Origin: Candidatus Sysuiplasma superficiale
Lineage (GTDB): Archaea; Thermoplasmatota; Thermoplasmata; Sysuiplasmatales; Sysuiplasmataceae
Assembly: GCA_019720975.1 (NCBI GenBank)
Contig: JAGVSJ010000002.1
Span: forward strand, 1 to 64,000
Length of the DNA: 64,000 bases
Reading direction: 5' to 3'
The position numbers were made by a program, and so were the translations under genes. The notes under the pieces are model-generated. The model saw only the letters and a program-made list of their open reading frames with translations, had not been told where the DNA came from and did not search any database. How positions within the stretch are numbered: the first letter of the stretch is position 1; each line of letters starts with the position of its first letter. Below, one piece after another: positions 1 to 64,000 of this stretch.

Positions 1-529
1 CTCAGCGAACATGCGGTGAAGGGCGATTCGGCCGCAGGTGGTTCACCGCAACAGAACTCACCGGATGGCCTTCCTCGCCAGTCGAGGCTCTCGGCACAGG
101 AAAGGAGGTGTTTACGGCAGAGAAGACTGTTCAGTTTGTCTGAACAGACATTCCTTCTCAGTTGTCACTACAAATCGAAAGTGAAATTCCCGAACGATCA
201 CGCACAAAATCCTGTCGAACTCGGGTTGAAAGTATTCGAACGTCACTGCTAGGTCGATATAGGTTTGAAGCAATCTCCCTCAGAGGAGGGCATCATGCAT
301 CCGATGTAACTGTCAGAAGCACTTCCACGCTTCATCCCTTTTCGCACTTCTGGATATGTCAAGTACAATCCTGTACGGATAAATATCGATCCCTGTCCTT
401 TATCTCGAACGTTCCGAAACGTTAGCGGCAACTATCCTTGCAAGCGTTTCGTTTAACCTGTTTCCAAAGCAGTCATTTGCGACCGTTTTCTCGTAATCGG
501 TATGACTCTGTCACGATCCTTATGTCCAT

Positions 530-685
530 TCATCGGAGCTGTAATCCATTGATGGAAGAAATATAATTGCGAACCTTCTCTATCGCGTCCTGGCTGGCAC
601 TATAATCGGAAAGGTTCATTTCGATCTTTGGTTTCTCAATTTCCCGCGCAGCTTCAACCGGTACGCTATCCGCTTTCCTACCCAT
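530..685 (-). CDS. possible 51-residue hypothetical protein or gene remnant
   Basis: This ORF is shorter than the track cut-off. It runs from an ATG to TGA and encodes an acidic, helix-prone peptide beginning MGRKADSVPVEAAREIEKPK. Charged residues are frequent and the codon use resembles neighbouring genes. No clear TATA box or ribosome binding site lies at the usual distance, and the surrounding DNA is decayed, so it may be a fragment of a lost gene. No function can be proposed. Confidence 0.2.
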   Translation of the reverse strand: MGRKADSVPVEAAREIEKPKIEMNLSDYSASQDAIEKVRNYISSINGLQLR

Positions 686-688
686 GAA

Positions 689-1343
689 TTAGGTATCCGA
701 GCGCCAATGTCGGTCCGGCAAGCGGTTCTGTTTACTTGACCTCAACCAACCACGGTTCCGGCCATGTGTTGCCGATGCGCAAACCTGTTCAGCGGGCAAA
801 GGAATGAAACGCTCGTCAAGAGTGTCGACTACCTTCCTCGAACTTATGTTCCTGGCGTTGAATGCCTTCTCATTCCCTGTCATGGACATATTCCGTAGGA
901 ACAGTGTGCCTATATCCCGAAGATCTCAGCGCCTTCCTCTTTCCTTGACCTGACGAACCTGTGTCAAGCAGTGAAATTGTGGACCTTCCGAATCCACCGC
1001 ACTAAAGATTTCTGGGAGATAGGGAGCAGAGTTGTTCTCCTCACTTGTGATATCTTCGATTAAGCCTGTCATCGGTTTTTCAATCCTTTCATATCTACCT
1101 TATAGGTTTGAAAACGATCAAGTTATGCATCTATTAGGCATCACTCTTTCGGAAATATCTTTGACAGGACTGGCCTGGGGCTCCAGTATTTCATTTTCCT
1201 CCTTATCGGCACAGGCCTATGTGATGATTGGAACCACGATTTTCAGCACGGATTTTTGCATCAGGACTCTAAATTCGACTTCGCTGATGCTCCACGGCTG
1301 TATTGGGCTTATGAATATTGAATCTGACTTTGCTTGCCAACAC
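689..1343 (-). pseudogene. possible decayed coding sequence with in-frame stops
   Basis: One minus-strand frame, the same frame as the membrane/zinc-ribbon gene ending at 1358, stays mostly open for about 650 bases but is interrupted by TAG, TGA, TAA and TGA. The open pieces look protein-like, for example ISEVEFRVLMQKSVLKIVVP and PYLPEIFSAVDSEG. The mixture of all three stop codons argues against recoding and for decay. I do not recognise the ancestral family; a decayed transposase or an eroded extension of the upstream gene are both possible. The evidence is weak, because a plus-strand frame is also open across part of the interval. Confidence 0.2.
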
Positions 1344-1357
1344 TTATCTGCAATCAA

Positions 1358-2245
1358 TTATGTTTTCAAAGAAAAACCACAAAATTTGCACCGTTCTTCG
1401 GCTGCTGGAGTTCTGCTACCGCATGCCCAGCAGTTAACCATTCTGGTTTCGTTTTTCTTGCTGTAGTTGTCTAATCTTTTCGGTTTCTTGTGCTCCAAAG
1501 TTTCATCCTTCATTATATGGTCGGAGGATGCGGCATCCTCTTCTGCCGTTAAATCGGTCATCAATTTTTCAGATTCGAAAAGCGTATCTATCCTGTCAAT
1601 GACATCATCAGCTGTGGCAATCATTGCTGTTCCAGCTATCCTGTTCCTGACGTTCTTGCCGGAAGACTGCGCGCCATCGGCAGTGGCCGAATTGGCCGAA
1701 CCACTTCCTTCTTTCATTTTGAATCCGTCATCTGCCAAACCTTCATACACATCTAGTTTCCCGGCATCATTGTATCTATTCAGCAGTGTAATTTGAGTGA
1801 ATGGCAAAACAAGCAGATTGAGTGCAAACACGCCGTATGCATATGTGGTGCCGAATATGTCACCAAAGAATGTAAACGACGCAATCAGCGAAACTGACAC
1901 AGTCACGCTTATTGCCATTGATATGCGAAGCAACAGTCTGCCTGAAAGGTACTGACACAGAAGATTGATTCCCCCAAGAATCACGCCCGGAATGAACGAA
2001 AGGGATAGTGGCAATCCGCCTTCGTAAAGGAGAGGTAACAATGGTGAGGACACGGAACCGAATGAGCCCGGTTGCAGTTGATATCCGCTTGCTGACTGGA
2101 GGAATGATATGGATGATATGAAAAATGGAAATGCAACAGCTGCGAGTGAAATCATTTCGGACGGAAATGTGCGTAATACAAAAGCAAACGAATGAAAATT
2201 TCTTTTAATCGTTGCAGCTGAAAACGTGGCTTCAACGTCGTTCAT
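1358..2245 (-). CDS. membrane protein with C-terminal zinc ribbon
   Basis: A 295-residue protein and the last gene of a four-gene operon. Hydrophobic segments lie near residues 30-55, 75-100 and 105-150 (for example LRISMAISVTVSVSLIASFT), so it is polytopic. A polar Asp/Glu/Lys-rich linker of about 90 residues follows. The C-terminus carries a compact zinc ribbon, CWACGSRTPAAEERCKFCG, with two CxxC pairs. The start ATG overlaps the preceding stop (ATGA), which indicates translational coupling. The zinc ribbon should face the cytoplasm. I do not recognise the family; the context suggests a membrane partner or sensor for the secreted proteins encoded upstream. Confidence 0.75.
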   Translation of the reverse strand: MNDVEATFSAATIKRNFHSFAFVLRTFPSEMISLAAVAFPFFISSISFLQSASGYQLQPGSFGSVSSPLLPLLYEGGLPLSLSFIPGVILGGINLLCQYLSGRLLLRISMAISVTVSVSLIASFTFFGDIFGTTYAYGVFALNLLVLPFTQITLLNRYNDAGKLDVYEGLADDGFKMKEGSGSANSATADGAQSSGKNVRNRIAGTAMIATADDVIDRIDTLFESEKLMTDLTAEEDAASSDHIMKDETLEHKKPKRLDNYSKKNETRMVNCWACGSRTPAAEERCKFCGFSLKT

Positions 2246-2883
2246 CTCATTTTGCGTGATCTCATCCCACTTTCCCTCGGAGTTACATTCTTCTCCCTGA
2301 TTGAAAATTTCCTCGATTTCGCTAGCATTGTGACAACTGTGCCGAACATTGCAAGTGTTATAAGATAGGGAATGGCGATTGTAATACCAGCTCCAACGTA
2401 CCCTCCCTGCAATTCAAATGAGCTTGTCGCGACCTTTCCATGTATGTCGGAAGCTGAAATCATCAGAACTTCGGCATTAATTGAAGTGAATGCAAACGTA
2501 ACTGTCAGATTTGCAACTTCAGATATCGTCTGGCTGAGGTTGGAGGCGTTGTAGCTTGAATAAGGCTGATAGAAGGAATTACCCGTTACCTGCTTGAAAT
2601 GTGTCGTATCTTTCCCAGACAGATATTGATCGAAGACAACCTCTTCGGTAGTCCTGTTTTCCGGACCGATTGCCTTCAACGTAACATTCTTTACACTCTT
2701 CCAGGAATTGTAGTCAAAGATCACTGTCCTTACGAACACATAGCCATGTGAAATGTACATCTGAATAGAATAGAATGTCGGCGTGATGTCTGAAACACCA
2801 AGGCTTCCGTTGGCCCTTAGGCTGCCGGCTAATAGGGGACAAATGAGTACTATTGCCAACACTAGGAGAGTTTGAATGTGCAT
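2242..2883 (-). CDS. secreted, C-terminally membrane-anchored protein of unknown function
   Basis: 213 residues. An N-terminal signal peptide (HIQTLLVLAIVLICPLLAGSLRA) is followed by an extracellular domain of about 140 residues with beta-rich composition and N-x-S/T sequons (ENRT, YNAS, NLS, NLT). One transmembrane helix near residues 165-188 (AGITIAIPYLITLAMFGTVVTML) precedes a short basic cytoplasmic tail rich in Arg and Lys. It starts 3 nt after the upstream gene and overlaps the downstream start by 4 nt, so all three are co-translated. No known domain was recognised. Confidence 0.75.
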   Translation of the reverse strand: MHIQTLLVLAIVLICPLLAGSLRANGSLGVSDITPTFYSIQMYISHGYVFVRTVIFDYNSWKSVKNVTLKAIGPENRTTEEVVFDQYLSGKDTTHFKQVTGNSFYQPYSSYNASNLSQTISEVANLTVTFAFTSINAEVLMISASDIHGKVATSSFELQGGYVGAGITIAIPYLITLAMFGTVVTMLAKSRKFSIREKNVTPRESGMRSRKMR

Positions 2884-2886
2884 GGC

Positions 2887-4350
2887 TCATCTTTCCCAGT
2901 TCTTTCTTGGCTTTATTCTTTCACTGCGATTTACGGAATCTCTTCTTCCTCTTGCGTTAGTATCACGTGTTGGGATTTTTTTCCCTTTTTGAGCTATGTG
3001 TGCTCTGCCATGTGTTCTTCTGATTAGAATAACGGCAAGCAGAGCAGATACCAGGGCCGTGGTGCTGAGCATAAGCGACGAAAAGTTGGCATCCTGCGAG
3101 GCGACACCGCCATGCCCTGCAGAGCCAGGTATGCCGGTAACACTCACTTTCGTCACAAAACTCTTTGATACAGGCGAACCGGGTATGGAGACTACAGCTG
3201 TAATCCATCCGGTTGTCCTGTCTTCTACCGGTTCAAATCCTATTTTGACTTCGGTTTCAGTCCCCTTCGAAAGGACAAAGGAGACTGAAGAAGTGTAATT
3301 CTCATTTCCACCGCTTACAAAGAGCACTTTCAGAGCGGAAGAACTTACATTAACAGTCACAGGTCCGTTCCCTGAAAGGTATATGTCTATTATATCCATC
3401 TCACCGTAAGCGGCTGTAGCGGAACTTCTAAACTGCACTGTTACGTTGCTTAACGCGTAGATGGCATAACCTTCATGTCCGACATATATTGCGCCATTAA
3501 CAGGGAACTGAACGTCTGGGACATACTGTGCATAATTCTGTCCCTGAATCTGATCTGTGAACTCCGCGGTCACGGTGCCGGAGAAATTTATTATTTGCGG
3601 GGACCAGTTTCTTGCATACACTGTTATGGAGTGGTATACAGTCTCGCCGGGCTGGACTGTAAGGTTGTTAAGCGTTGCGGATATGAAAGAATTGCTGGCG
3701 CCGAAATTGAACGTCACTGTTTCCGGAATGCTTCCTGAGTTTTTTGTCATCTCGAGCTCGCCAAACTCAGAGGAGTTGACTGCATTGTTTGTGAAAGGTT
3801 CGACTACGACATCGAAGGCGGGAGCGGAAACAACCAGTCCTATTGCAGGTTGTGAAACATCAAATTCCAATTGGTCAATGAAGTTCGAACCGTTGAAGAT
3901 CTCGAGAGTCCATGTGCCCACATCTGCCTTGTCATACATACCGCTCACAAAAGAATATTCGTTCCCGTGAACGCTCGACAGGCTAACATTGACATAGTTT
4001 CCATATATGGGGTCGTACCAACTATTGTTCGACTCAGAATATGCCCACTCGTAATAGTTGAGCGGCGTTCTGTTTGAGGGCACCGTGTTTCCGTAAAACG
4101 CAATTAGACTGACACCTTCTGTGGGATTAGGCTGAATCGTGACGTTGACATAATTCCAGACGTCTGTAAGAAGAAGTGGAATGCCATTCACGCTGCTGTT
4201 TGTCGGGGAGGAAATGACATGCATGGAGATTCCAACGCTCGTTGATGCGGCAGCGTATGAGGAACCAAATGTGAATGATGCCGCGATCAGGACTAACGCC
4301 ATGATCGCGAATGAAAAGTTTTTATTGTTTCTGACCTGCATGCGAAACAA
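2887..4350 (-). CDS. secreted, membrane-anchored protein with NEW3/CARDB-like beta domains
   Basis: 487 residues. The signal peptide lies near residues 13-35 (FSFAIMALVLIAASFTFGSSYA). The long extracellular part is rich in Asn, Ser and Thr and contains Ig-like beta segments, including a stretch with the pattern PETVTFNFGA...VQPGETVYHSITVYA that resembles NPCBM/NEW3-type or CARDB adhesion-like domains. Many N-x-S/T sequons suggest glycosylation. A C-terminal helix (LMLSTTALVSALLAVILIRR) and a basic tail anchor it with the bulk outside the cell. It begins 7 nt after the preceding gene. The architecture fits a cell-surface or envelope component; the exact role is unknown. Confidence 0.75.
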   Translation of the reverse strand: MFRMQVRNNKNFSFAIMALVLIAASFTFGSSYAAASTSVGISMHVISSPTNSSVNGIPLLLTDVWNYVNVTIQPNPTEGVSLIAFYGNTVPSNRTPLNYYEWAYSESNNSWYDPIYGNYVNVSLSSVHGNEYSFVSGMYDKADVGTWTLEIFNGSNFIDQLEFDVSQPAIGLVVSAPAFDVVVEPFTNNAVNSSEFGELEMTKNSGSIPETVTFNFGASNSFISATLNNLTVQPGETVYHSITVYARNWSPQIINFSGTVTAEFTDQIQGQNYAQYVPDVQFPVNGAIYVGHEGYAIYALSNVTVQFRSSATAAYGEMDIIDIYLSGNGPVTVNVSSSALKVLFVSGGNENYTSSVSFVLSKGTETEVKIGFEPVEDRTTGWITAVVSIPGSPVSKSFVTKVSVTGIPGSAGHGGVASQDANFSSLMLSTTALVSALLAVILIRRTHGRAHIAQKGKKIPTRDTNARGRRDSVNRSERIKPRKNWER

Positions 4351-4357
4351 TCCCCAA

Positions 4358-5560
4358 TTACGGGAATGCCTGATTTTCGGCCCAGAGCCTCCAGGTTATA
4401 CTTCCGGTATATGAACCCGCTACTGTCCCAATTGGCACCTGGAAAACGAATGTGATCGTGATTGTTTCCCAAATCCCATTTTTCTGTGCCAGGGCGAACG
4501 AACTGTTAGCTATCCCAAAGAGAGAAACCTGACCCGGCGAAGGACCAGTGGTGTCATTGAAAGGTCTTGCTTCACCACTTGTGGTTGTTCCTATCTTTGG
4601 AAGCCCCGTGGTTCCGGCCGCTGTCTCGGAAGCGGCGTAGTAAGGGCTGAGTGGTGAAGATCCGTTAAAAGCGGGGGTGGCGGAACTCGTGTTGTCGAAT
4701 ATGCCTATGTTGTGGCGCAGGAAGGTGTATACATGTCCACTCACTGTTGCAGTCAGGTTTGAAGCTTCCAGTGTCAGAACGTAGTTGTTGTTTATCGAAT
4801 AGTGAAGTATGAGTATGCCCAGCGAATAAACGGCAGAAGAACTCGGGGCGCCACTTCCGGAGATAGAATCCTGCACGATGGTAACCGACTCATAGTCATT
4901 CACGCCGAAATACATTGTTGCTGTTTTGGATATCGCACCATCGCCCTTCACTGTAGCATTTACCGCCCATGCAAATGCATCGCCAACGGTGGTTGACGGA
5001 GCTGTGCCATTGTGGATCTGGGAACCAAGATAAAATTTAAACGTAAAGTTCGCCGTTGTGGAGTTATAGTATTTGTACCATCCACCCGAACCGAGCAACC
5101 AGGCTGTCGGATCATTCCCGGCAGCAGGCCATATCATTTTCACGGAATAGGTATGTGAGCCGGAGAGGGTGTTGTTAGTTAGATTCAGATACAGATTCAT
5201 ATCCTGCCCTTTGGAACCGTTATAGGCGGCTGTCGATGTGCCGTTGAGATAATACATGTAGACGTCGATGTACTGTATAGCAGAATATCCGGAGGTGTCA
5301 GTCGCATTGATCCACACCAAATAAGGTCTTGATGTGTTCACATTGAGTTGTGTGTTATTTATCCTCTGAACTATGCCCGAAGTAGCAGTTGTATTGTTGC
5401 CGATTCCAAACGAGTTGATCTTTATTGAACCTGAATTTACAGTGAGATTTGTGCTACCACCACCGCTCGAACCTGGGGAAGCGGCAAGGCTGAAACCGCT
5501 TCCAACCATGATTGCAAATCCAAGTCCAATACATAACACTGCCAGATATTTCGTTCTCAT
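4358..5560 (-). CDS. secreted Ser/Thr/Asn-rich surface protein
   Basis: 400 residues, first gene of the four-gene operon. A Sec-type signal peptide (YLAVLCIGLGFAIMVGSGFSLAAS) is followed by a Gly/Ser linker and a long beta-rich region with very frequent N-x-S/T sequons, suggesting heavy N-glycosylation. Unlike the next two gene products it has no C-terminal transmembrane helix, so it may be released or held by its partners. The C-terminus (TWRLWAENQAF) is aromatic, as in some fibre-forming surface proteins; that is only an analogy. No known domain was recognised. Confidence 0.7.
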   Translation of the reverse strand: MRTKYLAVLCIGLGFAIMVGSGFSLAASPGSSGGGSTNLTVNSGSIKINSFGIGNNTTATSGIVQRINNTQLNVNTSRPYLVWINATDTSGYSAIQYIDVYMYYLNGTSTAAYNGSKGQDMNLYLNLTNNTLSGSHTYSVKMIWPAAGNDPTAWLLGSGGWYKYYNSTTANFTFKFYLGSQIHNGTAPSTTVGDAFAWAVNATVKGDGAISKTATMYFGVNDYESVTIVQDSISGSGAPSSSAVYSLGILILHYSINNNYVLTLEASNLTATVSGHVYTFLRHNIGIFDNTSSATPAFNGSSPLSPYYAASETAAGTTGLPKIGTTTSGEARPFNDTTGPSPGQVSLFGIANSSFALAQKNGIWETITITFVFQVPIGTVAGSYTGSITWRLWAENQAFP

Positions 5561-5773
5561 TTTTCTGACCCCAACGTAATTTTGCGCATAATTTGAAAAT
5601 TCCGCAGAAGTTCAAATAAGGTGTTTTAAGGATATCAAAGATGTCAATGTCTGGTTTCTGCCTTCACGGAAGTCATTTGTTTATTGAACTGGCGCGCGAG
5701 ATGAATTTCTGCCTCCAAATCATCATCATTGGCGTAGCAGAATTTATCCGGAATCCTTTACAAGTGCCGATGT

Positions 5774-6832
5774 TTAATCTCCTGTTTCGAGTACACGCCA
5801 GTACAGATGTCTCATCAGGAAGGGGGCCATTGAAACAGGATATATTGAATTGTGCACATCGACACCCAGCACATCTCTGAGCTCACTGTCGCAAAGGACA
5901 GATGAGATCTTCTGCTCAGCCCCTTCTATGGTAGTGTGATATGACAGGGTCAACACTTTTTCTCCGTTTGAAGCTGCAAAACATAGGGCTCCTGTTCTGA
6001 ACATTCTTGTTATCTTGCCTTCGTCAAGTCTCCTTGTTACCGGATAAACTGAAACAGAGAGCGTGTTACCGCCAAGTGCCTCCGGCGCTAGAAATCCCAT
6101 TGTCTTCGCCACCTTCCTCTGAAGAATCTCTCGTCTCAGTCTTGATACGGTTTCCCTTGACACTTTCATTCTTTCGGCCAGTGCCCTGTCTGAAATTTCA
6201 GGCTCTGCGATATGTGATATCAGAAATTCCTTGTAACGCTCTCTCTCACCATCATCCTCTGCTTCGGCACCAAAATTAAACTGTTCCGGTTGCAAGTCGT
6301 GGACGGGATTTGAGCCGGTGAGGTGAAGCGCTGTCTGCTTGTACCCTTCCGCCCAAATGCAATTCCTCGAAGTAAGGTCGGAAATGAAGAGTGTTTCATT
6401 TATCTGTCCTGCATCTAAATCGCCAAGATTGTTCCTGTATGTCTCAATTGAGTCCTGCGCATCCGCCATGTTTCTGTGCTGTTCTATTGAAAATATCTTC
6501 CTGTGTGACGCAATGAGTGTGGTTATGCCCTTCACCTCTGCTGATATGCGAAGCAATGCGTGAGTCAGGGCTTCATCTGATTCGAGGGGTCTGATTCTTA
6601 ATTCTCTGGCAACAAGTATTTTTCGATCGAAGAATAGAGGGCTAGGGACAAGTTCTACTTTGACAAGTCCTCTTTCTTTTAACGTTCCCTTCACGACACT
6701 GTATGTTGACGCCTTTATTCCATGCATTCTTGAAACGTTGGTGTCGTCGTATCCCACGCTCTCAAGCATTGATAGTAGAACCTTGAGTCTGGTCGGAGTG
6801 AGTTTGAAATCATGTTCTGACTTGACTGACAT
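5774..6832 (-). CDS. transcriptional regulator with two helix-turn-helix regions
   Basis: 352 residues. An N-terminal winged-helix-like segment (residues 10-60, LTPTRLKVLLSMLESVGYDDTNVSRM) is followed by a middle domain of about 150 residues. A second HTH sits near residues 205-245 (ISDRALAERMKVSRETVSRLRREIL) and matches the Lrp/AsnC style of recognition helix. The C-terminal part (NTLSVSVYPV...VDVHNSIYPVS) has alternating strands and could be a ligand or dimerisation domain. It lies upstream of, and on the same strand as, the surface-protein operon, with a 213 nt gap, and may control that operon or itself. The target is not determinable from sequence. Confidence 0.7.
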   Translation of the reverse strand: MSVKSEHDFKLTPTRLKVLLSMLESVGYDDTNVSRMHGIKASTYSVVKGTLKERGLVKVELVPSPLFFDRKILVARELRIRPLESDEALTHALLRISAEVKGITTLIASHRKIFSIEQHRNMADAQDSIETYRNNLGDLDAGQINETLFISDLTSRNCIWAEGYKQTALHLTGSNPVHDLQPEQFNFGAEAEDDGERERYKEFLISHIAEPEISDRALAERMKVSRETVSRLRREILQRKVAKTMGFLAPEALGGNTLSVSVYPVTRRLDEGKITRMFRTGALCFAASNGEKVLTLSYHTTIEGAEQKISSVLCDSELRDVLGVDVHNSIYPVSMAPFLMRHLYWRVLETGD

Positions 6833-6937
6833 TCCAGGACGGATTATGCGGGCTTGATTTCAATCTTTTGAAATGAATCACAAAAAGGATTTCTTTCACA
6901 TTTCTCTCTTCCAGAAGAGCAAATTTTCAAATCATTG

Positions 6938-6944
6938 ATTTATA
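6938..6944 (+). promoter_or_regulatory. TATA box of the VOC gene
   Basis: ATTTATA lies with its centre about 27 nt upstream of the ATG at 6968. That spacing places transcription initiation at or next to the start codon, so the message should be leaderless. Confidence 0.55.
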
Positions 6945-6967
6945 CCCGTTGCGCGTTACCCGCTCAT

Positions 6968-7339
6968 ATGAAACTCCTGCACACGTCGATAAACGTGAAG
7001 AACATGGATGAGAGCATCACGTTCTACACCAGCAATTTGGGGATGAGACTGAGAAGCAGAAGAGAGATAAAACACAATAATGCAGAAATTGCCTTTCTTG
7101 AAATAGAAGGGACAAATCACAATATCGAACTGACCTGGTGGAAGGATAAGAAGGACTATTCGGAAGGCGATCAACTCGATCACATAGCATTTGGTGTCAG
7201 CGATATGGACGGAACAATGCAGAGGTTCAGAGAAAAGGGTGTGGAGGTTGCAAAGGAACCATACAGCATGGGAGACCATAGAATAGCATTCATAAAGGAC
7301 CCAAATGGAATCTGGATAGAACTCATAGAACAGAAATAG
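6968..7339 (+). CDS. glyoxalase/bleomycin-resistance (VOC) family protein
   Basis: 123 residues, a single VOC-fold protein of typical length. The start MKLLHTSINVKNMDESITFYTSNLGM is the classic first beta-alpha-beta unit. The second half contains DHIAFGVSDMDG and ends FIKDPNGIWIELIEQ, again typical. His near residue 5, Glu in the GTNHNIELTWW strand, His in DHIAFG and Glu in WIELIE are positioned like the metal ligands of glyoxalase I, so lactoylglutathione lyase-like chemistry is possible but the substrate is unproven. The track start (TTG 6935) was rejected because it falls in the TATA box; ATG 6968 fits a leaderless message. Confidence 0.8.
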   Translation: MKLLHTSINVKNMDESITFYTSNLGMRLRSRREIKHNNAEIAFLEIEGTNHNIELTWWKDKKDYSEGDQLDHIAFGVSDMDGTMQRFREKGVEVAKEPYSMGDHRIAFIKDPNGIWIELIEQK

Positions 7340-7594
7340 TGCCAACCCGGCGATCCTGAACGCAACTGTTTCAGGGAACTTGCCCATTCAATTTCTCCTA
7401 CGCCACTCTGCTCTGTGCTGCCAAAGCAGCTTCCCGTAGCAGCAATCTCCGGAACCGCCAGTACAGATTGTTCCGAAATTGAAGTTCGAATCTGCGGAAT
7501 CCCAACAGCGATTTCTGCCTTCAAACACCGACTCTCTGGATGGATAGCGCCCACAAATGATTCTTTTTTATAATCCTACGATAATCATGCCAGC
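7340..7594. other. intergenic region without detectable gene
   Basis: 255 nt between the VOC gene and the secreted-protein gene. The 3' half has a T-rich TATA region just before 7595. A GTTCGAATC string at about 7482 was inspected as a possible tRNA T-loop, but no paired stem or cloverleaf surrounds it. Confidence 0.5.
7565..7573 (+). promoter_or_regulatory. TATA box of the secreted-protein gene
   Basis: TTTTTATAA is centred about 26 nt upstream of ATG 7595, consistent with a leaderless transcript. Confidence 0.55.
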
Positions 7595-9016
7595 ATGGCT
7601 GGATCAAGGGGGATAGTCGGTCTGTTTGTTGTCATTTCCATTGTATTGTCTGTGTCTCCTTTCTATTCCGCCGCGCCACAGGCCGCCGGGAAGAGCATGG
7701 AGCAGCTAAGTTCCGCACCTGTTTCCACAAACGGTGCATTCGCGCTGGTTTCGTATTTCACAAATGGCGGTGGCTATTCCACTTATGGTTGGGTATCGCT
7801 GAGCGGTCCGACCAACAGGGTTGACCTTACATCAAAACCCGACTATTTCGGAGAACCTTCTCTTCAGGTGCCCTCCGGGACATTTCTTGTGAACACGGAC
7901 AATGTCACACAGGGCGATCAGTTCGTTTCATTCCAGGCCGCAGTCTATTCCAATGGAAATTCTGCATTCGTCGGCTTAGTCAGCAGCAACGGTGAATTTG
8001 TTTCGCTTATTGAGGTCAAGGGCGATGCAGTCTTTGCCGGACAGGATATGCAGAGTCTTGGACTGATAGGATATCTTCCCCAGAATTCGGTATATCCCGC
8101 AGGGTGGTCCTATGTCACAGCAAATGTCTTTAATTCCAGCACATCCAAACAGTTCATGTGGACTATGCAGGTTTTTGTTGATGGCTCTTCAAATATACTT
8201 GCCAGCATCTCAACCCCGGCTGCTTATCAATATTCAGGTATAGTAATCGGTGCAGCAAGCACTTCGTCGCACTTGCATGAGCAGGATGTATCCTATTTCA
8301 CAGATATTATATTCACCTCATACCAGATTCCGATTTACCTGCCGGGCTATAATCCAATGGAAGGGTACGGTCAGGGATCCGGATTACTGGTGAATCTTCT
8401 CCCTGCGTTCACCATCCTTCATGCCGATATGGTGCTCGGCAGCTGGAATGTTCCGGAGACAGGCATATTGAGCTTTCAGATAAACGCCATGAATTATTAC
8501 GGAACTACACGTTCCTCCTGTGTTGGCTTCTTCCAGCTGGGAGTGGATATAGACCCAAACGGTCACATTGCACCCTGGTACGTTGAGGGAACGAACTGCA
8601 TCGCTCACTATTTTCTAAATTCTAACAATCCGGCAGTTCAGTCAGGCTTTTACACTCCGCCCGGGACTCTGCTTTCCCTGAGTATAGTAGATCAACCTTC
8701 AAACGGGACCATTTTCTTCCAGATAGTGGATTACAGCGCGACAAGCCAGTATAAGTACTGGAATGCAACGATTCCGTACACAGGTACAGCATTTTATTCA
8801 ACCTATACCCAGCTTGAGTTCCAGCCCTCTTCAACCTACCCGATACAGGATTATTATTTCAACGGGACCCTTTACAGTATTGCATATGGAAACAGTTACA
8901 GCACTCTGAAGACACTTAACGGGAGTTACATGCTGCCCTTCATACTCAATGCGCCTCCAAGTTGGAGCTTTGCATACTATGACAGCAGCATATCAGGTTA
9001 TCAGCAGATAGGATGA
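7595..9016 (+). CDS. large secreted protein of unknown function
   Basis: 473 residues. The N-terminus has a signal peptide (GIVGLFVVISIVLSVSPFYSAA). The mature part is Ser, Tyr, Asn and Gly rich and beta-strand prone; one stretch (FVSFQAAVYSNGNSAFVGLVS through SYFTDIIFTSYQIP) resembles concanavalin-like or LamG-like lectin folds, by impression only. Two cysteines (SSCVGFF and TNCIAHY) about 30 residues apart could form a disulfide. N-x-S/T sequons are common. There is no C-terminal transmembrane anchor, so the product may be released or bound to the surface non-covalently. It is a single-gene unit with its own TATA box. Confidence 0.7.
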   Translation: MAGSRGIVGLFVVISIVLSVSPFYSAAPQAAGKSMEQLSSAPVSTNGAFALVSYFTNGGGYSTYGWVSLSGPTNRVDLTSKPDYFGEPSLQVPSGTFLVNTDNVTQGDQFVSFQAAVYSNGNSAFVGLVSSNGEFVSLIEVKGDAVFAGQDMQSLGLIGYLPQNSVYPAGWSYVTANVFNSSTSKQFMWTMQVFVDGSSNILASISTPAAYQYSGIVIGAASTSSHLHEQDVSYFTDIIFTSYQIPIYLPGYNPMEGYGQGSGLLVNLLPAFTILHADMVLGSWNVPETGILSFQINAMNYYGTTRSSCVGFFQLGVDIDPNGHIAPWYVEGTNCIAHYFLNSNNPAVQSGFYTPPGTLLSLSIVDQPSNGTIFFQIVDYSATSQYKYWNATIPYTGTAFYSTYTQLEFQPSSTYPIQDYYFNGTLYSIAYGNSYSTLKTLNGSYMLPFILNAPPSWSFAYYDSSISGYQQIG

Positions 9017-9094
9017 GACGCCCGGAAGCCGACGCACAGGTACGCTGACACCTGAATTTACTTTCCCAATTCTTTGGAACGCAGGCAGCCGTTG

Positions 9095-9103
9095 CTTATA
9101 AAC
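9095..9103 (+). promoter_or_regulatory. TATA box upstream of the glycosyltransferase
   Basis: CTTATAAAC predicts transcription start near 9125. This leaves a leader of roughly 25 nt with a weak AGTGAT ribosome binding site ahead of ATG 9151. Confidence 0.45.
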
Positions 9104-9150
9104 GACCATACTGGAAAAGTACATATTGCAATGAGCAGTGATATTCTATC

Positions 9151-9936
9151 ATGCCTCACGACAGCAAAGATGGAGTCGACGTCCTGATCAGGACATTCAA
9201 CTCCGGGCGTACGCTTCGCGACTGTCTGCAGTCTGTAGTGAGCTGCATCCCGTACAGGAAGATTCTAATTGCAGACCACTGCAGCACTGATGGCACACCC
9301 GAGATAGCAAAGGAGTTCGGCGCCGACGTCCATACCGAAGACACAGGACTGGGATATGCAACAAAGTTACTCATCTCTCTTGCGGAGACAGAATATGTTC
9401 TTTTCGTCGACAGTGATGTAAATGTCGTTTCCAGGAGTTTTATGTCGGAGGCAATTGATAAGTTCAAATTGCGAAACACGGGGGCGGTTGTAGGTTGTGC
9501 GCTGGGACATGAATTTCTCTTCGGCCTTCCTCTCGGGCTGACTCTTTTCCCGCTATCTGTTGTGAAAAAAATACATATTCCGGAATGGGTTCAGGGAAGA
9601 GAAACATTCTATTTTGAAGAACTGCTGGACAGTATGTCGCTCAAGGTCAGATATGTCAGAAACGCCATGACACATACAGGTGTGTACAGAAATTATCCTT
9701 TCTGGCCGGAATGGCAGGGCGCGCAGATAAGAAAGACCCCTTCCAGGCGCCTCCGGCAGCTTGCCGGTGCCTGGCTCGTTGTCTTACTGATGCATCTTAA
9801 CAGCAGGAGCAAGAAGAACTTTATCTATTCGCCAGTCTATTATTCTAAATTGGTCCGTGGTTTCATGAATCCTGACAAATGGGGAAAGATGGACAGAAGA
9901 TTGGTGGATAATCAGCTCAAAGGCCAGCCCCGATAA
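9151..9936 (+). CDS. family 2 glycosyltransferase
   Basis: 261 residues, GT-A fold. The N-terminal nucleotide-sugar binding motif VLIRTFNSGRTLRDCLQSV is followed by ADHCSTDGTPEIAKEFGA and a DxD-like metal site, LFVDSDVNV. The C-terminal part is basic and aromatic (YFEELLDSMSLKVRYVRN) and lacks clear transmembrane helices. Such enzymes transfer a sugar from a nucleotide or lipid-linked donor to glycans or lipids at the cytoplasmic face. The neighbouring methyltransferases and secreted glycoprotein candidates suggest a role in surface glycan synthesis; this is an inference from context. Confidence 0.85.
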   Translation: MPHDSKDGVDVLIRTFNSGRTLRDCLQSVVSCIPYRKILIADHCSTDGTPEIAKEFGADVHTEDTGLGYATKLLISLAETEYVLFVDSDVNVVSRSFMSEAIDKFKLRNTGAVVGCALGHEFLFGLPLGLTLFPLSVVKKIHIPEWVQGRETFYFEELLDSMSLKVRYVRNAMTHTGVYRNYPFWPEWQGAQIRKTPSRRLRQLAGAWLVVLLMHLNSRSKKNFIYSPVYYSKLVRGFMNPDKWGKMDRRLVDNQLKGQPR

Positions 9937-9979
9937 TGGATTTCGTTCTGCCTGCGGGGAGCATGTATGATTTTAACGG

Positions 9980-10198
9980 GTGATTGTAATTAAACTGTAC
10001 TCGGAAAGATTTGCAATCAAGTATCTCTTCTCCAGCAAAGGTGTGTGTCTTGGTATTGATACAAAGAAGGCCTCCTTCCTGTTTTTAGTTTCACGGCAGG
10101 GGATTTTGCTGAGGAAGAGACCTGTTGGGGACAGGATCGTCGAAAATATGGATTATGAAATAGACAGGATACACGAAGGACTGATGGGAGGGAAGTGA
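9980..10198 (+). CDS. possible small hypothetical protein
   Basis: 72 codons from GTG to TGA, overlapping the upstream-extended methyltransferase frame by 4 nt. The translation (VIKLYSERFAIKYLFSSKGVCLG...) has believable codon use with AGG/AGA arginines. It has no recognised domain, and there is no good ribosome binding site or correctly spaced TATA box. It may be a real small protein or a remnant. Confidence 0.35.
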   Translation: MIVIKLYSERFAIKYLFSSKGVCLGIDTKKASFLFLVSRQGILLRKRPVGDRIVENMDYEIDRIHEGLMGGK

Positions 10199-10266
10199 AT
10201 CTTTCATGGATTTCGGTTATAAGCATAAAAACAATTGTGAGGGTGATCATTCTGCCCTTGCCTCAA

Positions 10267-11418
10267 ATGTCTGAAAAACCGCTACTTCTTGAGACTTCTG
10301 GCGGCATGCTTCCTCTGTCCTATGTAATGGATGAAGACAAGGTCTATCTGATGGAATCAGGCAACAGCGCAAGGTGGCCTTCGTTTTGTCTGCGGCGCAG
10401 ACAGGTCGATTTTGAGATCGATGGAGTTCGTAAGAGCGGTGTGGTTTCGCTTGTGGTGAAGGAGGATGAAAGAAGAGATGTCATCGAGCGTTTCCTGCTC
10501 AAATACGGCAGTGATTACTTTTCAAAATTTTTCAGTGAAGGCTCAAGAATAATATGCATTGATCCAAAGGCAGCATTTCATCCTTCTGACAACAGCTATT
10601 ATGAATGGCTGGAGGAAGAATTTGACAGTGTTGCCGATAGCTATGATACACATATTTTCGGGAACAGAGTAAATCTGTTGCTGAGGAAGAGGTCTCTGGA
10701 AACACTCAGGAATTATCTGAAGAGAGGCGATTGTATACTGGAGATCGGTTGCGGCACCGGTGCCGAGACTATCGAACTGCTGAGAGACGGTTATGAGATA
10801 TGTGCTGTTGACATTTCATCCAGGATGCTTGAAAATCTCAGAAGAAAGGCACAGAGTGAGGGGCTTGCGGAGAAACTTACACTCAGGAAGATGAGAGCTT
10901 CAGAACTCTCCTTTCTAAGGAAGGAAATGGGAGGTGATTCCTTTGATCTCTGTTATTCTACCTACGGCGCACTGAACTGTGAACCGGAATTGGAAAAACT
11001 GCCGTATGAAATAAGCGTGCTGCTCAAGCAGAACGGTTATTTTGTTGCCGGCGTCTACAACAGATTCTGCATTTCTGAGATTCTTTGCTATTCCATCTCA
11101 ATGAAATTCAACAGGCTCTTCTGGAGGTTGGGCAATCCGATTCCAGAAGGCAGGTCAAGATTCTGTATCGACGTCTATGCATTCAGTTTCGGTGAGTTCA
11201 GCAACCTTTTTGAGCAGCATTTCGAAGCGCTGGATGTAAGGGGTGTGCCCGTGCTGTTGCCTCCGTCCAATTTCAAACTTCCCATCTCTCTGATGGAAAG
11301 GAGATTCGGCAAGCTTGAGAATATCGACAAGGCCCTGTCCGGTGTATGGCCGTTGAACCTTCTTGGCGATCACTTTATTGTCGTTATGGCCAACAGGAAA
11401 AAGAGATTGAGGGAATAG
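10267..11418 (+). CDS. class I SAM-dependent methyltransferase with an extra N-terminal domain
   Basis: 383 residues from ATG 10267. Residues about 1-100 form a separate domain (SGGMLPLSYVMDEDKVYLMES...KSGVVSLVV) with the beta pattern of split-barrel PNPOx/deazaflavin-type proteins. The methyltransferase core follows with motif I ILEIGCGTGAETIELL, an acidic loop AVDISSRMLENL and motif IV FDLCYSTYGALNCE. The true start is uncertain: GGTGATC at 10242-10248 lies three bases before an in-frame CTG (10252) and ten bases before a TTG (10258), so the protein could begin 3-5 residues earlier. The acceptor is unknown. It lies downstream of a glycosyltransferase and convergent with a second methyltransferase. 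Confidence 0.75.
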   Translation: MSEKPLLLETSGGMLPLSYVMDEDKVYLMESGNSARWPSFCLRRRQVDFEIDGVRKSGVVSLVVKEDERRDVIERFLLKYGSDYFSKFFSEGSRIICIDPKAAFHPSDNSYYEWLEEEFDSVADSYDTHIFGNRVNLLLRKRSLETLRNYLKRGDCILEIGCGTGAETIELLRDGYEICAVDISSRMLENLRRKAQSEGLAEKLTLRKMRASELSFLRKEMGGDSFDLCYSTYGALNCEPELEKLPYEISVLLKQNGYFVAGVYNRFCISEILCYSISMKFNRLFWRLGNPIPEGRSRFCIDVYAFSFGEFSNLFEQHFEALDVRGVPVLLPPSNFKLPISLMERRFGKLENIDKALSGVWPLNLLGDHFIVVMANRKKRLRE

Positions 11419-11544
11419 GGCAAGCCGGACTCCGTGTGAATTCTATCAACATGAATCACGAAACCTAAATAAAGTATCTCAGGCCGTTCAACCTGTTGTG
11501 TCTTCTTCCGTGAGCGGAGGTTATCCCAGGGCATCCCCAATTCA

Positions 11545-12270
11545 TCACCGATCTTTTCCAAGTTTTACAAACGAATGCGGAATGAAGCCGAACGGATGTG
11601 CTATGCCCGAAATTCCAACGAAAATCTTCGAAGGAAGGGTGTTCAGTATAGAATAATCCTCAAGACCACAAACCCTCTCCTCAATTATTTTGAAACCTGC
11701 ATCCCTCACAAGCCTTCTGAAATACCTCTTTGAATAGAAATACTCATCAAAGTTCGAGCGCAGGATCTGCCTGATTCCCTTGATCTTTTGGCCTGCCTGC
11801 CGGGAAGCCTTCTCACAGTCATGGTCAATATAATCAATGACAGAGGCCAGAGATCCTGAGTGAAAATAGCTGATTATCGCTACACCGTCATCCGTCATGA
11901 CACGTTTTAACTCCCTAAGTAAAGTTCCCGGATCGCTTAGAAAGTTGAAAACACGGACCATAATTACGACGTCGAACGATGCATCAATCGCAGGGATGGA
12001 CATCATATCCCCACATATCCTGTTAAATGCTGCCAATCGCTTCACCTGGCCGCATTTTTTCAGGAAATCATTGATTCGGTCAAGAGCGAAGTATTCCCCG
12101 CAGTAATCCGAGATGATGCTTCCTATTCGCCCATTTCCGGCGCCCAATTCCAGCACCCTATTCCTGCGATTTTCCTCAAGCATTGAGAGTATGATTCCGC
12201 ACTCGACTTCTGTCACCTTATCTCTGCCGCGCCACAATTTTTCAAAGTCCAGTCTGGAATAATCGTTCAT
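11545..12270 (-). CDS. class I SAM-dependent methyltransferase
   Basis: 241 residues, family Methyltransf_11-like. Motif I is RVLELGAGNGRIGSII (residues 38-53), followed by the acidic ALDRINDFLKK, then FDVVIMVRVFNFLSDPGTLLRELKRVM, the usual motif IV to motif V region. The C-terminal half (KRYFRRLVRDAGFKIIEERVCG) is typical of small-molecule or lipid methyltransferases, where a phenylalanine-glycine-phenylalanine segment follows a long helix. The substrate cannot be read from the sequence. It is convergent with the two-domain methyltransferase (126 nt apart). Confidence 0.8.
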   Translation of the reverse strand: MNDYSRLDFEKLWRGRDKVTEVECGIILSMLEENRRNRVLELGAGNGRIGSIISDYCGEYFALDRINDFLKKCGQVKRLAAFNRICGDMMSIPAIDASFDVVIMVRVFNFLSDPGTLLRELKRVMTDDGVAIISYFHSGSLASVIDYIDHDCEKASRQAGQKIKGIRQILRSNFDEYFYSKRYFRRLVRDAGFKIIEERVCGLEDYSILNTLPSKIFVGISGIAHPFGFIPHSFVKLGKDR

Positions 12271-12552
12271 GCACTTTGGGTTATGAATCGAAAGTTTAGC
12301 TATTTTACATGTCCTGCCCAGTGCTGATAATGAAGCAGCAGGAAGATCCGCCGATATTCCCGCTGCTGTTCTGTTTTGATTTATTGAGCATCTGTATCAC
12401 AGCAGGAGAATTGCAATCAGCACACCGGTTCGATTGCAGGGCAGGTATGTTTGTGTTCTCTGCCCTTCCATATTGCAGGCTATCAATAAATCGTATCTCG
12501 GCGGACTGTGCCTGTTTAACGGGCAAATGGATGGCGAAGGAAGCTGCTCAAA
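12271..12552. other. intergenic region between divergent transcription units
   Basis: About 280 nt separate the divergent methyltransferase and prpD-like genes. Two overlapping track ORFs (12309-12557 plus, 12305-12526 minus) lack any motif and probably arise by chance. The right end carries the prpD TATA box. Confidence 0.5.
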
Positions 12553-12560
12553 TTTAAATA
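12553..12560 (+). promoter_or_regulatory. TATA box of the methylcitrate-type cluster
   Basis: TTTAAATA is centred about 21-26 nt upstream of the ATGs at 12577 and 12583. This supports a leaderless message starting at one of them rather than at the GTG at 12565 given in the ORF track. Confidence 0.55.
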
Positions 12561-12576
12561 AACAGTGTTTGATGCT

Positions 12577-13875
12577 ATGCGCATGCCGGTCGAAGAGGAA
12601 ATCGCTTCCTTTGTCACGGATCTCAGGTTCAGCGATCTTGACGAACGTGTTATAAATGAGGTGAAGAGGAGAATAATCGATTCTTTCGGCGTCGCAATTG
12701 CCTCACTGAACTCCCCTCCTTCGGACGCTTTCAGCGGTATGCTAAAACTGAATCACGGTGAGGCGAGGGTAATAGGTAACGGCTCTTCTTCGCCTGAAGC
12801 AGCCTCATTCTACAACACATTACTGATACGTTATCTGGATTTCAATGATACATACCTTTCAAGGGAGCCTCTGCACCCGAGCGACATGCTGGGATGCCTT
12901 CTTTCCGTAGGTTCTCTGATGAGAGCGGACTGCAAATCACTCATAACATCTATGGTTGCGGGATATGAGGTAAGTATGAGGCTCTGCGATTCTGCATCCC
13001 TTCGCAAGCACGGGTTTGACCATGTGAATTTTCTCCAGATCGGAATGGCCGCGGCTCTATCCAAAATGCTCAATTTCAATGAGAAGCAGGTAGTGAATGC
13101 AATCTCAATAGCCACCGTGCCACATATCGCGCTGAGGGAAAGCAGGGTTGGCGGCCTCTCCATGTGGAAGGCAGGCGCCGCCGCAAATTCGAGCAGGAAT
13201 GCAACTTTTGCTGCGCTCGCAACAATGAACGGATTCACTGCTCCCCCTGCGCCTATTTCCGGCAAATTCGGTATGAAGAATACCGTCATCCCGGATATGG
13301 ATATGACAGTATTCAGGAATATGGATAGAGCGGACGCAATAATGCGATCTTATATCAAGAAATATCCTGTAGAATATCATGCACAGTCGGCAGTCGAAAT
13401 TGCCTTGCGCCTCCATTCGAAGGTGAAGCCGGGTGAAATTTCCAGGATTGAGGTGGAAACATACGAGGCAGGCAAATCCATACTGGCCGATGAGGAAAAA
13501 TGGCATCCGGAAAACAGGGAAACAGCAGATCACAGTCTTCCGTTTGTTGTTGCTGCCGCCATCGCGTCAGGAAATTTCTGGCTCGACACTTACAGACTGA
13601 TCGGAGACGGGAAGGTAAGTGAACTCATGAAAAAGATTGAGGTTAGGGAAAGAAGGGATTTCACCGAGGCATATCCTTCGACTCTTCCCACAAGAATCGT
13701 TGTCCACTCCTCCGAAGGAATATACCAGGAGGAAATGGAAGTGCCGGAGGGGCACAGCAGGCTTCCCCTGTCAGATGAGGCACTGCGCAGGAAGTTCGTC
13801 CTGCTGACAGGGGATGGTGGTCTGTTTGAGAAGCTCCGTTCATGTGAAAAACTCAAGGTGGATCAGATTGTCTGA
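12577..13875 (+). CDS. prpD: MmgE/PrpD family protein, probable 2-methylcitrate dehydratase
   Basis: 432 residues, close to the family length. The N-terminus (EEEIASFVTDLRFSDLDERVINEVKRRIIDSFGVAIASL) is the characteristic all-helical MmgE/PrpD start, and the middle segment (HPSDMLGCLLSVGSLM, VAGYEVSMRLCD, VGGLSMWKAGAAANSSRNATFAALA) matches the substrate-binding region. PrpD dehydrates 2-methylcitrate in propionate oxidation without an iron-sulfur cluster; the wider family also includes cis-aconitate decarboxylase. The PrpB-like and citrate-synthase-like genes immediately downstream favour the 2-methylcitrate cycle. Its end overlaps the start of prpB. The start was moved to ATG 12577 because of TATA spacing. 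Confidence 0.8.
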   Translation: MRMPVEEEIASFVTDLRFSDLDERVINEVKRRIIDSFGVAIASLNSPPSDAFSGMLKLNHGEARVIGNGSSSPEAASFYNTLLIRYLDFNDTYLSREPLHPSDMLGCLLSVGSLMRADCKSLITSMVAGYEVSMRLCDSASLRKHGFDHVNFLQIGMAAALSKMLNFNEKQVVNAISIATVPHIALRESRVGGLSMWKAGAAANSSRNATFAALATMNGFTAPPAPISGKFGMKNTVIPDMDMTVFRNMDRADAIMRSYIKKYPVEYHAQSAVEIALRLHSKVKPGEISRIEVETYEAGKSILADEEKWHPENRETADHSLPFVVAAAIASGNFWLDTYRLIGDGKVSELMKKIEVRERRDFTEAYPSTLPTRIVVHSSEGIYQEEMEVPEGHSRLPLSDEALRRKFVLLTGDGGLFEKLRSCEKLKVDQIV

Positions 13876-14749
13876 ACTGTTGAAGGAAAAGTTCATGGTG
13901 GTACCTGGCGTTTTCAACCCATTTACGGCTCTTCAGGCTGAAAGGGCCGGCTTCAGGGCTGCCTATCTTTCAGGCGGAGCGCTCACGTCCTCAATGGGAA
14001 TACCGGACATAGGCCTAATATCTCTCAGGGAACTGAGCGATGCTGTCCGTCAGATAAGAGAAGTGACCGACATACCCCTTATTGTCGATGCCGACACCGG
14101 TTTTGGAAACGCGCTCAGTGTATGGAGGACTGTCAGGGTTTTGGAGGAATCGGGTGCCGATGCAATACAGATCGAAGACCAGAAGGCACCAAAGAGGTGC
14201 GGCCACCTCGAGGGTAAGGAACTGATTGATGCAGAGGAAATGGGTCAAAAGATAAGGGCTGCTGTGGATGCCAGGAGGAATGCTCTGATAATTGCTCGCA
14301 CAGATGCAAGGGCAGTCGAAGGAATGGAAGGCGCAATCAACAGGGCAAGAAAATATTACGACAGCGGAGCAGACATCATTTTCCCTGAAGCACTGCTTTC
14401 AAGGCAGGAATTCAGCAGATTTTCAAAATCTGTCGACGCGCCACTTCTCGCCAATATGACAGAATTCGGCAAAACTCCATTGATCGACTCCTCTTTTTTC
14501 AGGAAGGCTGGTTACAGGTACGTCATATTTCCGGTAACCGCTTTCAGGGCAGCCGCACTCGCAGTGGAACATGCATTCACCGCCCTTGCCTCCGATGGTA
14601 CTCAGAGGGGAATCATTACTTCCCTGATGACCAGGGAAAAGCAGTATGAGATCATACGTTACCATGACTACGAACTGCTTGACCGGCAGATTTCATCGGA
14701 CGATGTTGGTGCAGGAAGAAGACGCCGCACCCGGCTGACGGGGAAGTGA
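13868..14749 (+). CDS. prpB: methylisocitrate lyase (isocitrate lyase superfamily)
   Basis: 293 residues. It has the PEP mutase/isocitrate lyase barrel: VPGVFNPFTALQAERAGFRAAYLSGG at the N-terminus, the metal-binding strand PLIVDADTGFGNA, and the signature active-site loop KRCGHLEG with the catalytic cysteine (KKCGH in the family). PrpB cleaves 2-methylisocitrate to pyruvate and succinate. The neighbouring prpD and citrate synthase genes support this over oxaloacetate decarboxylase-like paralogues. TTG 13868 is the chosen start: GGTGGATC lies just upstream and the codon overlaps the prpD stop, whereas the track start (GTG 13814) gives a non-homologous extension. Confidence 0.85.
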   Translation: MSELLKEKFMVVPGVFNPFTALQAERAGFRAAYLSGGALTSSMGIPDIGLISLRELSDAVRQIREVTDIPLIVDADTGFGNALSVWRTVRVLEESGADAIQIEDQKAPKRCGHLEGKELIDAEEMGQKIRAAVDARRNALIIARTDARAVEGMEGAINRARKYYDSGADIIFPEALLSRQEFSRFSKSVDAPLLANMTEFGKTPLIDSSFFRKAGYRYVIFPVTAFRAAALAVEHAFTALASDGTQRGIITSLMTREKQYEIIRYHDYELLDRQISSDDVGAGRRRRTRLTGK

Positions 14750-14843
14750 ATTGGTTGAAATGGACCACTTTTAATAACGAATCGACATTACCATTCGCAA
14801 CTGCAGACAGGTTTCATTGTCGCAACAAATGGAGGTAGAAAGA

Positions 14844-15974
14844 ATGAACATTAGCAACGGTCTGGAAGACGTTTACATAAAGAACACATCTATAACTTTC
14901 ATAGATGGTGAAAAAGGGATACTGCGCTATCGTGGATACGATATACATGAACTTGCGGAAAACTGCACATTCGAGGAGGTTGCCTATCTGATGATATTCG
15001 GCGAACTGCCGTCCAGGAATGAGCTTGTCTCCTTCTCCGGCACTGTGCAGAAGTCCTTCTCATTGCCTTCCTATGTTCTCAATGTCATTGACGCCCTCCC
15101 TCAGGATGCAGACATACTCTCTGTTTTTGAAACAGCATTTGCTGCATTCTCCTCGGAAGAAAGGAATTTCAGCTGGAGCAGGGAGGCCACTCTCGCGAAA
15201 GCGCCAGAAATTCTAGGCCATGCTGCCGCCGTGCTTGCTGCAGCTTACAGGCATAGCCAGGGGCTCAAATATAATCCTCCTCCGGCATCAGACAGTTATG
15301 CAAAGAGTTTTCTTTCAGCATCATTCGGAGCGGTACCGGAGAGAAAGATTGTGGACGCGATGAACAGATCACTTGTCCTGTACGCCGATCATGAGGTACC
15401 GGCTTCAACAACAGCCGCACTCGTTGCAAGCTCCACTCTTTCGGATATGTACTCGTCTATTGCAGCAGCTGTGGCAGCGCTTCGTGGCCCTCTCCATGGG
15501 GGTGCTGCCGAAGCAGCATACAGGCAATTCACTGAGATAGGCAGAGCTGAGAACACAGATGAATGGTTCAGTAAAAATATAATCCAGGGCAAAAAACGGC
15601 TTATGGGTTTCGGCCACCGTGTCTACAGGACATACGATCCGCGCATGGCAATTTTCAAGTCGATGGCTGCCTCGCTTGCGAAAGATGAAGAGGAAAGGAA
15701 TCTGCTGCGTATTGCTGAGAGACTTGAAAGGCTGGGAGTTGAAAAATTTTCCCCGAAGGGCATTTATCCAAATACCGACTTCTATTCAGGAATAGCATTC
15801 AGGTGCATTGGTTTCCCAGTCACAATGTTCACCTCACTGTTCGCTCTCTCAAGGACTGCCGGATGGATAGCACACATGTCCGAATACGTTGAAAATGGTG
15901 GCAGGATAATGAGGCCACGCGCAGTCTATATCGGCCACGGACCCAGGGAACTGCCCGGGGAAAAGGCACGCTGA
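14844..15974 (+). CDS. prpC: citrate synthase family protein, probable 2-methylcitrate synthase
   Basis: 376 residues, the length of archaeal citrate synthases. The start (GLEDVYIKNTSITFIDGEKGILRYRGYDIHELA) is characteristic. Catalytic residues are visible: His in YADHEVPASTTA, His in RGPLHGGAAEAAY, and Asp in GFGHRVYRTYDPR. It condenses oxaloacetate with acetyl-CoA or propionyl-CoA; sequence alone does not separate these, but its place directly after prpD-prpB and the presence of a second synthase nearby suggest PrpC. ATG 14844 is preferred over TTG 14817 because GGAGGT lies 7 nt upstream of it. Confidence 0.8.
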   Translation: MNISNGLEDVYIKNTSITFIDGEKGILRYRGYDIHELAENCTFEEVAYLMIFGELPSRNELVSFSGTVQKSFSLPSYVLNVIDALPQDADILSVFETAFAAFSSEERNFSWSREATLAKAPEILGHAAAVLAAAYRHSQGLKYNPPPASDSYAKSFLSASFGAVPERKIVDAMNRSLVLYADHEVPASTTAALVASSTLSDMYSSIAAAVAALRGPLHGGAAEAAYRQFTEIGRAENTDEWFSKNIIQGKKRLMGFGHRVYRTYDPRMAIFKSMAASLAKDEEERNLLRIAERLERLGVEKFSPKGIYPNTDFYSGIAFRCIGFPVTMFTSLFALSRTAGWIAHMSEYVENGGRIMRPRAVYIGHGPRELPGEKAR

Positions 15975-16058
15975 AATGCGAGGCATTCTTTAACACGCGT
16001 TTTGAGAAGTTTTTTAATCGTTACCGTACTAACTTCAGGCAGTATCAGAGTTGATTGT

Positions 16059-17327
16059 ATGTCGGATTCACTCACAGTGACGGATAACAGGACAGGAAAG
16101 CACTACGAATTCCCGATAAAGGACAGTACGATTGACGCAACAGATCTCAGGAAAATCAAAGTTTCGGACGATGATTTCGGTCTGATGTCCTTCGATCCGG
16201 GATTGAAAAATACTGCCGTATGCAGGAGCGCCATAACATTCATTGACGGAGAGAAAGGAATACTGCGGTACAGGGGATATCCAATTGAGGAGCTTGCAAG
16301 CAAATCGAGCTTTCTCGAGGTGAGCTTCCTGCTGCTCAACGGTGAACTTCCCTCCAAGACTGAACTGGATGGCTGGACGTCGGAAATAACCCTCCACACC
16401 ATGCTGAATGAAAATATAAAGAAGCTGATGGACGCCTTCCACTATGACGCGCACCCGATGGGTATGCTGATAAGCACAATTGCCGCTCTTTCTTCTTTCT
16501 ATCCCGAATCAAAGAACATATTCGATCCGGAAGTGAGGAGAAAACAGATCGTGAGGCTCATAGCAAAGATGCCCACGATTGCTGCCTTTGCACTGAAACA
16601 TTCCCGCGGCCTCCCTTATGTCTATCCTGATAATGAACTCAATTATACTGAAAATTTTCTGAACATGGTTTACAGGCCTTCGCACGGGACTCAATACAAA
16701 CCAGATCCGATTCTTGCGAAAGCCCTTGACACGCTTTTCATACTTCATGCAGACCATGAACAGAACTGCAGCACAAATGCGATGCGAGCTGTCGGGAGCG
16801 CTCAGTCAGATCCCTACAGCTGTGCGGCAGCAGCCGCAGCAGCACTGTACGGCCCTCTCCATGGGGGTGCAAACGAACAGGTGCTGAGGATGCTGCGGGA
16901 GATTGGAACGAAGGAGAAAATACCGCAGCTGATACAGCAGGTGAAGGAAGGAAAGAGGAAACTTATGGGATTCGGTCACAGGGTGTACAAGAATTTTGAT
17001 CCCCGCGGCAAGATAATAAAGAACATTGCCGAAGATGTCTTTCAGGTGACAGGAAGGAACCCATTGATTGATGTGGCGCTGGAACTGGAAAGGATAGCGC
17101 TTGAGGACGATTACTTCATTTCAAGGAAGCTCTATCCAAACGTTGATTTCTACTCAGGCATCATATATGAGGCGATGGGTTTTCCCACCTCGATGTTTCC
17201 TGTCCTTTTTGCAGTCGGCAGGATGCCAGGGTGGCTCGCTCAGTGGCAGGAAATGGTGACCGATGATGAACAGAAACTCGTAAGGCCAAGACAGATATAT
17301 ACAGGCCATCAGAAGAGGACAATCTGA
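16059..17327 (+). CDS. gltA: citrate synthase (GltA type)
   Basis: 422 residues. It differs from the preceding synthase in having an N-terminal extension of about 50 residues (TVTDNRTGKHYEFPIKDSTIDATDLR), the mark of GltA-type enzymes. Active-site elements are HADHEQNCSTNAMRAVGS, YGPLHGGANEQVL and GFGHRVYKNFDPRGKI, giving the two catalytic histidines and the aspartate. It catalyses the first step of the citric acid cycle. A TATA-like TTTTTAATC lies near 16010, so it probably has its own promoter. The track start at 16002 lies within the promoter; ATG 16059 gives the expected N-terminus. Confidence 0.88.
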   Translation: MSDSLTVTDNRTGKHYEFPIKDSTIDATDLRKIKVSDDDFGLMSFDPGLKNTAVCRSAITFIDGEKGILRYRGYPIEELASKSSFLEVSFLLLNGELPSKTELDGWTSEITLHTMLNENIKKLMDAFHYDAHPMGMLISTIAALSSFYPESKNIFDPEVRRKQIVRLIAKMPTIAAFALKHSRGLPYVYPDNELNYTENFLNMVYRPSHGTQYKPDPILAKALDTLFILHADHEQNCSTNAMRAVGSAQSDPYSCAAAAAAALYGPLHGGANEQVLRMLREIGTKEKIPQLIQQVKEGKRKLMGFGHRVYKNFDPRGKIIKNIAEDVFQVTGRNPLIDVALELERIALEDDYFISRKLYPNVDFYSGIIYEAMGFPTSMFPVLFAVGRMPGWLAQWQEMVTDDEQKLVRPRQIYTGHQKRTI

Positions 17328-17881
17328 CATCTACGGGTCCCTTCAGTATTTGAATTTGCTGCTCCAAATACAAATGCCCCGTGCATCCAATGGAAGGATT
17401 CTGCCGGAAGCATCTTCGCGCGCCTGAATCAGGTAAAGCTTCTCCATGCCTTTCACTGACTTGTCTCTGTCGATGTTCAGGATATTCGCTGTGTAATTCA
17501 TCCCCCTGCCAGTCATGCGTAGCCTTTTACCGAAAGGTGCTGTTGATGCGACGAAGGGTTTTTCACACTACCAGAGGCCTGCCCGCAGACACCATCCACC
17601 CACTGCCTTTGCTGCCTGCATTCGGCGTGTAGCCCGCATGTCTGGTGTGGTCTGGGCATGTGCTTTGCTTCGCTATATGAGCCAGCATGACACCGTTCAG
17701 TCAGATCTGCTAACTATACCTATTTAGTGCGCTCTTCTGCTATACGGACAACACTTTCTGCCAGAAAGGCATACCGTCACAAGGAACGCCTGCAGTATGT
17801 TAACAGGAATATTGCGAGCCTTGAGCGCCGGCTATTCCCACCTGGCACCCAGGAAGGAGGCCGGCGATGTGCATCCCGCTT
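17328..17881. other. 554 nt mostly non-coding interval
   Basis: No large gene is supported. I looked for tRNA, SRP RNA and RNase P RNA signatures and did not find them. The only credible content is a 52-codon minus-strand ORF (17343-17501) with a well-placed TATA box. The plus-strand ORFs listed in the track have no motif and high cysteine/histidine content typical of chance frames. Confidence 0.45.
17343..17501 (-). CDS. possible 52-residue hypothetical protein
   Basis: The ORF is too short for the track. It encodes MNYTANILNIDRDKSVKGME..., ending CIWSSKFKY, with normal charged-residue content. A TATA-like GGTAAAAGG (17523-17531 on this strand) is centred 26 nt upstream of the ATG, exactly the leaderless spacing seen at firmer genes. 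It is convergent with gltA and 15 nt from its stop. No known family is recognised. Confidence 0.4.
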   Translation of the reverse strand: MNYTANILNIDRDKSVKGMEKLYLIQAREDASGRILPLDARGICIWSSKFKY

Positions 17882-18520
17882 TCAGCTTGAGGCGTTCTTC
17901 TTTCTCTCTTTCATTCTTCCGTGGTGGCCGGGCTTGTGGTACTCGAAGCCAAGTATGAAGTCAGTGAGACCGAATACGATAAGGGCGTATGCAAGATACG
18001 GGAGCATGTCCGTCCTCGATGTGTACAGCAGGAATGCGATACCAAGTATCAGCGCTGTGCCCACAAGAGAAAGAGCGAATGCTTCATATTCCCTCTCCCT
18101 GAAGTAATGCTCCTCGATGAACGCGATGAATATTGAGCCAACAGCAAGCACCCACAGCGGTTCTTCAGTAGTAAGTGACGCGCCTGAGATGGCAATGTGA
18201 ATTGAGAGCGCACCCAGGGCTGCCGCAAGTGCAAAGGGGAAAATGACAAGCACACCACGAGCAAGATAGAGCAGACCTCCGAAGAGCATTGATACTTTCA
18301 TTTCGCTGTACGGATCACATTGGTGCAAATAACTGTTTTGCTGAAAGGCAGATCGCCCATCGAATCCAGAGCTTCGTACGGTCCGGAAGCCACTTTCGCC
18401 GGTTTTTGAAGGCGGAGTTTTTATGTCCATGGCTTTGATTGTGACCATTGTGTCTGCCATTCCGCTCCTTTCCGGAGACATTTCGGTTGTCTCCACCTCC
18501 ACATTCGGGTCTGCAGCCAT
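17882..18520 (-). CDS. small integral membrane protein
   Basis: 212 residues from the chosen start. About 85 polar residues precede four hydrophobic segments (SMLFGGLLYLARGVLVIFPFALAAALGAL, PLWVLAVGSIFIAFI, FALSLVGTALILGIAFLLY, LPYLAYALIVFGLTDFILG) and a His/Lys-rich tail. I do not recognise the family. ATG 18520 (MAADPN) is preferred over 18595 because a TATA-like TAAAAAC lies about 25 nt upstream of it and because the longer version would overlap the divergent phosphatase gene. A shorter start at the membrane part (MKVSML) is also possible. Confidence 0.55.
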   Translation of the reverse strand: MAADPNVEVETTEMSPERSGMADTMVTIKAMDIKTPPSKTGESGFRTVRSSGFDGRSAFQQNSYLHQCDPYSEMKVSMLFGGLLYLARGVLVIFPFALAAALGALSIHIAISGASLTTEEPLWVLAVGSIFIAFIEEHYFREREYEAFALSLVGTALILGIAFLLYTSRTDMLPYLAYALIVFGLTDFILGFEYHKPGHHGRMKERKKNASS

Positions 18521-18593
18521 ATGCCGGATGCCCCTTTTGTTTTTACGCACGCGCTGTCCGTTGGTTTCCGTCTCACGCACGGCGGTGTAAAAC

Positions 18594-19106
18594 ATGGCTC
18601 GGGGAAGTCAGTGTAAAGCTTCCTTTTTCTATTTTGTCCGTCACGGAGACTATTCAGTCGAGGACCCGAATGGTGACGGGCGGTTAACCGAAAAAGGTGC
18701 AGCACAGGTTTCCGGTGCGGCCTCTCTTCTCCGCTCTCTTCATGGCTCCTTCAGTGTTATAGCCTGTTCCCCCCTCAGGCGCGCGATAGAATCTGCGCAT
18801 ATGATATCCTCCGCCGTTAGTGCAGAAGTTGTGATTGAGGAATCGCTTGAACCTGAGGGAGACCCTGCAGGCGCACTGGCCGGACTGTATATGAAGAGAG
18901 GCGGGCCGATGATCGTTGTGGGTCATCAGCCGTCACTTTCGCGTGCAATCGCAGGTCTCTGCAACGATCTTGAAACAAAGCGAAAAATTGAGAAGGGCGG
19001 TATCGCATGTGTATATGCAGAGATCCGTGGCGGAAGCCTCGCATGCAGTCTCAGATGGATTCTGACGCCTGATGGAGTAAGGTCCGCAAGGGATAATCAC
19101 GCCTGA
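18594..19106 (+). CDS. histidine phosphatase family protein (SixA-like)
   Basis: 170 residues. The catalytic RHG motif is present early (FYFVRHGDYSVEDPNGDGRLTEKG), followed by SPLRRAIESA and the second histidine in VVGHQPSLSRAIAGL. This three-motif spacing in a short protein is characteristic of SixA/phosphohistidine or small phosphoester phosphatases rather than phosphoglycerate mutase. The likely reaction uses a phosphohistidine intermediate; the substrate is unknown. It is divergent from a membrane protein and convergent with the phosphodiesterase gene. Confidence 0.85.
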   Translation: MARGSQCKASFFYFVRHGDYSVEDPNGDGRLTEKGAAQVSGAASLLRSLHGSFSVIACSPLRRAIESAHMISSAVSAEVVIEESLEPEGDPAGALAGLYMKRGGPMIVVGHQPSLSRAIAGLCNDLETKRKIEKGGIACVYAEIRGGSLACSLRWILTPDGVRSARDNHA

Positions 19107-19185
19107 GGATCGTTCAAACCATTCACCTGCGCCATTAAATGAAAATCATATGCCTTCTAAAGCGAACCTTGAGCGGAATGCGATT

Positions 19186-19965
19186 CTAAGAGGCGTCCGA
19201 TCTACCTATTATGCCGGAGAGCATGTTGGGGTAGTTTGATGAAATGCTGTCGGGCCTGAGCTCTAACAGTTTTCTGGCATCCTCCTCCCTGTCTACGACC
19301 CACGGGTGGACAGAATAGCCTTTTCTGTGAGCGATGTGCACGGATTCCGCCTTCATCTTTTCCCACCTCGGAAATACAGACGTGATGCCGAAGTCATCCA
19401 GTATTTCCAGATATTCCTCCGGCGGATCCACTATCAGAAGACCTGTTTTGAGCTCATTGTCTAGTTCAGAAATCTTCTGCAGAAGGGACGGATTAAAGGC
19501 AATGAATACTGTCCTCTCCTTCCATCTGCTTTCACTTTCAACAGCGTTCACGATCCTTTCTTCAATTCCTTCGTAGAACTCCGATCCGTGTTTTATCTCC
19601 ACCACAGCTATATTGTTCCTGCATACCAGTTCAAGCGCTTCCTCGAGTGTCGGTACCTTCTCCCCCCTGAATTTTGATGAAAACCAGCTTCCTGCGTCCA
19701 GTTTCCTCAGTGTCTTAATATCTGTCGAGTTGACCATGCCTTTTCCATCCGTCGTTCTGTCAAGCAGTTCATCATGTATCACAACCGGATGACCGTCAGA
19801 AGTCTGGTGCACATCGAATTCAATCGCATCTGCGCCCATTTCAATGGCAAGCGAAAATGATGACAGTGTATTTTCCGGAGCGAGACCCGAAGCCCCCCTG
19901 TGTCCTACTATGAAAGGTCTTCTTCCGTCAGTCGCCGGTGAAAGGAACAGATCTATCGCACTCAT
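19186..19965 (-). CDS. ugpQ: glycerophosphodiester phosphodiesterase
   Basis: 259 residues, standard GDPD TIM-barrel length. The hallmark HRGASGLAPENTLSSF (residues 22-37) carries the catalytic His, and EFDVHQTSDGHPVVIHDELLDRTTDGKG supplies the metal ligands and second His. The C-terminal HPWVVDREEDARKLLELRPDSISSNYP corresponds to the usual closing strand and helix. It hydrolyses glycerophosphodiesters to glycerol phosphate and alcohol. There is no signal peptide, so it acts in the cytoplasm. In an archaeon this may serve turnover of phospholipid head groups. Confidence 0.88.
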   Translation of the reverse strand: MSAIDLFLSPATDGRRPFIVGHRGASGLAPENTLSSFSLAIEMGADAIEFDVHQTSDGHPVVIHDELLDRTTDGKGMVNSTDIKTLRKLDAGSWFSSKFRGEKVPTLEEALELVCRNNIAVVEIKHGSEFYEGIEERIVNAVESESRWKERTVFIAFNPSLLQKISELDNELKTGLLIVDPPEEYLEILDDFGITSVFPRWEKMKAESVHIAHRKGYSVHPWVVDREEDARKLLELRPDSISSNYPNMLSGIIGRSDAS

Positions 19966-20149
19966 TCCGCTGCACTTCCATATCGGGTTTGCTGAATTTA
20001 ATGGAATTTAATACTTAACATTTGTGAGCGCCTCAGTAACCGAGTGTGCCCTGTCGGCCCCGTGTGCATTCCCGATTCAAATCTCAAAATATAAAAACAA
20101 GGACAATGTACGTGCACATGATTAGACAGAAAAAGAAGATGAACGGTAA

Positions 20150-21697
20150 ATGAAAATAGAGCTGAACAGTTTCTTTGACGAAATATACGAAACGGATGAA
20201 AAGGGAATACCAAATTTCAAGATATATTCCGGCGGCAAGTGGTATTTTCCTGTAACAGGCGAATTCATTGATGTGAGGAGTCCGATAGACAACAGTCTCG
20301 TTGCGAGAATATCGGCAGCGTCTGAGGAGGATGCAGACAGGGTCCTCAATGATGCCTACAAGGCCAAACCGCTGATAAGGCGAATGCCCGCTATTGACAG
20401 GATGAATGCGCTGACTGCGGCCTCACAGCTTATACAGCAGAACTTCGAGGCGCTGAGGAACAGCATTGTGATCAACAACGGCAAGACGGTCGCCGACGCA
20501 GCGGGCGAGATAAAATCCACAATGCACAGGCTGTCCCTGACATTCGAAGAGACTCGAAAGATATTCGGAGACTATATACCAGGAGACTGGGCAGAAGAAA
20601 ATGTCGGAAAATATGCACTGATCATAAGGGAACCGGTGGGACTTGTGCTTGCCATCTCACCGTTCAATTATCCGCTGTTCATAACATTCACAAAGGCAAT
20701 ACCCGCTCTTCTGGCAGGCAATTCTGTCATCATAAAGCCTCCGAGTGCGGATCCCATTCCCCCCATACTGATGACGAAGATAATGCAGGAATCTGGAATA
20801 CCGCCGGCTGCCCTCAGCCTTGTGACAGGCAAGGGCTCTCTGGGGAGCTACATGGCTGAGAGCCCTATTGTCGACGTTGTCACATTCACAGGAAGCACGG
20901 GAGTTGGGAAAGAGCTTACCAAGATATCCGGAATAAAGAAGATACATCTCGAACTGGGAGGAAAGGGTGCGGCAATCATACTGAATGATGCGGATCTCCC
21001 GGATGCGGCGACAAAGACGCTTGCAGGTTCACTTAAGAACGCTGGCCAGAGATGCGACGCGATAAGCCGCGTTCTTGTCCAGTCGGGTGTTTACAGGGAC
21101 TTCTGCAATCTTCTTGCCGAAGGCATAAAGGAATGGACGGCAGGCGATCCAAGGGATGAGGGTTCAAAGATTGGCCCCATGATAAGCAGGGAGGCTGTGA
21201 ATCACGTCATGGAACTTGTTGAGGACGCCGTCAACAGGGGAGCACGTCTTGTTCACGGTGGGAAGAGCAGGGAAAATTACATGGAGGCTACCCTTCTGCT
21301 GGACGTTCCGCTGGAAGCCAGGATCATGTGGGAGGAAACCTTCGGCCCCGTGGTCCCGGTCCATGAATTCAGAACGATCGATGAGGCAATTGAAATAGCC
21401 AACAGATCGGAGTATGGACTGGACTCAGCTGTATTCACGAGGGATCTTAATTCAGCCTGGAAGGTCGCAAAGAGGCTTGAGGTGGGTGAGGTTACGATAA
21501 ACAACTATCCCGCACACGGAGTTGGATTCTTCCCGTTTGGCGGTGTCAAAGAGAGCGGCCTTGGAAGGGAGGGTATAGGTTACAGCATTGATGAATTCAC
21601 AAACATGAAGACGATTGTTTTCCAGACCGCAGGCGCCAGTATATGGGAAACAGAGAAGACACCGGCGGAAATACTCTCCCAGGCCGGAAAACTGTGA
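20150..21697 (+). CDS. gapN: non-phosphorylating glyceraldehyde-3-phosphate dehydrogenase (GAPN), aldehyde dehydrogenase superfamily
   Basis: 515 residues, an aldehyde dehydrogenase. Coenzyme-binding elements are AISPFNYPLFITFTKAIPALLAGNSVIIKP and FTGSTGVGKEL; the catalytic Glu lies in LELGGKGA and the catalytic Cys in NAGQRCDAISRV, the variant seen in archaeal GAPN rather than in generic aldehyde dehydrogenases. It oxidises glyceraldehyde 3-phosphate directly to 3-phosphoglycerate in archaeal glycolysis. The convergent triosephosphate isomerase gene supports this assignment. Other substrates such as succinate semialdehyde cannot be excluded from sequence. It starts with ATG 20150 after a purine-rich GATGAACGGTAA. 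Confidence 0.82.
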   Translation: MKIELNSFFDEIYETDEKGIPNFKIYSGGKWYFPVTGEFIDVRSPIDNSLVARISAASEEDADRVLNDAYKAKPLIRRMPAIDRMNALTAASQLIQQNFEALRNSIVINNGKTVADAAGEIKSTMHRLSLTFEETRKIFGDYIPGDWAEENVGKYALIIREPVGLVLAISPFNYPLFITFTKAIPALLAGNSVIIKPPSADPIPPILMTKIMQESGIPPAALSLVTGKGSLGSYMAESPIVDVVTFTGSTGVGKELTKISGIKKIHLELGGKGAAIILNDADLPDAATKTLAGSLKNAGQRCDAISRVLVQSGVYRDFCNLLAEGIKEWTAGDPRDEGSKIGPMISREAVNHVMELVEDAVNRGARLVHGGKSRENYMEATLLLDVPLEARIMWEETFGPVVPVHEFRTIDEAIEIANRSEYGLDSAVFTRDLNSAWKVAKRLEVGEVTINNYPAHGVGFFPFGGVKESGLGREGIGYSIDEFTNMKTIVFQTAGASIWETEKTPAEILSQAGKL

Positions 21698-22402
21698 TCA
21701 GGAGATGTGATTCTTCTTCTCAGCCGATGCAAGTTCCGATGCCATTTCAAGTATCAGTTTCCTTCGCTCCCGGGACTTGACAACGGCCGAAGCAACAAGC
21801 ACCCCTGCGGCACCAAGCTCGTACGCACGTTTCACGTCCGCCGGTCCTGAAATGCCGGCACCCGCTATGACAGTGGTGCCGCTTCCTGATTTCATCGCTG
21901 CTGCAATCGACTCAACAATGACTTCAGGTCTTGCCATTGACACAGATATTCCCGATCCTATGAGCTCAGGCGGTTCGATTGCAACAACATCCGGATTCAG
22001 CGCACATACCGCCGCAACCGCCCTCGGCGTATCAGCACACACGACTGTCCTGAGGTGTGCCGCCCTGCTCCTGTCTATCACATTCTCGATTTCATAGAGC
22101 TTCATCCTGTGTTCGCTGTGATTCAGCAGCACGCCGCTGGCTCCTGCATCCGCAATCATCTCCGGAGAAGTGAAACCGGTGGCAGCCCCGGGCTCATTCG
22201 GATCGCAATGCTGCGCATAAACATCAACACCCGAACCTACTGTCTCGCGAAGCCAGGGGATCGGCGGGCAAACGCCGCAGCGGACGCCGTATTCCTCCTG
22301 CGCTTCCGAAAGATATGAAGCTATCTCCGTTGAACTTCTGCCAAACGATTCGCTGTAACTCTTCATGTTGATGATTATGTACCTGTTCCTGTCGGCCTTC
22401 AA
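21698..22402 (-). CDS. tpiA: triosephosphate isomerase
   Basis: 234 residues, the short archaeal form. The N-terminal INMKSY holds the substrate-binding Asn and Lys, LLNHSEHR supplies the electrophilic His, and VVAIEPPELIGSG is the catalytic-Glu/flexible-loop region of archaeal enzymes. AGAGISGPADVKRAYELGAAGVLVASAVV is the phosphate-binding end. It interconverts dihydroxyacetone phosphate and glyceraldehyde 3-phosphate. TTG 22402 is supported by GAGGTG a few bases upstream. Its stop codon abuts the stop of gapN with no bases between them (TGATCA). Confidence 0.92.
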   Translation of the reverse strand: MKADRNRYIIINMKSYSESFGRSSTEIASYLSEAQEEYGVRCGVCPPIPWLRETVGSGVDVYAQHCDPNEPGAATGFTSPEMIADAGASGVLLNHSEHRMKLYEIENVIDRSRAAHLRTVVCADTPRAVAAVCALNPDVVAIEPPELIGSGISVSMARPEVIVESIAAAMKSGSGTTVIAGAGISGPADVKRAYELGAAGVLVASAVVKSRERRKLILEMASELASAEKKNHIS

Positions 22403-22510
22403 GTTACACCTCTGTCGTCCGATAACCCGAAGAGTGCTATTAAATATGCCCCGTAAGAGGGATTGCGGAACGGAGAAACGATAAGTGTCACAGCTTCCCG
22501 CAGCATTCCC

Positions 22511-23074
22511 TCAGTCTTTCCGCATCGCACCATTCTCCCTGCATTTTGAGACAAGTGCAGAAAGAAGTTCAGATATGTTCTCCCTTACTCTTTCATCCTT
22601 GAGCCTTCCCTCTCCGTCGAACACTGTCTGCGGATTCATTACAAAAACTTCGGGAAGATTCACAGGCTTCATATTGAGGAAAACAAAAACCTGTCTGAGG
22701 TGGTACTGTGCTCTGGCTCCACCGAGCCTCCCTCCGGCGCTCATCATTGCAACAGGTTTTCCCTCAAATGCACTGTCACCGTAAGGCCGGGATGCCCAGT
22801 CAATTGCATTCTTCAGAAAGCCCGGTATCGAATAGTTGTACTCCGGGGTGACTATGAGAACTCCGTCGGCATCCTTTATGCTCTTCTTGAACACCCTGAC
22901 CGGTTCAGGCGGATTCGCTTCGAGATCCTGGTTGAACAGTGGAATCGCAGATATTTCAGCTATTTCAAGCCTCGAACCTTCAGGCATCAGTGATTTCGCG
23001 CTGTTCAGGAGCATTCTGTTGTACGACCCTCTTCTCAGGCTTCCTCCGAAACCTGTTATCCTGACTTCATTCAT
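22511..23074 (-). CDS. NADPH-dependent FMN reductase family protein
   Basis: 187 residues, flavodoxin-like fold. FMN phosphate-binding loop GSLRRGSYNRMLL (residues 8-20) and the family signature TPEYNYSIPGFLKNAIDWAS (residues 75-94) are clear, as is SAGGRLGGARAQYHLRQ. Family members reduce FMN, quinones, azo dyes or chromate with NAD(P)H. ATG 23074 is chosen instead of the track start because GTATATAA is centred about 28 nt upstream, giving a nearly leaderless message, and MNEVRITGFGGSLR is the normal beginning. Confidence 0.88.
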   Translation of the reverse strand: MNEVRITGFGGSLRRGSYNRMLLNSAKSLMPEGSRLEIAEISAIPLFNQDLEANPPEPVRVFKKSIKDADGVLIVTPEYNYSIPGFLKNAIDWASRPYGDSAFEGKPVAMMSAGGRLGGARAQYHLRQVFVFLNMKPVNLPEVFVMNPQTVFDGEGRLKDERVRENISELLSALVSKCRENGAMRKD

Positions 23075-23098
23075 ACTGGGAAAATGGATTGTGCGTTG

Positions 23099-23106
23099 GT
23101 ATATAA
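23099..23106 (-). promoter_or_regulatory. TATA box of the FMN reductase gene
   Basis: TTATATAC on the minus strand is centred about 28 nt before ATG 23074 and is the best match to the archaeal consensus in this area. Confidence 0.5.
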
Positions 23107-23176
23107 CTGGCCACCACGATTCTGAAAATAAAAGCTGGTATGGTAGCGGGCACATACCGCTGCATCCGGATACCGC

Positions 23177-23569
23177 TCATTCGCCCTTACCGAGAATGAA
23201 GTTCCACAGATCATCATCTATCGGCATCACCGAGAGCCTTGGCAGCCGCACCAGAGGGGAGGAGCGGAATCGCGTTTCCCTTCTGATATCGGATAGGGTG
23301 ACAGTTTGACTGAATTTTCTCAGCGGTTTTATTCTGACAACGGCAAATCCTTCGCTGTCAGTGTATGCATCACCTTCTGCGACAGCCAGGCCCACTGCGG
23401 CCTTCTCTCTGCCTGTGTGGTAGTATATTATCTCATCCCCTGCACGCACACTTTTCAGGTATTTCAGCGCAAGGTTGTTCCTGACACCGTCCCAGACTGT
23501 ATAACCGTCCGATTGAAGCATTTCGAAACTGTAATGTTCAGGCTCCTCCTTGAACAGCCATTTTGACAT
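23177..23569 (-). CDS. EVE-domain protein (PUA-like fold)
   Basis: 130 residues, a stand-alone EVE domain. The hallmarks WLFKEEPEHYSFEML, VWDGVRNNLALKYLK and GDEIIYYHTGREKAAVGLAV are visible; they resemble human THYN1 and bacterial YTH-like proteins. EVE domains bind modified bases in nucleic acids, so a role in recognising modified DNA or RNA is likely but not provable here. ATG 23569 is chosen because CTTAAATCG lies about 28 nt upstream (leaderless pattern). Confidence 0.85.
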   Translation of the reverse strand: MSKWLFKEEPEHYSFEMLQSDGYTVWDGVRNNLALKYLKSVRAGDEIIYYHTGREKAAVGLAVAEGDAYTDSEGFAVVRIKPLRKFSQTVTLSDIRRETRFRSSPLVRLPRLSVMPIDDDLWNFILGKGE

Positions 23570-23720
23570 TGATACGACAATGCAGTTGATTCGATTTAAG
23601 GAAATCGCCATCGTCGCGGTTAGCGCGACGGATTCCGTGTCAGATGACAGACAGTTTCTGCCGTCAAGTGTGCAGAATGAAACAGAGAAAATATGATTGG
23701 ACCCTCAATTTCAAATTCAA

Positions 23721-24740
23721 ATGTCATTGGAAACAAGGAAAGCCGGAATCGTAGGCGCCGGTGGTTATACGGGGTACGAACTGATACGAATAATAAACAC
23801 CCATCCCGGGCTTGAACTTGCGTATGTCCAGTCAGAAGGACTTGCAGGCAGACCCGTTTCCTCTGTATATCCATGGATGAAGAATGATACCGTCTTTTCC
23901 CCGAGAGATGAACTGAAAGGTCTGTTTGATACCGACATAGTATTTACATGTCTCCCCGCAGGAGAGAGCATGAAGATAATTCCACAGCTGGTTGACAGCG
24001 GACTCCGTGTGGTAGATCTGGGACCCGACTACCGTCTTCATCCAGCTTCGGCTTTCGAATCAGTCTACAAGACAAAACATACAGATGCCAGGAATCTACA
24101 GAACAGTGTTTACGGTCTCACAGAGATAAACCGTTCGATGATAAGCGAAGCATCTGTTGTCGCGAACCCGGGATGCTATCCGACAGCTGCACTGCTTGCC
24201 CTCGTTCCTCTTTCCGATATTGTGGGGGGCTCTATTGTGATCGACGCAAAAAGCGGCACGTCAGGCGCCGGAAAGGAGCCTACTCTCTTCACCCACCACT
24301 CTGAAATAGGTGAAAACATAAGACCCTACAGTGTCAACACCCACAGACACATTGCCGAGATCAGCGAGGTGCTTTCAAATATTACGGGGAGGACACAGCC
24401 GTTTATGTTCGTGCCTCACCTCGTACCGATAGTCAGGGGCATCGAGGAAACAATATACCTCTATGATACGGATGCTTCGGAAGCTGAAAGGAGGCTCTCT
24501 TCCTTTTATGCCGATTCTCCCTTTGTCCACATCGAGCATGACTGCAGCCTGAACATGGTCAGCGCCTCAAATCACTGCTTCATCGATGTCAGACAGGCCG
24601 GCAGCAACACCATTCTGCTGGTGTTCATCGACAATCTCATGAAAGGGGCGAGCGGCCAGGCCGTGCAGAACGCAAACATAATGCTGTCATTTCCGGAAGA
24701 CGCCGGCCTGACCGCGGCGCCTTCAGGTGTGGGTAGATAA
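23721..24740 (+). CDS. argC: N-acetyl-gamma-glutamyl-phosphate reductase
   Basis: 339 residues. The Rossmann start AGIVGAGGYTGYELIRII binds NADP(H). The catalytic cysteine lies in VANPGCYPTAALLAL and the conserved loop DAKSGTSGAGK follows; HRHIAEI is the substrate-side histidine. It reduces acetylglutamyl phosphate to the semialdehyde, step 3 of arginine synthesis. An equivalent LysY role on LysW-bound substrates is possible in archaea, but argJ next door and no lysW gene favour arginine. ATG 23721 fits the TATA-like AAAATATG near 23690 (leaderless). First gene of the arginine cluster. Confidence 0.92.
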   Translation: MSLETRKAGIVGAGGYTGYELIRIINTHPGLELAYVQSEGLAGRPVSSVYPWMKNDTVFSPRDELKGLFDTDIVFTCLPAGESMKIIPQLVDSGLRVVDLGPDYRLHPASAFESVYKTKHTDARNLQNSVYGLTEINRSMISEASVVANPGCYPTAALLALVPLSDIVGGSIVIDAKSGTSGAGKEPTLFTHHSEIGENIRPYSVNTHRHIAEISEVLSNITGRTQPFMFVPHLVPIVRGIEETIYLYDTDASEAERRLSSFYADSPFVHIEHDCSLNMVSASNHCFIDVRQAGSNTILLVFIDNLMKGASGQAVQNANIMLSFPEDAGLTAAPSGVGR

Positions 24741-24741
24741 A

Positions 24742-25962
24742 TTGAAGATCATACAGGGCGGTGTAACCGCACCCTCGGGTTTCCTCGCAGGAGCCGGCAG
24801 AGGGGGCATCAGGAAATCTGGCAGGGACGTAGCCATAGTCATTTCCAGACGGCTGTGCAATGCGGCCGCTGTCTTTACGTCAAACAGCCTGAAGGCCGCA
24901 CCCGTTGTTGTTACTTCGAGAAAACTCGCCGATGCAAAGGGAAGAATAAACGGCGTAGTTGTCAACAGCGGAAATGCGAACGCACTGACTGGAAATGAGG
25001 GTGTACGGAACGCGGAAAGGATGTGTATATACGCAGCCGGAAAGCTTGGTCTGCAGCCGGAAAGGATTGTTGTATGCTCCACTGGAATAATAGGCAGAAA
25101 GATGCCAATGAAAAAGGTGTACCGCGGAATAGAATCGGCTTCCTCCTCCATGTCATCTTCTCTTGCCGCCGGAACTGCGGCAGCAGAAGCGATACTTACA
25201 ACAGACAGCCACAGAAAGGAGATAGCAGTGGAGCAGATACTGGAGGACGGGCGACGTATCAGAATAGGCGGCATGACAAAGGGGTCCGGCATGATAGCTC
25301 CCTGCTTGAAGGGTCTGCACGCCACCACGCTTACCTTCATAACAACCGATGCACCTGTCACAAGGCGCTATCTGCAGAGCTGTCTCGAACGACTCGCAGA
25401 TTCAACATTCAACATGATATCTGTCGACGGCGATCAGAGCACAAACGACACCATTCTGCTTCTTTCAAACGGAAGCTGCGGCGGTCCTCCGATCAGTAAG
25501 GACAGGCGCTTTGAGGAGGCGCTTGAGTTTGTAATGGCACAGCTCGCGAAACTGGTTGTGATGGATGGTGAGGGTGCAACACATCTTATAGAAGTGGAGG
25601 TCACTGGCGCGGCGGATGTTGAAGATGCAAGAAAGGCAGCGAAGTCAGTAATCTCCTCAAACCTTCTGAAATGCGCCGTCTTCGGTGGCGATCCAAATGT
25701 CGGAAGGATCGCCTCCGCGCTTGGAAATTCAGGCGTCCAGATTGATTTTTCGAAGCTCGACGTGTGGCTTGGAAGCAGTCGCAGGTGCAAGATAATTTCA
25801 AAAGGGCTCGTGAGCGGGAATCTCAGGAAGGCTTCGGAACTGATGAGGGAAAAGGTTGTGAGAATCACCGTGAGTCTTGGGGATGGGGAAGCGAGAGCGA
25901 TCGGCATGGGGTGTGATTTGAGTTATGATTACGTCAGGGTCAACTCAGCATATTCTACCTGA
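24742..25962 (+). CDS. argJ: bifunctional glutamate N-acetyltransferase/amino-acid acetyltransferase (ornithine acetyltransferase)
   Basis: 406 residues. The start IIQGGVTAPSGFLAGAGRGGIRK and internal VVVNSGNANALTG and VCSTGIIGRKMPM are typical. ArgJ cleaves itself between Ala and Thr; here the site is LHATTLTFITTDA, preceded by GGMTKGSGMIAPC. About four residues more than usual separate MIAP from the AT dipeptide. Downstream, SVDGDQSTNDT and FGGDPNVGRI match the family. It transfers acetyl from acetylornithine to glutamate, recycling the acetyl group, and may use acetyl-CoA. TTG 24742 follows the argC stop by 1 nt. Confidence 0.9.
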   Translation: MKIIQGGVTAPSGFLAGAGRGGIRKSGRDVAIVISRRLCNAAAVFTSNSLKAAPVVVTSRKLADAKGRINGVVVNSGNANALTGNEGVRNAERMCIYAAGKLGLQPERIVVCSTGIIGRKMPMKKVYRGIESASSSMSSSLAAGTAAAEAILTTDSHRKEIAVEQILEDGRRIRIGGMTKGSGMIAPCLKGLHATTLTFITTDAPVTRRYLQSCLERLADSTFNMISVDGDQSTNDTILLLSNGSCGGPPISKDRRFEEALEFVMAQLAKLVVMDGEGATHLIEVEVTGAADVEDARKAAKSVISSNLLKCAVFGGDPNVGRIASALGNSGVQIDFSKLDVWLGSSRRCKIISKGLVSGNLRKASELMREKVVRITVSLGDGEARAIGMGCDLSYDYVRVNSAYST

Positions 25963-26749
25963 GAAAGCAGACGTATGCGTCCTGAAGGCGGGAGGCAGCA
26001 TGCTCTCCGGCCAGGGCAGCATGCGTAATTTTGCGTCGGCCGTCAGCCGGCTTTCCTCCAAATCCTGCAGGTTTATTATAGTCAACGGCGGCGGGAAGGA
26101 AATAGACACGCTCTGTTCCCGTCTTTCGATCGACGTTAAGAAGGAACAGGGTCTCAGGGTCACAACCCCGGACGTCCTTGATGTTGTTCAGATGACTCTT
26201 GCCAGAAAGTCAAACGAGCTCGCTTCAGCCCTGATGGCACACGGATTGCGCTCCCTTCCAGTTCCTGCATTTGCGCTCGGTGCAGTCAGATGCAGAAAGA
26301 AAGTTCTGCCGAATGGCAGAGATCTTGGATACGTGGGTGAAGTGGAAGATGTTGACCCGACGGTTCTTCTTTCACTTGTCACAGCCCGCTCAATCCCTGT
26401 CATTTATCCCATAGGTTCTGACAGTGAAGGCAATCTCTACAACATTAATGCGGATGAACTGGCGGCAGACATCGCATCGTCCCTGAGGGCATCAAGCCTT
26501 CTTCTCCTGACCGACGTTCCAGGGGTCATGATAAATTCCACTGTTGTTCCGTGCATACATGTGTCTGAACTCGATGACCCCCTTCTTGCAGGTCATCTGC
26601 ACGACGGTATTATTCCCAAGCTTGAGTCTGCCAAAAGGGCCGCAAGATCAGGAGTAGGCAGGGTTGCAATAATCGACGGTAGAAGGAGCGAAAACATAGA
26701 AAATTTCTTTACGGAAGGGAAGATAGTTGGCACAGAAATACAAAATTGA
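25925..26749 (+). CDS. argB: acetylglutamate kinase
   Basis: 274 residues, amino acid kinase fold. VCVLKAGGSMLSG carries the catalytic Lys and Gly-rich loop; IIVNGGGKEID is the second Gly motif; VIYPIGSDSEGNLYNINADELAADIA binds the nucleotide; and GGIIPKL-like DGIIPKLESAKRAARSGVGRVAIIDGR closes the site. It phosphorylates N-acetylglutamate. The start overlaps the end of argJ by 38 nt. There is no N-terminal helix of the arginine-sensitive hexameric type, so feedback control may reside elsewhere, for instance in the ACT protein of this cluster (inference). Confidence 0.92.
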   Translation: MITSGSTQHILPEKADVCVLKAGGSMLSGQGSMRNFASAVSRLSSKSCRFIIVNGGGKEIDTLCSRLSIDVKKEQGLRVTTPDVLDVVQMTLARKSNELASALMAHGLRSLPVPAFALGAVRCRKKVLPNGRDLGYVGEVEDVDPTVLLSLVTARSIPVIYPIGSDSEGNLYNINADELAADIASSLRASSLLLLTDVPGVMINSTVVPCIHVSELDDPLLAGHLHDGIIPKLESAKRAARSGVGRVAIIDGRRSENIENFFTEGKIVGTEIQN

Positions 26750-27929
26750 GCAGGGTGTGAAGGGAAGACAGGACAGTCTGCTTGGCGTCTACAGGAGAAA
26801 GGGTGTATCATTCGCAAGCGGAAAGGGCGCAAGGATATGGGACACCTCCGGAAGGGAGTACATAGACTTTGTGGCAGGGATAGCCGTCAATGTGCTGGGC
26901 CATTCAAATCCCAAGCTCGTCTCTGCAATATGCAACCAGGCATCCAATCTGATACACACCTCGAACCTGTATGAGATAGAGAATCAGTCGCAGCTCGCAT
27001 CAAGGCTCTCCCGTCATTTCCCGGGCAGGAAGATGAAGGTCTTCTTCAGCAACAGCGGGGCAGAGGCAAATGAAGCCGCACTCAAATTTGCCGTCAAATC
27101 AACCGGAAGGGGCGGATTTGTTTCGGCAAACAACTCCTTCCATGGACGGACAGCAATGGCGCTTTCTGTCACTGGCCAGCCGAAGTACTGGAGCGGCTTT
27201 GAGCCTCTTATATACAGGAACGTTGAATTTTTCGATTACGGCTCGATAGAATCGCTTAAGTCCCATCTGAACAGAGATGTGGCTGCTGTCATAATGGAAC
27301 CGATACAGGGGGAAGGCGGAGTTATCGTACCGCCGAAGGGTTTCCTGAGGGAAGCATCAGCCGTCGTTCACGATAACGGCTCTCTTCTCATAGTTGATGA
27401 GGTCCAGACCGGAATGGGAAGAACCGGAAGGATGTTCGCCCACCAGTGGGAACAGGGATGCACACCGGATATTGTCACAGTAGCAAAAGGCCTGGCTGGA
27501 GGTGTTCCGATAGGTGCGACCCTTGTCGGTGAGGATGTCGCCTCGGCCATACATGAGGGAGATCATGGCTCAACATTCGGCGGAAATCCGCTGGCGACCG
27601 CGGCCGGCCTGGCTACCATGGAGGTGATAGAATCCCCGGGATTTCTGGACAGAGTCATATCCAGAGGACAGTATCTCTTCCACAGCCTGAGTGATTCCCT
27701 CAGGGGAAATGAAAGCGTTACCGAGATCAGGGGAAAGGGACTGATGGTGGGAATAGAGATGCTCGGCGATTCCGCAAAGAAGTTCGCGGATTATGCGTTC
27801 GAGAGGAACATTCTTGTCAATGTTGCGCATGACAGCGTCGTGAGGCTCCTTCCTCCGCTTGTGGTCACTGAAGAGGAGATAGACTCGCTCTGCGCGACGT
27901 TCAGATCCTTCAGCTCCTCCGCAAGATAA
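26727..27929 (+). CDS. argD: acetylornithine aminotransferase
   Basis: 400 residues, class III PLP aminotransferase. Landmarks are YIDFVAGIAVNVLGHSNP, FFSNSGAEANEAALKFA (phosphate-binding), SFHGRTAMALSVTGQPKYW, the PLP-aspartate in LLIVDEVQTGMGRTG and the Schiff-base lysine in TVAKGLAGGVPIGA, then HGSTFGGNPLA. It converts N-acetylglutamate semialdehyde to N-acetylornithine. TTG 26727 overlaps argB by 23 nt and a GGAAGGGAAG ribosome site precedes it. Confidence 0.92.
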   Translation: MAQKYKIEQGVKGRQDSLLGVYRRKGVSFASGKGARIWDTSGREYIDFVAGIAVNVLGHSNPKLVSAICNQASNLIHTSNLYEIENQSQLASRLSRHFPGRKMKVFFSNSGAEANEAALKFAVKSTGRGGFVSANNSFHGRTAMALSVTGQPKYWSGFEPLIYRNVEFFDYGSIESLKSHLNRDVAAVIMEPIQGEGGVIVPPKGFLREASAVVHDNGSLLIVDEVQTGMGRTGRMFAHQWEQGCTPDIVTVAKGLAGGVPIGATLVGEDVASAIHEGDHGSTFGGNPLATAAGLATMEVIESPGFLDRVISRGQYLFHSLSDSLRGNESVTEIRGKGLMVGIEMLGDSAKKFADYAFERNILVNVAHDSVVRLLPPLVVTEEEIDSLCATFRSFSSSAR

Positions 27930-27988
27930 GCCGTATGTACCTGGAACCGATTAACTTTTATTTAGAATCGGATATGCGAAATCGAGCG

Positions 27989-28645
27989 ATGCAATTGCAG
28001 GAGAAATCATCAGCAGAAATAGCGAGAGAGTACATCAGCGAACATCCGAGCATAATTGACTGCCTTTCCTACGACATAGTGAACTTTTCTGCGCTGGCAA
28101 GAAAGATAATGGATGAAACAGGCGCAAGAAACGAAGAGGCAGTAATGGTGGCATGCAGGAGATACCAGCAGGAGATGGCGGGCAGAAGGGCCAGGGAAGC
28201 GTCGATCATCAGCACTGTGAAGAACAGCCGCGTGATGACCAAGTCCAAGGTCTCCATAATAAGCGCCAAGAATGAGCCGCGCGCTCTTCAGGCACTCCAG
28301 AGGATACAGAGCAATGCCCTTGCCAGGAACAACAGCATGTTCACTGTCCAGCAGGGGAGCAAGGTTCTGACAATCATACTCGGCGAGGAGATGGTCGAGG
28401 AAACGGTGTCAATACTGGGGCGCGATCTTGTTATAGGCACGAGGAACAGGCTCAGCGAAATAACCATTCAGAGTCCTGAATCCATTGTCGAGACGCCGGG
28501 TGTGCTGGTGCGTTTCTCATCAGCGCTTGCCGAGATCGGTGTCAACTGCCTTGAGGTCGTGAGCTGCAATACGGAGACGACATTTGTCGTCCCGGAGAGT
28601 GATCTGATGCGCGCATACAACCTTCTCAGCAGGCTTGTCAGCTGA
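27989..28645 (+). CDS. ACT-domain-type regulatory protein in the arginine cluster
   Basis: 218 residues. The N-terminal third is helical (SSAEIAREYISEHPSIIDCLSYDIVNFSALARKIM) and looks like a small DNA-binding or dimerisation unit. The C-terminal part (TIQSPESIVETPGVLVRFSSALAEIGVNCLEVVSCNTETTFVVPESDLMRAYNLL) reads as an ACT domain like that of aspartokinase, with a partial ACT-like repeat before it (KVSIISAKNEPRALQALQRI...SILGRD). ACT domains bind amino acids, so arginine-dependent regulation of the cluster is a plausible but unproven role. ATG 27989 is chosen from TATA-like CTTTTATTT about 30 nt upstream. Confidence 0.6.
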   Translation: MQLQEKSSAEIAREYISEHPSIIDCLSYDIVNFSALARKIMDETGARNEEAVMVACRRYQQEMAGRRAREASIISTVKNSRVMTKSKVSIISAKNEPRALQALQRIQSNALARNNSMFTVQQGSKVLTIILGEEMVEETVSILGRDLVIGTRNRLSEITIQSPESIVETPGVLVRFSSALAEIGVNCLEVVSCNTETTFVVPESDLMRAYNLLSRLVS

Positions 28646-28741
28646 AGGCTGTTCAGCCAATGTCAATTTTCGGACTTATCGGCGCTGTTGAAGTCATATT
28701 ATCTACAACAGCATTATTTTCACAGCGACAATGGCACGGTC

Positions 28742-30013
28742 ATGGCAACTGTCAAACAGGGCAGGGGCGGTAAGGAGATCGCAGTTCTCGCCTATTCGGG
28801 CGGCCTGGACACGAGCGTGGCAATCAGATGGATAATGGAAAAGTATTCTGCTGACGTCATAACTGTGTCGGTGGACGTCGGGCAGAAGGAGGATCTTCGT
28901 GAGGCTGCGGACAGGGCAGTTGAAAACGGCGCCATAGATGCAATTGTTGTGGATGCAAGGAAGGAATTTGCATCTTCATACCTTTCCAGCGCAATAAGGT
29001 CAAATGCACTGTATGAGGGGAGATATCCGCTCAGCACAGCACTAGCACGTCCGCTGATAGCATCAAAGGTGGCCGCCGTTGCGAGGAGTTACGGTGCAAA
29101 GTACGTTGCTCATGGCTGCACAGGCAAGGGAAACGATCAGGTGAGATTCGAGCTCGCTTTCACAGCACTGGACCCTTCCCTGCGGGTGATCGCACCGATA
29201 AGGGAGTGGAACATGAACAGGGAGGATGAGGTTGCTTTCGCTCAGGAACGCGGCATAAAACTCAAGAAGTCACAGCCTTCACGTTTCAGCACCGATGAGA
29301 ATCTGTGGGGAAGAAGCATAGAGGGCGGGGAACTCGAGGATCCCTGGACACCGCCTCCTGAGGAGATATATGAGTGGACCTCGCATCCGTCAGAATGGCC
29401 TGACAGAGATGAGATGCTTGACATCTCGTTTGACTCCGGTATACCGGTTGAGATAGACGGAAAACGCATGCCGCTTGATGAGCTCGTAATGGAGCTCAAC
29501 CTCCGGGCCGGCAGGCACGGTGTAGGCCGCATTGACCATGTCGAGGACAGGTTTGTGGGGATTAAGTCAAGAGAGAACTATGAATGCCCTGCAGCCTCCG
29601 TGATACTTCCGGCCCACAGGGCACTTGAGGGAATAACGCTCTCCAGGGATATACTGCTCTTCAAACCTCTGCTGGAACAGAAGTTTTCAGAACTGGTGTA
29701 CAACGGCATGTGGTTCAGCGATCTCAGGAATGCTGTTGCCGCTTTCGTTGACGAGACACAGAGGAACGTCACAGGCAAGGTGAGGGTCAGGCTCTACAAG
29801 GGAGCGGCAACAGTATGCGGCGTTTATTCTGAGAGATCAAAATACACCGCTTCACTCTCCACCTACGGCAGGGGGGACACATTCGACCAGCGTGCGGCCC
29901 AGGGTTTCATTTACATAGCAGGCCTTCACCTGAGGGGCACGGCGTCAGCGGAGCTGGAAAAAATTGAAGTCAAAAAGAGATCTCTGGAGCGGAAGGTTCA
30001 GAAAGAGGCTTGA
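28742..30013 (+). CDS. argG: argininosuccinate synthase
   Basis: 423 residues. The PP-loop ATP site AVLAYSGGLDTSVAIRWI is near the start, followed by ARPLIASKVAAVARSYGAKYVAHGCTGKGNDQVRFE and PSRFSTDENLWGRSIEGGELEDPW, all diagnostic. It joins citrulline and aspartate using ATP. The N-terminus proposed by the track (28688) lacks homology; ATG 28742 gives the expected MATVKQGRGGKEIAVLAYSGG. A TATA-like CATATTATC near 28696 suggests a promoter internal to the arginine cluster. Confidence 0.93.
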   Translation: MATVKQGRGGKEIAVLAYSGGLDTSVAIRWIMEKYSADVITVSVDVGQKEDLREAADRAVENGAIDAIVVDARKEFASSYLSSAIRSNALYEGRYPLSTALARPLIASKVAAVARSYGAKYVAHGCTGKGNDQVRFELAFTALDPSLRVIAPIREWNMNREDEVAFAQERGIKLKKSQPSRFSTDENLWGRSIEGGELEDPWTPPPEEIYEWTSHPSEWPDRDEMLDISFDSGIPVEIDGKRMPLDELVMELNLRAGRHGVGRIDHVEDRFVGIKSRENYECPAASVILPAHRALEGITLSRDILLFKPLLEQKFSELVYNGMWFSDLRNAVAAFVDETQRNVTGKVRVRLYKGAATVCGVYSERSKYTASLSTYGRGDTFDQRAAQGFIYIAGLHLRGTASAELEKIEVKKRSLERKVQKEA

Positions 30014-31385
30014 CCCGGAAGCGAGGGCATTCTCATCCTCGCCTGAAGACGCAGCAATTGCCAGGCATGACATAATCGGAAGCATCGCACACGCGATGAC
30101 GCTCCGCAGGGCCGGCATAATAAGCGAACGCGAGAGTGAGGAAATTGTGGAGGCCCTGCGCTCGATATATAAGGAGGTGTCTGCTGATGCGGCTGAATTC
30201 CTTTCCGGAGAGGAGGACGTCCACATGGCAGTCGAGAGAAGGCTCACATCCATGTCACCGGCCGGTCCAAAGCTTCATACTGCCCGCAGCAGGAACGATC
30301 AGATTGCTCTGGACCTAAGGCTCTATGTGAGGGAAAACTCCCTGCGGATGATGAGGGGCATAATCTCTCTTCAAAAGGCGCTTCTCAGGCGGGCATCAGG
30401 GGAGAGATCAACTGTCCTCCCGGGATACACACACCTCCAGCATGCACAGCCTGTCTATCTCAGCCACCATCTTCTCGCCCATTTCAACAGGTTGGAGCGT
30501 GATTTCAGGAGGATTGCTTCTGATATGGACAGAAACTGTTTTTCACCTCTCGGCGCCTGCGCGATTGCAGGGACTAGCCACGGTATTGACGTCAGATACT
30601 CGTCCTCACTCCTGGGCTTTCCCCGCCATTTCAGCAATTCGATCGACGCAACATCAGACAGGGATTTTGTTCTGGACGCATGCTATTCCAACGCGGTCAC
30701 CGCCCTGCACCTCAGCTCCATGGCCGAGGAGTTCATACTCTGGAGCTCCGCCGAATTCTCATTCATCGATATACCTGATGAACTGTCAACAGGGAGCAGC
30801 ATCATGCCGCACAAGAAGAACCCGGACATGGCAGAGCATATACGCGGTCTGGCCTCGCGCCCTATCTCAGACCTTTCAGGCGTCGCGACAATACTGCATT
30901 CGCTTCCGCTTGGGTATGCCAGCGACCTTCAGCACGTGAAACGATATCTCTTCGACTCGTTCGAGGTGACATCATCTCTGCTTTCTGTTGCTTCATCCTT
31001 CATGTCTTCCGTCAGATTCAACAGGGAAAGGATGAGGGAGGCGGCATCAGACCCTCTGTCCTATTCTGTCGAGATAGTGGATCAGCTCGTGCAGTCGGGG
31101 ATGGCGTTCAGAGAGGCGCATGAACTGGTCGGAAGGGCAGTACTGAAATCGCTGGATACGGGGAAGGCGCTTTCGGATGTCCTGTCTCAGGCAGGCGTGA
31201 GGGCAAATGTGCCTTCAGTTCCCGAGGAGTCGGTTGAGATGAGAGGTTCAGAGGGAGGAAGCAGTCTGGAAAGCATCCGGAAACAGATGAGGAGGGCTTC
31301 TTCGGTGGTTGAGCGGGAGGGCAGGGAGCTCGGGGCAGCGGAACGGAGATATGAGAGTATGGTTGATACCCTCCTGGGAAAATGA
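29964..31385 (+). CDS. argH: argininosuccinate lyase
   Basis: 473 residues, fumarase/aspartase superfamily. The start LWSGRFRKRLDPEARAFSSS is typical; HTARSRNDQIALDLRLYVR, LPGYTHLQHAQPVYLSHHLLA and the signature loop GSSIMPHKKNPDMAEHIRG with the catalytic Ser are present. It cleaves argininosuccinate to arginine and fumarate. TTG 29964 overlaps the argG 3' end by 50 nt. An extra C-terminal segment rich in Ser and Glu (SEGGSSLESIRKQMRRASS) ends the protein. Confidence 0.93.
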   Translation: MKSKRDLWSGRFRKRLDPEARAFSSSPEDAAIARHDIIGSIAHAMTLRRAGIISERESEEIVEALRSIYKEVSADAAEFLSGEEDVHMAVERRLTSMSPAGPKLHTARSRNDQIALDLRLYVRENSLRMMRGIISLQKALLRRASGERSTVLPGYTHLQHAQPVYLSHHLLAHFNRLERDFRRIASDMDRNCFSPLGACAIAGTSHGIDVRYSSSLLGFPRHFSNSIDATSDRDFVLDACYSNAVTALHLSSMAEEFILWSSAEFSFIDIPDELSTGSSIMPHKKNPDMAEHIRGLASRPISDLSGVATILHSLPLGYASDLQHVKRYLFDSFEVTSSLLSVASSFMSSVRFNRERMREAASDPLSYSVEIVDQLVQSGMAFREAHELVGRAVLKSLDTGKALSDVLSQAGVRANVPSVPEESVEMRGSEGGSSLESIRKQMRRASSVVEREGRELGAAERRYESMVDTLLGK

Positions 31386-31388
31386 AAC

Positions 31389-31619
31389 GTGCCATATTTT
31401 GTTACGAAAATGGAATTAAGCCCCATTCCCATGACGCACAGGGTGCCCCCGTTGGTTCTTATGGAGTGCGCTGAGTGCGGACAGACCTTCAGCAAATATG
31501 AGAGCTGGATACTGCATGGCGCCGTGAAGCATCTTTCCTGTCCCGCAGACAGGATACCCTTCAAATCCTTCGATGAGGCAAGGGAGCACGCCGTTTCGGT
31601 GCACATGCTCAAGCTCTGA
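31389..31619 (+). CDS. small C2H2-type zinc finger protein
   Basis: 76 residues starting with GTG 3 nt after the argH stop, so probably co-transcribed. The core CAECGQTFSKYESWILHGAVKHLSC gives a C-x2-C pair followed by histidines with approximate C2H2 spacing, and a second His pair follows (HAVSVHMLK). Small archaeal C2H2 proteins bind nucleic acid or act as adaptors; no specific target is apparent. Internal ATGs (31410, 31431) could be the true start. Its position suggests a connection to arginine gene expression, which is an inference. Confidence 0.6.
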   Translation: MPYFVTKMELSPIPMTHRVPPLVLMECAECGQTFSKYESWILHGAVKHLSCPADRIPFKSFDEAREHAVSVHMLKL

Positions 31620-31635
31620 AAGCGGGCCGCTGATG

Positions 31636-33111
31636 CTATGCAATGCCTGCCATCTCCATGACCAAGTCCATATCCACGCTCCTCCTTACAATGGCCGCAA
31701 CCTTCTTTATCGCCCTCTCCTCTATATTGCCCGCAACACTGAAGCTGTCGATACCCTTCTCCATGCATATCTCATCCACCAGCTTCTGGAGGAATCTTCT
31801 GTTTGAAAAAAGCCCGTGAACGTATGTTCCGACCGCCGCGCCAGTGACCTCACCATCCAGTTCATTCACAGCCATGCCGTTTCTTCTGCAAATTCCTATG
31901 AAGCGTCTCCCCTTCGCCGCCGTTGTGCCGAAATGGATCTCATATCCGCTTACAGCAACCGGTCTTCCCTCCTTCTCTTCAAGAATATACCCGGAAACGC
32001 TGTCTGTCACCTTCCTTGCCGTCATTTCTGTTGTGGAATCAAAGACACCGACTCCCCTGACGCTGTCTGCATCGCTCTCCACATGATGCCTGTCAATTAT
32101 TCTGCGTGAAAGCATCTGGTAACCTCCGCATATGCCTATGACCCTCCTCCCTTCCCTCACGCGCTCCTGAAGCATATCATCAAACCCGTTTTCCCTGAGG
32201 AAACGCAGATCCGCAACGCTGTTCTTGCTCCCCCCGAGTATGACAACGTCCGCCCTTTCGCATTCGCCAGGGTCGTCGGTCAGGCTGAATCCCACATCCC
32301 TCTGATATATCAGCGGGTAGAAATCACTGTAATTGCTCAGAAACGGTGTTCTGACAGCCGCAAACCTGATCCTTCCCTTTCCCATTCCTGCCGTCCTCAG
32401 GGAGAGGGAGTCCTCATCAGGAAGCGCTGCCCCTTCCACAAACGGGATTGAACCGCCATACTTCATTCCTGTCCTCTCCTCAATGACGCGGGCGCCCTTC
32501 TCAAGCACGGATGCATCTCCCCTCATCCTGTTGAAGAGAAAGACAGAAAGTCTCCTTCTTTCCGTTTCATCGAGGAGTGTCCAGGTTCCCATGACAGAGG
32601 CAAACGCACCTCCCCTGTCAATGTCGGAGACAAGAATAACCTTTGCTCCGGCCAGACGCGCAGCATACCCGTTGGCAATATCCCTCTCCCTGATGTTTAT
32701 CTCGGCAGGCGATCCCGATCCTTCCATTACAACTATGTCGAAGTGAGAGAGCGAACGGAGGGAGGACGATACGGCCTTCCTTGCATTCCCCATGTCCCAG
32801 CTGAAGTCACCGCCCGCAACAATCTTCCCGGAATAGTGGCCGTTGATGATAATATGCGGTCCCCCCACGTCGGGCTTGAGCAGAACCGGGTTCATGGCGG
32901 AAAGCGGCTCTGTTCTTGCTGCATGTGCCTGGACATACTGTGCGCTTGCAATCTCTCCCCCGTCTGCAGAAACAGCGGAGTTGAGGCTCATGTTCATCGC
33001 CTTGAACGGCGCGGCGCTGTAGCCCATGTCTGAGAATATGCGGCAGAGGGCCGTGCAAAGCAGGCTCTTGCCTGCACCTGATGATGTTCCCTGAACCATC
33101 AATGCCTTCAT
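31636..33111 (-). CDS. cobQ: cobyric acid synthase
   Basis: 491 residues. The N-terminal P-loop-like domain (KALMVQGTSSGAGKSLLCTALCRIF) binds ATP, with MNMSLNSAVSADGGEIASAQ typical of CobQ rather than CobB, and VMEGSGSPAEINIRERDIANG. The C-terminal glutamine amidotransferase domain has its catalytic Cys in VIGICGGYQMLSR and His in GTYVHGLFSN. It amidates adenosylcobyrinic diamide at four side chains. No other cobalamin gene is in the window. ATG 33111 is preferred: a CTTTATATC box lies about 40 nt upstream and GGAGGATGAGGAAGG precedes the start. Confidence 0.92.
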   Translation of the reverse strand: MKALMVQGTSSGAGKSLLCTALCRIFSDMGYSAAPFKAMNMSLNSAVSADGGEIASAQYVQAHAARTEPLSAMNPVLLKPDVGGPHIIINGHYSGKIVAGGDFSWDMGNARKAVSSSLRSLSHFDIVVMEGSGSPAEINIRERDIANGYAARLAGAKVILVSDIDRGGAFASVMGTWTLLDETERRRLSVFLFNRMRGDASVLEKGARVIEERTGMKYGGSIPFVEGAALPDEDSLSLRTAGMGKGRIRFAAVRTPFLSNYSDFYPLIYQRDVGFSLTDDPGECERADVVILGGSKNSVADLRFLRENGFDDMLQERVREGRRVIGICGGYQMLSRRIIDRHHVESDADSVRGVGVFDSTTEMTARKVTDSVSGYILEEKEGRPVAVSGYEIHFGTTAAKGRRFIGICRRNGMAVNELDGEVTGAAVGTYVHGLFSNRRFLQKLVDEICMEKGIDSFSVAGNIEERAIKKVAAIVRRSVDMDLVMEMAGIA

Positions 33112-33215
33112 TGTCGGCTGTGCCCCCTTCCTCATCCTCCGGTGCAGATATAAAGGTCAGTCACAGTGACGGGGTGAATCCATCACGAACACCGAAGCGG
33201 TCAATTCCTTTCCTG

Positions 33216-34211
33216 CTATTTCCCTGCTATGTCCTTCCTGACTATCTCCGCCTTCAGAAGCTGTATTGCAAACGCAGGATCCACGCCCTTCGGGCAGACA
33301 AGAGAGCATGCACCTGCAAATTCACAGTCCCATACGTCTTCCAGTCTGTCCACCATTTCAAGCCTTCTGTCTCCAAGCTGGTCGCGCGAATCTGCATAAT
33401 ATCTCTGAACCTGTGCCAGTGCCTGCGGTCCGATGAATGACGGATTGGTGTTCACAACCGGGCATGCGTCGACGCAGAGACCGCACATTATGCAGTACGA
33501 GAAAGGCAGATACTTGCTCAGCTCCTCTCTGGACTGGGGGTACTCCTTCTGGGCGCTGTACTTCTCTTCTATGTCATTCCTGACAAGGTGCGGCTTTATG
33601 CTCCTGTGCCTTTCGAAGAAGTCATCGAAATCTGTGACAAGGTCCTTCAGGAGGGGATGGCCAAGCATGGGGGAAACAACTATTCTTCCCTCTCCGCTGT
33701 TCTGCAGGACATTCGTCTCACACGCAAGTACAGGTTTGCCGTTCACGACCATTGCGCATGAGCCGCATATGCCCATCCTGCAGCTGTACCTGATTGCAAG
33801 CGTGTTGTCCTCCTTCTCCTTTATGTCAAGCAGTGCATCGAGGACAGTAGAAAAGCGGTGAACCCTTGTCCGGAAAAGCTCACTTTCGAGCATCTTTGTT
33901 GCAGGATTGAACCTCTTGACCTCAAATTCCACGGATCTGGAACCGTCATCCTTTCCCTTCTCCTGATATGCTGCCGCTGTTGCCTCCCTCTCGTTGAGAT
34001 GAATGTAGTTGTACGGCTTCTCCCGGTCAATGAAGACATCCCTGAAGCTCATGAGGCCGAAGACAATGAGTCCGAGCATTATGAGCGAGAGGAAGATGCG
34101 GGAGACGATTGAGAGGTGGAGAAGATTCGTTATCATGTAGAGGAAGAGCAATACGGGGACACCGAGCATCGGAGCGTACACTGTAAAGATTGAAACCCAC
34201 GATCTTCTCAT
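33216..34211 (-). CDS. sdhB: succinate dehydrogenase iron-sulfur subunit with N-terminal membrane helices
   Basis: 331 residues, longer than the usual 230-260. Residues 1-60 contain two hydrophobic helices (VSIFTVYAPMLGVPVLLFLYMITNLLH and SRIFLSLIMLGLIVFGLMSF) that normal SdhB lacks. The plant-type [2Fe-2S] domain follows (YSCRMGICGSCAMVVNGKPVLAC), then CIMCGLCVDACPV for [4Fe-4S] and CEFAGACSLVCPKGVDP for [3Fe-4S]. It passes electrons from SdhA to quinone. ATG 34211 is chosen: it lies just after the preceding stop, downstream of GGTGGTG. The fusion seems to supply part of the membrane anchor. Confidence 0.9.
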   Translation of the reverse strand: MRRSWVSIFTVYAPMLGVPVLLFLYMITNLLHLSIVSRIFLSLIMLGLIVFGLMSFRDVFIDREKPYNYIHLNEREATAAAYQEKGKDDGSRSVEFEVKRFNPATKMLESELFRTRVHRFSTVLDALLDIKEKEDNTLAIRYSCRMGICGSCAMVVNGKPVLACETNVLQNSGEGRIVVSPMLGHPLLKDLVTDFDDFFERHRSIKPHLVRNDIEEKYSAQKEYPQSREELSKYLPFSYCIMCGLCVDACPVVNTNPSFIGPQALAQVQRYYADSRDQLGDRRLEMVDRLEDVWDCEFAGACSLVCPKGVDPAFAIQLLKAEIVRKDIAGK

Positions 34212-34224
34212 AAACACACCACCA

Positions 34225-34638
34225 TCACAGCATCTCCGCAGCGAATACAATCAGACCAATCAACCATACAATCACAACCGCGTAAGGTATCAGCTTGTAA
34301 TTTTTCCCCTTGTCCTCAGTCTTCATCATCGAGCTCATGAAGGACTCGTTCAGATGCCCGAATGCCCTTCCGCCGCTTCCCACGAGTGCGAATGCCTTTG
34401 CCGACTCGTAGACCTGTGAGGTGAGGAGGAGCCAGACAAGAACAAGCAGCGCCTTCCAGACACCATTGAGAGGGGAAAACGCAAGACTCAGTATGAAGAA
34501 GATGAATGTGAATATCGAAACAACAATGAGTGTTCTGTAGGAAAGGAGATGGTAGAAAGCCTCCCTGTCAAATGGCAGCAGGCGCGTCAGGTTCGACATT
34601 CTGCCGCGTGCATCATAGAGCTTCTTTTCCTCTTCCAT
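34225..34638 (-). CDS. putative succinate dehydrogenase membrane anchor
   Basis: 137 residues between sdhA and sdhB. Three transmembrane helices are visible: TLIVVSIFTFIFFILSLAF, ALLVLVWLLLTSQVY and LIPYAVVIVWLIGLIVFAAEM. A short cytoplasmic N-terminus contains HLLSYRT, the only histidine near a helix, which might or might not relate to haem binding. With the two helices of the SdhB fusion it would give five helices in total, close to the six of classical SdhCD. Sequence similarity to SdhC/D is not obvious, so the call rests on position, topology and spacing (2 nt after sdhA). Confidence 0.65.
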   Translation of the reverse strand: MEEEKKLYDARGRMSNLTRLLPFDREAFYHLLSYRTLIVVSIFTFIFFILSLAFSPLNGVWKALLVLVWLLLTSQVYESAKAFALVGSGGRAFGHLNESFMSSMMKTEDKGKNYKLIPYAVVIVWLIGLIVFAAEML

Positions 34639-34640
34639 CC

Positions 34641-36386
34641 CTAGTACACCCTCTTCTCAGGTTTCCACCTGGTGATCTTCACAGGTATGTATTCTATCTT
34701 CACGCCGTCATCCTCCTTGAAGGCTATGGTGTGTTTAAGCCAGTTGGCATCGTCCCGCTCGGGATATTCCTCCATCGCATGCGCCCCTCTGCTCTCCTTT
34801 CTCCTCAAAGCACCTTCAATAACAACCTCCGCAAGATCCAGGAGGTTCTCCACCTGCAAGGCGTCACGGAGGTTTGTGTTGAAAACCCTTCCCTTGTCGG
34901 AAACATAGATGTCGGAGTATTTCCTCTGCAGTTCCTTCACGGTTGCCAGCGCCTTCTGAAGCGAATCTGTTCTGCGGTAGACATATACGAGCTCGTCCAT
35001 TGTAGACTGAAGTCTGGACTGCAGCTCGTATGGATTCACAGTCCCCTTCCTCTCCAGAATATCGTTGATGCGGGATTCCTCCTGCTCAGCCATCTCATCA
35101 AGTGTCTTCCTGCCGGTCATTTCTGGAACGGCCGATACGTAATCGGGTATCGAGGTGCCTGCTATCCTCCCCCAGACTGAACACTGGCTGAGCGAATTGC
35201 TTCCGAGCCTGTTTGAGCCGTGGACGCTGACACATCCGCATTCTCCCACGGCCCAGAGACCGCCGGCGATCCCTCCTTCTGCCGAAGCCATCACCTGTCC
35301 ATTGATGTTTGTATGTATTCCACCCATTGTGAAATGGGCAGCCGGCCTTATGGGAAGAGGTTCCTTGTGAGGGTCGATATTCAGCATCTTGATGGCTATC
35401 TCCCGTATCATCGGAAGCCTTTCATCAAGCAGCTTGCTGTCAAGATGTGTCAGGTCCAGGTGGACGTACCTGAGTCCACTCTCTTCATGAACGAACCCCC
35501 TTCCCTCCCTGATCTCGGTGACGATTGCCCTTGATACTATGTCCCTCGGCGCAAGCTCCATCTTGCTCTTCGCATACTTTTCCATAAATCTTTCGTTCTT
35601 GTTATTCCTGAGATAGCCGCCCTCTCCCCTGGCTGCTTCAGTTATGAGTATTCCGCTCGGAACAAGCGCAGTCGGATGGAACTGGACAAATTCCATATCC
35701 TTCAGCGGAAGGCCGGCCCTGTAGGCAAGTGCAATACCATCCCCTGTGCTTGAATGGGCTGTTGTTGTGAACCCGTATGTTCTCGAAAATCCACCGGTGG
35801 CTATCACGCACGCCTTTCCACGAAACAGCCTTGAATTTCTTGTTGCCAGATCTATTGCGAAGATACCGGAAAACCTTCCGCCGTCAAGGAATAGCCTGGT
35901 GGCAAAATGCTCATGGAATACATCGATGTTCTCGAAACCTGTGACCTCATCGTACAGCGCTCTCATCATGAAGAAGCCTGTCTTGTCAGCGGCAAACGCG
36001 GTCCTTGGAATGCTCATTCCGCCAAACGGTCTCTGCTGTATGTGGCCCGAATCATCGCGATTCCAGGCTACACCAATGTGGTCGTAGAACCTGATCTCTC
36101 CCGGAGCCATCTCTACAAGCTGCTCGACGGCGTCCTGGTCTGCCAGGTAGTCCGAACCCTTGACAGTATCGTATGCGTGCAGCTCCTTCGTGTCCTTGTT
36201 GCTCTCGGGGTATAGGACACCGGATATCCCTCCCTCAGCCGAGACTGAGTGACTCCTCATCGCATGCAGTTTCGTAACAATTGCTATCTTCAACTTCCCC
36301 TTGCTTGCAAGGCTCGCGTGGATGGCGCTTGTGAGCCCTCCGAGACCTGAACCGAGCACTATTAAGTCGTAATCAAAAACTTCCAT
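34641..36386 (-). CDS. sdhA: succinate dehydrogenase flavoprotein subunit
   Basis: 581 residues. The FAD-binding DYDLIVLGSGLGGLTSAIHA begins the protein. LHAMRSHSVSAEGGISG includes the histidine position used for covalent FAD attachment. QQRPFGGMSIPRTAFAADKTG, EFVQFHPTAL and HFTMGGIHTN follow, and GSNRLGSNSLSQCSVWGRIAG is the substrate-side arginine/FAD end. It oxidises succinate to fumarate. ATG 36386 is chosen over 36422. First gene of the sdhA-anchor-sdhB operon. The AT-rich stretch upstream (36387-36473) carries several TATA-like boxes. Confidence 0.93.
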   Translation of the reverse strand: MEVFDYDLIVLGSGLGGLTSAIHASLASKGKLKIAIVTKLHAMRSHSVSAEGGISGVLYPESNKDTKELHAYDTVKGSDYLADQDAVEQLVEMAPGEIRFYDHIGVAWNRDDSGHIQQRPFGGMSIPRTAFAADKTGFFMMRALYDEVTGFENIDVFHEHFATRLFLDGGRFSGIFAIDLATRNSRLFRGKACVIATGGFSRTYGFTTTAHSSTGDGIALAYRAGLPLKDMEFVQFHPTALVPSGILITEAARGEGGYLRNNKNERFMEKYAKSKMELAPRDIVSRAIVTEIREGRGFVHEESGLRYVHLDLTHLDSKLLDERLPMIREIAIKMLNIDPHKEPLPIRPAAHFTMGGIHTNINGQVMASAEGGIAGGLWAVGECGCVSVHGSNRLGSNSLSQCSVWGRIAGTSIPDYVSAVPEMTGRKTLDEMAEQEESRINDILERKGTVNPYELQSRLQSTMDELVYVYRRTDSLQKALATVKELQRKYSDIYVSDKGRVFNTNLRDALQVENLLDLAEVVIEGALRRKESRGAHAMEEYPERDDANWLKHTIAFKEDDGVKIEYIPVKITRWKPEKRVY

Positions 36387-36422
36387 GACCATCAGGCAAA
36401 ATTTAGGATATTTGACTAACAC

Positions 36423-36473
36423 TTAAATCTATTTATTTAAAGATAAATTATATAAATTATATTCTTTATTTTC
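36423..36473. promoter_or_regulatory. AT-rich promoter region upstream of sdhA
   Basis: A nearly pure A/T tract (TTTATTTAAAGATAAATTATATAAATTATA) lies just upstream of the SDH operon. Several overlapping TATA boxes can be read on the minus strand, and a CAAATATCC box further down is about 25 nt from the sdhA ATGs. It stands out against about 50 percent GC surroundings. Confidence 0.45.
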
Positions 36474-36633
36474 TGGAACGGTCACAGGTCTCAGGCATTG
36501 CACACACGACCCCTTCAGCATCAGGGGTTGGAATTTGCACTCTGATTCCCTTTCTTGTGTATCACATGGCAATCCCACCGATTTCAGAAAGGTTAATATC
36601 AGGTTAGGAGGTATTTCATTCCGGGTAGTTCGC

Positions 36634-36882
36634 TTGGGTACCGAAGTCAGGAAGAAATGCGTCCGATGCGGCGAGCTCAAATATGACGAGCATCCGAAAG
36701 GCAAATTTTTCCATACATCCAATCTGTACATACTCGGCTGGTGGTGCGATGACTGCCTCAAGAAGACGCCAAAGGAGGAAGTTCAGAAGTGGGTGGATGA
36801 GAGGAAGAAAGAGGTAGAGGGCAAGTACAATCTCATCTTCCAGCACTACAGGGAGCACAGGGTACCCGGTCAGGACGAATAG
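36634..36882 (+). CDS. small zinc-binding protein of unknown function
   Basis: 82 residues from TTG 36634. Two CxxC knuckles, KKCVRCGELKYDEHP and WWCDDCLKK, 30 or so residues apart, form a probable treble-clef or zinc-ribbon site with an intervening aromatic stretch. A helical Lys/Glu-rich tail (EEVQKWVDERKKEVEGKYNLIFQHY) follows. The start is uncertain: GGTTAATATC at 36591-36600 predicts transcription near 36622, and no ATG or GTG follows in frame before the zinc site. The family is not recognised. Confidence 0.55.
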   Translation: MGTEVRKKCVRCGELKYDEHPKGKFFHTSNLYILGWWCDDCLKKTPKEEVQKWVDERKKEVEGKYNLIFQHYREHRVPGQDE

Positions 36883-36907
36883 CTCGGCTGTCGAACACAA
36901 ATGTTTT

Positions 36908-37633
36908 TCAGCGATAGACGAGCCCTGTTATTGCTCCTCTGACAGCTGTTTCCCGTTTTTCGTATTGTGCCCGATGACTCCCGTTTCCAACCGCAATTGT
37001 GCAGATCGGTCCGCAATCCATATTGCTCTTCAGACAGAGTTTATCAATTGCATGCACCATCAGTGCGGCAGAACCTGCATCAATCTCCCTTGATTTGGAT
37101 TCCGCAAGAAGTGCGATTGTTGCGATACCGTGCCTCTCCCCCTCTGAAAGAAGAAGCCCGGGAATGCCGGTGATGATGCCTTCCTCCATGATTTCTATCC
37201 CGGCCTCCTCAAGCATTTTCTCCCCTTTTTCCGAGGAAGCGGTCCCGTAGATGCTGATCTCCCCCGTCTCCTCCTCCCTTTCAACAAGCATTCCCTGAGC
37301 AGAGAGCAGGAGACTTGCATTTATGGATGAAGCCCATTCCGCTATCTCCGATGCTATCCTCTTAATCCCGTTCTCTGGAGCAGGTATCTCCGAGTGAATT
37401 ACAGCAAGTTTCCTTCCGTTAGGCAGCATTCCCCCGTAAACAACAACCGGAGGTACATGCTTCCTGTTCTTGACTATGGTAATAGGAGGCATTGAGTCGA
37501 GATCAAGCACGGCCATCCTTTTGAGACCGAAAAAATCAATGATGTATCTGGAGGTGATGGAGGAGACACCCCCCATGCCCGGGAACCCTTCTATGACTAT
37601 CGGGCCGCTGTCTGCAGAATGCGATCTTCTCAT
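36908..37633 (-). CDS. PAC2 family protein (proteasome assembly chaperone-like)
   Basis: 241 residues. The N-terminal VIEGFPGMGGVSSITSRYIIDFFGLKRMAVLD is the PAC2 signature and the central segment (GIITGIPGLLLSEGERHGIATIALLAES) matches archaeal PAC2/PbaB-like proteins. Archaeal relatives act as proteasome-assembly factors or ATP-independent chaperones. ATG 37633 has a TATA-like TTATATTTTAAT 26-35 nt upstream, consistent with a short or absent leader. It is monocistronic. Confidence 0.85.
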   Translation of the reverse strand: MRRSHSADSGPIVIEGFPGMGGVSSITSRYIIDFFGLKRMAVLDLDSMPPITIVKNRKHVPPVVVYGGMLPNGRKLAVIHSEIPAPENGIKRIASEIAEWASSINASLLLSAQGMLVEREEETGEISIYGTASSEKGEKMLEEAGIEIMEEGIITGIPGLLLSEGERHGIATIALLAESKSREIDAGSAALMVHAIDKLCLKSNMDCGPICTIAVGNGSHRAQYEKRETAVRGAITGLVYR

Positions 37634-37875
37634 GAGCCTTACTGCGCCATGTACCGATTAAAATATAACCTGTAAAAAGTCACATATTGATAACAGGAAG
37701 GGGAACGACGTGCGAAGACACCGCCGGACTGTTCTGGTCGCACGCACCATCTTCCCGGGATGCGGCCCTGCAGAAGGAAAAATCGGAACGATGACGCTTT
37801 CTGCAACTGCAACTGTGAAACCGAATGATAAATAGGAGTTAGGATTGAATGTGAAATGGTCTGGAAAAAAACTGT

Positions 37876-39165
37876 ATGGGCGAATCATCTGAATTCAAGC
37901 AGGCTGGAACCGTCGAGAAAACCTCCAGGAGTGTTTCTCTGAAAACAGCTGCCGGGAGGCTCAGAGGGATGTTCTACCTGCCAGGAAATGCATGGATACT
38001 GACAAGCACATCCACTCTCTGGTCGGTTGGCGGTGCCATGGCATCGCCTTACCAGTCTCTGTTCTATTATTCAATAGGCGCGACCCCCATCCTGATAGGA
38101 TATCTGGCTGCCGTGACCTCGCTGATTACTGCAATGGCACAGCTCATCGGGGGGTACGTGGGGGACATCTGGGGAAGGAAGAAAGCAATAATCATCTTCA
38201 GTTTTGTAGGTGTTGGCAACAATTTCATCTATTTCATGGTGCCGAATGCCTCCCTACTCCTGATACCGGTGATAGTCGGTTCCGTTTCTGGCATCTACGG
38301 TCCGCTGTTCACAACCTCGCTCACCGAGGCGATGGAACCTTCAATGAGGCCTAGGGGTGTAGCCTCCTATTCCTTCATAAACACAATACCGGCAGTCCTG
38401 TCGCCTTACGTGGGTGGTCTCCTGATAGGCGCATACGGCGATGCACAGGGAATCAGATATGCCTTCATGATATCGGGCCTTCTCGGAATCATTGCAATAA
38501 CCTACCGCGCACTCAGGATGAAAGAGAATTTTTCAGCGCGAAAGAGGGTCGGCCTTTCCGAGTTCTTCCTGACACTTCTCTCTGAGACGCGGAATGCGTT
38601 TGCAGTGGTTGGCAGGGATGCAAAACTCCTGCTGCTGTATTCCGTCATAGCTTCGTTTGCTGTCGGCTTGACTTCCTCCTTCTCGGTTCTCTACTTCGTT
38701 CAGGCGCTTCACTTCCCGCCATATTTCTATGGCGTGGTTGTAGGCGTATCTTCGCTCGCAGTAATGCTTCTCCTCTTCCCGGCAGCGAGGATGGTGGAGA
38801 AGATCGGCCTGAAGCGTTCAGTTGTCTACTCCTCCCTTTCGGTGCCGCTGAATCAGCTCTTCTTCACGAAAGCAAAGGATATGGATGAACTTGTCACCTG
38901 GGGTGTTGTGGGCGGGACTGGCACCGGTCTGCTTGGTCCGCCTTTGACATCACTTCAGTCAGATATTGTGCCGAAGTTCATACGTGGCCGGATAATGGCA
39001 ATGTTCAGCGCACTTCCGCTAATCCTTTCAGTGCCTGCACAGATACTTGGCGGCTATCTTTACTCGATCTCTCCGCTCCTCCCCTTTGTTGTTTCGATAC
39101 CTGTCTTCGTTCTGTCGGTGATAGTACTTCTCAGCGTCAGGGAACCGTCGAGACTTGAGGCCTGA
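37876..39165 (+). CDS. MFS transporter
   Basis: 429 residues with about 12 hydrophobic segments. The loop GGYVGDIWGRKKAIIIFSF is the MFS A-motif (GxxxDrxGRkk) between helices 2 and 3; helices 1 (NAWILTSTSTLWSVGGAMASPYQSLFYYS) and 7-8 (LLLLYSVIASFAVGLTSSFSVLYFVQ) are clear. The closing region (RGRIMAMFSALPLILSVPAQILGGYLYSI) is typical of drug or sugar-type families. The substrate cannot be assigned. It precedes, but is not obviously part of, the complex I operon, which has its own promoter. Confidence 0.82.
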   Translation: MGESSEFKQAGTVEKTSRSVSLKTAAGRLRGMFYLPGNAWILTSTSTLWSVGGAMASPYQSLFYYSIGATPILIGYLAAVTSLITAMAQLIGGYVGDIWGRKKAIIIFSFVGVGNNFIYFMVPNASLLLIPVIVGSVSGIYGPLFTTSLTEAMEPSMRPRGVASYSFINTIPAVLSPYVGGLLIGAYGDAQGIRYAFMISGLLGIIAITYRALRMKENFSARKRVGLSEFFLTLLSETRNAFAVVGRDAKLLLLYSVIASFAVGLTSSFSVLYFVQALHFPPYFYGVVVGVSSLAVMLLLFPAARMVEKIGLKRSVVYSSLSVPLNQLFFTKAKDMDELVTWGVVGGTGTGLLGPPLTSLQSDIVPKFIRGRIMAMFSALPLILSVPAQILGGYLYSISPLLPFVVSIPVFVLSVIVLLSVREPSRLEA

Positions 39166-39207
39166 CATCGACTGCCCATGAATGTGTTATATGTTATCAG
39201 AAACGTA

Positions 39208-39215
39208 CTTATAAC
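39208..39215 (+). promoter_or_regulatory. TATA box of the complex I operon
   Basis: CTTATAAC is centred 26 nt before ATG 39238, a textbook leaderless arrangement. It is the only strong promoter seen for the 10 kb operon. Confidence 0.65.
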
Positions 39216-39237
39216 AGTCCATACTAATCGAAAAATC

Positions 39238-39597
39238 ATGAACTACGGCCCTTACGCCCCCGTACTTATATTCGCTGTTGTTTCTGTTCTTTTTGCCGGT
39301 GTAGGCATGCTTCTTTCCTCTCTGCTCAGGCCGTCAAAAATGGAACCGCTCAAGGAAACTACATATGAGTGCGGCGAGGTCCCTATTGGAGATACGAGAA
39401 TACAGTTCCACTTCCAGTATTACATGTTTGCACTGATATTTGTTATAGCTGATGTCCTCACAGTGTTCCTAGCGCTATGGGCCTATTCCTTTTCGACGAT
39501 GTCACTGTATGCTAAATTTCTGATGCTTGTTTTTGTGGGGTTGCTCACAATTGGAATACTGTACGCACTTAAGAAGGAGGAGATCCTGTGGATATGA
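39238..39597 (+). CDS. nuoA: complex I subunit A
   Basis: 119 residues with three transmembrane helices. The signature ETTYECGEVPIGDTRIQFHFQYYMFALIFVIADV, containing the conserved Cys-Gly and the acidic loop near the quinone channel, identifies NuoA/FpoA. It helps form the junction between peripheral and membrane arms. ATG 39238 is leaderless relative to the TATA box; the track start would lie upstream of the promoter. First gene of the operon; it overlaps nuoB by 10 nt. Confidence 0.92.
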   Translation: MNYGPYAPVLIFAVVSVLFAGVGMLLSSLLRPSKMEPLKETTYECGEVPIGDTRIQFHFQYYMFALIFVIADVLTVFLALWAYSFSTMSLYAKFLMLVFVGLLTIGILYALKKEEILWI

Positions 39598-40178
39598 ACA
39601 GGGCGCAGTCCCGGGCCGATTCCAACGCACCAAGTGCCATTGCGATGTCCCACGACACTTTCATGCAGTGGAGCAGCGAGGTCGCGGAAATGGTCAGGAA
39701 GAGGCAGGAGGCAACCCATGCCAGGACAAACAAGCTGACTGGGACCGTTTTTAACTGGGCAGCCAGAAATGCACTTTATCCTCTTCATTTTGGCATTGCA
39801 TGCTGTGCAATAGAGATGGCGGCGGCCGCGGCGCCTCGCTTCGATATTGAGCGTCTCGGCGTCATTTTCTGGAATTCCCCAAGGCAGTGCGACGTTCTTC
39901 TCCTGAATGGCTGGATCTCAATGAAACTCAAGCCTGTGCTGGTCAGGCTCTATGAACAGATGCCATACCCCAAATGGGTGATATGCATGGGTGAATGCAC
40001 TATATCTGGCGGTCCATGGTGGGACTCCTATAACATAGTAAGGGGCGCCGACACATTCCTTCCTGTTGACATATACATACCAGGGTGCCCGCCAAGGCCG
40101 GAAGCCCTACTTGACGGATTCCTGAAGCTCCAGAAGAAGATAAGGTCTGAGAAAGAAAAATACATGCTGCCTCACTGA
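39588..40178 (+). CDS. nuoB: complex I subunit B
   Basis: 196 residues. Ligands of the terminal N2 [4Fe-4S] cluster are visible: FGIACCAIEM (adjacent cysteines), ICMGECTISGG and YIPGCPPRPEALLDG. The N2 cluster donates electrons to quinone. GTG 39588 is chosen because GGAGG lies 7 nt upstream; ATG 39594 is the alternative. It starts within the last codons of nuoA. The N-terminal 50 residues are longer than in bacterial NuoB and polar. Confidence 0.93.
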   Translation: MDMNRAQSRADSNAPSAIAMSHDTFMQWSSEVAEMVRKRQEATHARTNKLTGTVFNWAARNALYPLHFGIACCAIEMAAAAAPRFDIERLGVIFWNSPRQCDVLLLNGWISMKLKPVLVRLYEQMPYPKWVICMGECTISGGPWWDSYNIVRGADTFLPVDIYIPGCPPRPEALLDGFLKLQKKIRSEKEKYMLPH

Positions 40179-40187
40179 GGGAATCAG

Positions 40188-40790
40188 ATGTCAACCCCAA
40201 CAGTTGTTCTGTCCAGAGAGGAGAAAGATTACACGGGGCTGGGAAGCAGGGATGTCAGGCCAGTCTCCGAGCTTGCAGATGAGCTGAAGAAGAGATTTCC
40301 CGATATTGCAGTGACTGTCAAGACAGACAGGAGGCTTGAGGCAAACAAGGTTCCCAGGGAAAGGCTGCTGGAATTCTGCACCTTTCTGAAGGAGAAGCTT
40401 GATTTCGAGCATTTAACCTGCATGGGCGGCAATGATCTGCGGCGAAGCTGGGAAGTATTCTACCATATAAGCTCATACAGGAACAGGTGCATGATACAGG
40501 TGAAATGCGAACTGCCCAGAGCCGACCCGTCAGTCGAGAGTCTGAGCCGTCTGTGGGCGGGGGCAAACTGGCACGAGCGCGAAACATATGATATGTATGG
40601 CATAGTCTTCAACAATCATCCCAAGCTTGAAAGGGTACTCTCACCGGAGGGGACTGATTTCTTCCCCTTCAGAAAGGACTTCAAGCTTCTAGAGCACTGG
40701 AAGATTGACTGGGAAAACAAGGGAAAGCGGCCCAAGCCCCAGCCCCTTGTTTCCGATGACACCAGGAAGATGGGTGATTCCAGTGGCTGA
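40188..40790 (+). CDS. nuoC: complex I subunit C
   Basis: 200 residues. The 30-kDa subunit signature WAGANWHERETYDMYGIVFNNHPKLERVLSPE is present near the C-terminus, preceded by the usual alpha/beta domain (FEHLTCMGGNDLRRSWEVFYHISSYRNRCMIQVKCELP). It packs against NuoD in the peripheral arm. GAGGGAATCAG is the ribosome site before ATG 40188. The C-terminal tail overlaps the start of nuoD. Confidence 0.9.
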   Translation: MSTPTVVLSREEKDYTGLGSRDVRPVSELADELKKRFPDIAVTVKTDRRLEANKVPRERLLEFCTFLKEKLDFEHLTCMGGNDLRRSWEVFYHISSYRNRCMIQVKCELPRADPSVESLSRLWAGANWHERETYDMYGIVFNNHPKLERVLSPEGTDFFPFRKDFKLLEHWKIDWENKGKRPKPQPLVSDDTRKMGDSSG

Positions 40791-41865
40791 AATGTGGATA
40801 AACATGGGACCGCAACATCCTTTCACGCACGGTCTCTGGACGCTCAAGGTGAAGGTCGACGGCGAAACAATAGTGGATTCAGAACCGGTCATCGGCTACC
40901 TTCACCGGGGATTCGAAAAGTTATGCGAAAACAGAACCTACCCGCAGATAGTCCCTATATGCGACAGGCTCTGCTATGTTGCTTCCATGAGCTGGGACCA
41001 TGTCTACATTTCGGCTGTGGAAAACATGCTCGGTCTGGAAGTGCCTCTCAGGGCCGAATACATAAGGGTGATTGCACTGGAGATACAGAGGATTGCGTCC
41101 CACCTCATATGGCTCGCATCCTTCATGACCGATCTGGGAAATCTCACCGCTTTCCTTTACGCAATGCGGGAGCGTGAAATGTTCATAGATCTTCTTCAGG
41201 CCCTCTGCGGTGCAAGACTCACATACAATTACCCGCGTATAGGAGGTGTGTCGCAGGACATGCCGCGCGACTTCCCGCAGCAGTGCACGAAGATACTCAA
41301 CCTCTTCGAAAAGAGACTCAAGGAGTATGAATATCTGATAGAGGAGAGCGAGGTATTCAGGATAAGGACACAGGGAGTAGGATATCTCAGCCCCTCCGAT
41401 GCAATAAATATGGGTGTCACCGGTCCCCCGCTCAGGGCAAGCGGTGTTCCAATCGACATCAGGAGACATGACCCCTACTCCGCCTATCCGGATATAGACT
41501 TCGATATATGTGTTGAGAAGGACTGCGATGTCTATGCGAGATACCGTGTCAGGATCAGAGAGATGTATGAGAGCGTGAAGATAATCCGCCAGGCACTGAA
41601 GAGGATGCCGCCTGGGCCTGTCCTGGGCAAAGTTCCGCGGCACATACCCAAGGCCGACGGTTACGCACGCACCGAAGATCCGCGCGGGGAAGCGTTTGTT
41701 TACGTTCAGGGCGACGGGACAGACAGGCCGTACAGGGTGAAGATAAGGAGCCCCATCTTCGTCACCGTCTCGGCCGCGCCTGCGATGCTCAAAGGATACA
41801 AGCTTGCGGACGTCCCTTCAATAATGGGCAGCCTTGATATGTGTCTGGGAGAGTCGGACAGGTGA
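40783..41865 (+). CDS. nuoD: complex I subunit D
   Basis: 360 residues, 49-kDa family. The start MWINMGPQHPFTHGLWTLKVKVDGE holds the quinone-site histidine (HPFTHG). HRGFEKLCENRTYPQIVPICDR and AMREREMFIDLLQALCGARLTYNYPRIGG are family signatures. Its ancestral NiFe-binding cysteines are absent, so it is not a hydrogenase. GTG 40783 has GGTGAT 5 nt upstream and overlaps the nuoC stop; ATG 40792 is the alternative. Confidence 0.92.
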   Translation: MAEMWINMGPQHPFTHGLWTLKVKVDGETIVDSEPVIGYLHRGFEKLCENRTYPQIVPICDRLCYVASMSWDHVYISAVENMLGLEVPLRAEYIRVIALEIQRIASHLIWLASFMTDLGNLTAFLYAMREREMFIDLLQALCGARLTYNYPRIGGVSQDMPRDFPQQCTKILNLFEKRLKEYEYLIEESEVFRIRTQGVGYLSPSDAINMGVTGPPLRASGVPIDIRRHDPYSAYPDIDFDICVEKDCDVYARYRVRIREMYESVKIIRQALKRMPPGPVLGKVPRHIPKADGYARTEDPRGEAFVYVQGDGTDRPYRVKIRSPIFVTVSAAPAMLKGYKLADVPSIMGSLDMCLGESDR

Positions 41866-41872
41866 TAATCTG
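41861..41872 (+). promoter_or_regulatory. ribosome binding site and apparent CTG start of nuoH
   Basis: GGTGAT is followed by AAT and then CTG (41870), which opens the nuoH frame. The same box-three-bases-codon arrangement occurs before the ATG of rpsD (GGTGAT CAG ATG at 50328-50338). A TTG at 41834 is the only canonical alternative upstream, without a ribosome site. Confidence 0.5.
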
Positions 41873-42907
41873 AACTATCTCTACAGCATAGCCCATTTCA
41901 TCTCTGCCCTGCTGCTCGGCCTTGTGGGGCTGCAGAACAACTCGTTCCTTGAGTACGGCCTCAGCTGGCTGATAGCTTCAGTCATACTGCTTGTTGTAGT
42001 ACTTGTCAATGTCATCATATTGATTTACGTTGAGAGGAAGGAACTTGGAAGGTTCATGGACAGAAGGGGTCCGATGGTTGTGGGGCCGGCAGGGTTTTTC
42101 CAGAATTTTGCCGACGCATTCAAGTTTCTCGTCAAGGAAATGATACTTCCCGAGAGCGCGGATCCGCTCGGCTTCAATGGCACTCTTGTCATAATCGTTG
42201 CCTCGTCACTCCTCATAATGGCAGTTGTGCCCCAGGCCCCTGATTTCTATTTTGTCAACTCGGATCTCGGCCTCCTTCTCGCATTCGCAATATTTGCAAT
42301 AGAACCGTTCGCCGTAGTCATTGCAGGATGGGCCTCCAACAACAAATATTCCCTTCTTGGTGGTTTTCGCTCCACCGCACAGATGATGAGCTATGAGGTC
42401 CCGCTTCTCATAACTGTTATATCTGTTGCTATCCTTGCAGGCAGTTTCAACTTCATGACAATAGTGAATGAGCAGTCCTCCCATGTCTGGTACGTTCTGC
42501 CGCTCGCGATAGGCTTCATAGTTTTCCTTGTTTCAATGGTGGCTGAGATAGAGCGCATACCTTTTGATACACCTGACGCTGAAGCGGAGCTTGTGCACGG
42601 CTGGATGACGGAGTATCCGGGGATAAAGTTCGCTTTCCTTCAGCTCACTTCCTATGTCAGGTCACTTGCGGGTGCAGCAATCATGGTCCTTCTCTTCCTT
42701 GGGGGATGGACGGGACCGCTGCTCCCGCCTCTTGCGTGGTTTTACATAAAGGTCTATGCTGTCTTCACCCTTTTTGTTTGGCTTCGAGGTTCTCTGCCGA
42801 GGGTTAGGATTGACCAGGTTCTCAACATAGGTTGGAGGAGTCTCCTTCCGCTGGCGCTTCTTAACATACTGATAGCTGTTCTGTTCAAGTCTGTGGGGTG
42901 GTTCTGA
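41870..42907 (+). CDS. nuoH: complex I subunit H
   Basis: 345 residues, about eight transmembrane helices. The loop YVERKELGRFMDRRGPMVVGPAGFFQNFADAFKFLVKE is the NuoH signature lining the quinone channel; ERIPFDTPDAEAELVHGWMTEYPG is the second conserved loop with the acidic residues of the E-channel, and RGSLPRVRIDQVLNIGWRSLLPLAL ends the protein. The start appears to be CTG 41870 with a GGTGAT box; TTG 41834 would add 12 residues overlapping nuoD. Confidence 0.9.
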   Translation: MNYLYSIAHFISALLLGLVGLQNNSFLEYGLSWLIASVILLVVVLVNVIILIYVERKELGRFMDRRGPMVVGPAGFFQNFADAFKFLVKEMILPESADPLGFNGTLVIIVASSLLIMAVVPQAPDFYFVNSDLGLLLAFAIFAIEPFAVVIAGWASNNKYSLLGGFRSTAQMMSYEVPLLITVISVAILAGSFNFMTIVNEQSSHVWYVLPLAIGFIVFLVSMVAEIERIPFDTPDAEAELVHGWMTEYPGIKFAFLQLTSYVRSLAGAAIMVLLFLGGWTGPLLPPLAWFYIKVYAVFTLFVWLRGSLPRVRIDQVLNIGWRSLLPLALLNILIAVLFKSVGWF

Positions 42908-42908
42908 A

Positions 42909-43670
42909 ATGGTTCAGTCGGGCAGTAAGAAAAAAGTCGGATTGATGGGATATGCGTTCAAGCCAATGTGGGTCTCTCTCAGGACTCTCATCAGGACTTC
43001 TCTCGCGGGAGGTAAACCGAACACCCTTCTCTACCCTGAGGAGAAAATGGAGCTCGCCGAGGACTACCGCGGGGAGCTGGGTCTTGTGATGGAGAGGTGC
43101 GTCGGTTGCGAATACTGTGCCAGAATCTGTCCGAACAAGTGTATTGACATGATGATCGATGACATGGGAAACGGTATCAGCAAGTGGATGCCGGCACTGG
43201 ATCTTGCGCAGTGCATGTTCTGCGGTCTATGTGTGGAGGTATGCCCCTCGACAGCACTCCACATGACAAACAGATACGAAACCGCAACCCAGGACAGGAA
43301 CGACAAGATATTCAAGCCGCATGAATGGGCGATAAGGCCGGACGAGGCGCCTGATCAGAAGCCCTTCCCGTATCCTGAGCTTTATGAGATAAACTGCACC
43401 GGATGCGGTGCGTGCGACAGGGCATGCCCTCATGAGGTGATCGACATGGTCAGCATCCCCGGCACAGCCAAGAAGAGACCCAACGGAACGCTTGGTCCGG
43501 AGAAGAAACTCCCAATGTTCAATTATGAGCTGTGCGTCAGCTGTGCTCTCTGTGTTGATGCCTGCCCCTTCGACGCACTTGAAATGCTCCCGAGGAGCAC
43601 AACTGCCAGCGACCCGGTTGTCCAGATACGTCCCGCCGATGCGCCGGTGCCGAAGGAGGTCCCCGCATGA
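42909..43670 (+). CDS. nuoI: complex I subunit I with four [4Fe-4S] ferredoxin motifs
   Basis: 253 residues, against about 130-180 for normal NuoI. The first pair, CVGCEYCARICPNKC and CMFCGLCVEVCPSTA (residues about 65-112), is the canonical NuoI 8Fe domain. A second pair, CTGCGACDRACPHEV and CVSCALCVDACPFDA (residues about 163-220), forms an additional bacterial-ferredoxin-like domain. With no NuoE, F or G in the operon, the extra domain could be the electron entry point from ferredoxin or another carrier (inference). It follows nuoH by 1 nt, with GGTGGTTCTG as ribosome site. Confidence 0.92.
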   Translation: MVQSGSKKKVGLMGYAFKPMWVSLRTLIRTSLAGGKPNTLLYPEEKMELAEDYRGELGLVMERCVGCEYCARICPNKCIDMMIDDMGNGISKWMPALDLAQCMFCGLCVEVCPSTALHMTNRYETATQDRNDKIFKPHEWAIRPDEAPDQKPFPYPELYEINCTGCGACDRACPHEVIDMVSIPGTAKKRPNGTLGPEKKLPMFNYELCVSCALCVDACPFDALEMLPRSTTASDPVVQIRPADAPVPKEVPA

Positions 43671-43921
43671 GCGTTGATACGGTGCTCTTCGTTATTGTTG
43701 CCGCTTCCTCTGCACTGCTTTCAGTGATGATGGTTGTCTCAAGGGAAATAGTGCACAGCGCCTTCTACTTTGCAGGCGTTCTGATAGGCATATCGCTGAT
43801 ATTCTTCCTGATGGGGGCATTCTACGTCGGCATCATCCAGATACTGATCTACGTGGGTGCAGTTGTCGTTCTGATACTGTTCGGTATAATGCTGACAAGA
43901 CGCAATATACTTCTCGGATGA
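43667..43921 (+). CDS. nuoJ: complex I subunit J, N-terminal half
   Basis: 84 residues, three helices: the N-terminal half of NuoJ, with the hallmark HSAFYFAGVLIGISLIFFLMGAFYVGIIQILIYVGAVVVLILFGIML including the pi-bulge helix. The gene overlaps nuoI by 4 nt (ATGA). The normal 160-200-residue NuoJ is here encoded as two genes. Confidence 0.88.
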   Translation: MSVDTVLFVIVAASSALLSVMMVVSREIVHSAFYFAGVLIGISLIFFLMGAFYVGIIQILIYVGAVVVLILFGIMLTRRNILLG

Positions 43922-43934
43922 GGGGTGAAGCAAA

Positions 43935-44165
43935 GTGGAAAGATATCAGTTATCCGCGGCAATTCTGTCCTTTCTCCTGCTTGTCGTTCTGACAGTTGCA
44001 TTCTCATCCCAGACATGGGGCTACGTGGGCGAGACAATCGCGGGCACAGCTTCCCTGTCCTTTCAGATGTTCAATCCCGGAGGCTACGGCCTCACCTTCC
44101 TGCTTCTCGCCGTTCTTCTGACATCATCAATGATAGGCGGCGTCTATCTCGCAAAGGAGGAGTGA
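43935..44165 (+). CDS. complex I subunit J, C-terminal half
   Basis: 76 residues with two helices (LSAAILSFLLLVVLTVAFSS and YGLTFLLLAVLLTSSMIGGVYLAKEE). The ending GGVYLAKEE corresponds to the end of standard NuoJ (final helix and -AKE-). GTG 43935 starts 13 nt after the first half. A comparable split is known for FpoJ in Methanosarcina (established knowledge). Confidence 0.8.
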   Translation: MERYQLSAAILSFLLLVVLTVAFSSQTWGYVGETIAGTASLSFQMFNPGGYGLTFLLLAVLLTSSMIGGVYLAKEE

Positions 44166-44167
44166 CA

Positions 44168-44482
44168 GTGATACAGGTAGTGGACGCAGTCTTCCTTTCA
44201 GCAGTGCTCTTTGTGGTGGGTGTTTTCGGTGTCCTTTACAGGAGAAATGCAATAATGATACTTCTGGCAATAGAACTCATGCTCAATGCGGCAAACATAA
44301 ACTTTGTTGCCTTTTCCAACACAGCGCCGACGCAGGCGTCAGCCGCAGACGGCCAGATATTTGCGCTCATATCCATCGCAATTGCCGCGGCTGAGATCGC
44401 CGTTGGTCTGGCCATACTCCTGGTGCTGTGGAAATCAAGGGACACGATCGAGGTAAACGAAGTGGCAGATCTGAGGTGGTAA
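44168..44482 (+). CDS. nuoK: complex I subunit K
   Basis: 104 residues, three helices, the correct length for NuoK. MILLAIELMLNAANINFVAFS is the diagnostic helix with the conserved Glu; AIAAAEIAVGLAILLVLWKS carries the second membrane Glu. The track lists it as part of a longer frame; GTG 44168 with AAGGAGG upstream is the real start. Confidence 0.92.
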   Translation: MIQVVDAVFLSAVLFVVGVFGVLYRRNAIMILLAIELMLNAANINFVAFSNTAPTQASAADGQIFALISIAIAAAEIAVGLAILLVLWKSRDTIEVNEVADLRW

Positions 44483-44486
44483 TCTG
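44475..44486 (+). promoter_or_regulatory. ribosome binding site and apparent CTG start of nuoL
   Basis: GGTGGT, AAT, then CTG (44484). The frame is open only from 44475 (TGA at 44472), and no ATG, GTG or TTG occurs before ATG 44556, yet the intervening codons encode the first helix of NuoL. Confidence 0.6.
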
Positions 44487-46496
44487 GATCCGCTGCTGCC
44501 TTACGCCTCCCTGGTAGCCCTTTCCCCGATTATAGCATTCGGCATCATCGCCCTGATGCCGAGTTCCAGGCCGAGGATTTCTGAATGGATTGCTGTCACA
44601 GGGGTAGGTATATCTGCAGCGCTATCTCTCCTGATACTTCTTATCGAATTCACTGGAAACGGAACAGGAATTTATCCTGTTGCATTTCAGCAGCAGTTTG
44701 AGTACATAACCTTTTCAAAAACTGCGGGCGTCTACCTCGGAATTTATGTCGACTGGCTCACAGTCGTGATGATGGCTGTTGTCTCGTCGGTAAGTTTCCT
44801 GATAGTTCTCTACAGCGTAGGCTACATGCATGAGGAAGGGCGGAGGAGGAAGAGGTACTTCGGAATAATATCGATGTTCGTCGGTGTTATGCTTGGCCTC
44901 GTAATGGCCAACAACCTGCTGGAACTCTACATCTTCTGGGAACTCGTTGGCCTGGGTTCATATCTTCTCATAGGCTTCTGGTACGAGAGGCCGTCGGCGG
45001 CAAAAGCAGCCAAGAAGGCATTCATTGTCACAAGGTTCGGTGACATGTTTCTACTGTTCGGTATCATACTCCTCCTGAACATAGGCAATCACACTGTCCT
45101 CTATTCAGAACTATTCACTCCAGGTTCAGTCACCGCCCTCAAGGGAAGCGGCCTTCTCACGATAGCCACACTCGCCCTCTTCGGAGGTGCGATGGGAAAG
45201 AGCGCCCAGTTCCCACTCCAGGACTGGCTTGTGGATGCGATGGAAGGTCCTACACCTGTTTCAGCGATGATACACGGCGCAACGATGGTGAATGCCGGGG
45301 TATACCTAGTCGCAAGGATGTATCCGCTCTACAGCCACGACCCTGTGAGCTCCCTCTTTGTGGCGTTCATCGGCGGTTTCACCGCTCTGTTTGCCGCCAC
45401 CATGGCCATAGCAACATTTGACATAAAGAGGGTTCTCGCCTTCTCAACCATAAGCCAGCTCGGATACATGTTTCTCGCCCTGGGCGCTGGGGCCTACGTT
45501 CTCTCTGTCGAACCGGCAGGAAGCAGCTCTTCCGTCTACTATTCTCTCGGCTACAGTGCAGGCGTCTTCCATCTGATGAACCAGGCGATATTCAAGGCTC
45601 TCCTTTTCCTGTGCGCCGGCAGCGTGATGCATGCCCTCGGTGGCACACAGGACATGCGTCAGATGGGAGGACTTGGAAGGAAGCTGAGGATAACATCCAC
45701 AACAATGCTCTTCGGCTCCCTCTCGCTTGCGGGCATAGTACCCTTCAGCGGCTTTTTCAGCAAGGACGCTGTGCTTGACGCCGCGCTCGGTGCATCCTCA
45801 TACAATTCAATATTCATACTGCTCTGGCTGTTCGGGCTGGCAGGCGCCTTTTTCACAGGCCTCTATATCTTCCGTCTCTGGTTCTACACCTTTTCCGGGA
45901 AGGCAAGGTACGGAAGCGATGTGCATGTCCACGAGTCACCTCCTGTGATGACAGTTCCTCTCATCATACTTGCAGTACTGACGCTTGTAGTGGGCTTCTC
46001 AGTTCTCGGCGTGGCAGGCTTTGCGCAGGCCGTTCATTTCCCTGTGGTTGCAAAGGCATCGCTTTCCCCTTACACCCAATTCAACGGCGTTTTCGGTATA
46101 TTATACGAACCTGCAACTTATCTTTCGCTGCTTATCGCCTTTCTGGGCATCGGTCTCGCCTATTCCTACTGGGGAAGAGGGAGGACTGCCGAATCTTTTG
46201 TTTCAGGGGCCACGGGCCGGAGGATATACACCCTGCTTGCCGAGCGTTACTATTTCCCACAGATGTATGACTCGATGGGCATAGCCCTGGGCTACTACAT
46301 AGCAAGGGGACTTGACTTCTTTGACAGGAAGGTTGTTGACGGTATAGTCAACGGCATAGGCCGTTTCTTCATGAATTCGGCCGAGAGGATGAAGAAATCG
46401 GAGACCGGTTTCGTTCAGAATTATGCGGATGTCATCATTCTGGGAGTTATTGTGATTGCTGTCATACTCATACTTCTTCCAGTGATGGGGGTGTGA
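44484..46496 (+). CDS. nuoL: complex I subunit L (proton-pumping antiporter-like)
   Basis: 670 residues with the antiporter-like core (SFLIVLYSVGYMHEEGRRRKRYFGIISMFVGVMLGLVMANNLLELYIFWELVGLGSYLLIGFWYERPSAAKAAKKAF) and VDAMEGPTPVSAMIHGATMVNAG with the pump lysine/glutamate region. The long lateral helix and C-terminal helix are present. The track start (ATG 44556) would delete LLPYASLVALSPIIAFGIIAL, the first transmembrane helix, so a CTG start at 44484 is proposed. The 3' end overlaps nuoM. Confidence 0.92.
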   Translation: MDPLLPYASLVALSPIIAFGIIALMPSSRPRISEWIAVTGVGISAALSLLILLIEFTGNGTGIYPVAFQQQFEYITFSKTAGVYLGIYVDWLTVVMMAVVSSVSFLIVLYSVGYMHEEGRRRKRYFGIISMFVGVMLGLVMANNLLELYIFWELVGLGSYLLIGFWYERPSAAKAAKKAFIVTRFGDMFLLFGIILLLNIGNHTVLYSELFTPGSVTALKGSGLLTIATLALFGGAMGKSAQFPLQDWLVDAMEGPTPVSAMIHGATMVNAGVYLVARMYPLYSHDPVSSLFVAFIGGFTALFAATMAIATFDIKRVLAFSTISQLGYMFLALGAGAYVLSVEPAGSSSSVYYSLGYSAGVFHLMNQAIFKALLFLCAGSVMHALGGTQDMRQMGGLGRKLRITSTTMLFGSLSLAGIVPFSGFFSKDAVLDAALGASSYNSIFILLWLFGLAGAFFTGLYIFRLWFYTFSGKARYGSDVHVHESPPVMTVPLIILAVLTLVVGFSVLGVAGFAQAVHFPVVAKASLSPYTQFNGVFGILYEPATYLSLLIAFLGIGLAYSYWGRGRTAESFVSGATGRRIYTLLAERYYFPQMYDSMGIALGYYIARGLDFFDRKVVDGIVNGIGRFFMNSAERMKKSETGFVQNYADVIILGVIVIAVILILLPVMGV

Positions 46497-46498
46497 AG

Positions 46499-48031
46499 AT
46501 GTTTCTAATTTCTCTCATGCTGGCATTCCTGCTTGCGGGCTTTGTAGTACTCATTGCGATGCCCGCAGATCTCAGGAAGAACAGGATTGTTGCGGCATTC
46601 TTCAGCGCAGTACCGCTCATTCTTGGAGTTTACATGCTCTTCTCCTTCAACTACGGGAACCCCGCATATCAGTTCAGCGAACATTATACATGGATAAGCA
46701 CTGCATATTTCAGGATAAGCTATGCCGTCGGAGTCGACGGGATAGCGCTCCCGATGGTCTTTCTCACCGTACTTGTATCATTCCTCGTCGTCCTGTTCTC
46801 CTGGGACGTCGGGCACAGGAGCAATCAGTACTTTTCGATGATACTTCTTGTTGAGGCAGGCGTCCTCGGCGTTTTCACCACTCTTAACTACTTCATCTTC
46901 TACATCTTCTGGGAGCTCGTTCTCGTTCCGATGTACTTCGTTATACTCATATGGGGGTCTGAGAAGAGGGTTTACAGTGCAACCAAATTCTTCATCTACA
47001 CACATGCTTCGAGCCTTGTGATGCTCCTCTCCTTCTTCGCCCTGTATTTCGAATATCACAGCATGTTTCCTGGCAGGCCGTTCACCTTCTCCATAACAAG
47101 GATAGCTCAGGTGTCACCCCTCTTCCCCCACTTCTTCCAGATCATAGTTTTCTTCGGTCTCATGTTTGGTTTCATAGTGAAGATGCCCGTCTTCCCCTTC
47201 CACACATGGCTTCCGGACGCTCATACGGACGCGCCCACGGGCGGCAGCGTGATGCTCGCATCCCTTCTGCTGAAGATGGGCTCATACGGTCTGATACGGA
47301 TAGCAGTTCCAACCCTCCCCTACGGTGCAAAATATTTCGAATACCTCATCGTCGTCCTTGCCGTAATAAGCATACTCTACGGGGCCTGGGTGAGCATGGC
47401 TCAGAAGGACCTGAAGAGGATGATTGCAAATTCATCAATAAGCCACATGGGGCTTGTGCTTCTGGCCATAGCGGCAGCAATCTTCACACTGAACCCGAAG
47501 ACTGGATACATCAATCCGATAGGCATAACCGTTGCAGATTTCCAGATGTTTGCCCATGGGCTCATCACTGCAGTGCTTTTCATGTCAGCAGGTGTCATAC
47601 AGCATCACGCAGGCACAAGGGATATGGACAGACTTGGCGGACTTGCGAGAAGAATGCCCACTCTGGCGACACTCATGATGGGCGGCTTTCTCGCATCGCT
47701 CGGAATGCCCGGAATGGTCGGGTTTGCCGCCGAATTCAGCGTTTTCTATGTCACCTATCTCTCATTCGGTCTCCTGCTCATAATACCCATATTCACCGTT
47801 GTGATAACAGCAGGGTACTACATCTGGTCAATGCAACGCTCCATATTCGGCAAGGATTCGGCTGAGATAGAGATGGGGAATGTTCATGACTCTAACTGGT
47901 ACGAGTCGTTGCCCATGGCCATACTGATTGTCATAATCGTTGCATTCGGCGTCCTGCCGTGGTTCATGTTCAATCCTATCAGCATGTCCGTGATACATTA
48001 CTACTCACTGATGGCAGGTGCACTTAAATGA
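46499..48031 (+). CDS. nuoM: complex I subunit M (antiporter-like)
   Basis: 510 residues, 14-helix antiporter-like subunit. Diagnostic are AVGVDGIALPMVFLTVLVSFLVVLFSWD, YIFWELVLVPMYFVILIWGSEKRVYSATKFFIYT and LPDAHTDAPTGGSVMLASLLLKMGSYGLIR, with the conserved Glu and Lys. It contributes a proton channel. ATG 46499 is preferred (GGGGGTG 5 nt upstream) over GTG 46493. The stop overlaps the start of nuoN by 4 nt. Confidence 0.93.
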   Translation: MFLISLMLAFLLAGFVVLIAMPADLRKNRIVAAFFSAVPLILGVYMLFSFNYGNPAYQFSEHYTWISTAYFRISYAVGVDGIALPMVFLTVLVSFLVVLFSWDVGHRSNQYFSMILLVEAGVLGVFTTLNYFIFYIFWELVLVPMYFVILIWGSEKRVYSATKFFIYTHASSLVMLLSFFALYFEYHSMFPGRPFTFSITRIAQVSPLFPHFFQIIVFFGLMFGFIVKMPVFPFHTWLPDAHTDAPTGGSVMLASLLLKMGSYGLIRIAVPTLPYGAKYFEYLIVVLAVISILYGAWVSMAQKDLKRMIANSSISHMGLVLLAIAAAIFTLNPKTGYINPIGITVADFQMFAHGLITAVLFMSAGVIQHHAGTRDMDRLGGLARRMPTLATLMMGGFLASLGMPGMVGFAAEFSVFYVTYLSFGLLLIIPIFTVVITAGYYIWSMQRSIFGKDSAEIEMGNVHDSNWYESLPMAILIVIIVAFGVLPWFMFNPISMSVIHYYSLMAGALK

Positions 48032-49539
48032 TACAGTTCTTCGCTTCCGGAATGTCACCGCTTATCGTAATGGTTGTCGGCGCACTGATCACTGCAGCCC
48101 TCTCCTTCTATGCAAGCAACAGGACGCTGGCATTTGTCGCGATAGCAACAATGCTGCTCACTTTCCTTCTTCTCTTCATGATACTTCTTGATGTTGTCCC
48201 CAATCCGCAGAACTTTGGCAGCGTGATGACGGAGGATGACTTTGCAGTTGTGTTCCAGCTCATATTCATGTCCGTTGGATTCATCTGCCTTCTGCCTTCG
48301 GCTAGATACATACAGGGGGACAGGAATCAGGGAGAATACTACAGTCTTCTACTCCTCTCAGTTGTCGGCATGATGGTCATATCGGCAGCCTCCGACCTTA
48401 TCACACTCTTTGTGGGCATATCGCTCACAGGACTTGCAAGCGCCTCAATAGCCGCCTTCAGGAAGAAGGATCGCACAGGTATAGAGGCGGCGATGAAATT
48501 CTATATTATAAGCGCGCTTTCGGCAGCGCTTGCGCTCTACGGTATATCGCTGCTCTATGGACTGACGCACACACTGCAGCTGTCTCTCCTGGCATCATCC
48601 CTGCAGTCAATAACTCCTCAAAGTCCTTCCTTTCCCACTGCGATGATAGCTCTGGTGATGATAGTCGCCGGCTTCGGTTTTGAAGTGGCGATCGTCCCCT
48701 TCCACATGTGGGCTCCCGATGTTTACGAAGGGACCCCTACTCCTGTATCGGGCCTGCTCTCCTCGGGTTCAAAGAAGGCAGGTCTGGCGGCACTGTTCAA
48801 GGTGTTCATTGTCGGCCTGATAGCTTTCAGGACAGAATGGGGGCCGGTATTCGGCGTTCTTGCTGTACTCACCATGACAGTCGGAAACGTTGTGGCGCTT
48901 CGGCAGAAGAGCTTCAAGCGGATGCTTGCATATTCGAGCATAGGCCAGGCAGGCTACATGCTGATAGCCTTTCCCGTATTCGCGGCGGCATACGGTGACG
49001 CTGGTATTTATGGTTCGAACCTTCAGGTGTTCTCAATCTCTTCAGGCATATTTCAGATACTCACGCACGCAATCGCAACTGCGGGTGCGTTCATTGTTGT
49101 CGCAATAATGTCCCCCACCGTAACAGGCATTTCTGTTGACGATTTCCGCGGCCTCTTCAGAAGGAACAGAGTTCTCTCCATATCCATGACGATATACCTC
49201 CTCTCCCTGCTCGGTATACCGCTGCTTGCCGGATTCGACAGCAAGCTGCTGATATTCTCGAGTGCCGTCGGTGCCTCCATTATACCAGGGTATTCCTGGG
49301 TCGTTTGGCTTGCAGTTTTCGGCATACTCAACAGTGCGGTCTCCCTGATATACTATGTGAGGGTGATACGAAACATATTCAGTGATACGGATGCCCCTCC
49401 CGTGAAATACAGTGGCGGACCGCTCGCAATGGCCTCTGTCCTGATAGCTGCTGCGCTCATCATTGTCATTGGCGTTTACCCCGGTCCTGTGATTTCGGTG
49501 TGCAACAGTGCAGCCAGGGCACTGATGGCCCTCCTCTGA
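48028..49539 (+). CDS. nuoN: complex I subunit N (antiporter-like)
   Basis: 503 residues. PFHMWAPDVYEGTPTPVSGLLSSGSKKAGLAALFK is the NuoN signature, and KRMLAYSSIGQAGYMLIAF and VDDFRGLFRRNRVLSISMTIYLLSLLGIPLLAGFDSKLLIF confirm it. It is the third antiporter-like pump and the last gene of the operon. No NuoE, F, G or FpoF-like gene follows. Confidence 0.93.
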   Translation: MIQFFASGMSPLIVMVVGALITAALSFYASNRTLAFVAIATMLLTFLLLFMILLDVVPNPQNFGSVMTEDDFAVVFQLIFMSVGFICLLPSARYIQGDRNQGEYYSLLLLSVVGMMVISAASDLITLFVGISLTGLASASIAAFRKKDRTGIEAAMKFYIISALSAALALYGISLLYGLTHTLQLSLLASSLQSITPQSPSFPTAMIALVMIVAGFGFEVAIVPFHMWAPDVYEGTPTPVSGLLSSGSKKAGLAALFKVFIVGLIAFRTEWGPVFGVLAVLTMTVGNVVALRQKSFKRMLAYSSIGQAGYMLIAFPVFAAAYGDAGIYGSNLQVFSISSGIFQILTHAIATAGAFIVVAIMSPTVTGISVDDFRGLFRRNRVLSISMTIYLLSLLGIPLLAGFDSKLLIFSSAVGASIIPGYSWVVWLAVFGILNSAVSLIYYVRVIRNIFSDTDAPPVKYSGGPLAMASVLIAAALIIVIGVYPGPVISVCNSAARALMALL

Positions 49540-49701
49540 CCGGAGCACCCGGAACCTGCTTTCCCTGAGAGAAACAGTCACATCCGGTCAGTCACCAGTC
49601 AGCCCGGCGGGAACGCATCCTACCCTCCCGCTCCGCAAGGCATGGACGGGCGAATAGGTTAAATATGTCAATCTTTTAGGCAATTATTACAAGAGGAATG
49701 G

Positions 49702-50319
49702 TTGCATTTGGCCGATCAGCCGGTAAAGGATAACCAGAAGGCAGACTTTCACTTCATAGTTCATCTGGCGAACACAGATCTGGACGGAAACAAGAAGTCT
49801 GTCGTTGCACTGATGAAGATCAAGGGACTCGGCAAGAGGGTTGCCGAGAGGGTGGCGGTGATGGCGGGAATTGACAGAAACGTCAAGCTAGGCTCCTATC
49901 CCGAATCCAAGTATGCTGAAATCGAGGAAGCAATAAACTCCATCTCAAAGACCTTCCCTGCGTGGATGGTGAACAGACCGTCAGAATTTGAAACCGGTGA
50001 AAGCAGGCATGCCATTGGAACAGATGTGGACATGGCCGTCAGGGAGGACATAAACAGGATGAAGATGATAAGGTCATACAAGGGAATCAGGCATGAAACA
50101 GGCCAGAAGGTCCGTGGACAGCGCACGCGCTCCAACGGCAGGACCGGTCTGACCATGGGTGTCACGAGGGTTGCGGCAGCGGCAGCCCCTGCCGCCGGCG
50201 GTGAAAAGGCAGCCGAGGCTGCGCCTGCAGCTCCAGCGAAACCTGCGGCCGGCGCAAAGCCATCGAAGCCTGCGCCTGCAGCAAAGCCTGCAGCCGGCGC
50301 CAGGGAAAAGGCGAGCTGA
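49702..50319 (+). CDS. rpsM: ribosomal protein uS13
   Basis: 205 residues. The core (HFIVHLANTDLDGNKKSVVALMKIKGLGKRVAERVAVMAGID, SYKGIRHETGQKVRGQRTRSNGRTG) is standard archaeal uS13. The last 45 residues form an Ala/Pro/Lys tail (AAPAAPAKPAAGAKPSK...) not seen in typical uS13. TTAAATAT at 49659-49666 is a TATA box; TTG 49702 follows GAGGAATGG. First gene of the S13-S4-S11-Rpo3 cluster. Confidence 0.93.
   Translation: MHLADQPVKDNQKADFHFIVHLANTDLDGNKKSVVALMKIKGLGKRVAERVAVMAGIDRNVKLGSYPESKYAEIEEAINSISKTFPAWMVNRPSEFETGESRHAIGTDVDMAVREDINRMKMIRSYKGIRHETGQKVRGQRTRSNGRTGLTMGVTRVAAAAAPAAGGEKAAEAAPAAPAKPAAGAKPSKPAPAAKPAAGAREKAS
50236..50301 (+). repeat. imperfect direct repeat in the rpsM tail
   Basis: GCGAAACCTGCGGCCGGCGCA (50236-50256) recurs with three changes as GCAAAGCCTGCAGCCGGCGCC (50281-50301); both encode AKPAAGA. 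The changes are at wobble positions, so the protein repeat is kept. Confidence 0.6.
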
Positions 50320-50335
50320 TTTTTAAGGTGATCAG

Positions 50336-51079
50336 ATGGGTGATCCTAAATTTCCGGTCAGAAAATACGACAGGCCATCGCATCCCTGGGAAGGGGAGCG
50401 GATAAAGCGGGAGAGCAATCTTGTCTTCAAGTACGGTTTGAAGAATAAGAAGGAGCTGTGGAAGGCACAGTCGTTCCTCAGGGAGATCAGGAGGCAGTCC
50501 AGGGCACTTCAGGCCAGAAACAGGCAGGGTGACAGGCAGGCGGAAAAGGAGACCGAACTCCTTCTCAACAAGTGCAGAAGGCTGGGTCTTGTGAAGGAGA
50601 ACGCTGATCTGAACGATTTGCTGCTAATCAACATAGAGGAGGTGCTGTCGAGGAGGCTCCAGACAGTAATACTGAAAAAGGGACTTGCGAGGAGTGTCCA
50701 CCAGGCGCGGCAGTTCATAATACACGGCCACATAAGCATGGGTTCGAGGCGCCTCACTGTCCCGGGCTACATGGTAAGGATTGGAGAGGATGAATCAATC
50801 GCATACACCGGCAACTCGCCTCTTTCAAGTGATATGCACCCGATGCGCCCTGCCCCTGACTTTGTCGGCGTTCTGAAGGAAAAGAGGCCGGAAAGGGATG
50901 AGGGCAGGAATTCAAAATACTCCAGAAGACCGGCCGCTGTTCCGAAGGCTGTCGAGAAGGTTGTGAAGAAGGAGATCAAGAAGGAGGTCGTGCCTATAAA
51001 GGAGGTCGTGGAGGAGGTCGTTGAAAAGGAGGAGCCCCTTCCAGACGTTGATACAAACGGGACGGAGGAGCAGAAATGA
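50336..51079 (+). CDS. rpsD: ribosomal protein uS4
   Basis: 247 residues. The archaeal uS4 core includes [41 protein letters not shown] and the S4 RNA-binding domain ([42 protein letters not shown]). The last 55 residues are Lys/Glu/Val-rich ([23 protein letters not shown]), a charged tail beyond the normal fold. GGTGATCAG directly precedes ATG 50336. Confidence 0.94.
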
Positions 51080-51456
51080 AGATAGGGATAGCTAATATCT
51101 TTGCGAGTTATAACAACATACTCATAACGGTTACGGACATAACCGGGGCTGAGACACTGGCGAAATGCACCGGCGGAATGGTGGTGAAGGCCGCAAAGGA
51201 CGAATCCTCACCGTACGCAGCAATGCGTGCTGCCGAGAGGGTTGCCGAGCAGATCAAGGAGAAGGGCATCGACACGGTACATGTCAGGGTTAGGGCACCG
51301 GGGGGCAATAAATCGGCATCACCCGGACCGGGGGCACAGGCGGCAATAAGGGCGCTTGCAAGAGCAGGCCTGAAGATCGGAAGGATAGAGGACGTTACCC
51401 CTGTGCCACACGACGGCACGAAGAAGAAGGGCGGAAGAAGGGGCAGAAGGGTCTGA
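51076..51456 (+). CDS. rpsK: ribosomal protein uS11
   Basis: 126 residues, standard archaeal length. [77 protein letters not shown] and the basic end [11 protein letters not shown] are fully typical. It lines the mRNA exit in the small subunit. ATG overlaps the uS4 stop (ATGA). Confidence 0.96.
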
Positions 51457-51469
51457 ACAGGGTGCGCAG

Positions 51470-52300
51470 ATGGATATAGAATTCAGGGACGTCAAGGACA
51501 GCTACATCCGCTTTGTTGTTTCGGAGGCGAATCCGCAGAAGATCAATGCCATCAGGAGGACACTGGTATCCGATGTTCCGAAGATGAGTGTCAACAGCGT
51601 TGAGTTCCATCTCGGTCCCATAATGGGCGAGGACGGAACGGAGTACGAAAGCGTCACGCCTCTTTTTGACGAGATAATTGCACACAGGCTCGGTCTTGTT
51701 CCCCTTCCAACATATCTGGACGAATTCAATTTCAGGAATGAATGCACCTGCAAGGGGGAAGGGTGCCCGAACTGCACAGTAATGTATTCCCTCAACAAGA
51801 AGGGACCGTGCACTGTTTATTCCGGAGATCTTGAGCCGCTGGGGAGCGAAAAGTACAGGGTGAAGGACGAATTCATTCCTATAGTGAAGCTCGGACCGAA
51901 ACAGGCCGTGCTTGTTTACGCCACAGCCGAACTTGGCAGGGGGAAGCAGCACGCGAAGTTCCAGGCGGTGCAGGCTCCGGGCTACAGATATTATCCGTCT
52001 GTAAGATTCAATTATGAAAAACTGGACGTGGAGAAATTCGATACCGGCTGCTGCCCCGAGGGCATACTCGAGAAGAGGGATTCCAGGATAGTTGTCACCG
52101 ATATTGAGAAATGCACCTTGTGCAAGGCATGCGTTGATGCTGCCCCGCGCGGCGCTGTGGAGGTTACGGGAGATGAAACGAAGTTCGTGATGCAGTTTGA
52201 GACAGACGGCTCTCTCACGGCATCACAGGCTCTCATAAAATCCCTCGAGATACTTGAGAAGGGCTCATCGGACCTGCTTGAAAAGCTCAAGGCGCTCTGA
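51470..52300 (+). CDS. rpo3: RNA polymerase subunit Rpo3 (RpoD)
   Basis: 276 residues. The alpha-like dimerisation domain starts SYIRFVVSEANPQKINAIRRTLVSDVPKMSVNSVEFH and has the inserted CTCKGEGCPNCTVMY zinc-type loop. A ferredoxin-like domain follows with CCP and CTLCKAC: the cysteines of one [4Fe-4S] cluster remain, whereas the cysteine expected in VDAAP for a second cluster is alanine. The dimerisation domain resumes at the C-terminus. Its 3' end overlaps the convergent HAD gene by 36 nt. The usual L18e-L13-S9 genes do not follow. Confidence 0.93.
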   Translation: MDIEFRDVKDSYIRFVVSEANPQKINAIRRTLVSDVPKMSVNSVEFHLGPIMGEDGTEYESVTPLFDEIIAHRLGLVPLPTYLDEFNFRNECTCKGEGCPNCTVMYSLNKKGPCTVYSGDLEPLGSEKYRVKDEFIPIVKLGPKQAVLVYATAELGRGKQHAKFQAVQAPGYRYYPSVRFNYEKLDVEKFDTGCCPEGILEKRDSRIVVTDIEKCTLCKACVDAAPRGAVEVTGDETKFVMQFETDGSLTASQALIKSLEILEKGSSDLLEKLKAL

Positions 52301-52924
52301 TATTTCCATCATCCTGGACACTATGTCCATCATGTCAGTCGTGTTTACGGCCGCGTCAGCCGCCCTTATCGCCTTCCGGCTGTTTGTGTTTACTGCAACG
52401 CCTCCGCCTGTCACCTCGAATACTGCAATATCGCTTGCGCTGTCTCCGGCATGTATGACTTGCGATAGCGGCAAACGCTCCCTTCTGCAGTAACGTCCTA
52501 TCCAGTCAGCTTTCCCGGCCCTGGCGTCATCCGCCCTCTGTATTATGCCTGCGACAACCGGCTGCTCAGCGCAGAGAAAACCATCGAAACCGAACCGCCT
52601 GATGTACCATTCACATACATAAGGGGGGTTGTGAGTCAGGAGCAGGGGCCTGATCCCGGCCTTTTTGAGTACCTGCACCCCCTCGCCTATGTTGTCAATC
52701 AGCGGCAGATGCTCGAGTATCCTGTCCATCCGAACCCTTTCCACTCCGGCCGCCAGGTTCAGCAGATTCCTGAGGTGCGTGTTCTCATCCACCTTATTCC
52801 TCCTGAAGAGACTGGTTGTCCGTCTGTATTCCTCCAGTCTTCCAAGCAGGGAGGCTATGCAGTACCAGCCATGTCCGAGCGTCAGTGTCCCGTCAATGTC
52901 GAAAGTGGCAACCCTCATAAGCAT
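52265..52924 (-). CDS. HAD-superfamily phosphatase (phosphoserine phosphatase-like)
   Basis: 219 residues. Motif I is TFDIDGTLT (nucleophile Asp and acid/base Asp), motif II Thr lies in PLLLTHNPP, motif III Lys in ARAGKADWIG and motif IV in VIHAGDSASDIAVFEVTGGGVAV. A small helical cap (residues 20-75) resembles SerB-type enzymes. The substrate is uncertain; phosphoserine phosphatase activity is a possibility. It starts 6 nt after polC stops, so they may be co-transcribed. The 3' end overlaps rpo3 by 36 nt. Confidence 0.82.
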   Translation of the reverse strand: MLMRVATFDIDGTLTLGHGWYCIASLLGRLEEYRRTTSLFRRNKVDENTHLRNLLNLAAGVERVRMDRILEHLPLIDNIGEGVQVLKKAGIRPLLLTHNPPYVCEWYIRRFGFDGFLCAEQPVVAGIIQRADDARAGKADWIGRYCRRERLPLSQVIHAGDSASDIAVFEVTGGGVAVNTNSRKAIRAADAAVNTTDMMDIVSRMMEISERLELFKQVR

Positions 52925-52930
52925 TTCCGC

Positions 52931-55900
52931 TCATTCAAATTCACTCAGTTTCGTCATCTTCACGCTGTCGCTCTCGAAAAGGCTGTTCATCGAGCTTTCT
53001 ATGAGCTCTATGCGCTGGACGGTGTAGGAAGGCAGGTTGAATCTCCTCACTATCTCCTTTGTGAGCTCAAGATATTTCTTCACGCTCGCCTCATGGACAG
53101 TCAGTGTCAGCTCATGGCCGCAGTAGCAGACACCCTTCAGAGGTATCCTTCTGTACTTGGCACCGCATTTTGTGCAGCGCAGCTCCTGTGCCGAAAAGCT
53201 CTTCAGATTGCCTATCATGTCGGGAAGGAAATGCCTTGTGATCACGCGCAGTGCAACATCCCCGGCATCTACTGCCCTTATCTTCTGCGCGAGCCTGAGC
53301 TGAGCCCAGAGCTTGTCTTCCATTGTCTCCAGAGTGCTGTAAACAGATTCCTTGGGACCTTCCGCCATGTCCTCTGTGTCGTGCGTGAAGCCGAACCCCT
53401 CATACTGGCGTTCAGTGAATATTCTCGGCCCGACCGTATCCATAATGCCCTCAACCTCCTTCGGTCTTGCGAAACGCTCAGCGGCCTCAAAGAAGGCAAG
53501 CGGATATTCGCTCAGCAGGTCGATATTGTGGGCCTCCTTGTCAATCTCGTTCGGATCAATCCTCAGCGAAAGAACGAGCGGCGCATCCATGAGCCCTCCC
53601 CTTGTCTCCGGAAGATAGGATCTTGAGAAGTTCAGCAATGCATCCATGAGCAGTATGACAGAATCCTCATCACCGTCTGCATTCCGTCTCTTTGCAGCGT
53701 GGAAGAAAGGGTGACCGTAACCGGCATTCGCGTCAGTGAAGCCGATTATCCTGCATAGTATTCCTCCCGAAGTGTGGGGGGCCAGTCCAAGGGCGAGATG
53801 CCCGATCAGGTCCCTGCTCTCCCTGAGACGGTAGAAAGGCTGCAATCCGTAAAGTTTTTCGAGCGTCTCATCTATAAAGTCTGCGACTTTCTTCATATAG
53901 TCTGCAAATTTCACAGACGGAATTATGTCCTGTACCCTGAGCTCGCAGAGCTGCCTGTCTGAAACGAGCTCCCTGCCTGCGGCGTCAACGGTATAGCCGA
54001 GCTCCCTCGCCTTCCCGACATCAAGCCCTATCTCCGCAGGTCTGAAATGTGTGACAGGCACATCCGTCATGTCAAAGCGCACCGTCCCGTCCCTGAAGAC
54101 GCTTATACCGTGCTTTGCCCTCAGTATTCCTTTTTCGACAGCCTCCGGCGTCCTTGCTGAAGATATCAGTCCCTGCACCCCTTTCATCTCATAATATTTT
54201 GTCTCACCTATCCTCTCCATTGCATCTGTCAGTATGTTCTGTATGTTGATGCGAAATGACGCAGACTCCCCCTTCGAGAAGGTGTGGCTGCCGCACCGGC
54301 AGAGCGAGAGGAAAGTGACGCTCCCGCAGGACGGGCATGTCCTACGATTCATCTCAACAGTGAACTCCCCCTTCCTTGCGGCGGATGAGAACAGCCTCTG
54401 CATGCCGCCTGCGGCACCGAGCGGGAAGAGAACATGGGGTGACGGTTTCATCCTACGCTCCGCTGCCTTCTCAGGTCGGGCCATTCTTGAGCCTATTCTT
54501 GTCACAGCTCTAGGCATGATCCTTATGCCTGCAAGCTGGCTCACAGTTTCGAGTGTGGTTGAAAACAGCCCGGGCTGTCTTATTCTCCTTATGGTCGCTC
54601 CGTCCGCCTCGAGACCCAGGCAGAGAAGCAGGGGGCGCGCATATTTTTCAACAACCACTTCGTTCGACACAACACGGTGGAGTGCCCCCAGCTTCTCCAG
54701 TATCCCCTTTTCTCCCGAGAGGGGGAGTCTCAGAAGTCCATCGGTGAATCTGCCGTGCTTTGATACAAAGTCAATGAGTTTGTAGAGCTCCTCAGGTGTG
54801 ATATCGCTCCAGAACAGATTGTATGACGGATGGAGCGGAACATCATACTTCAGTGAGGTTTCCAGAGCCTCTTCCCATGTCTGTGTCTTCCAGTTGGGTG
54901 GAAGCACCTTCATCTTTGATCTGAGCACCTCCCTGTGCCATTCGATGGAGTAACCTGCTGGAACAAGGGGGTGGTTGTTTTCAAGGAATTCGCCGAACGG
55001 TATCAGTATTTCGCCGACGTCAATTATCTCACGGATTTCAGGCACAGCCTTCAGTGCCTCCGCGCTTGAGTTGAGCTGAACAACATCGCCATTGTTGAGA
55101 AGCACTATTGGCCCTTCCGCCTCCGTGCAGGGAGTAACAGCCCCTGCCTTTCCCGGCCTTTCCAGCTTTATCTGTGTCCCTATTGCTATGAAACTGTCAA
55201 GGACAAACATTGTAGCCGGGTTGATTGCAACCGCCGACAGTCCTGTTGTTCTTGTCCTGCCGTATCTGAGTCTGAAGCCTCCCACCCTGGACGGATGGCA
55301 GAAGATTGGGCGTCCCGCAACCATGTCCTTCACGTACTTCTCATTCGGTGTGATCCTGACCTCACCATCCTCAACGTCTGTCGCACGGTTGCTCATCATC
55401 TCAAGGAAATTCCATCCGTCAAGATTCAGATTCCCCACGTGCTTCATTATCTTCGATGCCTTCTGGCAGAGACCGTCAGCTATGACTATGCAGGCACCTC
55501 CCCTGAGCCTGTTGGTCGTAATGCGCGCAAGATCTCTGTAGCCCGCAACCTCCATGTCCTCTGTCCCCTCGCCATCGATGCATATGGGGCAGTTCCTTAC
55601 GACAAGTTCTATCTCTTCAGCGGATGGAAGATACTGCAGATGCTGAGCCTGCTTGTAGAGAGGTATTTCCTCCTTGAACCTCTCAACCTCCTCCTCAGTT
55701 GCTATGAATCGTCCGATGCCGAGTTCCCTTCTCACGACGTCCGCAATGAGTACGCTTAGGGCCTGGCCCGTACCTCCGGCAGATCTTATCGGACCGGAAA
55801 AATAAAGCGTGACGTAATCGTTCTCCTGCCTTTCGCCTGAAATCTTTACCGCAGCTATGCCCTCAAGAGGCGCCACGAGTATGCCTTCTGTCAGAATGGC

Positions 55901-56230
55901 GAGGCCCACCCTTACGGCCCTTTCTAGCAATTCGAGCTTGCTGCCCTTTCCGCTGTGCGCAATCTCTTTTGCAATGATGAGGGACATCTCTTCCCGGTTG
56001 TGATCCTCGGAAAGTTTCCTTATCCTGTCTGCTATCCCGGAAACACCGTATGAAGAGAGCAGCTCTTCCACCCTTGCAGCCATGTCTTCAGCGAGCGGTA
56101 TTTCCACCTTCTCCTCAGGATCAATGCCATGTATCCTGGCGCGGCTTGCTATCTCATAGCATCTGCGTGCATCCCTTTCGAGCTGGAGGAAGTAATCTCT
56201 CATTCTGGGGCTCATTGCTGTTTCCGGCAT
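52931..56230 (-). CDS. polC: DNA polymerase D large subunit (DP2)
   Basis: 1099 residues, the catalytic subunit of archaeal family D polymerase. GPIRSAGGTGQALSVLIADVVRRELGI and YLPSAEEIELVVRNCPICIDGEGTEDMEVAGYRDL lie in the N-terminal half. The catalytic region contains NADGDEDSVILLMDALLNFSRSYLPETRGG with the acidic DxD residues. Two zinc sites are CPSCGSVTFLSLCRCG and CTKCGAKYRRIPLKGVCYCG, the second near the PCNA-binding C-terminus. No intein interrupts the sequence. ATG 56230 (MPETAMSPRMRDYF) is preferred to TTG 56266. The small subunit DP1 is not in the window. Confidence 0.95.
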   Translation of the reverse strand: MPETAMSPRMRDYFLQLERDARRCYEIASRARIHGIDPEEKVEIPLAEDMAARVEELLSSYGVSGIADRIRKLSEDHNREEMSLIIAKEIAHSGKGSKLELLERAVRVGLAILTEGILVAPLEGIAAVKISGERQENDYVTLYFSGPIRSAGGTGQALSVLIADVVRRELGIGRFIATEEEVERFKEEIPLYKQAQHLQYLPSAEEIELVVRNCPICIDGEGTEDMEVAGYRDLARITTNRLRGGACIVIADGLCQKASKIMKHVGNLNLDGWNFLEMMSNRATDVEDGEVRITPNEKYVKDMVAGRPIFCHPSRVGGFRLRYGRTRTTGLSAVAINPATMFVLDSFIAIGTQIKLERPGKAGAVTPCTEAEGPIVLLNNGDVVQLNSSAEALKAVPEIREIIDVGEILIPFGEFLENNHPLVPAGYSIEWHREVLRSKMKVLPPNWKTQTWEEALETSLKYDVPLHPSYNLFWSDITPEELYKLIDFVSKHGRFTDGLLRLPLSGEKGILEKLGALHRVVSNEVVVEKYARPLLLCLGLEADGATIRRIRQPGLFSTTLETVSQLAGIRIMPRAVTRIGSRMARPEKAAERRMKPSPHVLFPLGAAGGMQRLFSSAARKGEFTVEMNRRTCPSCGSVTFLSLCRCGSHTFSKGESASFRINIQNILTDAMERIGETKYYEMKGVQGLISSARTPEAVEKGILRAKHGISVFRDGTVRFDMTDVPVTHFRPAEIGLDVGKARELGYTVDAAGRELVSDRQLCELRVQDIIPSVKFADYMKKVADFIDETLEKLYGLQPFYRLRESRDLIGHLALGLAPHTSGGILCRIIGFTDANAGYGHPFFHAAKRRNADGDEDSVILLMDALLNFSRSYLPETRGGLMDAPLVLSLRIDPNEIDKEAHNIDLLSEYPLAFFEAAERFARPKEVEGIMDTVGPRIFTERQYEGFGFTHDTEDMAEGPKESVYSTLETMEDKLWAQLRLAQKIRAVDAGDVALRVITRHFLPDMIGNLKSFSAQELRCTKCGAKYRRIPLKGVCYCGHELTLTVHEASVKKYLELTKEIVRRFNLPSYTVQRIELIESSMNSLFESDSVKMTKLSEFE

Positions 56231-56482
56231 GGCTATCAGTTTTTCAGGGACTGAGAAGCCAATCAATCCTGAGTATTAATCTCTAACCCCGTTCGCGCAT
56301 AACGGATTTGAACGGCCTTCCTGCCCCAATTCCTGATGCCGCTTCACTCAATGCGTCTTCCGTCACGTTACAGTTTTCAGCGTGTTCCCGCGTTCAAATG
56401 CACTGTGCAAAATAACATGCGGAAATGGCCGCGGCCGGAGATATGGTGTATGCTATGTGCAGTCTCAGTCCTTCCGGCACAG

Positions 56483-57067
56483 CTACTTCACGAATTCGCC
56501 GCAGGAAACGCAGACTACAGATTTTCTGCTTATCATTGCACCGCAGCTGCTGCACCTGATGAGTGACGAATCATCCGCCATCCCTGCTGTGCCGCCAGCC
56601 GCGGGCTGAGTTGTGGCCTTCTGATTTCTGCCTATCCTTTCAATCTTCATCGATGAAAGCTTGATTCTGATCCTGTCGGAATCGGCCTCCCTTATCATCG
56701 GAACAGATTTGATGCTTTCAACACCCCTCAGCCCGGCTGCTGCAGGGGTTTCGTTCCTCCCTGCGTCGTATGAACCGATGTCATGTGTGACGGACACGGC
56801 TGTCTGCCTGGGTGCGGACCTGAGGCCAGGCTGTTCATTCCTTTCCTCTCTTTCCGGGGTTGCTGTGCCGCGCAGTTCCTCATCAGGGTCAAGAAGTACC
56901 ACTTCCCTCCTGAATTTGCTCATTTCATTCCTGTCCATTTCCCTGTCAAGTTCCATCCTCAGCACCTTAATCGCACTCTGGATATCAGAGAAACTGTCCT
57001 TGATCTCGGCATTCTTCCCTATCTCTTCAAGTAGTTTAATTGCCCTGGCGTACTCTGCCGTAAGCAT
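56483..57067 (-). CDS. helical protein with C-terminal zinc ribbon
   Basis: 194 residues from ATG 57067 (AAGGAGGTTGAC upstream). The first 60 residues are predicted helical coiled coil (AIKLLEEIGKNAEIKDSFSDIQSAIKVLRMELDREMDR), the middle is polar and disordered, and the end is a zinc ribbon (IRCSSCGAMISRKSVVCVSCGEFVK). The frame is open further upstream, and GGGTGGTCAG followed by CTG at 57124 gives an alternative start adding 19 helical residues (ELDIRSAAFTLRKEVD). The family is not recognised. It lies between polC and nog1 on the same strand. Confidence 0.75.
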   Translation of the reverse strand: MLTAEYARAIKLLEEIGKNAEIKDSFSDIQSAIKVLRMELDREMDRNEMSKFRREVVLLDPDEELRGTATPEREERNEQPGLRSAPRQTAVSVTHDIGSYDAGRNETPAAAGLRGVESIKSVPMIREADSDRIRIKLSSMKIERIGRNQKATTQPAAGGTAGMADDSSLIRCSSCGAMISRKSVVCVSCGEFVK

Positions 57068-57202
57068 GTCAACCTCCTTCCTCAGCGTGAAGGCCGCACT
57101 CCTGATATCGAGCTCTTCGCCCAGCTGACCACCCTTGTCTGCTGTCTACAATCCCCCTTTGTTAATACTAAAGTATTGTTAGCAGGTTTCTAAAGTTGAT
57201 AA

Positions 57203-58159
57203 TCAATTTCCTTTGCCAAAAAGCTCCTCATTCAATCGCCCGAGCAGGACATCCATGCCATACCCTGTCATGGAAGAAAAGCTTATGATTTTCTGCGAGG
57301 AAGGGATGCCGCTGATGTCAGCCTTGCTGTATGCAACCATTCTGCGGCGCGTTCCGAATTCACTGCAGAGTGCCTCGTAAAGTTCCGTCTGCACTTCAGT
57401 GCTGTAACCGCAGCTCCCTGTGGGGTCGACGATGTAAAGGAGAAGGGATGCCTTGTATTTGATTGCGAGAAGGGCCTTTCTCTCGTACTGGTTCGTTGTC
57501 CGGAATGCGCGTTCAGTGAGCCCGGGAGAATCTATGAAGTCAACCGGAAATGACGAAATACTTCCCCTTCCGATGATCAGTCTTGTGGTGGTGAATGGGT
57601 AGGGTTCAATCCTTGTCTTTGCGTTGGACACGAAGGATATGAAACTGCTCTTTCCGACGTTGGGAAAGCCGGCTACAACAACGTTGTTTTCCGCGTCAAT
57701 CTGAGGTATTTCCCTGAGCCTCTGTGCAGCCTCGGAGAGAAAGTTCAGCCTTCCATCGATCCCTCTTATCATGGAGGCGATCCTCCCGTAGGCACTCTCC
57801 CTTGCAGTTCTCATTTCGCCGATTCCCCGTGCCCTTGCAATCTGTCTTGCAGCCCTGCTGGCAATGGTTACAATGTTGTTCCTGCACCCATGGACCGACG
57901 CTATTGCCTTCTTCAGTTCATCAACGCCAATGAGCACGTCTGCCATTTCATACTCGAAGGTTCCCTCATTGAATGATGGAAAGCCGGTGACATAAGATGA
58001 GAACAGGGAGTCCGCCCTCCTGCCAAGCTCGTGCAGCCTGTTTATGTTCCGCCTCCTTGCCCGTGACGTCTGGTCCCCTCCACCACCCTGCGCCCGGGAT
58101 GATGCCGAAAACAGATACTCGATTGTATCCTCTGCATTCATGACCCTTGGAAGCCTCAT
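57203..58159 (-). CDS. Nog1-type GTPase
   Basis: 318 residues. The helical N-terminus RLPRVMNAEDTIEYLFSASSRA is the Nog1 start. G-motifs: P-loop GFPNVGKSSFI, switch DSPGLTERAFRTTNQYERKALLAIKY, YSKADISG in place of NKxD, and FSSMTGYGMD as G5. Nog1 acts in large ribosomal subunit assembly. ATG 58159 with GGTGAGGGTT upstream is preferred; the longer track frame overlaps the Nudix gene and is not homologous. Confidence 0.9.
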   Translation of the reverse strand: MRLPRVMNAEDTIEYLFSASSRAQGGGGDQTSRARRRNINRLHELGRRADSLFSSYVTGFPSFNEGTFEYEMADVLIGVDELKKAIASVHGCRNNIVTIASRAARQIARARGIGEMRTARESAYGRIASMIRGIDGRLNFLSEAAQRLREIPQIDAENNVVVAGFPNVGKSSFISFVSNAKTRIEPYPFTTTRLIIGRGSISSFPVDFIDSPGLTERAFRTTNQYERKALLAIKYKASLLLYIVDPTGSCGYSTEVQTELYEALCSEFGTRRRMVAYSKADISGIPSSQKIISFSSMTGYGMDVLLGRLNEELFGKGN

Positions 58160-58204
58160 AACCCTCACCGTCCAGGCAGACCCATCTGGTACCACAATGT
58201 CAAT

Positions 58205-58219
58205 CAAGTATTTTTGTAT
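58205..58219. promoter_or_regulatory. shared promoter region of nog1 and the Nudix gene
   Basis: CAAGTATTTTTGTAT lies between the divergent genes. Read on the plus strand it is 26 nt from ATG 58238 (leaderless); on the minus strand a TATA-like ACAAAAATACTT would give a leader of about 27 nt for nog1 containing GGTGAGGG. Confidence 0.4.
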
Positions 58220-58237
58220 CCACAGCAATCGGGCCCT

Positions 58238-58942
58238 ATGCGCAAATACGGCAGGAGCAGCAACTTTTCGCTTGAACCGCATTTCGATATGCTCTACAGG
58301 GGCCACCTTCTTTTCACCGAGGAGGAATACTGCAGGATGCAGCGGGAGGGACGTGCAGGGGGAGACAGTAAGGTCATGGCACGCATAGACCGCCGCTTCC
58401 TGCGGCTTATGGGCCGCCATGCCTTCACAAGGCTGACTGACGGAAGACAGGCATTCACGGAGGAGCTCAGAAACACAATTTCAATTTACGAAAACAAGGT
58501 GCATCTCTCAAGGGAACAGCTGATACACAGATGGAAGAGCCCGAGTGTTGCAGCCGACTCTCTCATGATTCACAGGGGCAGACTGCTGCTCGTAAGGCGC
58601 GGACATGAGCCGTATCGCGGCTTCTATGCCCTGCCAGGAGGCATAATGGATGACGACGAGACGCTCGAGGAATGCGCCATACGGGAACTTTTCGAGGAGA
58701 CGGGAATAAAGGGAAAGGTGAGGCAGCTTCTCACTGTTCTGAGCGATCCTGAAAGGGATCCGCGTGTGAGGATGGTCAGCGCAGTTTACCTTGTTGATTT
58801 CGTCGGAGGCAGACTAAAAGCAGGAGATGATGCATCCTCGGCGGCCTTCTTTCCTCTGGATTCCATTCCGCCCCTTGCCTTTGACCACGGTCAGGTTGTC
58901 TCACGCTATATCAGGGAGGCTGTGCTCACACAGCCGGAATGA
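58238..58942 (+). CDS. Nudix hydrolase with a long N-terminal extension
   Basis: 234 residues. The Nudix box GGIMDDDETLEECAIRELFEETGI (G-x5-E-x7-REx-x-EE-x-G) is complete. The Nudix domain begins near residue 105 (VAADSLMIHRGRLLLVRRGHEPYRGFYALPGG), so about 100 residues, mostly basic helix (RRFLRLMGRHAFTRLTDGRQAFTEELRNTISIYEN), precede it. Such domains hydrolyse nucleoside diphosphate derivatives; ADP-ribose or NADH pyrophosphatases often have similar loops. The substrate is unproven. The 3' end overlaps the convergent zinc-ribbon gene by 17 nt. Confidence 0.88.
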   Translation: MRKYGRSSNFSLEPHFDMLYRGHLLFTEEEYCRMQREGRAGGDSKVMARIDRRFLRLMGRHAFTRLTDGRQAFTEELRNTISIYENKVHLSREQLIHRWKSPSVAADSLMIHRGRLLLVRRGHEPYRGFYALPGGIMDDDETLEECAIRELFEETGIKGKVRQLLTVLSDPERDPRVRMVSAVYLVDFVGGRLKAGDDASSAAFFPLDSIPPLAFDHGQVVSRYIREAVLTQPE

Positions 58943-59504
58943 GTTCGCTGTCTGAACGGTAGAATGGAAGAAAGACCATCTTCTCGTGAGATGGCTCCAC
59001 CCGGAAACCGTTCAGCAGGTCCTCTCTTCTCCCCTCAGACGTTTCAGCCGCCAGGAAGTAGTATTCGACCTCGCTTCTCGCGTCGCTGCTTGTCCTGCAG
59101 CACTTCAGATGTTCGACATCGTTGAACGAAAACGTAGTGGAATAAACAGGGTTGTAGGCAGTCATCCGCGCGCCTATGGTAAGCGCCTCACCCTGGCCGA
59201 GCTCTGCGGCAGGCACATATACGAACATCCTGCCGCCATTTCCTTCTTTTATGAATTCTCTGAGGTTTTTGTGCACTGTCTCATCGCTGCTGGGCAGATC
59301 GAATGTGCTGAAAAATCTCCAGAAAGGGATGTACACCCTTCTTCCTTCCTTCACGCTGCTGAATTTGGCTATCTCAACATCAACCACAGACTTTTCGCCT
59401 ATTTCGTGCAAACTTTTGCAGGATGAACAGTAGGCGAGTATCTCCCCCTTCTCAACCTTTGTGCTCTTGCCGCACCTGGGGCATCTCTCAGCCACCGGGT
59501 TCAT
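58926..59504 (-). CDS. zinc-ribbon protein, third gene of an uncharacterised operon
   Basis: 192 residues. An N-terminal zinc ribbon (RCPRCGKSTKVEKGEILAYCSSCK) precedes a domain with two repeats of an aromatic strand pattern, VYIPFWRFF and VFLPFYRSD, similar to elements in the other two proteins of the operon (VYPAWIV; FYPFWIT). It lacks the C-terminal membrane helices of those proteins. Start and stop of neighbouring genes overlap (ATGA). I do not recognise the family; the shared architecture suggests that the three gene products form one assembly (inference). Confidence 0.75.
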   Translation of the reverse strand: MNPVAERCPRCGKSTKVEKGEILAYCSSCKSLHEIGEKSVVDVEIAKFSSVKEGRRVYIPFWRFFSTFDLPSSDETVHKNLREFIKEGNGGRMFVYVPAAELGQGEALTIGARMTAYNPVYSTTFSFNDVEHLKCCRTSSDARSEVEYYFLAAETSEGRREDLLNGFRVEPSHEKMVFLPFYRSDSELIPAV

Positions 59505-60409
59505 ACTGTCACCTTCCTTGGGCGGGTTGCATAGCTGTGCCTTGGCGCCCTCAGTGCATGTCTCAGGCCGTTTACCACAAGAAAGACGGCTGCGCCTGAG
59601 GTCAGGAGCCCCAGACCCGGACCGTGTAAACCGCCGAATGAGATGAGCATTGCGCCAGCCGCTGTAACGCCGGCGCAGGAAGTCGCTATGAGTGTATCCA
59701 CAAACGTGTCTTCATTCCCTTTCTGTATTTCCGGATCGTTCATCGGTTCGCCATTGATACCATCGAGTGTCAGGGCATGTTCACCCCTTTTTGTGCGGAA
59801 TCTCACAATCCATGCCGGATAGACGACAAGAGTCTGGTTGATTACAGTGACTGAGGTCTTTCCTCTCCCCTCATGCGGCCCGTAAGTCGAATCCAGCTCC
59901 TCAGCAAGCATATCTCTGGCCTTCCTTTCAACATCCACCGGCTTGATTGACAGGGGGAGCGAAGGGAAATACCTTTCAGGCGATATCAGCGCATCCGAAC
60001 CGCTGACAATGACAGGCTGTCCTATGTACTGGACATTATCATAGGCAGGTATCCTGTATCTTCTGACAAGCTCTACCGGGCGCACCTCCTCCCCTCCCTT
60101 CCCCCCGGATATTATCCATCCGGATGCTCTCGCCGTTATGTTCCATATCGGAAGGTAAACGGGAAATGTCTCCACTATCTCGAAATAGTTCGGCCTTCTT
60201 CCAGGAAGAAGGCGGTGTTCTATTATTCCGGCAGCCCTTGTATGGACAATGTCCTCCGGCACGCCGAATGAATAGGTGAGAATGTACGAGCCGGAGCTGT
60301 CTCTGGGAAGCCTGAACGCAGTGCCGCAACTGGGACAGGTGGTTACAGGCTCAAATTCGTCGAAATACACAGGCGAACCGCATTCCACGCATCCGCTCTT
60401 TGAAAGCAA
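59501..60409 (-). CDS. zinc-ribbon membrane protein, second gene of the uncharacterised operon
   Basis: 302 residues. N-terminal zinc ribbon (CVECGSPVYFDEFEPVTTCPSCG), then a soluble region with two copies of a beta pattern: FPVYLPIWNITARASGWIIS...RPVELV and VVYPAWIVRFRTKRGEHALTLDGINGE. The second copy resembles PepSY-like repeats, by impression. Two helices (LIATSCAGVTAAGAMLISFGG and GLGLLTSGAAVFLVVNGL) and a basic tail end the protein. The zinc ribbon should be cytoplasmic. Same strand, 1 nt after the first gene; overlaps the third by 4 nt. Confidence 0.75.
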   Translation of the reverse strand: MLSKSGCVECGSPVYFDEFEPVTTCPSCGTAFRLPRDSSGSYILTYSFGVPEDIVHTRAAGIIEHRLLPGRRPNYFEIVETFPVYLPIWNITARASGWIISGGKGGEEVRPVELVRRYRIPAYDNVQYIGQPVIVSGSDALISPERYFPSLPLSIKPVDVERKARDMLAEELDSTYGPHEGRGKTSVTVINQTLVVYPAWIVRFRTKRGEHALTLDGINGEPMNDPEIQKGNEDTFVDTLIATSCAGVTAAGAMLISFGGLHGPGLGLLTSGAAVFLVVNGLRHALRAPRHSYATRPRKVTV

Positions 60410-60410
60410 A

Positions 60411-61172
60411 TCACTCCCTCCTCTTCAGTGAATATGCAATAAATAGGACAGCTGATGCAGCAACCGCAATTACGCCGTAGAGCGCACCGATATAGGCAAG
60501 GAACCCACTCGCAGATATTATGACAAAGCCCGCCGCCATGAGGGGAAGCTGGCTCTTTCTTTCCACCTCAACGCTCAGGTCTCCCGATACCTTCCCGTTG
60601 GTCGCATCCACTGTCACCGTGTTGAGCCTGCCGCGGTACAGGTACTGCGTTATCCAGAACGGATAGAAGATGAGTTTTCTCGAAGATGGTTCAACCGAAA
60701 TTATGGCGGAGTATGCAGATGGCATGGTGGTCGGAAACAGGAAGTTCTCTCTGCCTGTTTCGTTTGTCACGGCCTTCAGTACACAGCCTTCAAGGTCAAT
60801 CATCCGGATCCCGGGTTGCGCTGACGGGAAACCTGCCGCAACCCTGACCAGCGGATTGCCATTCCTGTCCTTTTCAAATATGAATGTGGGATAGTACTTG
60901 AGGCTCATCTTTGCAAATTCAATATTCCTTGAGAACTCTCTGCCGCCCTTTACACCGGAAGCCCAGACATGTATGGCAGACATTGCATCTTCTTCGCTCA
61001 ATCCGGCCTCCTTGTAGTATGGTATCACTGAACCCACACCGTCATAGATGAAAACACAATGACAGTGCTGGCACTCTCTCCAGTCAGTGTCGATTTCGTC
61101 ATTTTGCGGCGCCTCGCATGAAGGGCATTTTACCACAGTCATGTTTGCATCAACTTCCGATTTTTCCGGCAT
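60411..61172 (-). CDS. zinc-ribbon membrane protein, first gene of the uncharacterised operon
   Basis: 253 residues. N-terminal zinc ribbon (KCPSCEAPQNDEIDTDWRECQHCHC), then YYPTFIFEKDRNGNPLVRVAAGF, then FYPFWITQYLYRGRLNTVTVDATNGKVSGDL, the same strand pattern as in the second gene, then two C-terminal helices (MAAGFVIISASGFLAYIGALYGVIAVAASAVLFIAYSL). A GAAATTTAAATAATC box about 60 nt upstream may be the promoter. The protein family is unknown to me; its relation to the two downstream proteins is visible by eye. Confidence 0.75.
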   Translation of the reverse strand: MPEKSEVDANMTVVKCPSCEAPQNDEIDTDWRECQHCHCVFIYDGVGSVIPYYKEAGLSEEDAMSAIHVWASGVKGGREFSRNIEFAKMSLKYYPTFIFEKDRNGNPLVRVAAGFPSAQPGIRMIDLEGCVLKAVTNETGRENFLFPTTMPSAYSAIISVEPSSRKLIFYPFWITQYLYRGRLNTVTVDATNGKVSGDLSVEVERKSQLPLMAAGFVIISASGFLAYIGALYGVIAVAASAVLFIAYSLKRRE

Positions 61173-61354
61173 GAAATGTCATTCGTTCCAGAGAACAATC
61201 ATCCCATCCGTCAGACGTATTGTCATACGATTATTTAAATTTCTCACTCGTCCATTTGATTGTAGGACGGATTTGACCGCGGCTCCGCCCGCTGCCCGGG
61301 ATTCATGGCAGTGTGCAGCTGCAGTGTCAGAAGCGGTTAACATCTTAAACACAA

Positions 61355-61362
61355 GATATACT
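61355..61362 (+). promoter_or_regulatory. TATA box of the dehydrogenase gene
   Basis: AGATATAC predicts transcription start near 61384, leaving a leader of about 15 nt that contains GGTGAT ahead of the CTG at 61399. Confidence 0.5.
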
Positions 61363-61389
61363 AACCGATCAGAGGTAAATTGTGGCAAC

Positions 61390-61401
61390 GGTGATAGGCT
61401 G
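61390..61401 (+). promoter_or_regulatory. ribosome binding site and apparent CTG start of the dehydrogenase
   Basis: GGTGAT, AGG, CTG. No ATG, GTG or TTG lies in frame between the TATA box and the first beta strand; the CTG gives the family's normal N-terminus RAWRIEEFNRPDGLRY. Confidence 0.6.
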
Positions 61402-62457
61402 AGGGCATGGAGGATAGAGGAATTTAATCGCCCCGACGGTTTAAGATATGCTGAGGTGGACGATCTGCACCCGGGTGAGGGAATGGTCAGGGTGAGGGTC
61501 GGTGTGTCGTCAGTGAATCACATTGACAGGCTTGTCATCGGCGGCAGATTCAGCTGGGTACCGCTGCCCAGAACACCCGGTTCCGAATTTGTCGGGACGG
61601 TGGAGGAGATCGGTGAAGGCACACCGGCCGTATCGGTGGGGGACAGGGTTGCCGTCTTTCCCAAGATGTTCTGCGGCAAATGCCGCTACTGCCTCATGCA
61701 CCAGGAGGGAATTTGCCTGAGCGGCTGGAACCCCTCCAGGGCTCCCGTCGACCTCTCCACAAATATGCTTCCGCTCTCCATGGACGGCGGATGGGCTGAT
61801 CAGGCTGTGGTTCCCGCCAGGAATGCCGTCGTTCTGCCGGACGGCCTTTCCTTTGACAGGGCATTTGGAATACCGCTGAGCGCCACGACAGCGTGGCATG
61901 CCATAGAAAGATCAAGGGCTGCAGAAGGTGAGATCGCTGTCGTGATGGGCGCAACAGGCGGAGTTGGTCTGTTCGCTCTTCAGATCCTGAAGCTCAAGGG
62001 ATGCCGTGTAATAGCTGTTTCCGGCAACGAATCGCTCTCGGCGAAGCTGAGGGAAGCGGGAGCTGATGCCGTATGTGCGGGCGGCGCAGAACTGAATGAA
62101 TGTGTTACCGGCATCGGCGGGGAAAGGGGGGCAGACGTCATTGTCGATTTTCTGGGGCAGTCAACCTTCAGGCAGAGTGTTTCTCTGCTTGCGCCCGGCG
62201 GGAGATATGTCACCGGAGGAACACTCACGGGCAATTCTGGTGAAATAGACCTGCTACGCCTCTATTCAAGGCAGATTGAGATCATCGGTTCAACGACAGG
62301 TTCAATACGGGATCTTGCGGCAGCTGCCGCAGCCTGTGCGGCAGGGAAAATCAGAACATTTGTGGACAGCGAATTCGGGCTGGAGGAGATACCTGACGCG
62401 ATCAGAAGGCACTCTGAGCATGGGAGATTCGGCAAGGTGAAGATAAGGGTTGAATGA
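61399..62457 (+). CDS. zinc-type alcohol dehydrogenase / quinone oxidoreductase family protein
   Basis: 352 residues, medium-chain dehydrogenase. The catalytic domain has SSVNHIDRLVIGG (NHxD in place of the usual catalytic Cys), PRTPGSEFVGTVEEIG and a structural zinc lobe FCGKCRYCLMHQEGIC (four Cys). The cofactor fold is VVMGATGGVGLFALQILKLKGCRVIAV. It probably reduces or oxidises carbonyls with NAD(P)(H); absence of the catalytic zinc Cys suggests a quinone-oxidoreductase-like mechanism. The track start at 61087 is upstream of the promoter and antisense to another gene; CTG 61399 is proposed. Confidence 0.88.
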   Translation: MRAWRIEEFNRPDGLRYAEVDDLHPGEGMVRVRVGVSSVNHIDRLVIGGRFSWVPLPRTPGSEFVGTVEEIGEGTPAVSVGDRVAVFPKMFCGKCRYCLMHQEGICLSGWNPSRAPVDLSTNMLPLSMDGGWADQAVVPARNAVVLPDGLSFDRAFGIPLSATTAWHAIERSRAAEGEIAVVMGATGGVGLFALQILKLKGCRVIAVSGNESLSAKLREAGADAVCAGGAELNECVTGIGGERGADVIVDFLGQSTFRQSVSLLAPGGRYVTGGTLTGNSGEIDLLRLYSRQIEIIGSTTGSIRDLAAAAAACAAGKIRTFVDSEFGLEEIPDAIRRHSEHGRFGKVKIRVE

Positions 62458-62497
62458 GTTTCGGAGATGAGCGCCATTTTCACAATCGACCTGGCTA

Positions 62498-62510
62498 TAT
62501 AGTCACTATA
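62498..62510. promoter_or_regulatory. 13 nt inverted repeat upstream of the PHS-type transporter
   Basis: TATAGTCACTATA is a perfect 6-1-6 inverted repeat overlapping a TATA-like CTATATAG, about 70 nt before ATG 62578. It could be a promoter element plus an operator. Its 6 bp arms are short and AT-rich, so chance is possible. Confidence 0.35.
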
Positions 62511-62577
62511 GTGCTCAGTAGTCTACAACGCATTTGATTTTGTAAGGACTGGTTCCTAATTCCTCCCCGAGGTTAAA

Positions 62578-64000
62578 ATGAATAAGACTTCAAAAACTGG
62601 ATACGGAAGCCAGGACAGCGTGGGGGGTAATGGGACGGAGAGCCCCTTCGAACCTATGGACAGGACCGGCGTGAAGCGCTACCATCTGAAGACAATACTG
62701 ATTGCCGGAATGGGGTTCTTTACGGATGCCTATGACCTCTTTGTCATAGGCGTGATCGCAGCGATGTTCAGCTTCTTCCTGCCCTTTCCTGTGCCGAACA
62801 CCATCTTTACATTTCCGCTCGCCGGAAAGGTTGCAGCTGTCACAGGCATAGAACTGATAAGCTCGGCAGCAATATTCGGAGCCGCTATTGGACCTTTTAT
62901 ATTCGGGCGTCTGGGTGACCTTCTCGGCAGGAAGACAGTATACGGGCTTGAAATGCTGATACTTGTCTTCGGTGCCATAGCGTCAAGCCTTTCCTGGAGC
63001 TTTGCTTCACTTGTCATATTCAGATTCATTCTTGGTCTCGGAATAGGTGGCGACTACCCGATGTCAGCCACGATAATGAGTGAATATTCCAATGTCAGGA
63101 GCAGGGGAAAACTCATCGGTACAGTGTTCGCGATGCAGGGGTTCGGTCTGATTGCCGGCATAATCCTTGGAATAGGACTGCTCGCAGCCATTCCTACATC
63201 CCTTAATCTTGTCTGGAGACTGCTTCTGCTTGCGGGTGCAATACCGGCTATCTCTGTCTACTATTTCAGGAGAAGGATGCCGGAAACACCAAGATTCACC
63301 TATCTGGTGAAAAGGGACAGCGAGGCAGCGTCGAAGGTTATATCCGAGCTCACGGGAAAGCAGCCTGCGCGCGAAACCACAGGAGTGAGTCAGGCGAAGG
63401 GAAAGGAGGGCTCCTACTTCACTCTGCTTTCAGCATATCTTCCGCTTGTATTCGGAACAGCGCTTAGCTGGTTCCTCTTCGACATATCATTCTACGGAAC
63501 ATCTATATACACACCAACGCTGCTGAATTCTCTAAGCCTGATTTATTCGCCCGGTCTCAGCCATGTCCAGCATCTTCTGGTTGCGGAGGAGTACACAGCC
63601 GTTGTGGATATACTCTTCACCATCCCCGGTTACTGGATAGCAGTCGCAACCATAGACCGTGTGGGCCGCAAGACGCTGCAGACTGTGGGTTTCTCCGTGA
63701 TGGCAGTAGCATTTGCAGTCCTGGGATTCTACCCTTCTCTGATAGCCCTCGGAATACCTTTTGTCGGCATATACGGTCTGACATTCCTCTTCGGCAATAT
63801 CGGTCCAAACACAACGACATTTGTCATACCGTCCGAATGCTTCCCGACAAGATTCAGGGGAACGGGTCACGGTATAGCTGCCGGCTCAGGCAAACTTGGT
63901 GCGGCACTCAGCACACTCACATTCGGTACGCTGATACTCGTACTGCATGACTCCGGTATGATGCTGCTGCTCTCGTTCATAGCATTCATCGGCGTTCTTG
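62578..64000 (+). CDS. MFS transporter of the phosphate:H+ symporter (PHS) type, partial
   Basis: At least 474 codons, truncated by the window end and absent from the ORF track because it has no stop. A polar N-terminus of about 45 residues precedes AGMGFFTDAYDLFVIGVIAAMF, the PHS/sugar-porter helix 1 signature, then GPFIFGRLGDLLGRKTVYGLEM (A-motif), GLGIGGDYPMSATIMSEYSNVRSRGKLIG and RRRMPETPRF (loop 6-7 signature). Phosphate import is the family's best-known role; other anions or aromatic acids are possible. GAGGTT AAA ATG sets the start. Confidence 0.85.
   Translation, partial: MNKTSKTGYGSQDSVGGNGTESPFEPMDRTGVKRYHLKTILIAGMGFFTDAYDLFVIGVIAAMFSFFLPFPVPNTIFTFPLAGKVAAVTGIELISSAAIFGAAIGPFIFGRLGDLLGRKTVYGLEMLILVFGAIASSLSWSFASLVIFRFILGLGIGGDYPMSATIMSEYSNVRSRGKLIGTVFAMQGFGLIAGIILGIGLLAAIPTSLNLVWRLLLLAGAIPAISVYYFRRRMPETPRFTYLVKRDSEAASKVISELTGKQPARETTGVSQAKGKEGSYFTLLSAYLPLVFGTALSWFLFDISFYGTSIYTPTLLNSLSLIYSPGLSHVQHLLVAEEYTAVVDILFTIPGYWIAVATIDRVGRKTLQTVGFSVMAVAFAVLGFYPSLIALGIPFVGIYGLTFLFGNIGPNTTTFVIPSECFPTRFRGTGHGIAAGSGKLGAALSTLTFGTLILVLHDSGMMLLLSFIAFIGVL

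Follow-up and report, generated by a model that had tools for sequence, protein, structure and literature searches.

Three adjacent genes of Candidatus Sysuiplasma superficiale, named A, B and C here, probably encode the YdjG-like components of a PspA-free archaeal SPFH scaffold module, in which their products would anchor the SPFH protein to the membrane and the YdjG-like subunits appear to have multiplied to three. The genes lie in a 64,000-nucleotide stretch of contig JAGVSJ010000002.1 (the window), for which an earlier note had stated that no described system matches the trio. This statement no longer holds, as the trio block is part of an SPFH (YdjI-like) operon and A and B are homologous to SPFH-linked YdjG-type proteins. 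From sequence, we infer that the three products plausibly assemble into one membrane complex. Pairs of SPFH and YdjG-type proteins span many bacterial phyla and the Thermoplasmata, and since the latter carry the pair without PspA, the core is separable from PspA and its own role can be tested in archaea.

Gene layout and zinc ribbons

The trio is encoded on the minus strand and comprises the following features.

60411..61172, minus strand: gene A, 253 aa; C4 zinc ribbon, YdjG-like body and C-terminal two-helix hairpin
59501..60409, minus strand: gene B, 302 aa, TTG start; C4 zinc ribbon, YdjG-like body and C-terminal two-helix hairpin
58926..59504, minus strand: gene C, 192 aa; C4 zinc ribbon and a shortened relative of the A/B body, without membrane helix
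61230..61242, minus strand: TATA-box-like AAATTTAAATAAT upstream of A, spotted by eye
61062..61127, minus strand: zinc ribbon of A, CPSC...CQHC, residues 16-37; cysteines conserved in orthologues
60326..60391, minus strand: zinc ribbon of B, CVEC...CPSC, residues 7-28; cysteines invariant in 28 orthologues
59418..59483, minus strand: zinc ribbon of C, CPRC...CSSC, residues 8-29; cysteines invariant in the orthologue alignment

The tight coupling described earlier is borne out by a gap of 1 nt between A and B and an overlap of 4 nt (ATGA) between B and C, and AAATTTAAATAAT is, from inspection by eye, a candidate promoter of the trio. Because the orthologues of A begin at the residue equivalent to its Met11 in the orthologue alignment, translation more likely starts at the ATG at 61142, which would give a protein of 243 aa. 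Each product has the two-CxxC ribbon at its N-terminus (CxxC-14-CxxC in A, B and C), as had been noted, and the four cysteines are kept in the orthologues, with a less regular alignment at the second cysteine pair in two C proteins (loci L024 and L025). For the closest pair of genomes used (G005 and G006), dN/dS was 0.125 for A, 0.113 for B and 0.094 for C, and at values of 0.09-0.13 all three are therefore real genes under purifying selection. Elsewhere in the window, a 194-aa protein (56483-57067) with a C-terminal zinc-ribbon-like CSSC...CVSC is encoded next to a GTPase gene, and a similar gene is also found near the trio in relatives.

Kinship among the three products

Since the ribbon alone yields spurious similarity, it was removed before profiles built from 28 orthologues each of A, B and C were compared; iterated profile searches that included the ribbon were judged untrustworthy and were repeated without it. 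In these ribbon-free hhalign comparisons, A matched B at 98.8% (E 1e-16; reversed control 0.02) and B matched C at 94.2% (E 1e-7), the latter alignment being colinear across both aromatic strands, while A and C gave no significant match. Reversed-profile controls of the A/B/C comparisons gave E-values of 0.014 or worse. The kinship proposed earlier for the three products is thus clear between A and B and significant between B and C. In a tree built from the bodies, each of A, B, C and a fourth paralogue, D, forms a single clade. By their profiles, A and B are clearly paralogues and C is a shortened relative.

Membrane hairpins and predicted structures

The two membrane features of the trio are:

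60435..60548, minus strand: C-terminal membrane hairpin of A, residues 209-246 (Kyte-Doolittle)
59552..59713, minus strand: C-terminal membrane hairpin of B, residues 233-286 (AlphaFold2 helices 233-259 and 264-286; one clear hydropathy peak)

Paired terminal helices had been attributed to two of the products, and we recover them as two hydropathy peaks in A and, in B, as a single clear peak, with a further helix seen in the model. Neither hydropathy nor the model gives a membrane helix in C, which is predicted to be soluble. In the AlphaFold2 model of B (pLDDT 77, pTM 0.63), a helix leads into a long beta hairpin, this unit occurs twice, and two helices end the chain; C was modelled with pLDDT 86 and pTM 0.84. 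Foldseek searches with both models found no significant solved relative in the PDB, and a search with C against viral structures gave no significant match.

Conservation and gene order in Thermoplasmata

Of 400 genomes of the class Thermoplasmata, 64 carry B (full-length or long partial) and 63 carry C. The two occur together in 63 of the 64 B-bearing genomes and every genome with C has B; in the single genome with B only (G003), B is truncated by the contig end. Of 62 B-C pairs on one contig and strand, 58 are at most 116 bp apart. The earlier note had proposed checking whether the trio is kept as a block in other archaea, and these figures indicate that it is. In three genomes (G020, G122 and G128) the spacing is 6.4 kb, and in G020 (L024:8057-14392, contig C10) the gap holds a gene whose 2111-aa product is a subtilase containing Big, glucodextranase-B and PKD (Ig/PKD) domains.

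In eight families other than that of the window (f1), 24 loci were inspected, and in 23 of them the trio adjoins an SPFH gene and a gene for a coiled-coil protein. Twenty of these loci read coil-SPFH-A-B-C, with two clipped by a contig edge, and the other three read A-B-C-coil-SPFH. The SPFH protein of these clusters is YdjI-like, matching Band_7_1 (PF13421) at E 1e-35 to 1e-38 and carrying double zinc ribbons at its C-terminus, a feature also reported for YdjI. The only named family near the coil protein (approximately 176 aa) is NCBIfam LIMLP_15305, to which it is distantly related (E 1e-5 to 1e-12, under the family cut-off) and for which a literature search gave no function. At the level of genomes, SPFH is present in 61/64 trio genomes vs 269/336 others; because SPFH is common, this enrichment is only modest.

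A split operon in the family of the window

In the window's own family the trio is separated from its SPFH scaffold gene, the operon being split. Within the window neither an SPFH nor a coil gene stands beside the trio; in the same genome, a coil-SPFH-D cluster is located on another contig (G000:C30), which is why the earlier note could not see the SPFH link. The fourth paralogue D has two ribbons and no membrane helix, and the SPFH protein of this genome likewise has no membrane segment. D was read directly beside SPFH in G004, and secondary matches place it there also in G005, G006 and G007. The trio neighbourhood common to the relatives includes Nudix, GTPase and ADH genes, named by eye from sequence. 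Since the scaffold locus of this family has its own paralogue D, A, B and C would either serve that scaffold in trans or hold a specialised role.

A different reading of the split, which we regard as unlikely though worth weighing, is that A, B and C of this family were freed from the SPFH module, which is now served by D, and form a zinc-ribbon membrane complex of their own with a new role. It would fit the split itself, with D beside SPFH, as well as the long branches of the family in the body tree (1.2 for A and 1.59 for B) and its neighbouring genes, which include polyprenyl diphosphate synthase- and geranylgeranyl reductase-like genes by eye. However, purifying selection acts on all three genes, which remain complete and side by side, every genome of the family that was searched retains SPFH, and action in trans accounts for the same facts. 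The genes resembling those two enzymes of archaeal lipid synthesis were seen near the trio at L018:200-2390, L019:9926-12081 and in other relatives of the family.

YdjG-type proteins of bacteria

The membership of the trio in an SPFH module as its YdjG-like part is further suggested by family E, bacterial and archaeal proteins of approximately 370 aa with two ribbons, a body and a C-terminal transmembrane segment. Family E was defined by its gene neighbours and is linked to B. subtilis YdjG through gene content and published descriptions. Without ribbons, hhalign matched A to family E at 98.1% (E 1e-13) and B at 98.7% (E 3e-16), with reversed controls at 0.03-0.1; C reached 18% against the family E body and connects only via B. 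Whole-protein HMMs that include the ribbon scored 52.6 bits (A) and 58.8 bits (B) against the YdjG-like protein of Enterococcus. None of the reported Pfam or NCBIfam models covers the body domain shared by A, B and family E, and several family E proteins lie above the cut-off of PF08271, in agreement with the TF_Zn_Ribbon match published for YdjG (PMC9239133). Of the features of YdjG-type proteins, the N-terminal C4 zinc ribbon is shared by A, B and C, and the C-terminal membrane segment by A and B and not by C.

We assembled 61 family E loci, 58 from a genome scan and three from plasmids that were picked with an SPFH neighbour already known. An SPFH gene is near the family E gene in 45 of the 61 (strict HMM), on the same strand in all cases and within 300 bp in 31, and a TPM gene is near it in 28; TPM joins the neighbourhood in Firmicutes. 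Enterococcus gallinarum has genes for SPFH, the family E protein and TPM in this order, which corresponds in gene content to ydjI, ydjG and ydjH. Pairs of an SPFH protein and a "TFIIB-type zinc ribbon-containing protein" from diverse bacteria and archaea (Comamonas WP_224153175.1 and WP_224153207.1; also G030 and G028) resemble the archaeal arrangement in having a homologous body, with SPFH immediately upstream; they differ in that one protein of approximately 370 aa carries two ribbons, as in family E generally, whereas the trio consists of three proteins with one ribbon each.

Comparison with known membrane systems and proposed role

To our knowledge, what is known experimentally of the YdjG/YdjI partnership comes from one bacterium. 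In B. subtilis, YdjG and YdjH are required for the recruitment of YdjI, itself soluble and without a membrane segment, and of PspA to the membrane (PMC8581546), and in YdjG a pair of zinc ribbons is joined to a YpeB-related domain and a transmembrane segment (PMC11237479). The archaeal set resembles pspA-ydjGHI in that an SPFH protein with C-terminal zinc ribbons is encoded alongside a YdjG-type protein with ribbon, body and transmembrane segment. It differs in lacking PspA and TPM (YdjH), a coiled-coil protein being found instead, in having three single-ribbon YdjG-like subunits, one of them without membrane helix, and, in the family of the window, in having SPFH on a separate contig. PspA (PF04012) was found in 0/41 genomes of relatives, while nine positive-control genomes gave matches, and TPM/YdjH (PF04536) is absent from the genome of the window and present in 3/41 overall. 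The archaeal module must therefore do without both, and the bacterial mechanism cannot be transferred whole. The trio falls outside the pspA-ydjGHI operon in the strict sense.

In the proposed module, A and B would be inserted into the membrane via their C-terminal hairpins, with the ribbon and body in the cytoplasm and the tails, which are positively charged, on the inner side. A and B, along with soluble C, may recruit and organise the SPFH and coiled-coil proteins on the inner face of the membrane, and the outcome could be membrane upkeep or repair under stress, by analogy with the recruitment of YdjI by YdjG and YdjH in B. subtilis. More tentatively, and with lower probability than the module itself, the Thermoplasmata might possess a PspA-independent machine for membrane maintenance, built from an SPFH scaffold, a dedicated coil protein that takes the place of PspA by forming the membrane-acting polymer, and three specialised YdjG-like zinc-ribbon subunits joined in a hetero-oligomer, whose body would adopt a fold with no solved counterpart.

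Archaeal ESCRT systems (PMC10936438) likewise include SPFH proteins that bear coiled-coil and zinc-ribbon parts, in a context of membrane remodelling. In contrast to those systems, no Snf7-type ESCRT-III was found in the genome of the window and none was seen beside the trio operon; ESCRT-III was thus set aside as a partner, with a model that is weak even in Sulfolobus.

Ribbon and PepSY similarities

The ribbons of the trio proteins resemble those of TFIIB, S27e and RNA polymerase P at weak E-values. Searches of Pfam, NCBIfam and PADLOC with A, B and C gave generic ribbon matches or none, a PDB sequence search gave ribbon matches only, and a first scan of genome contigs with B confirmed no relatives. 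The ribbon likenesses, together with the DNA-binding ribbon proposed for YdjG (PMC9239133), could point to membrane-tethered transcription or nucleic-acid factors with TFIIB/RPB-type ribbons. We consider this improbable: the ribbon likeness is generic, the remainder of the proteins is a conserved beta-rich body in which no DNA-binding domain was found, and the partner is SPFH.

Beyond the ribbons, the earlier note had quoted aromatic motifs and a TxDxxxG turn resembling PepSY repeats. The aromatic motifs are present (FYPFW in A, VYPAW in B and VYIPFW in C), but that of C aligns with VYLPIW of B, in the first aromatic strand, and not with VYPAW. The turn was found in both of the products concerned (TVDATNG in A and TLDGING in B), at these positions:

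60579..60614, minus strand: terminal beta-turn of A, VTVDATNGKVSG, equivalent to bacterial xxNGQTGxVxG (hhalign alignment)
59750..59770, minus strand: terminal beta-turn of B, TLDGING (hhalign alignment)

PF03413 recurs as a weak match, hit by 11 of the 28 orthologues of B (best E 4.4e-4) and by 4 of the 28 of A, and the trio proteins share with PepSY a beta-hairpin with a DGxxG turn; for the window proteins themselves the match is absent at E<=1, leaving all three short of the gathering threshold. This weak but recurrent signal agrees with the published description of the YdjG body as YpeB-related (PMC11237479). That A, B and C are PepSY-type protease inhibitors or chaperones without a tie to SPFH function, as the recurring matches might suggest, nevertheless seems very improbable, given how weak these matches are, the lack of a PepSY or YpeB structure among the listed PDB fold matches, and the fact that no signal peptide or linked peptidase gene was noticed. 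A defence system, to which a multi-gene module of unknown kind with membrane helices might belong, is scarcely credible, as PADLOC gave no match for A, B, C, D or the coil protein and, for SPFH, nothing beyond a ribbon-level match, and the block is chromosomal and conserved across whole families.

Further genes at related loci

Outside the Thermoplasmata, a Culexmicrobium locus (L122:3399-6895) holds a coil gene, an SPFH gene and then two tandem YdjG-like genes, a second case of a duplicated partner. Several Firmicutes loci have an extra gene between SPFH and the YdjG-like gene; in L123 (3857-4888) it encodes a DUF4428 zinc protein, which might be one more partner, and second genes occupy similar positions in L088, L090, L093, L110, L116, L118 and L119.
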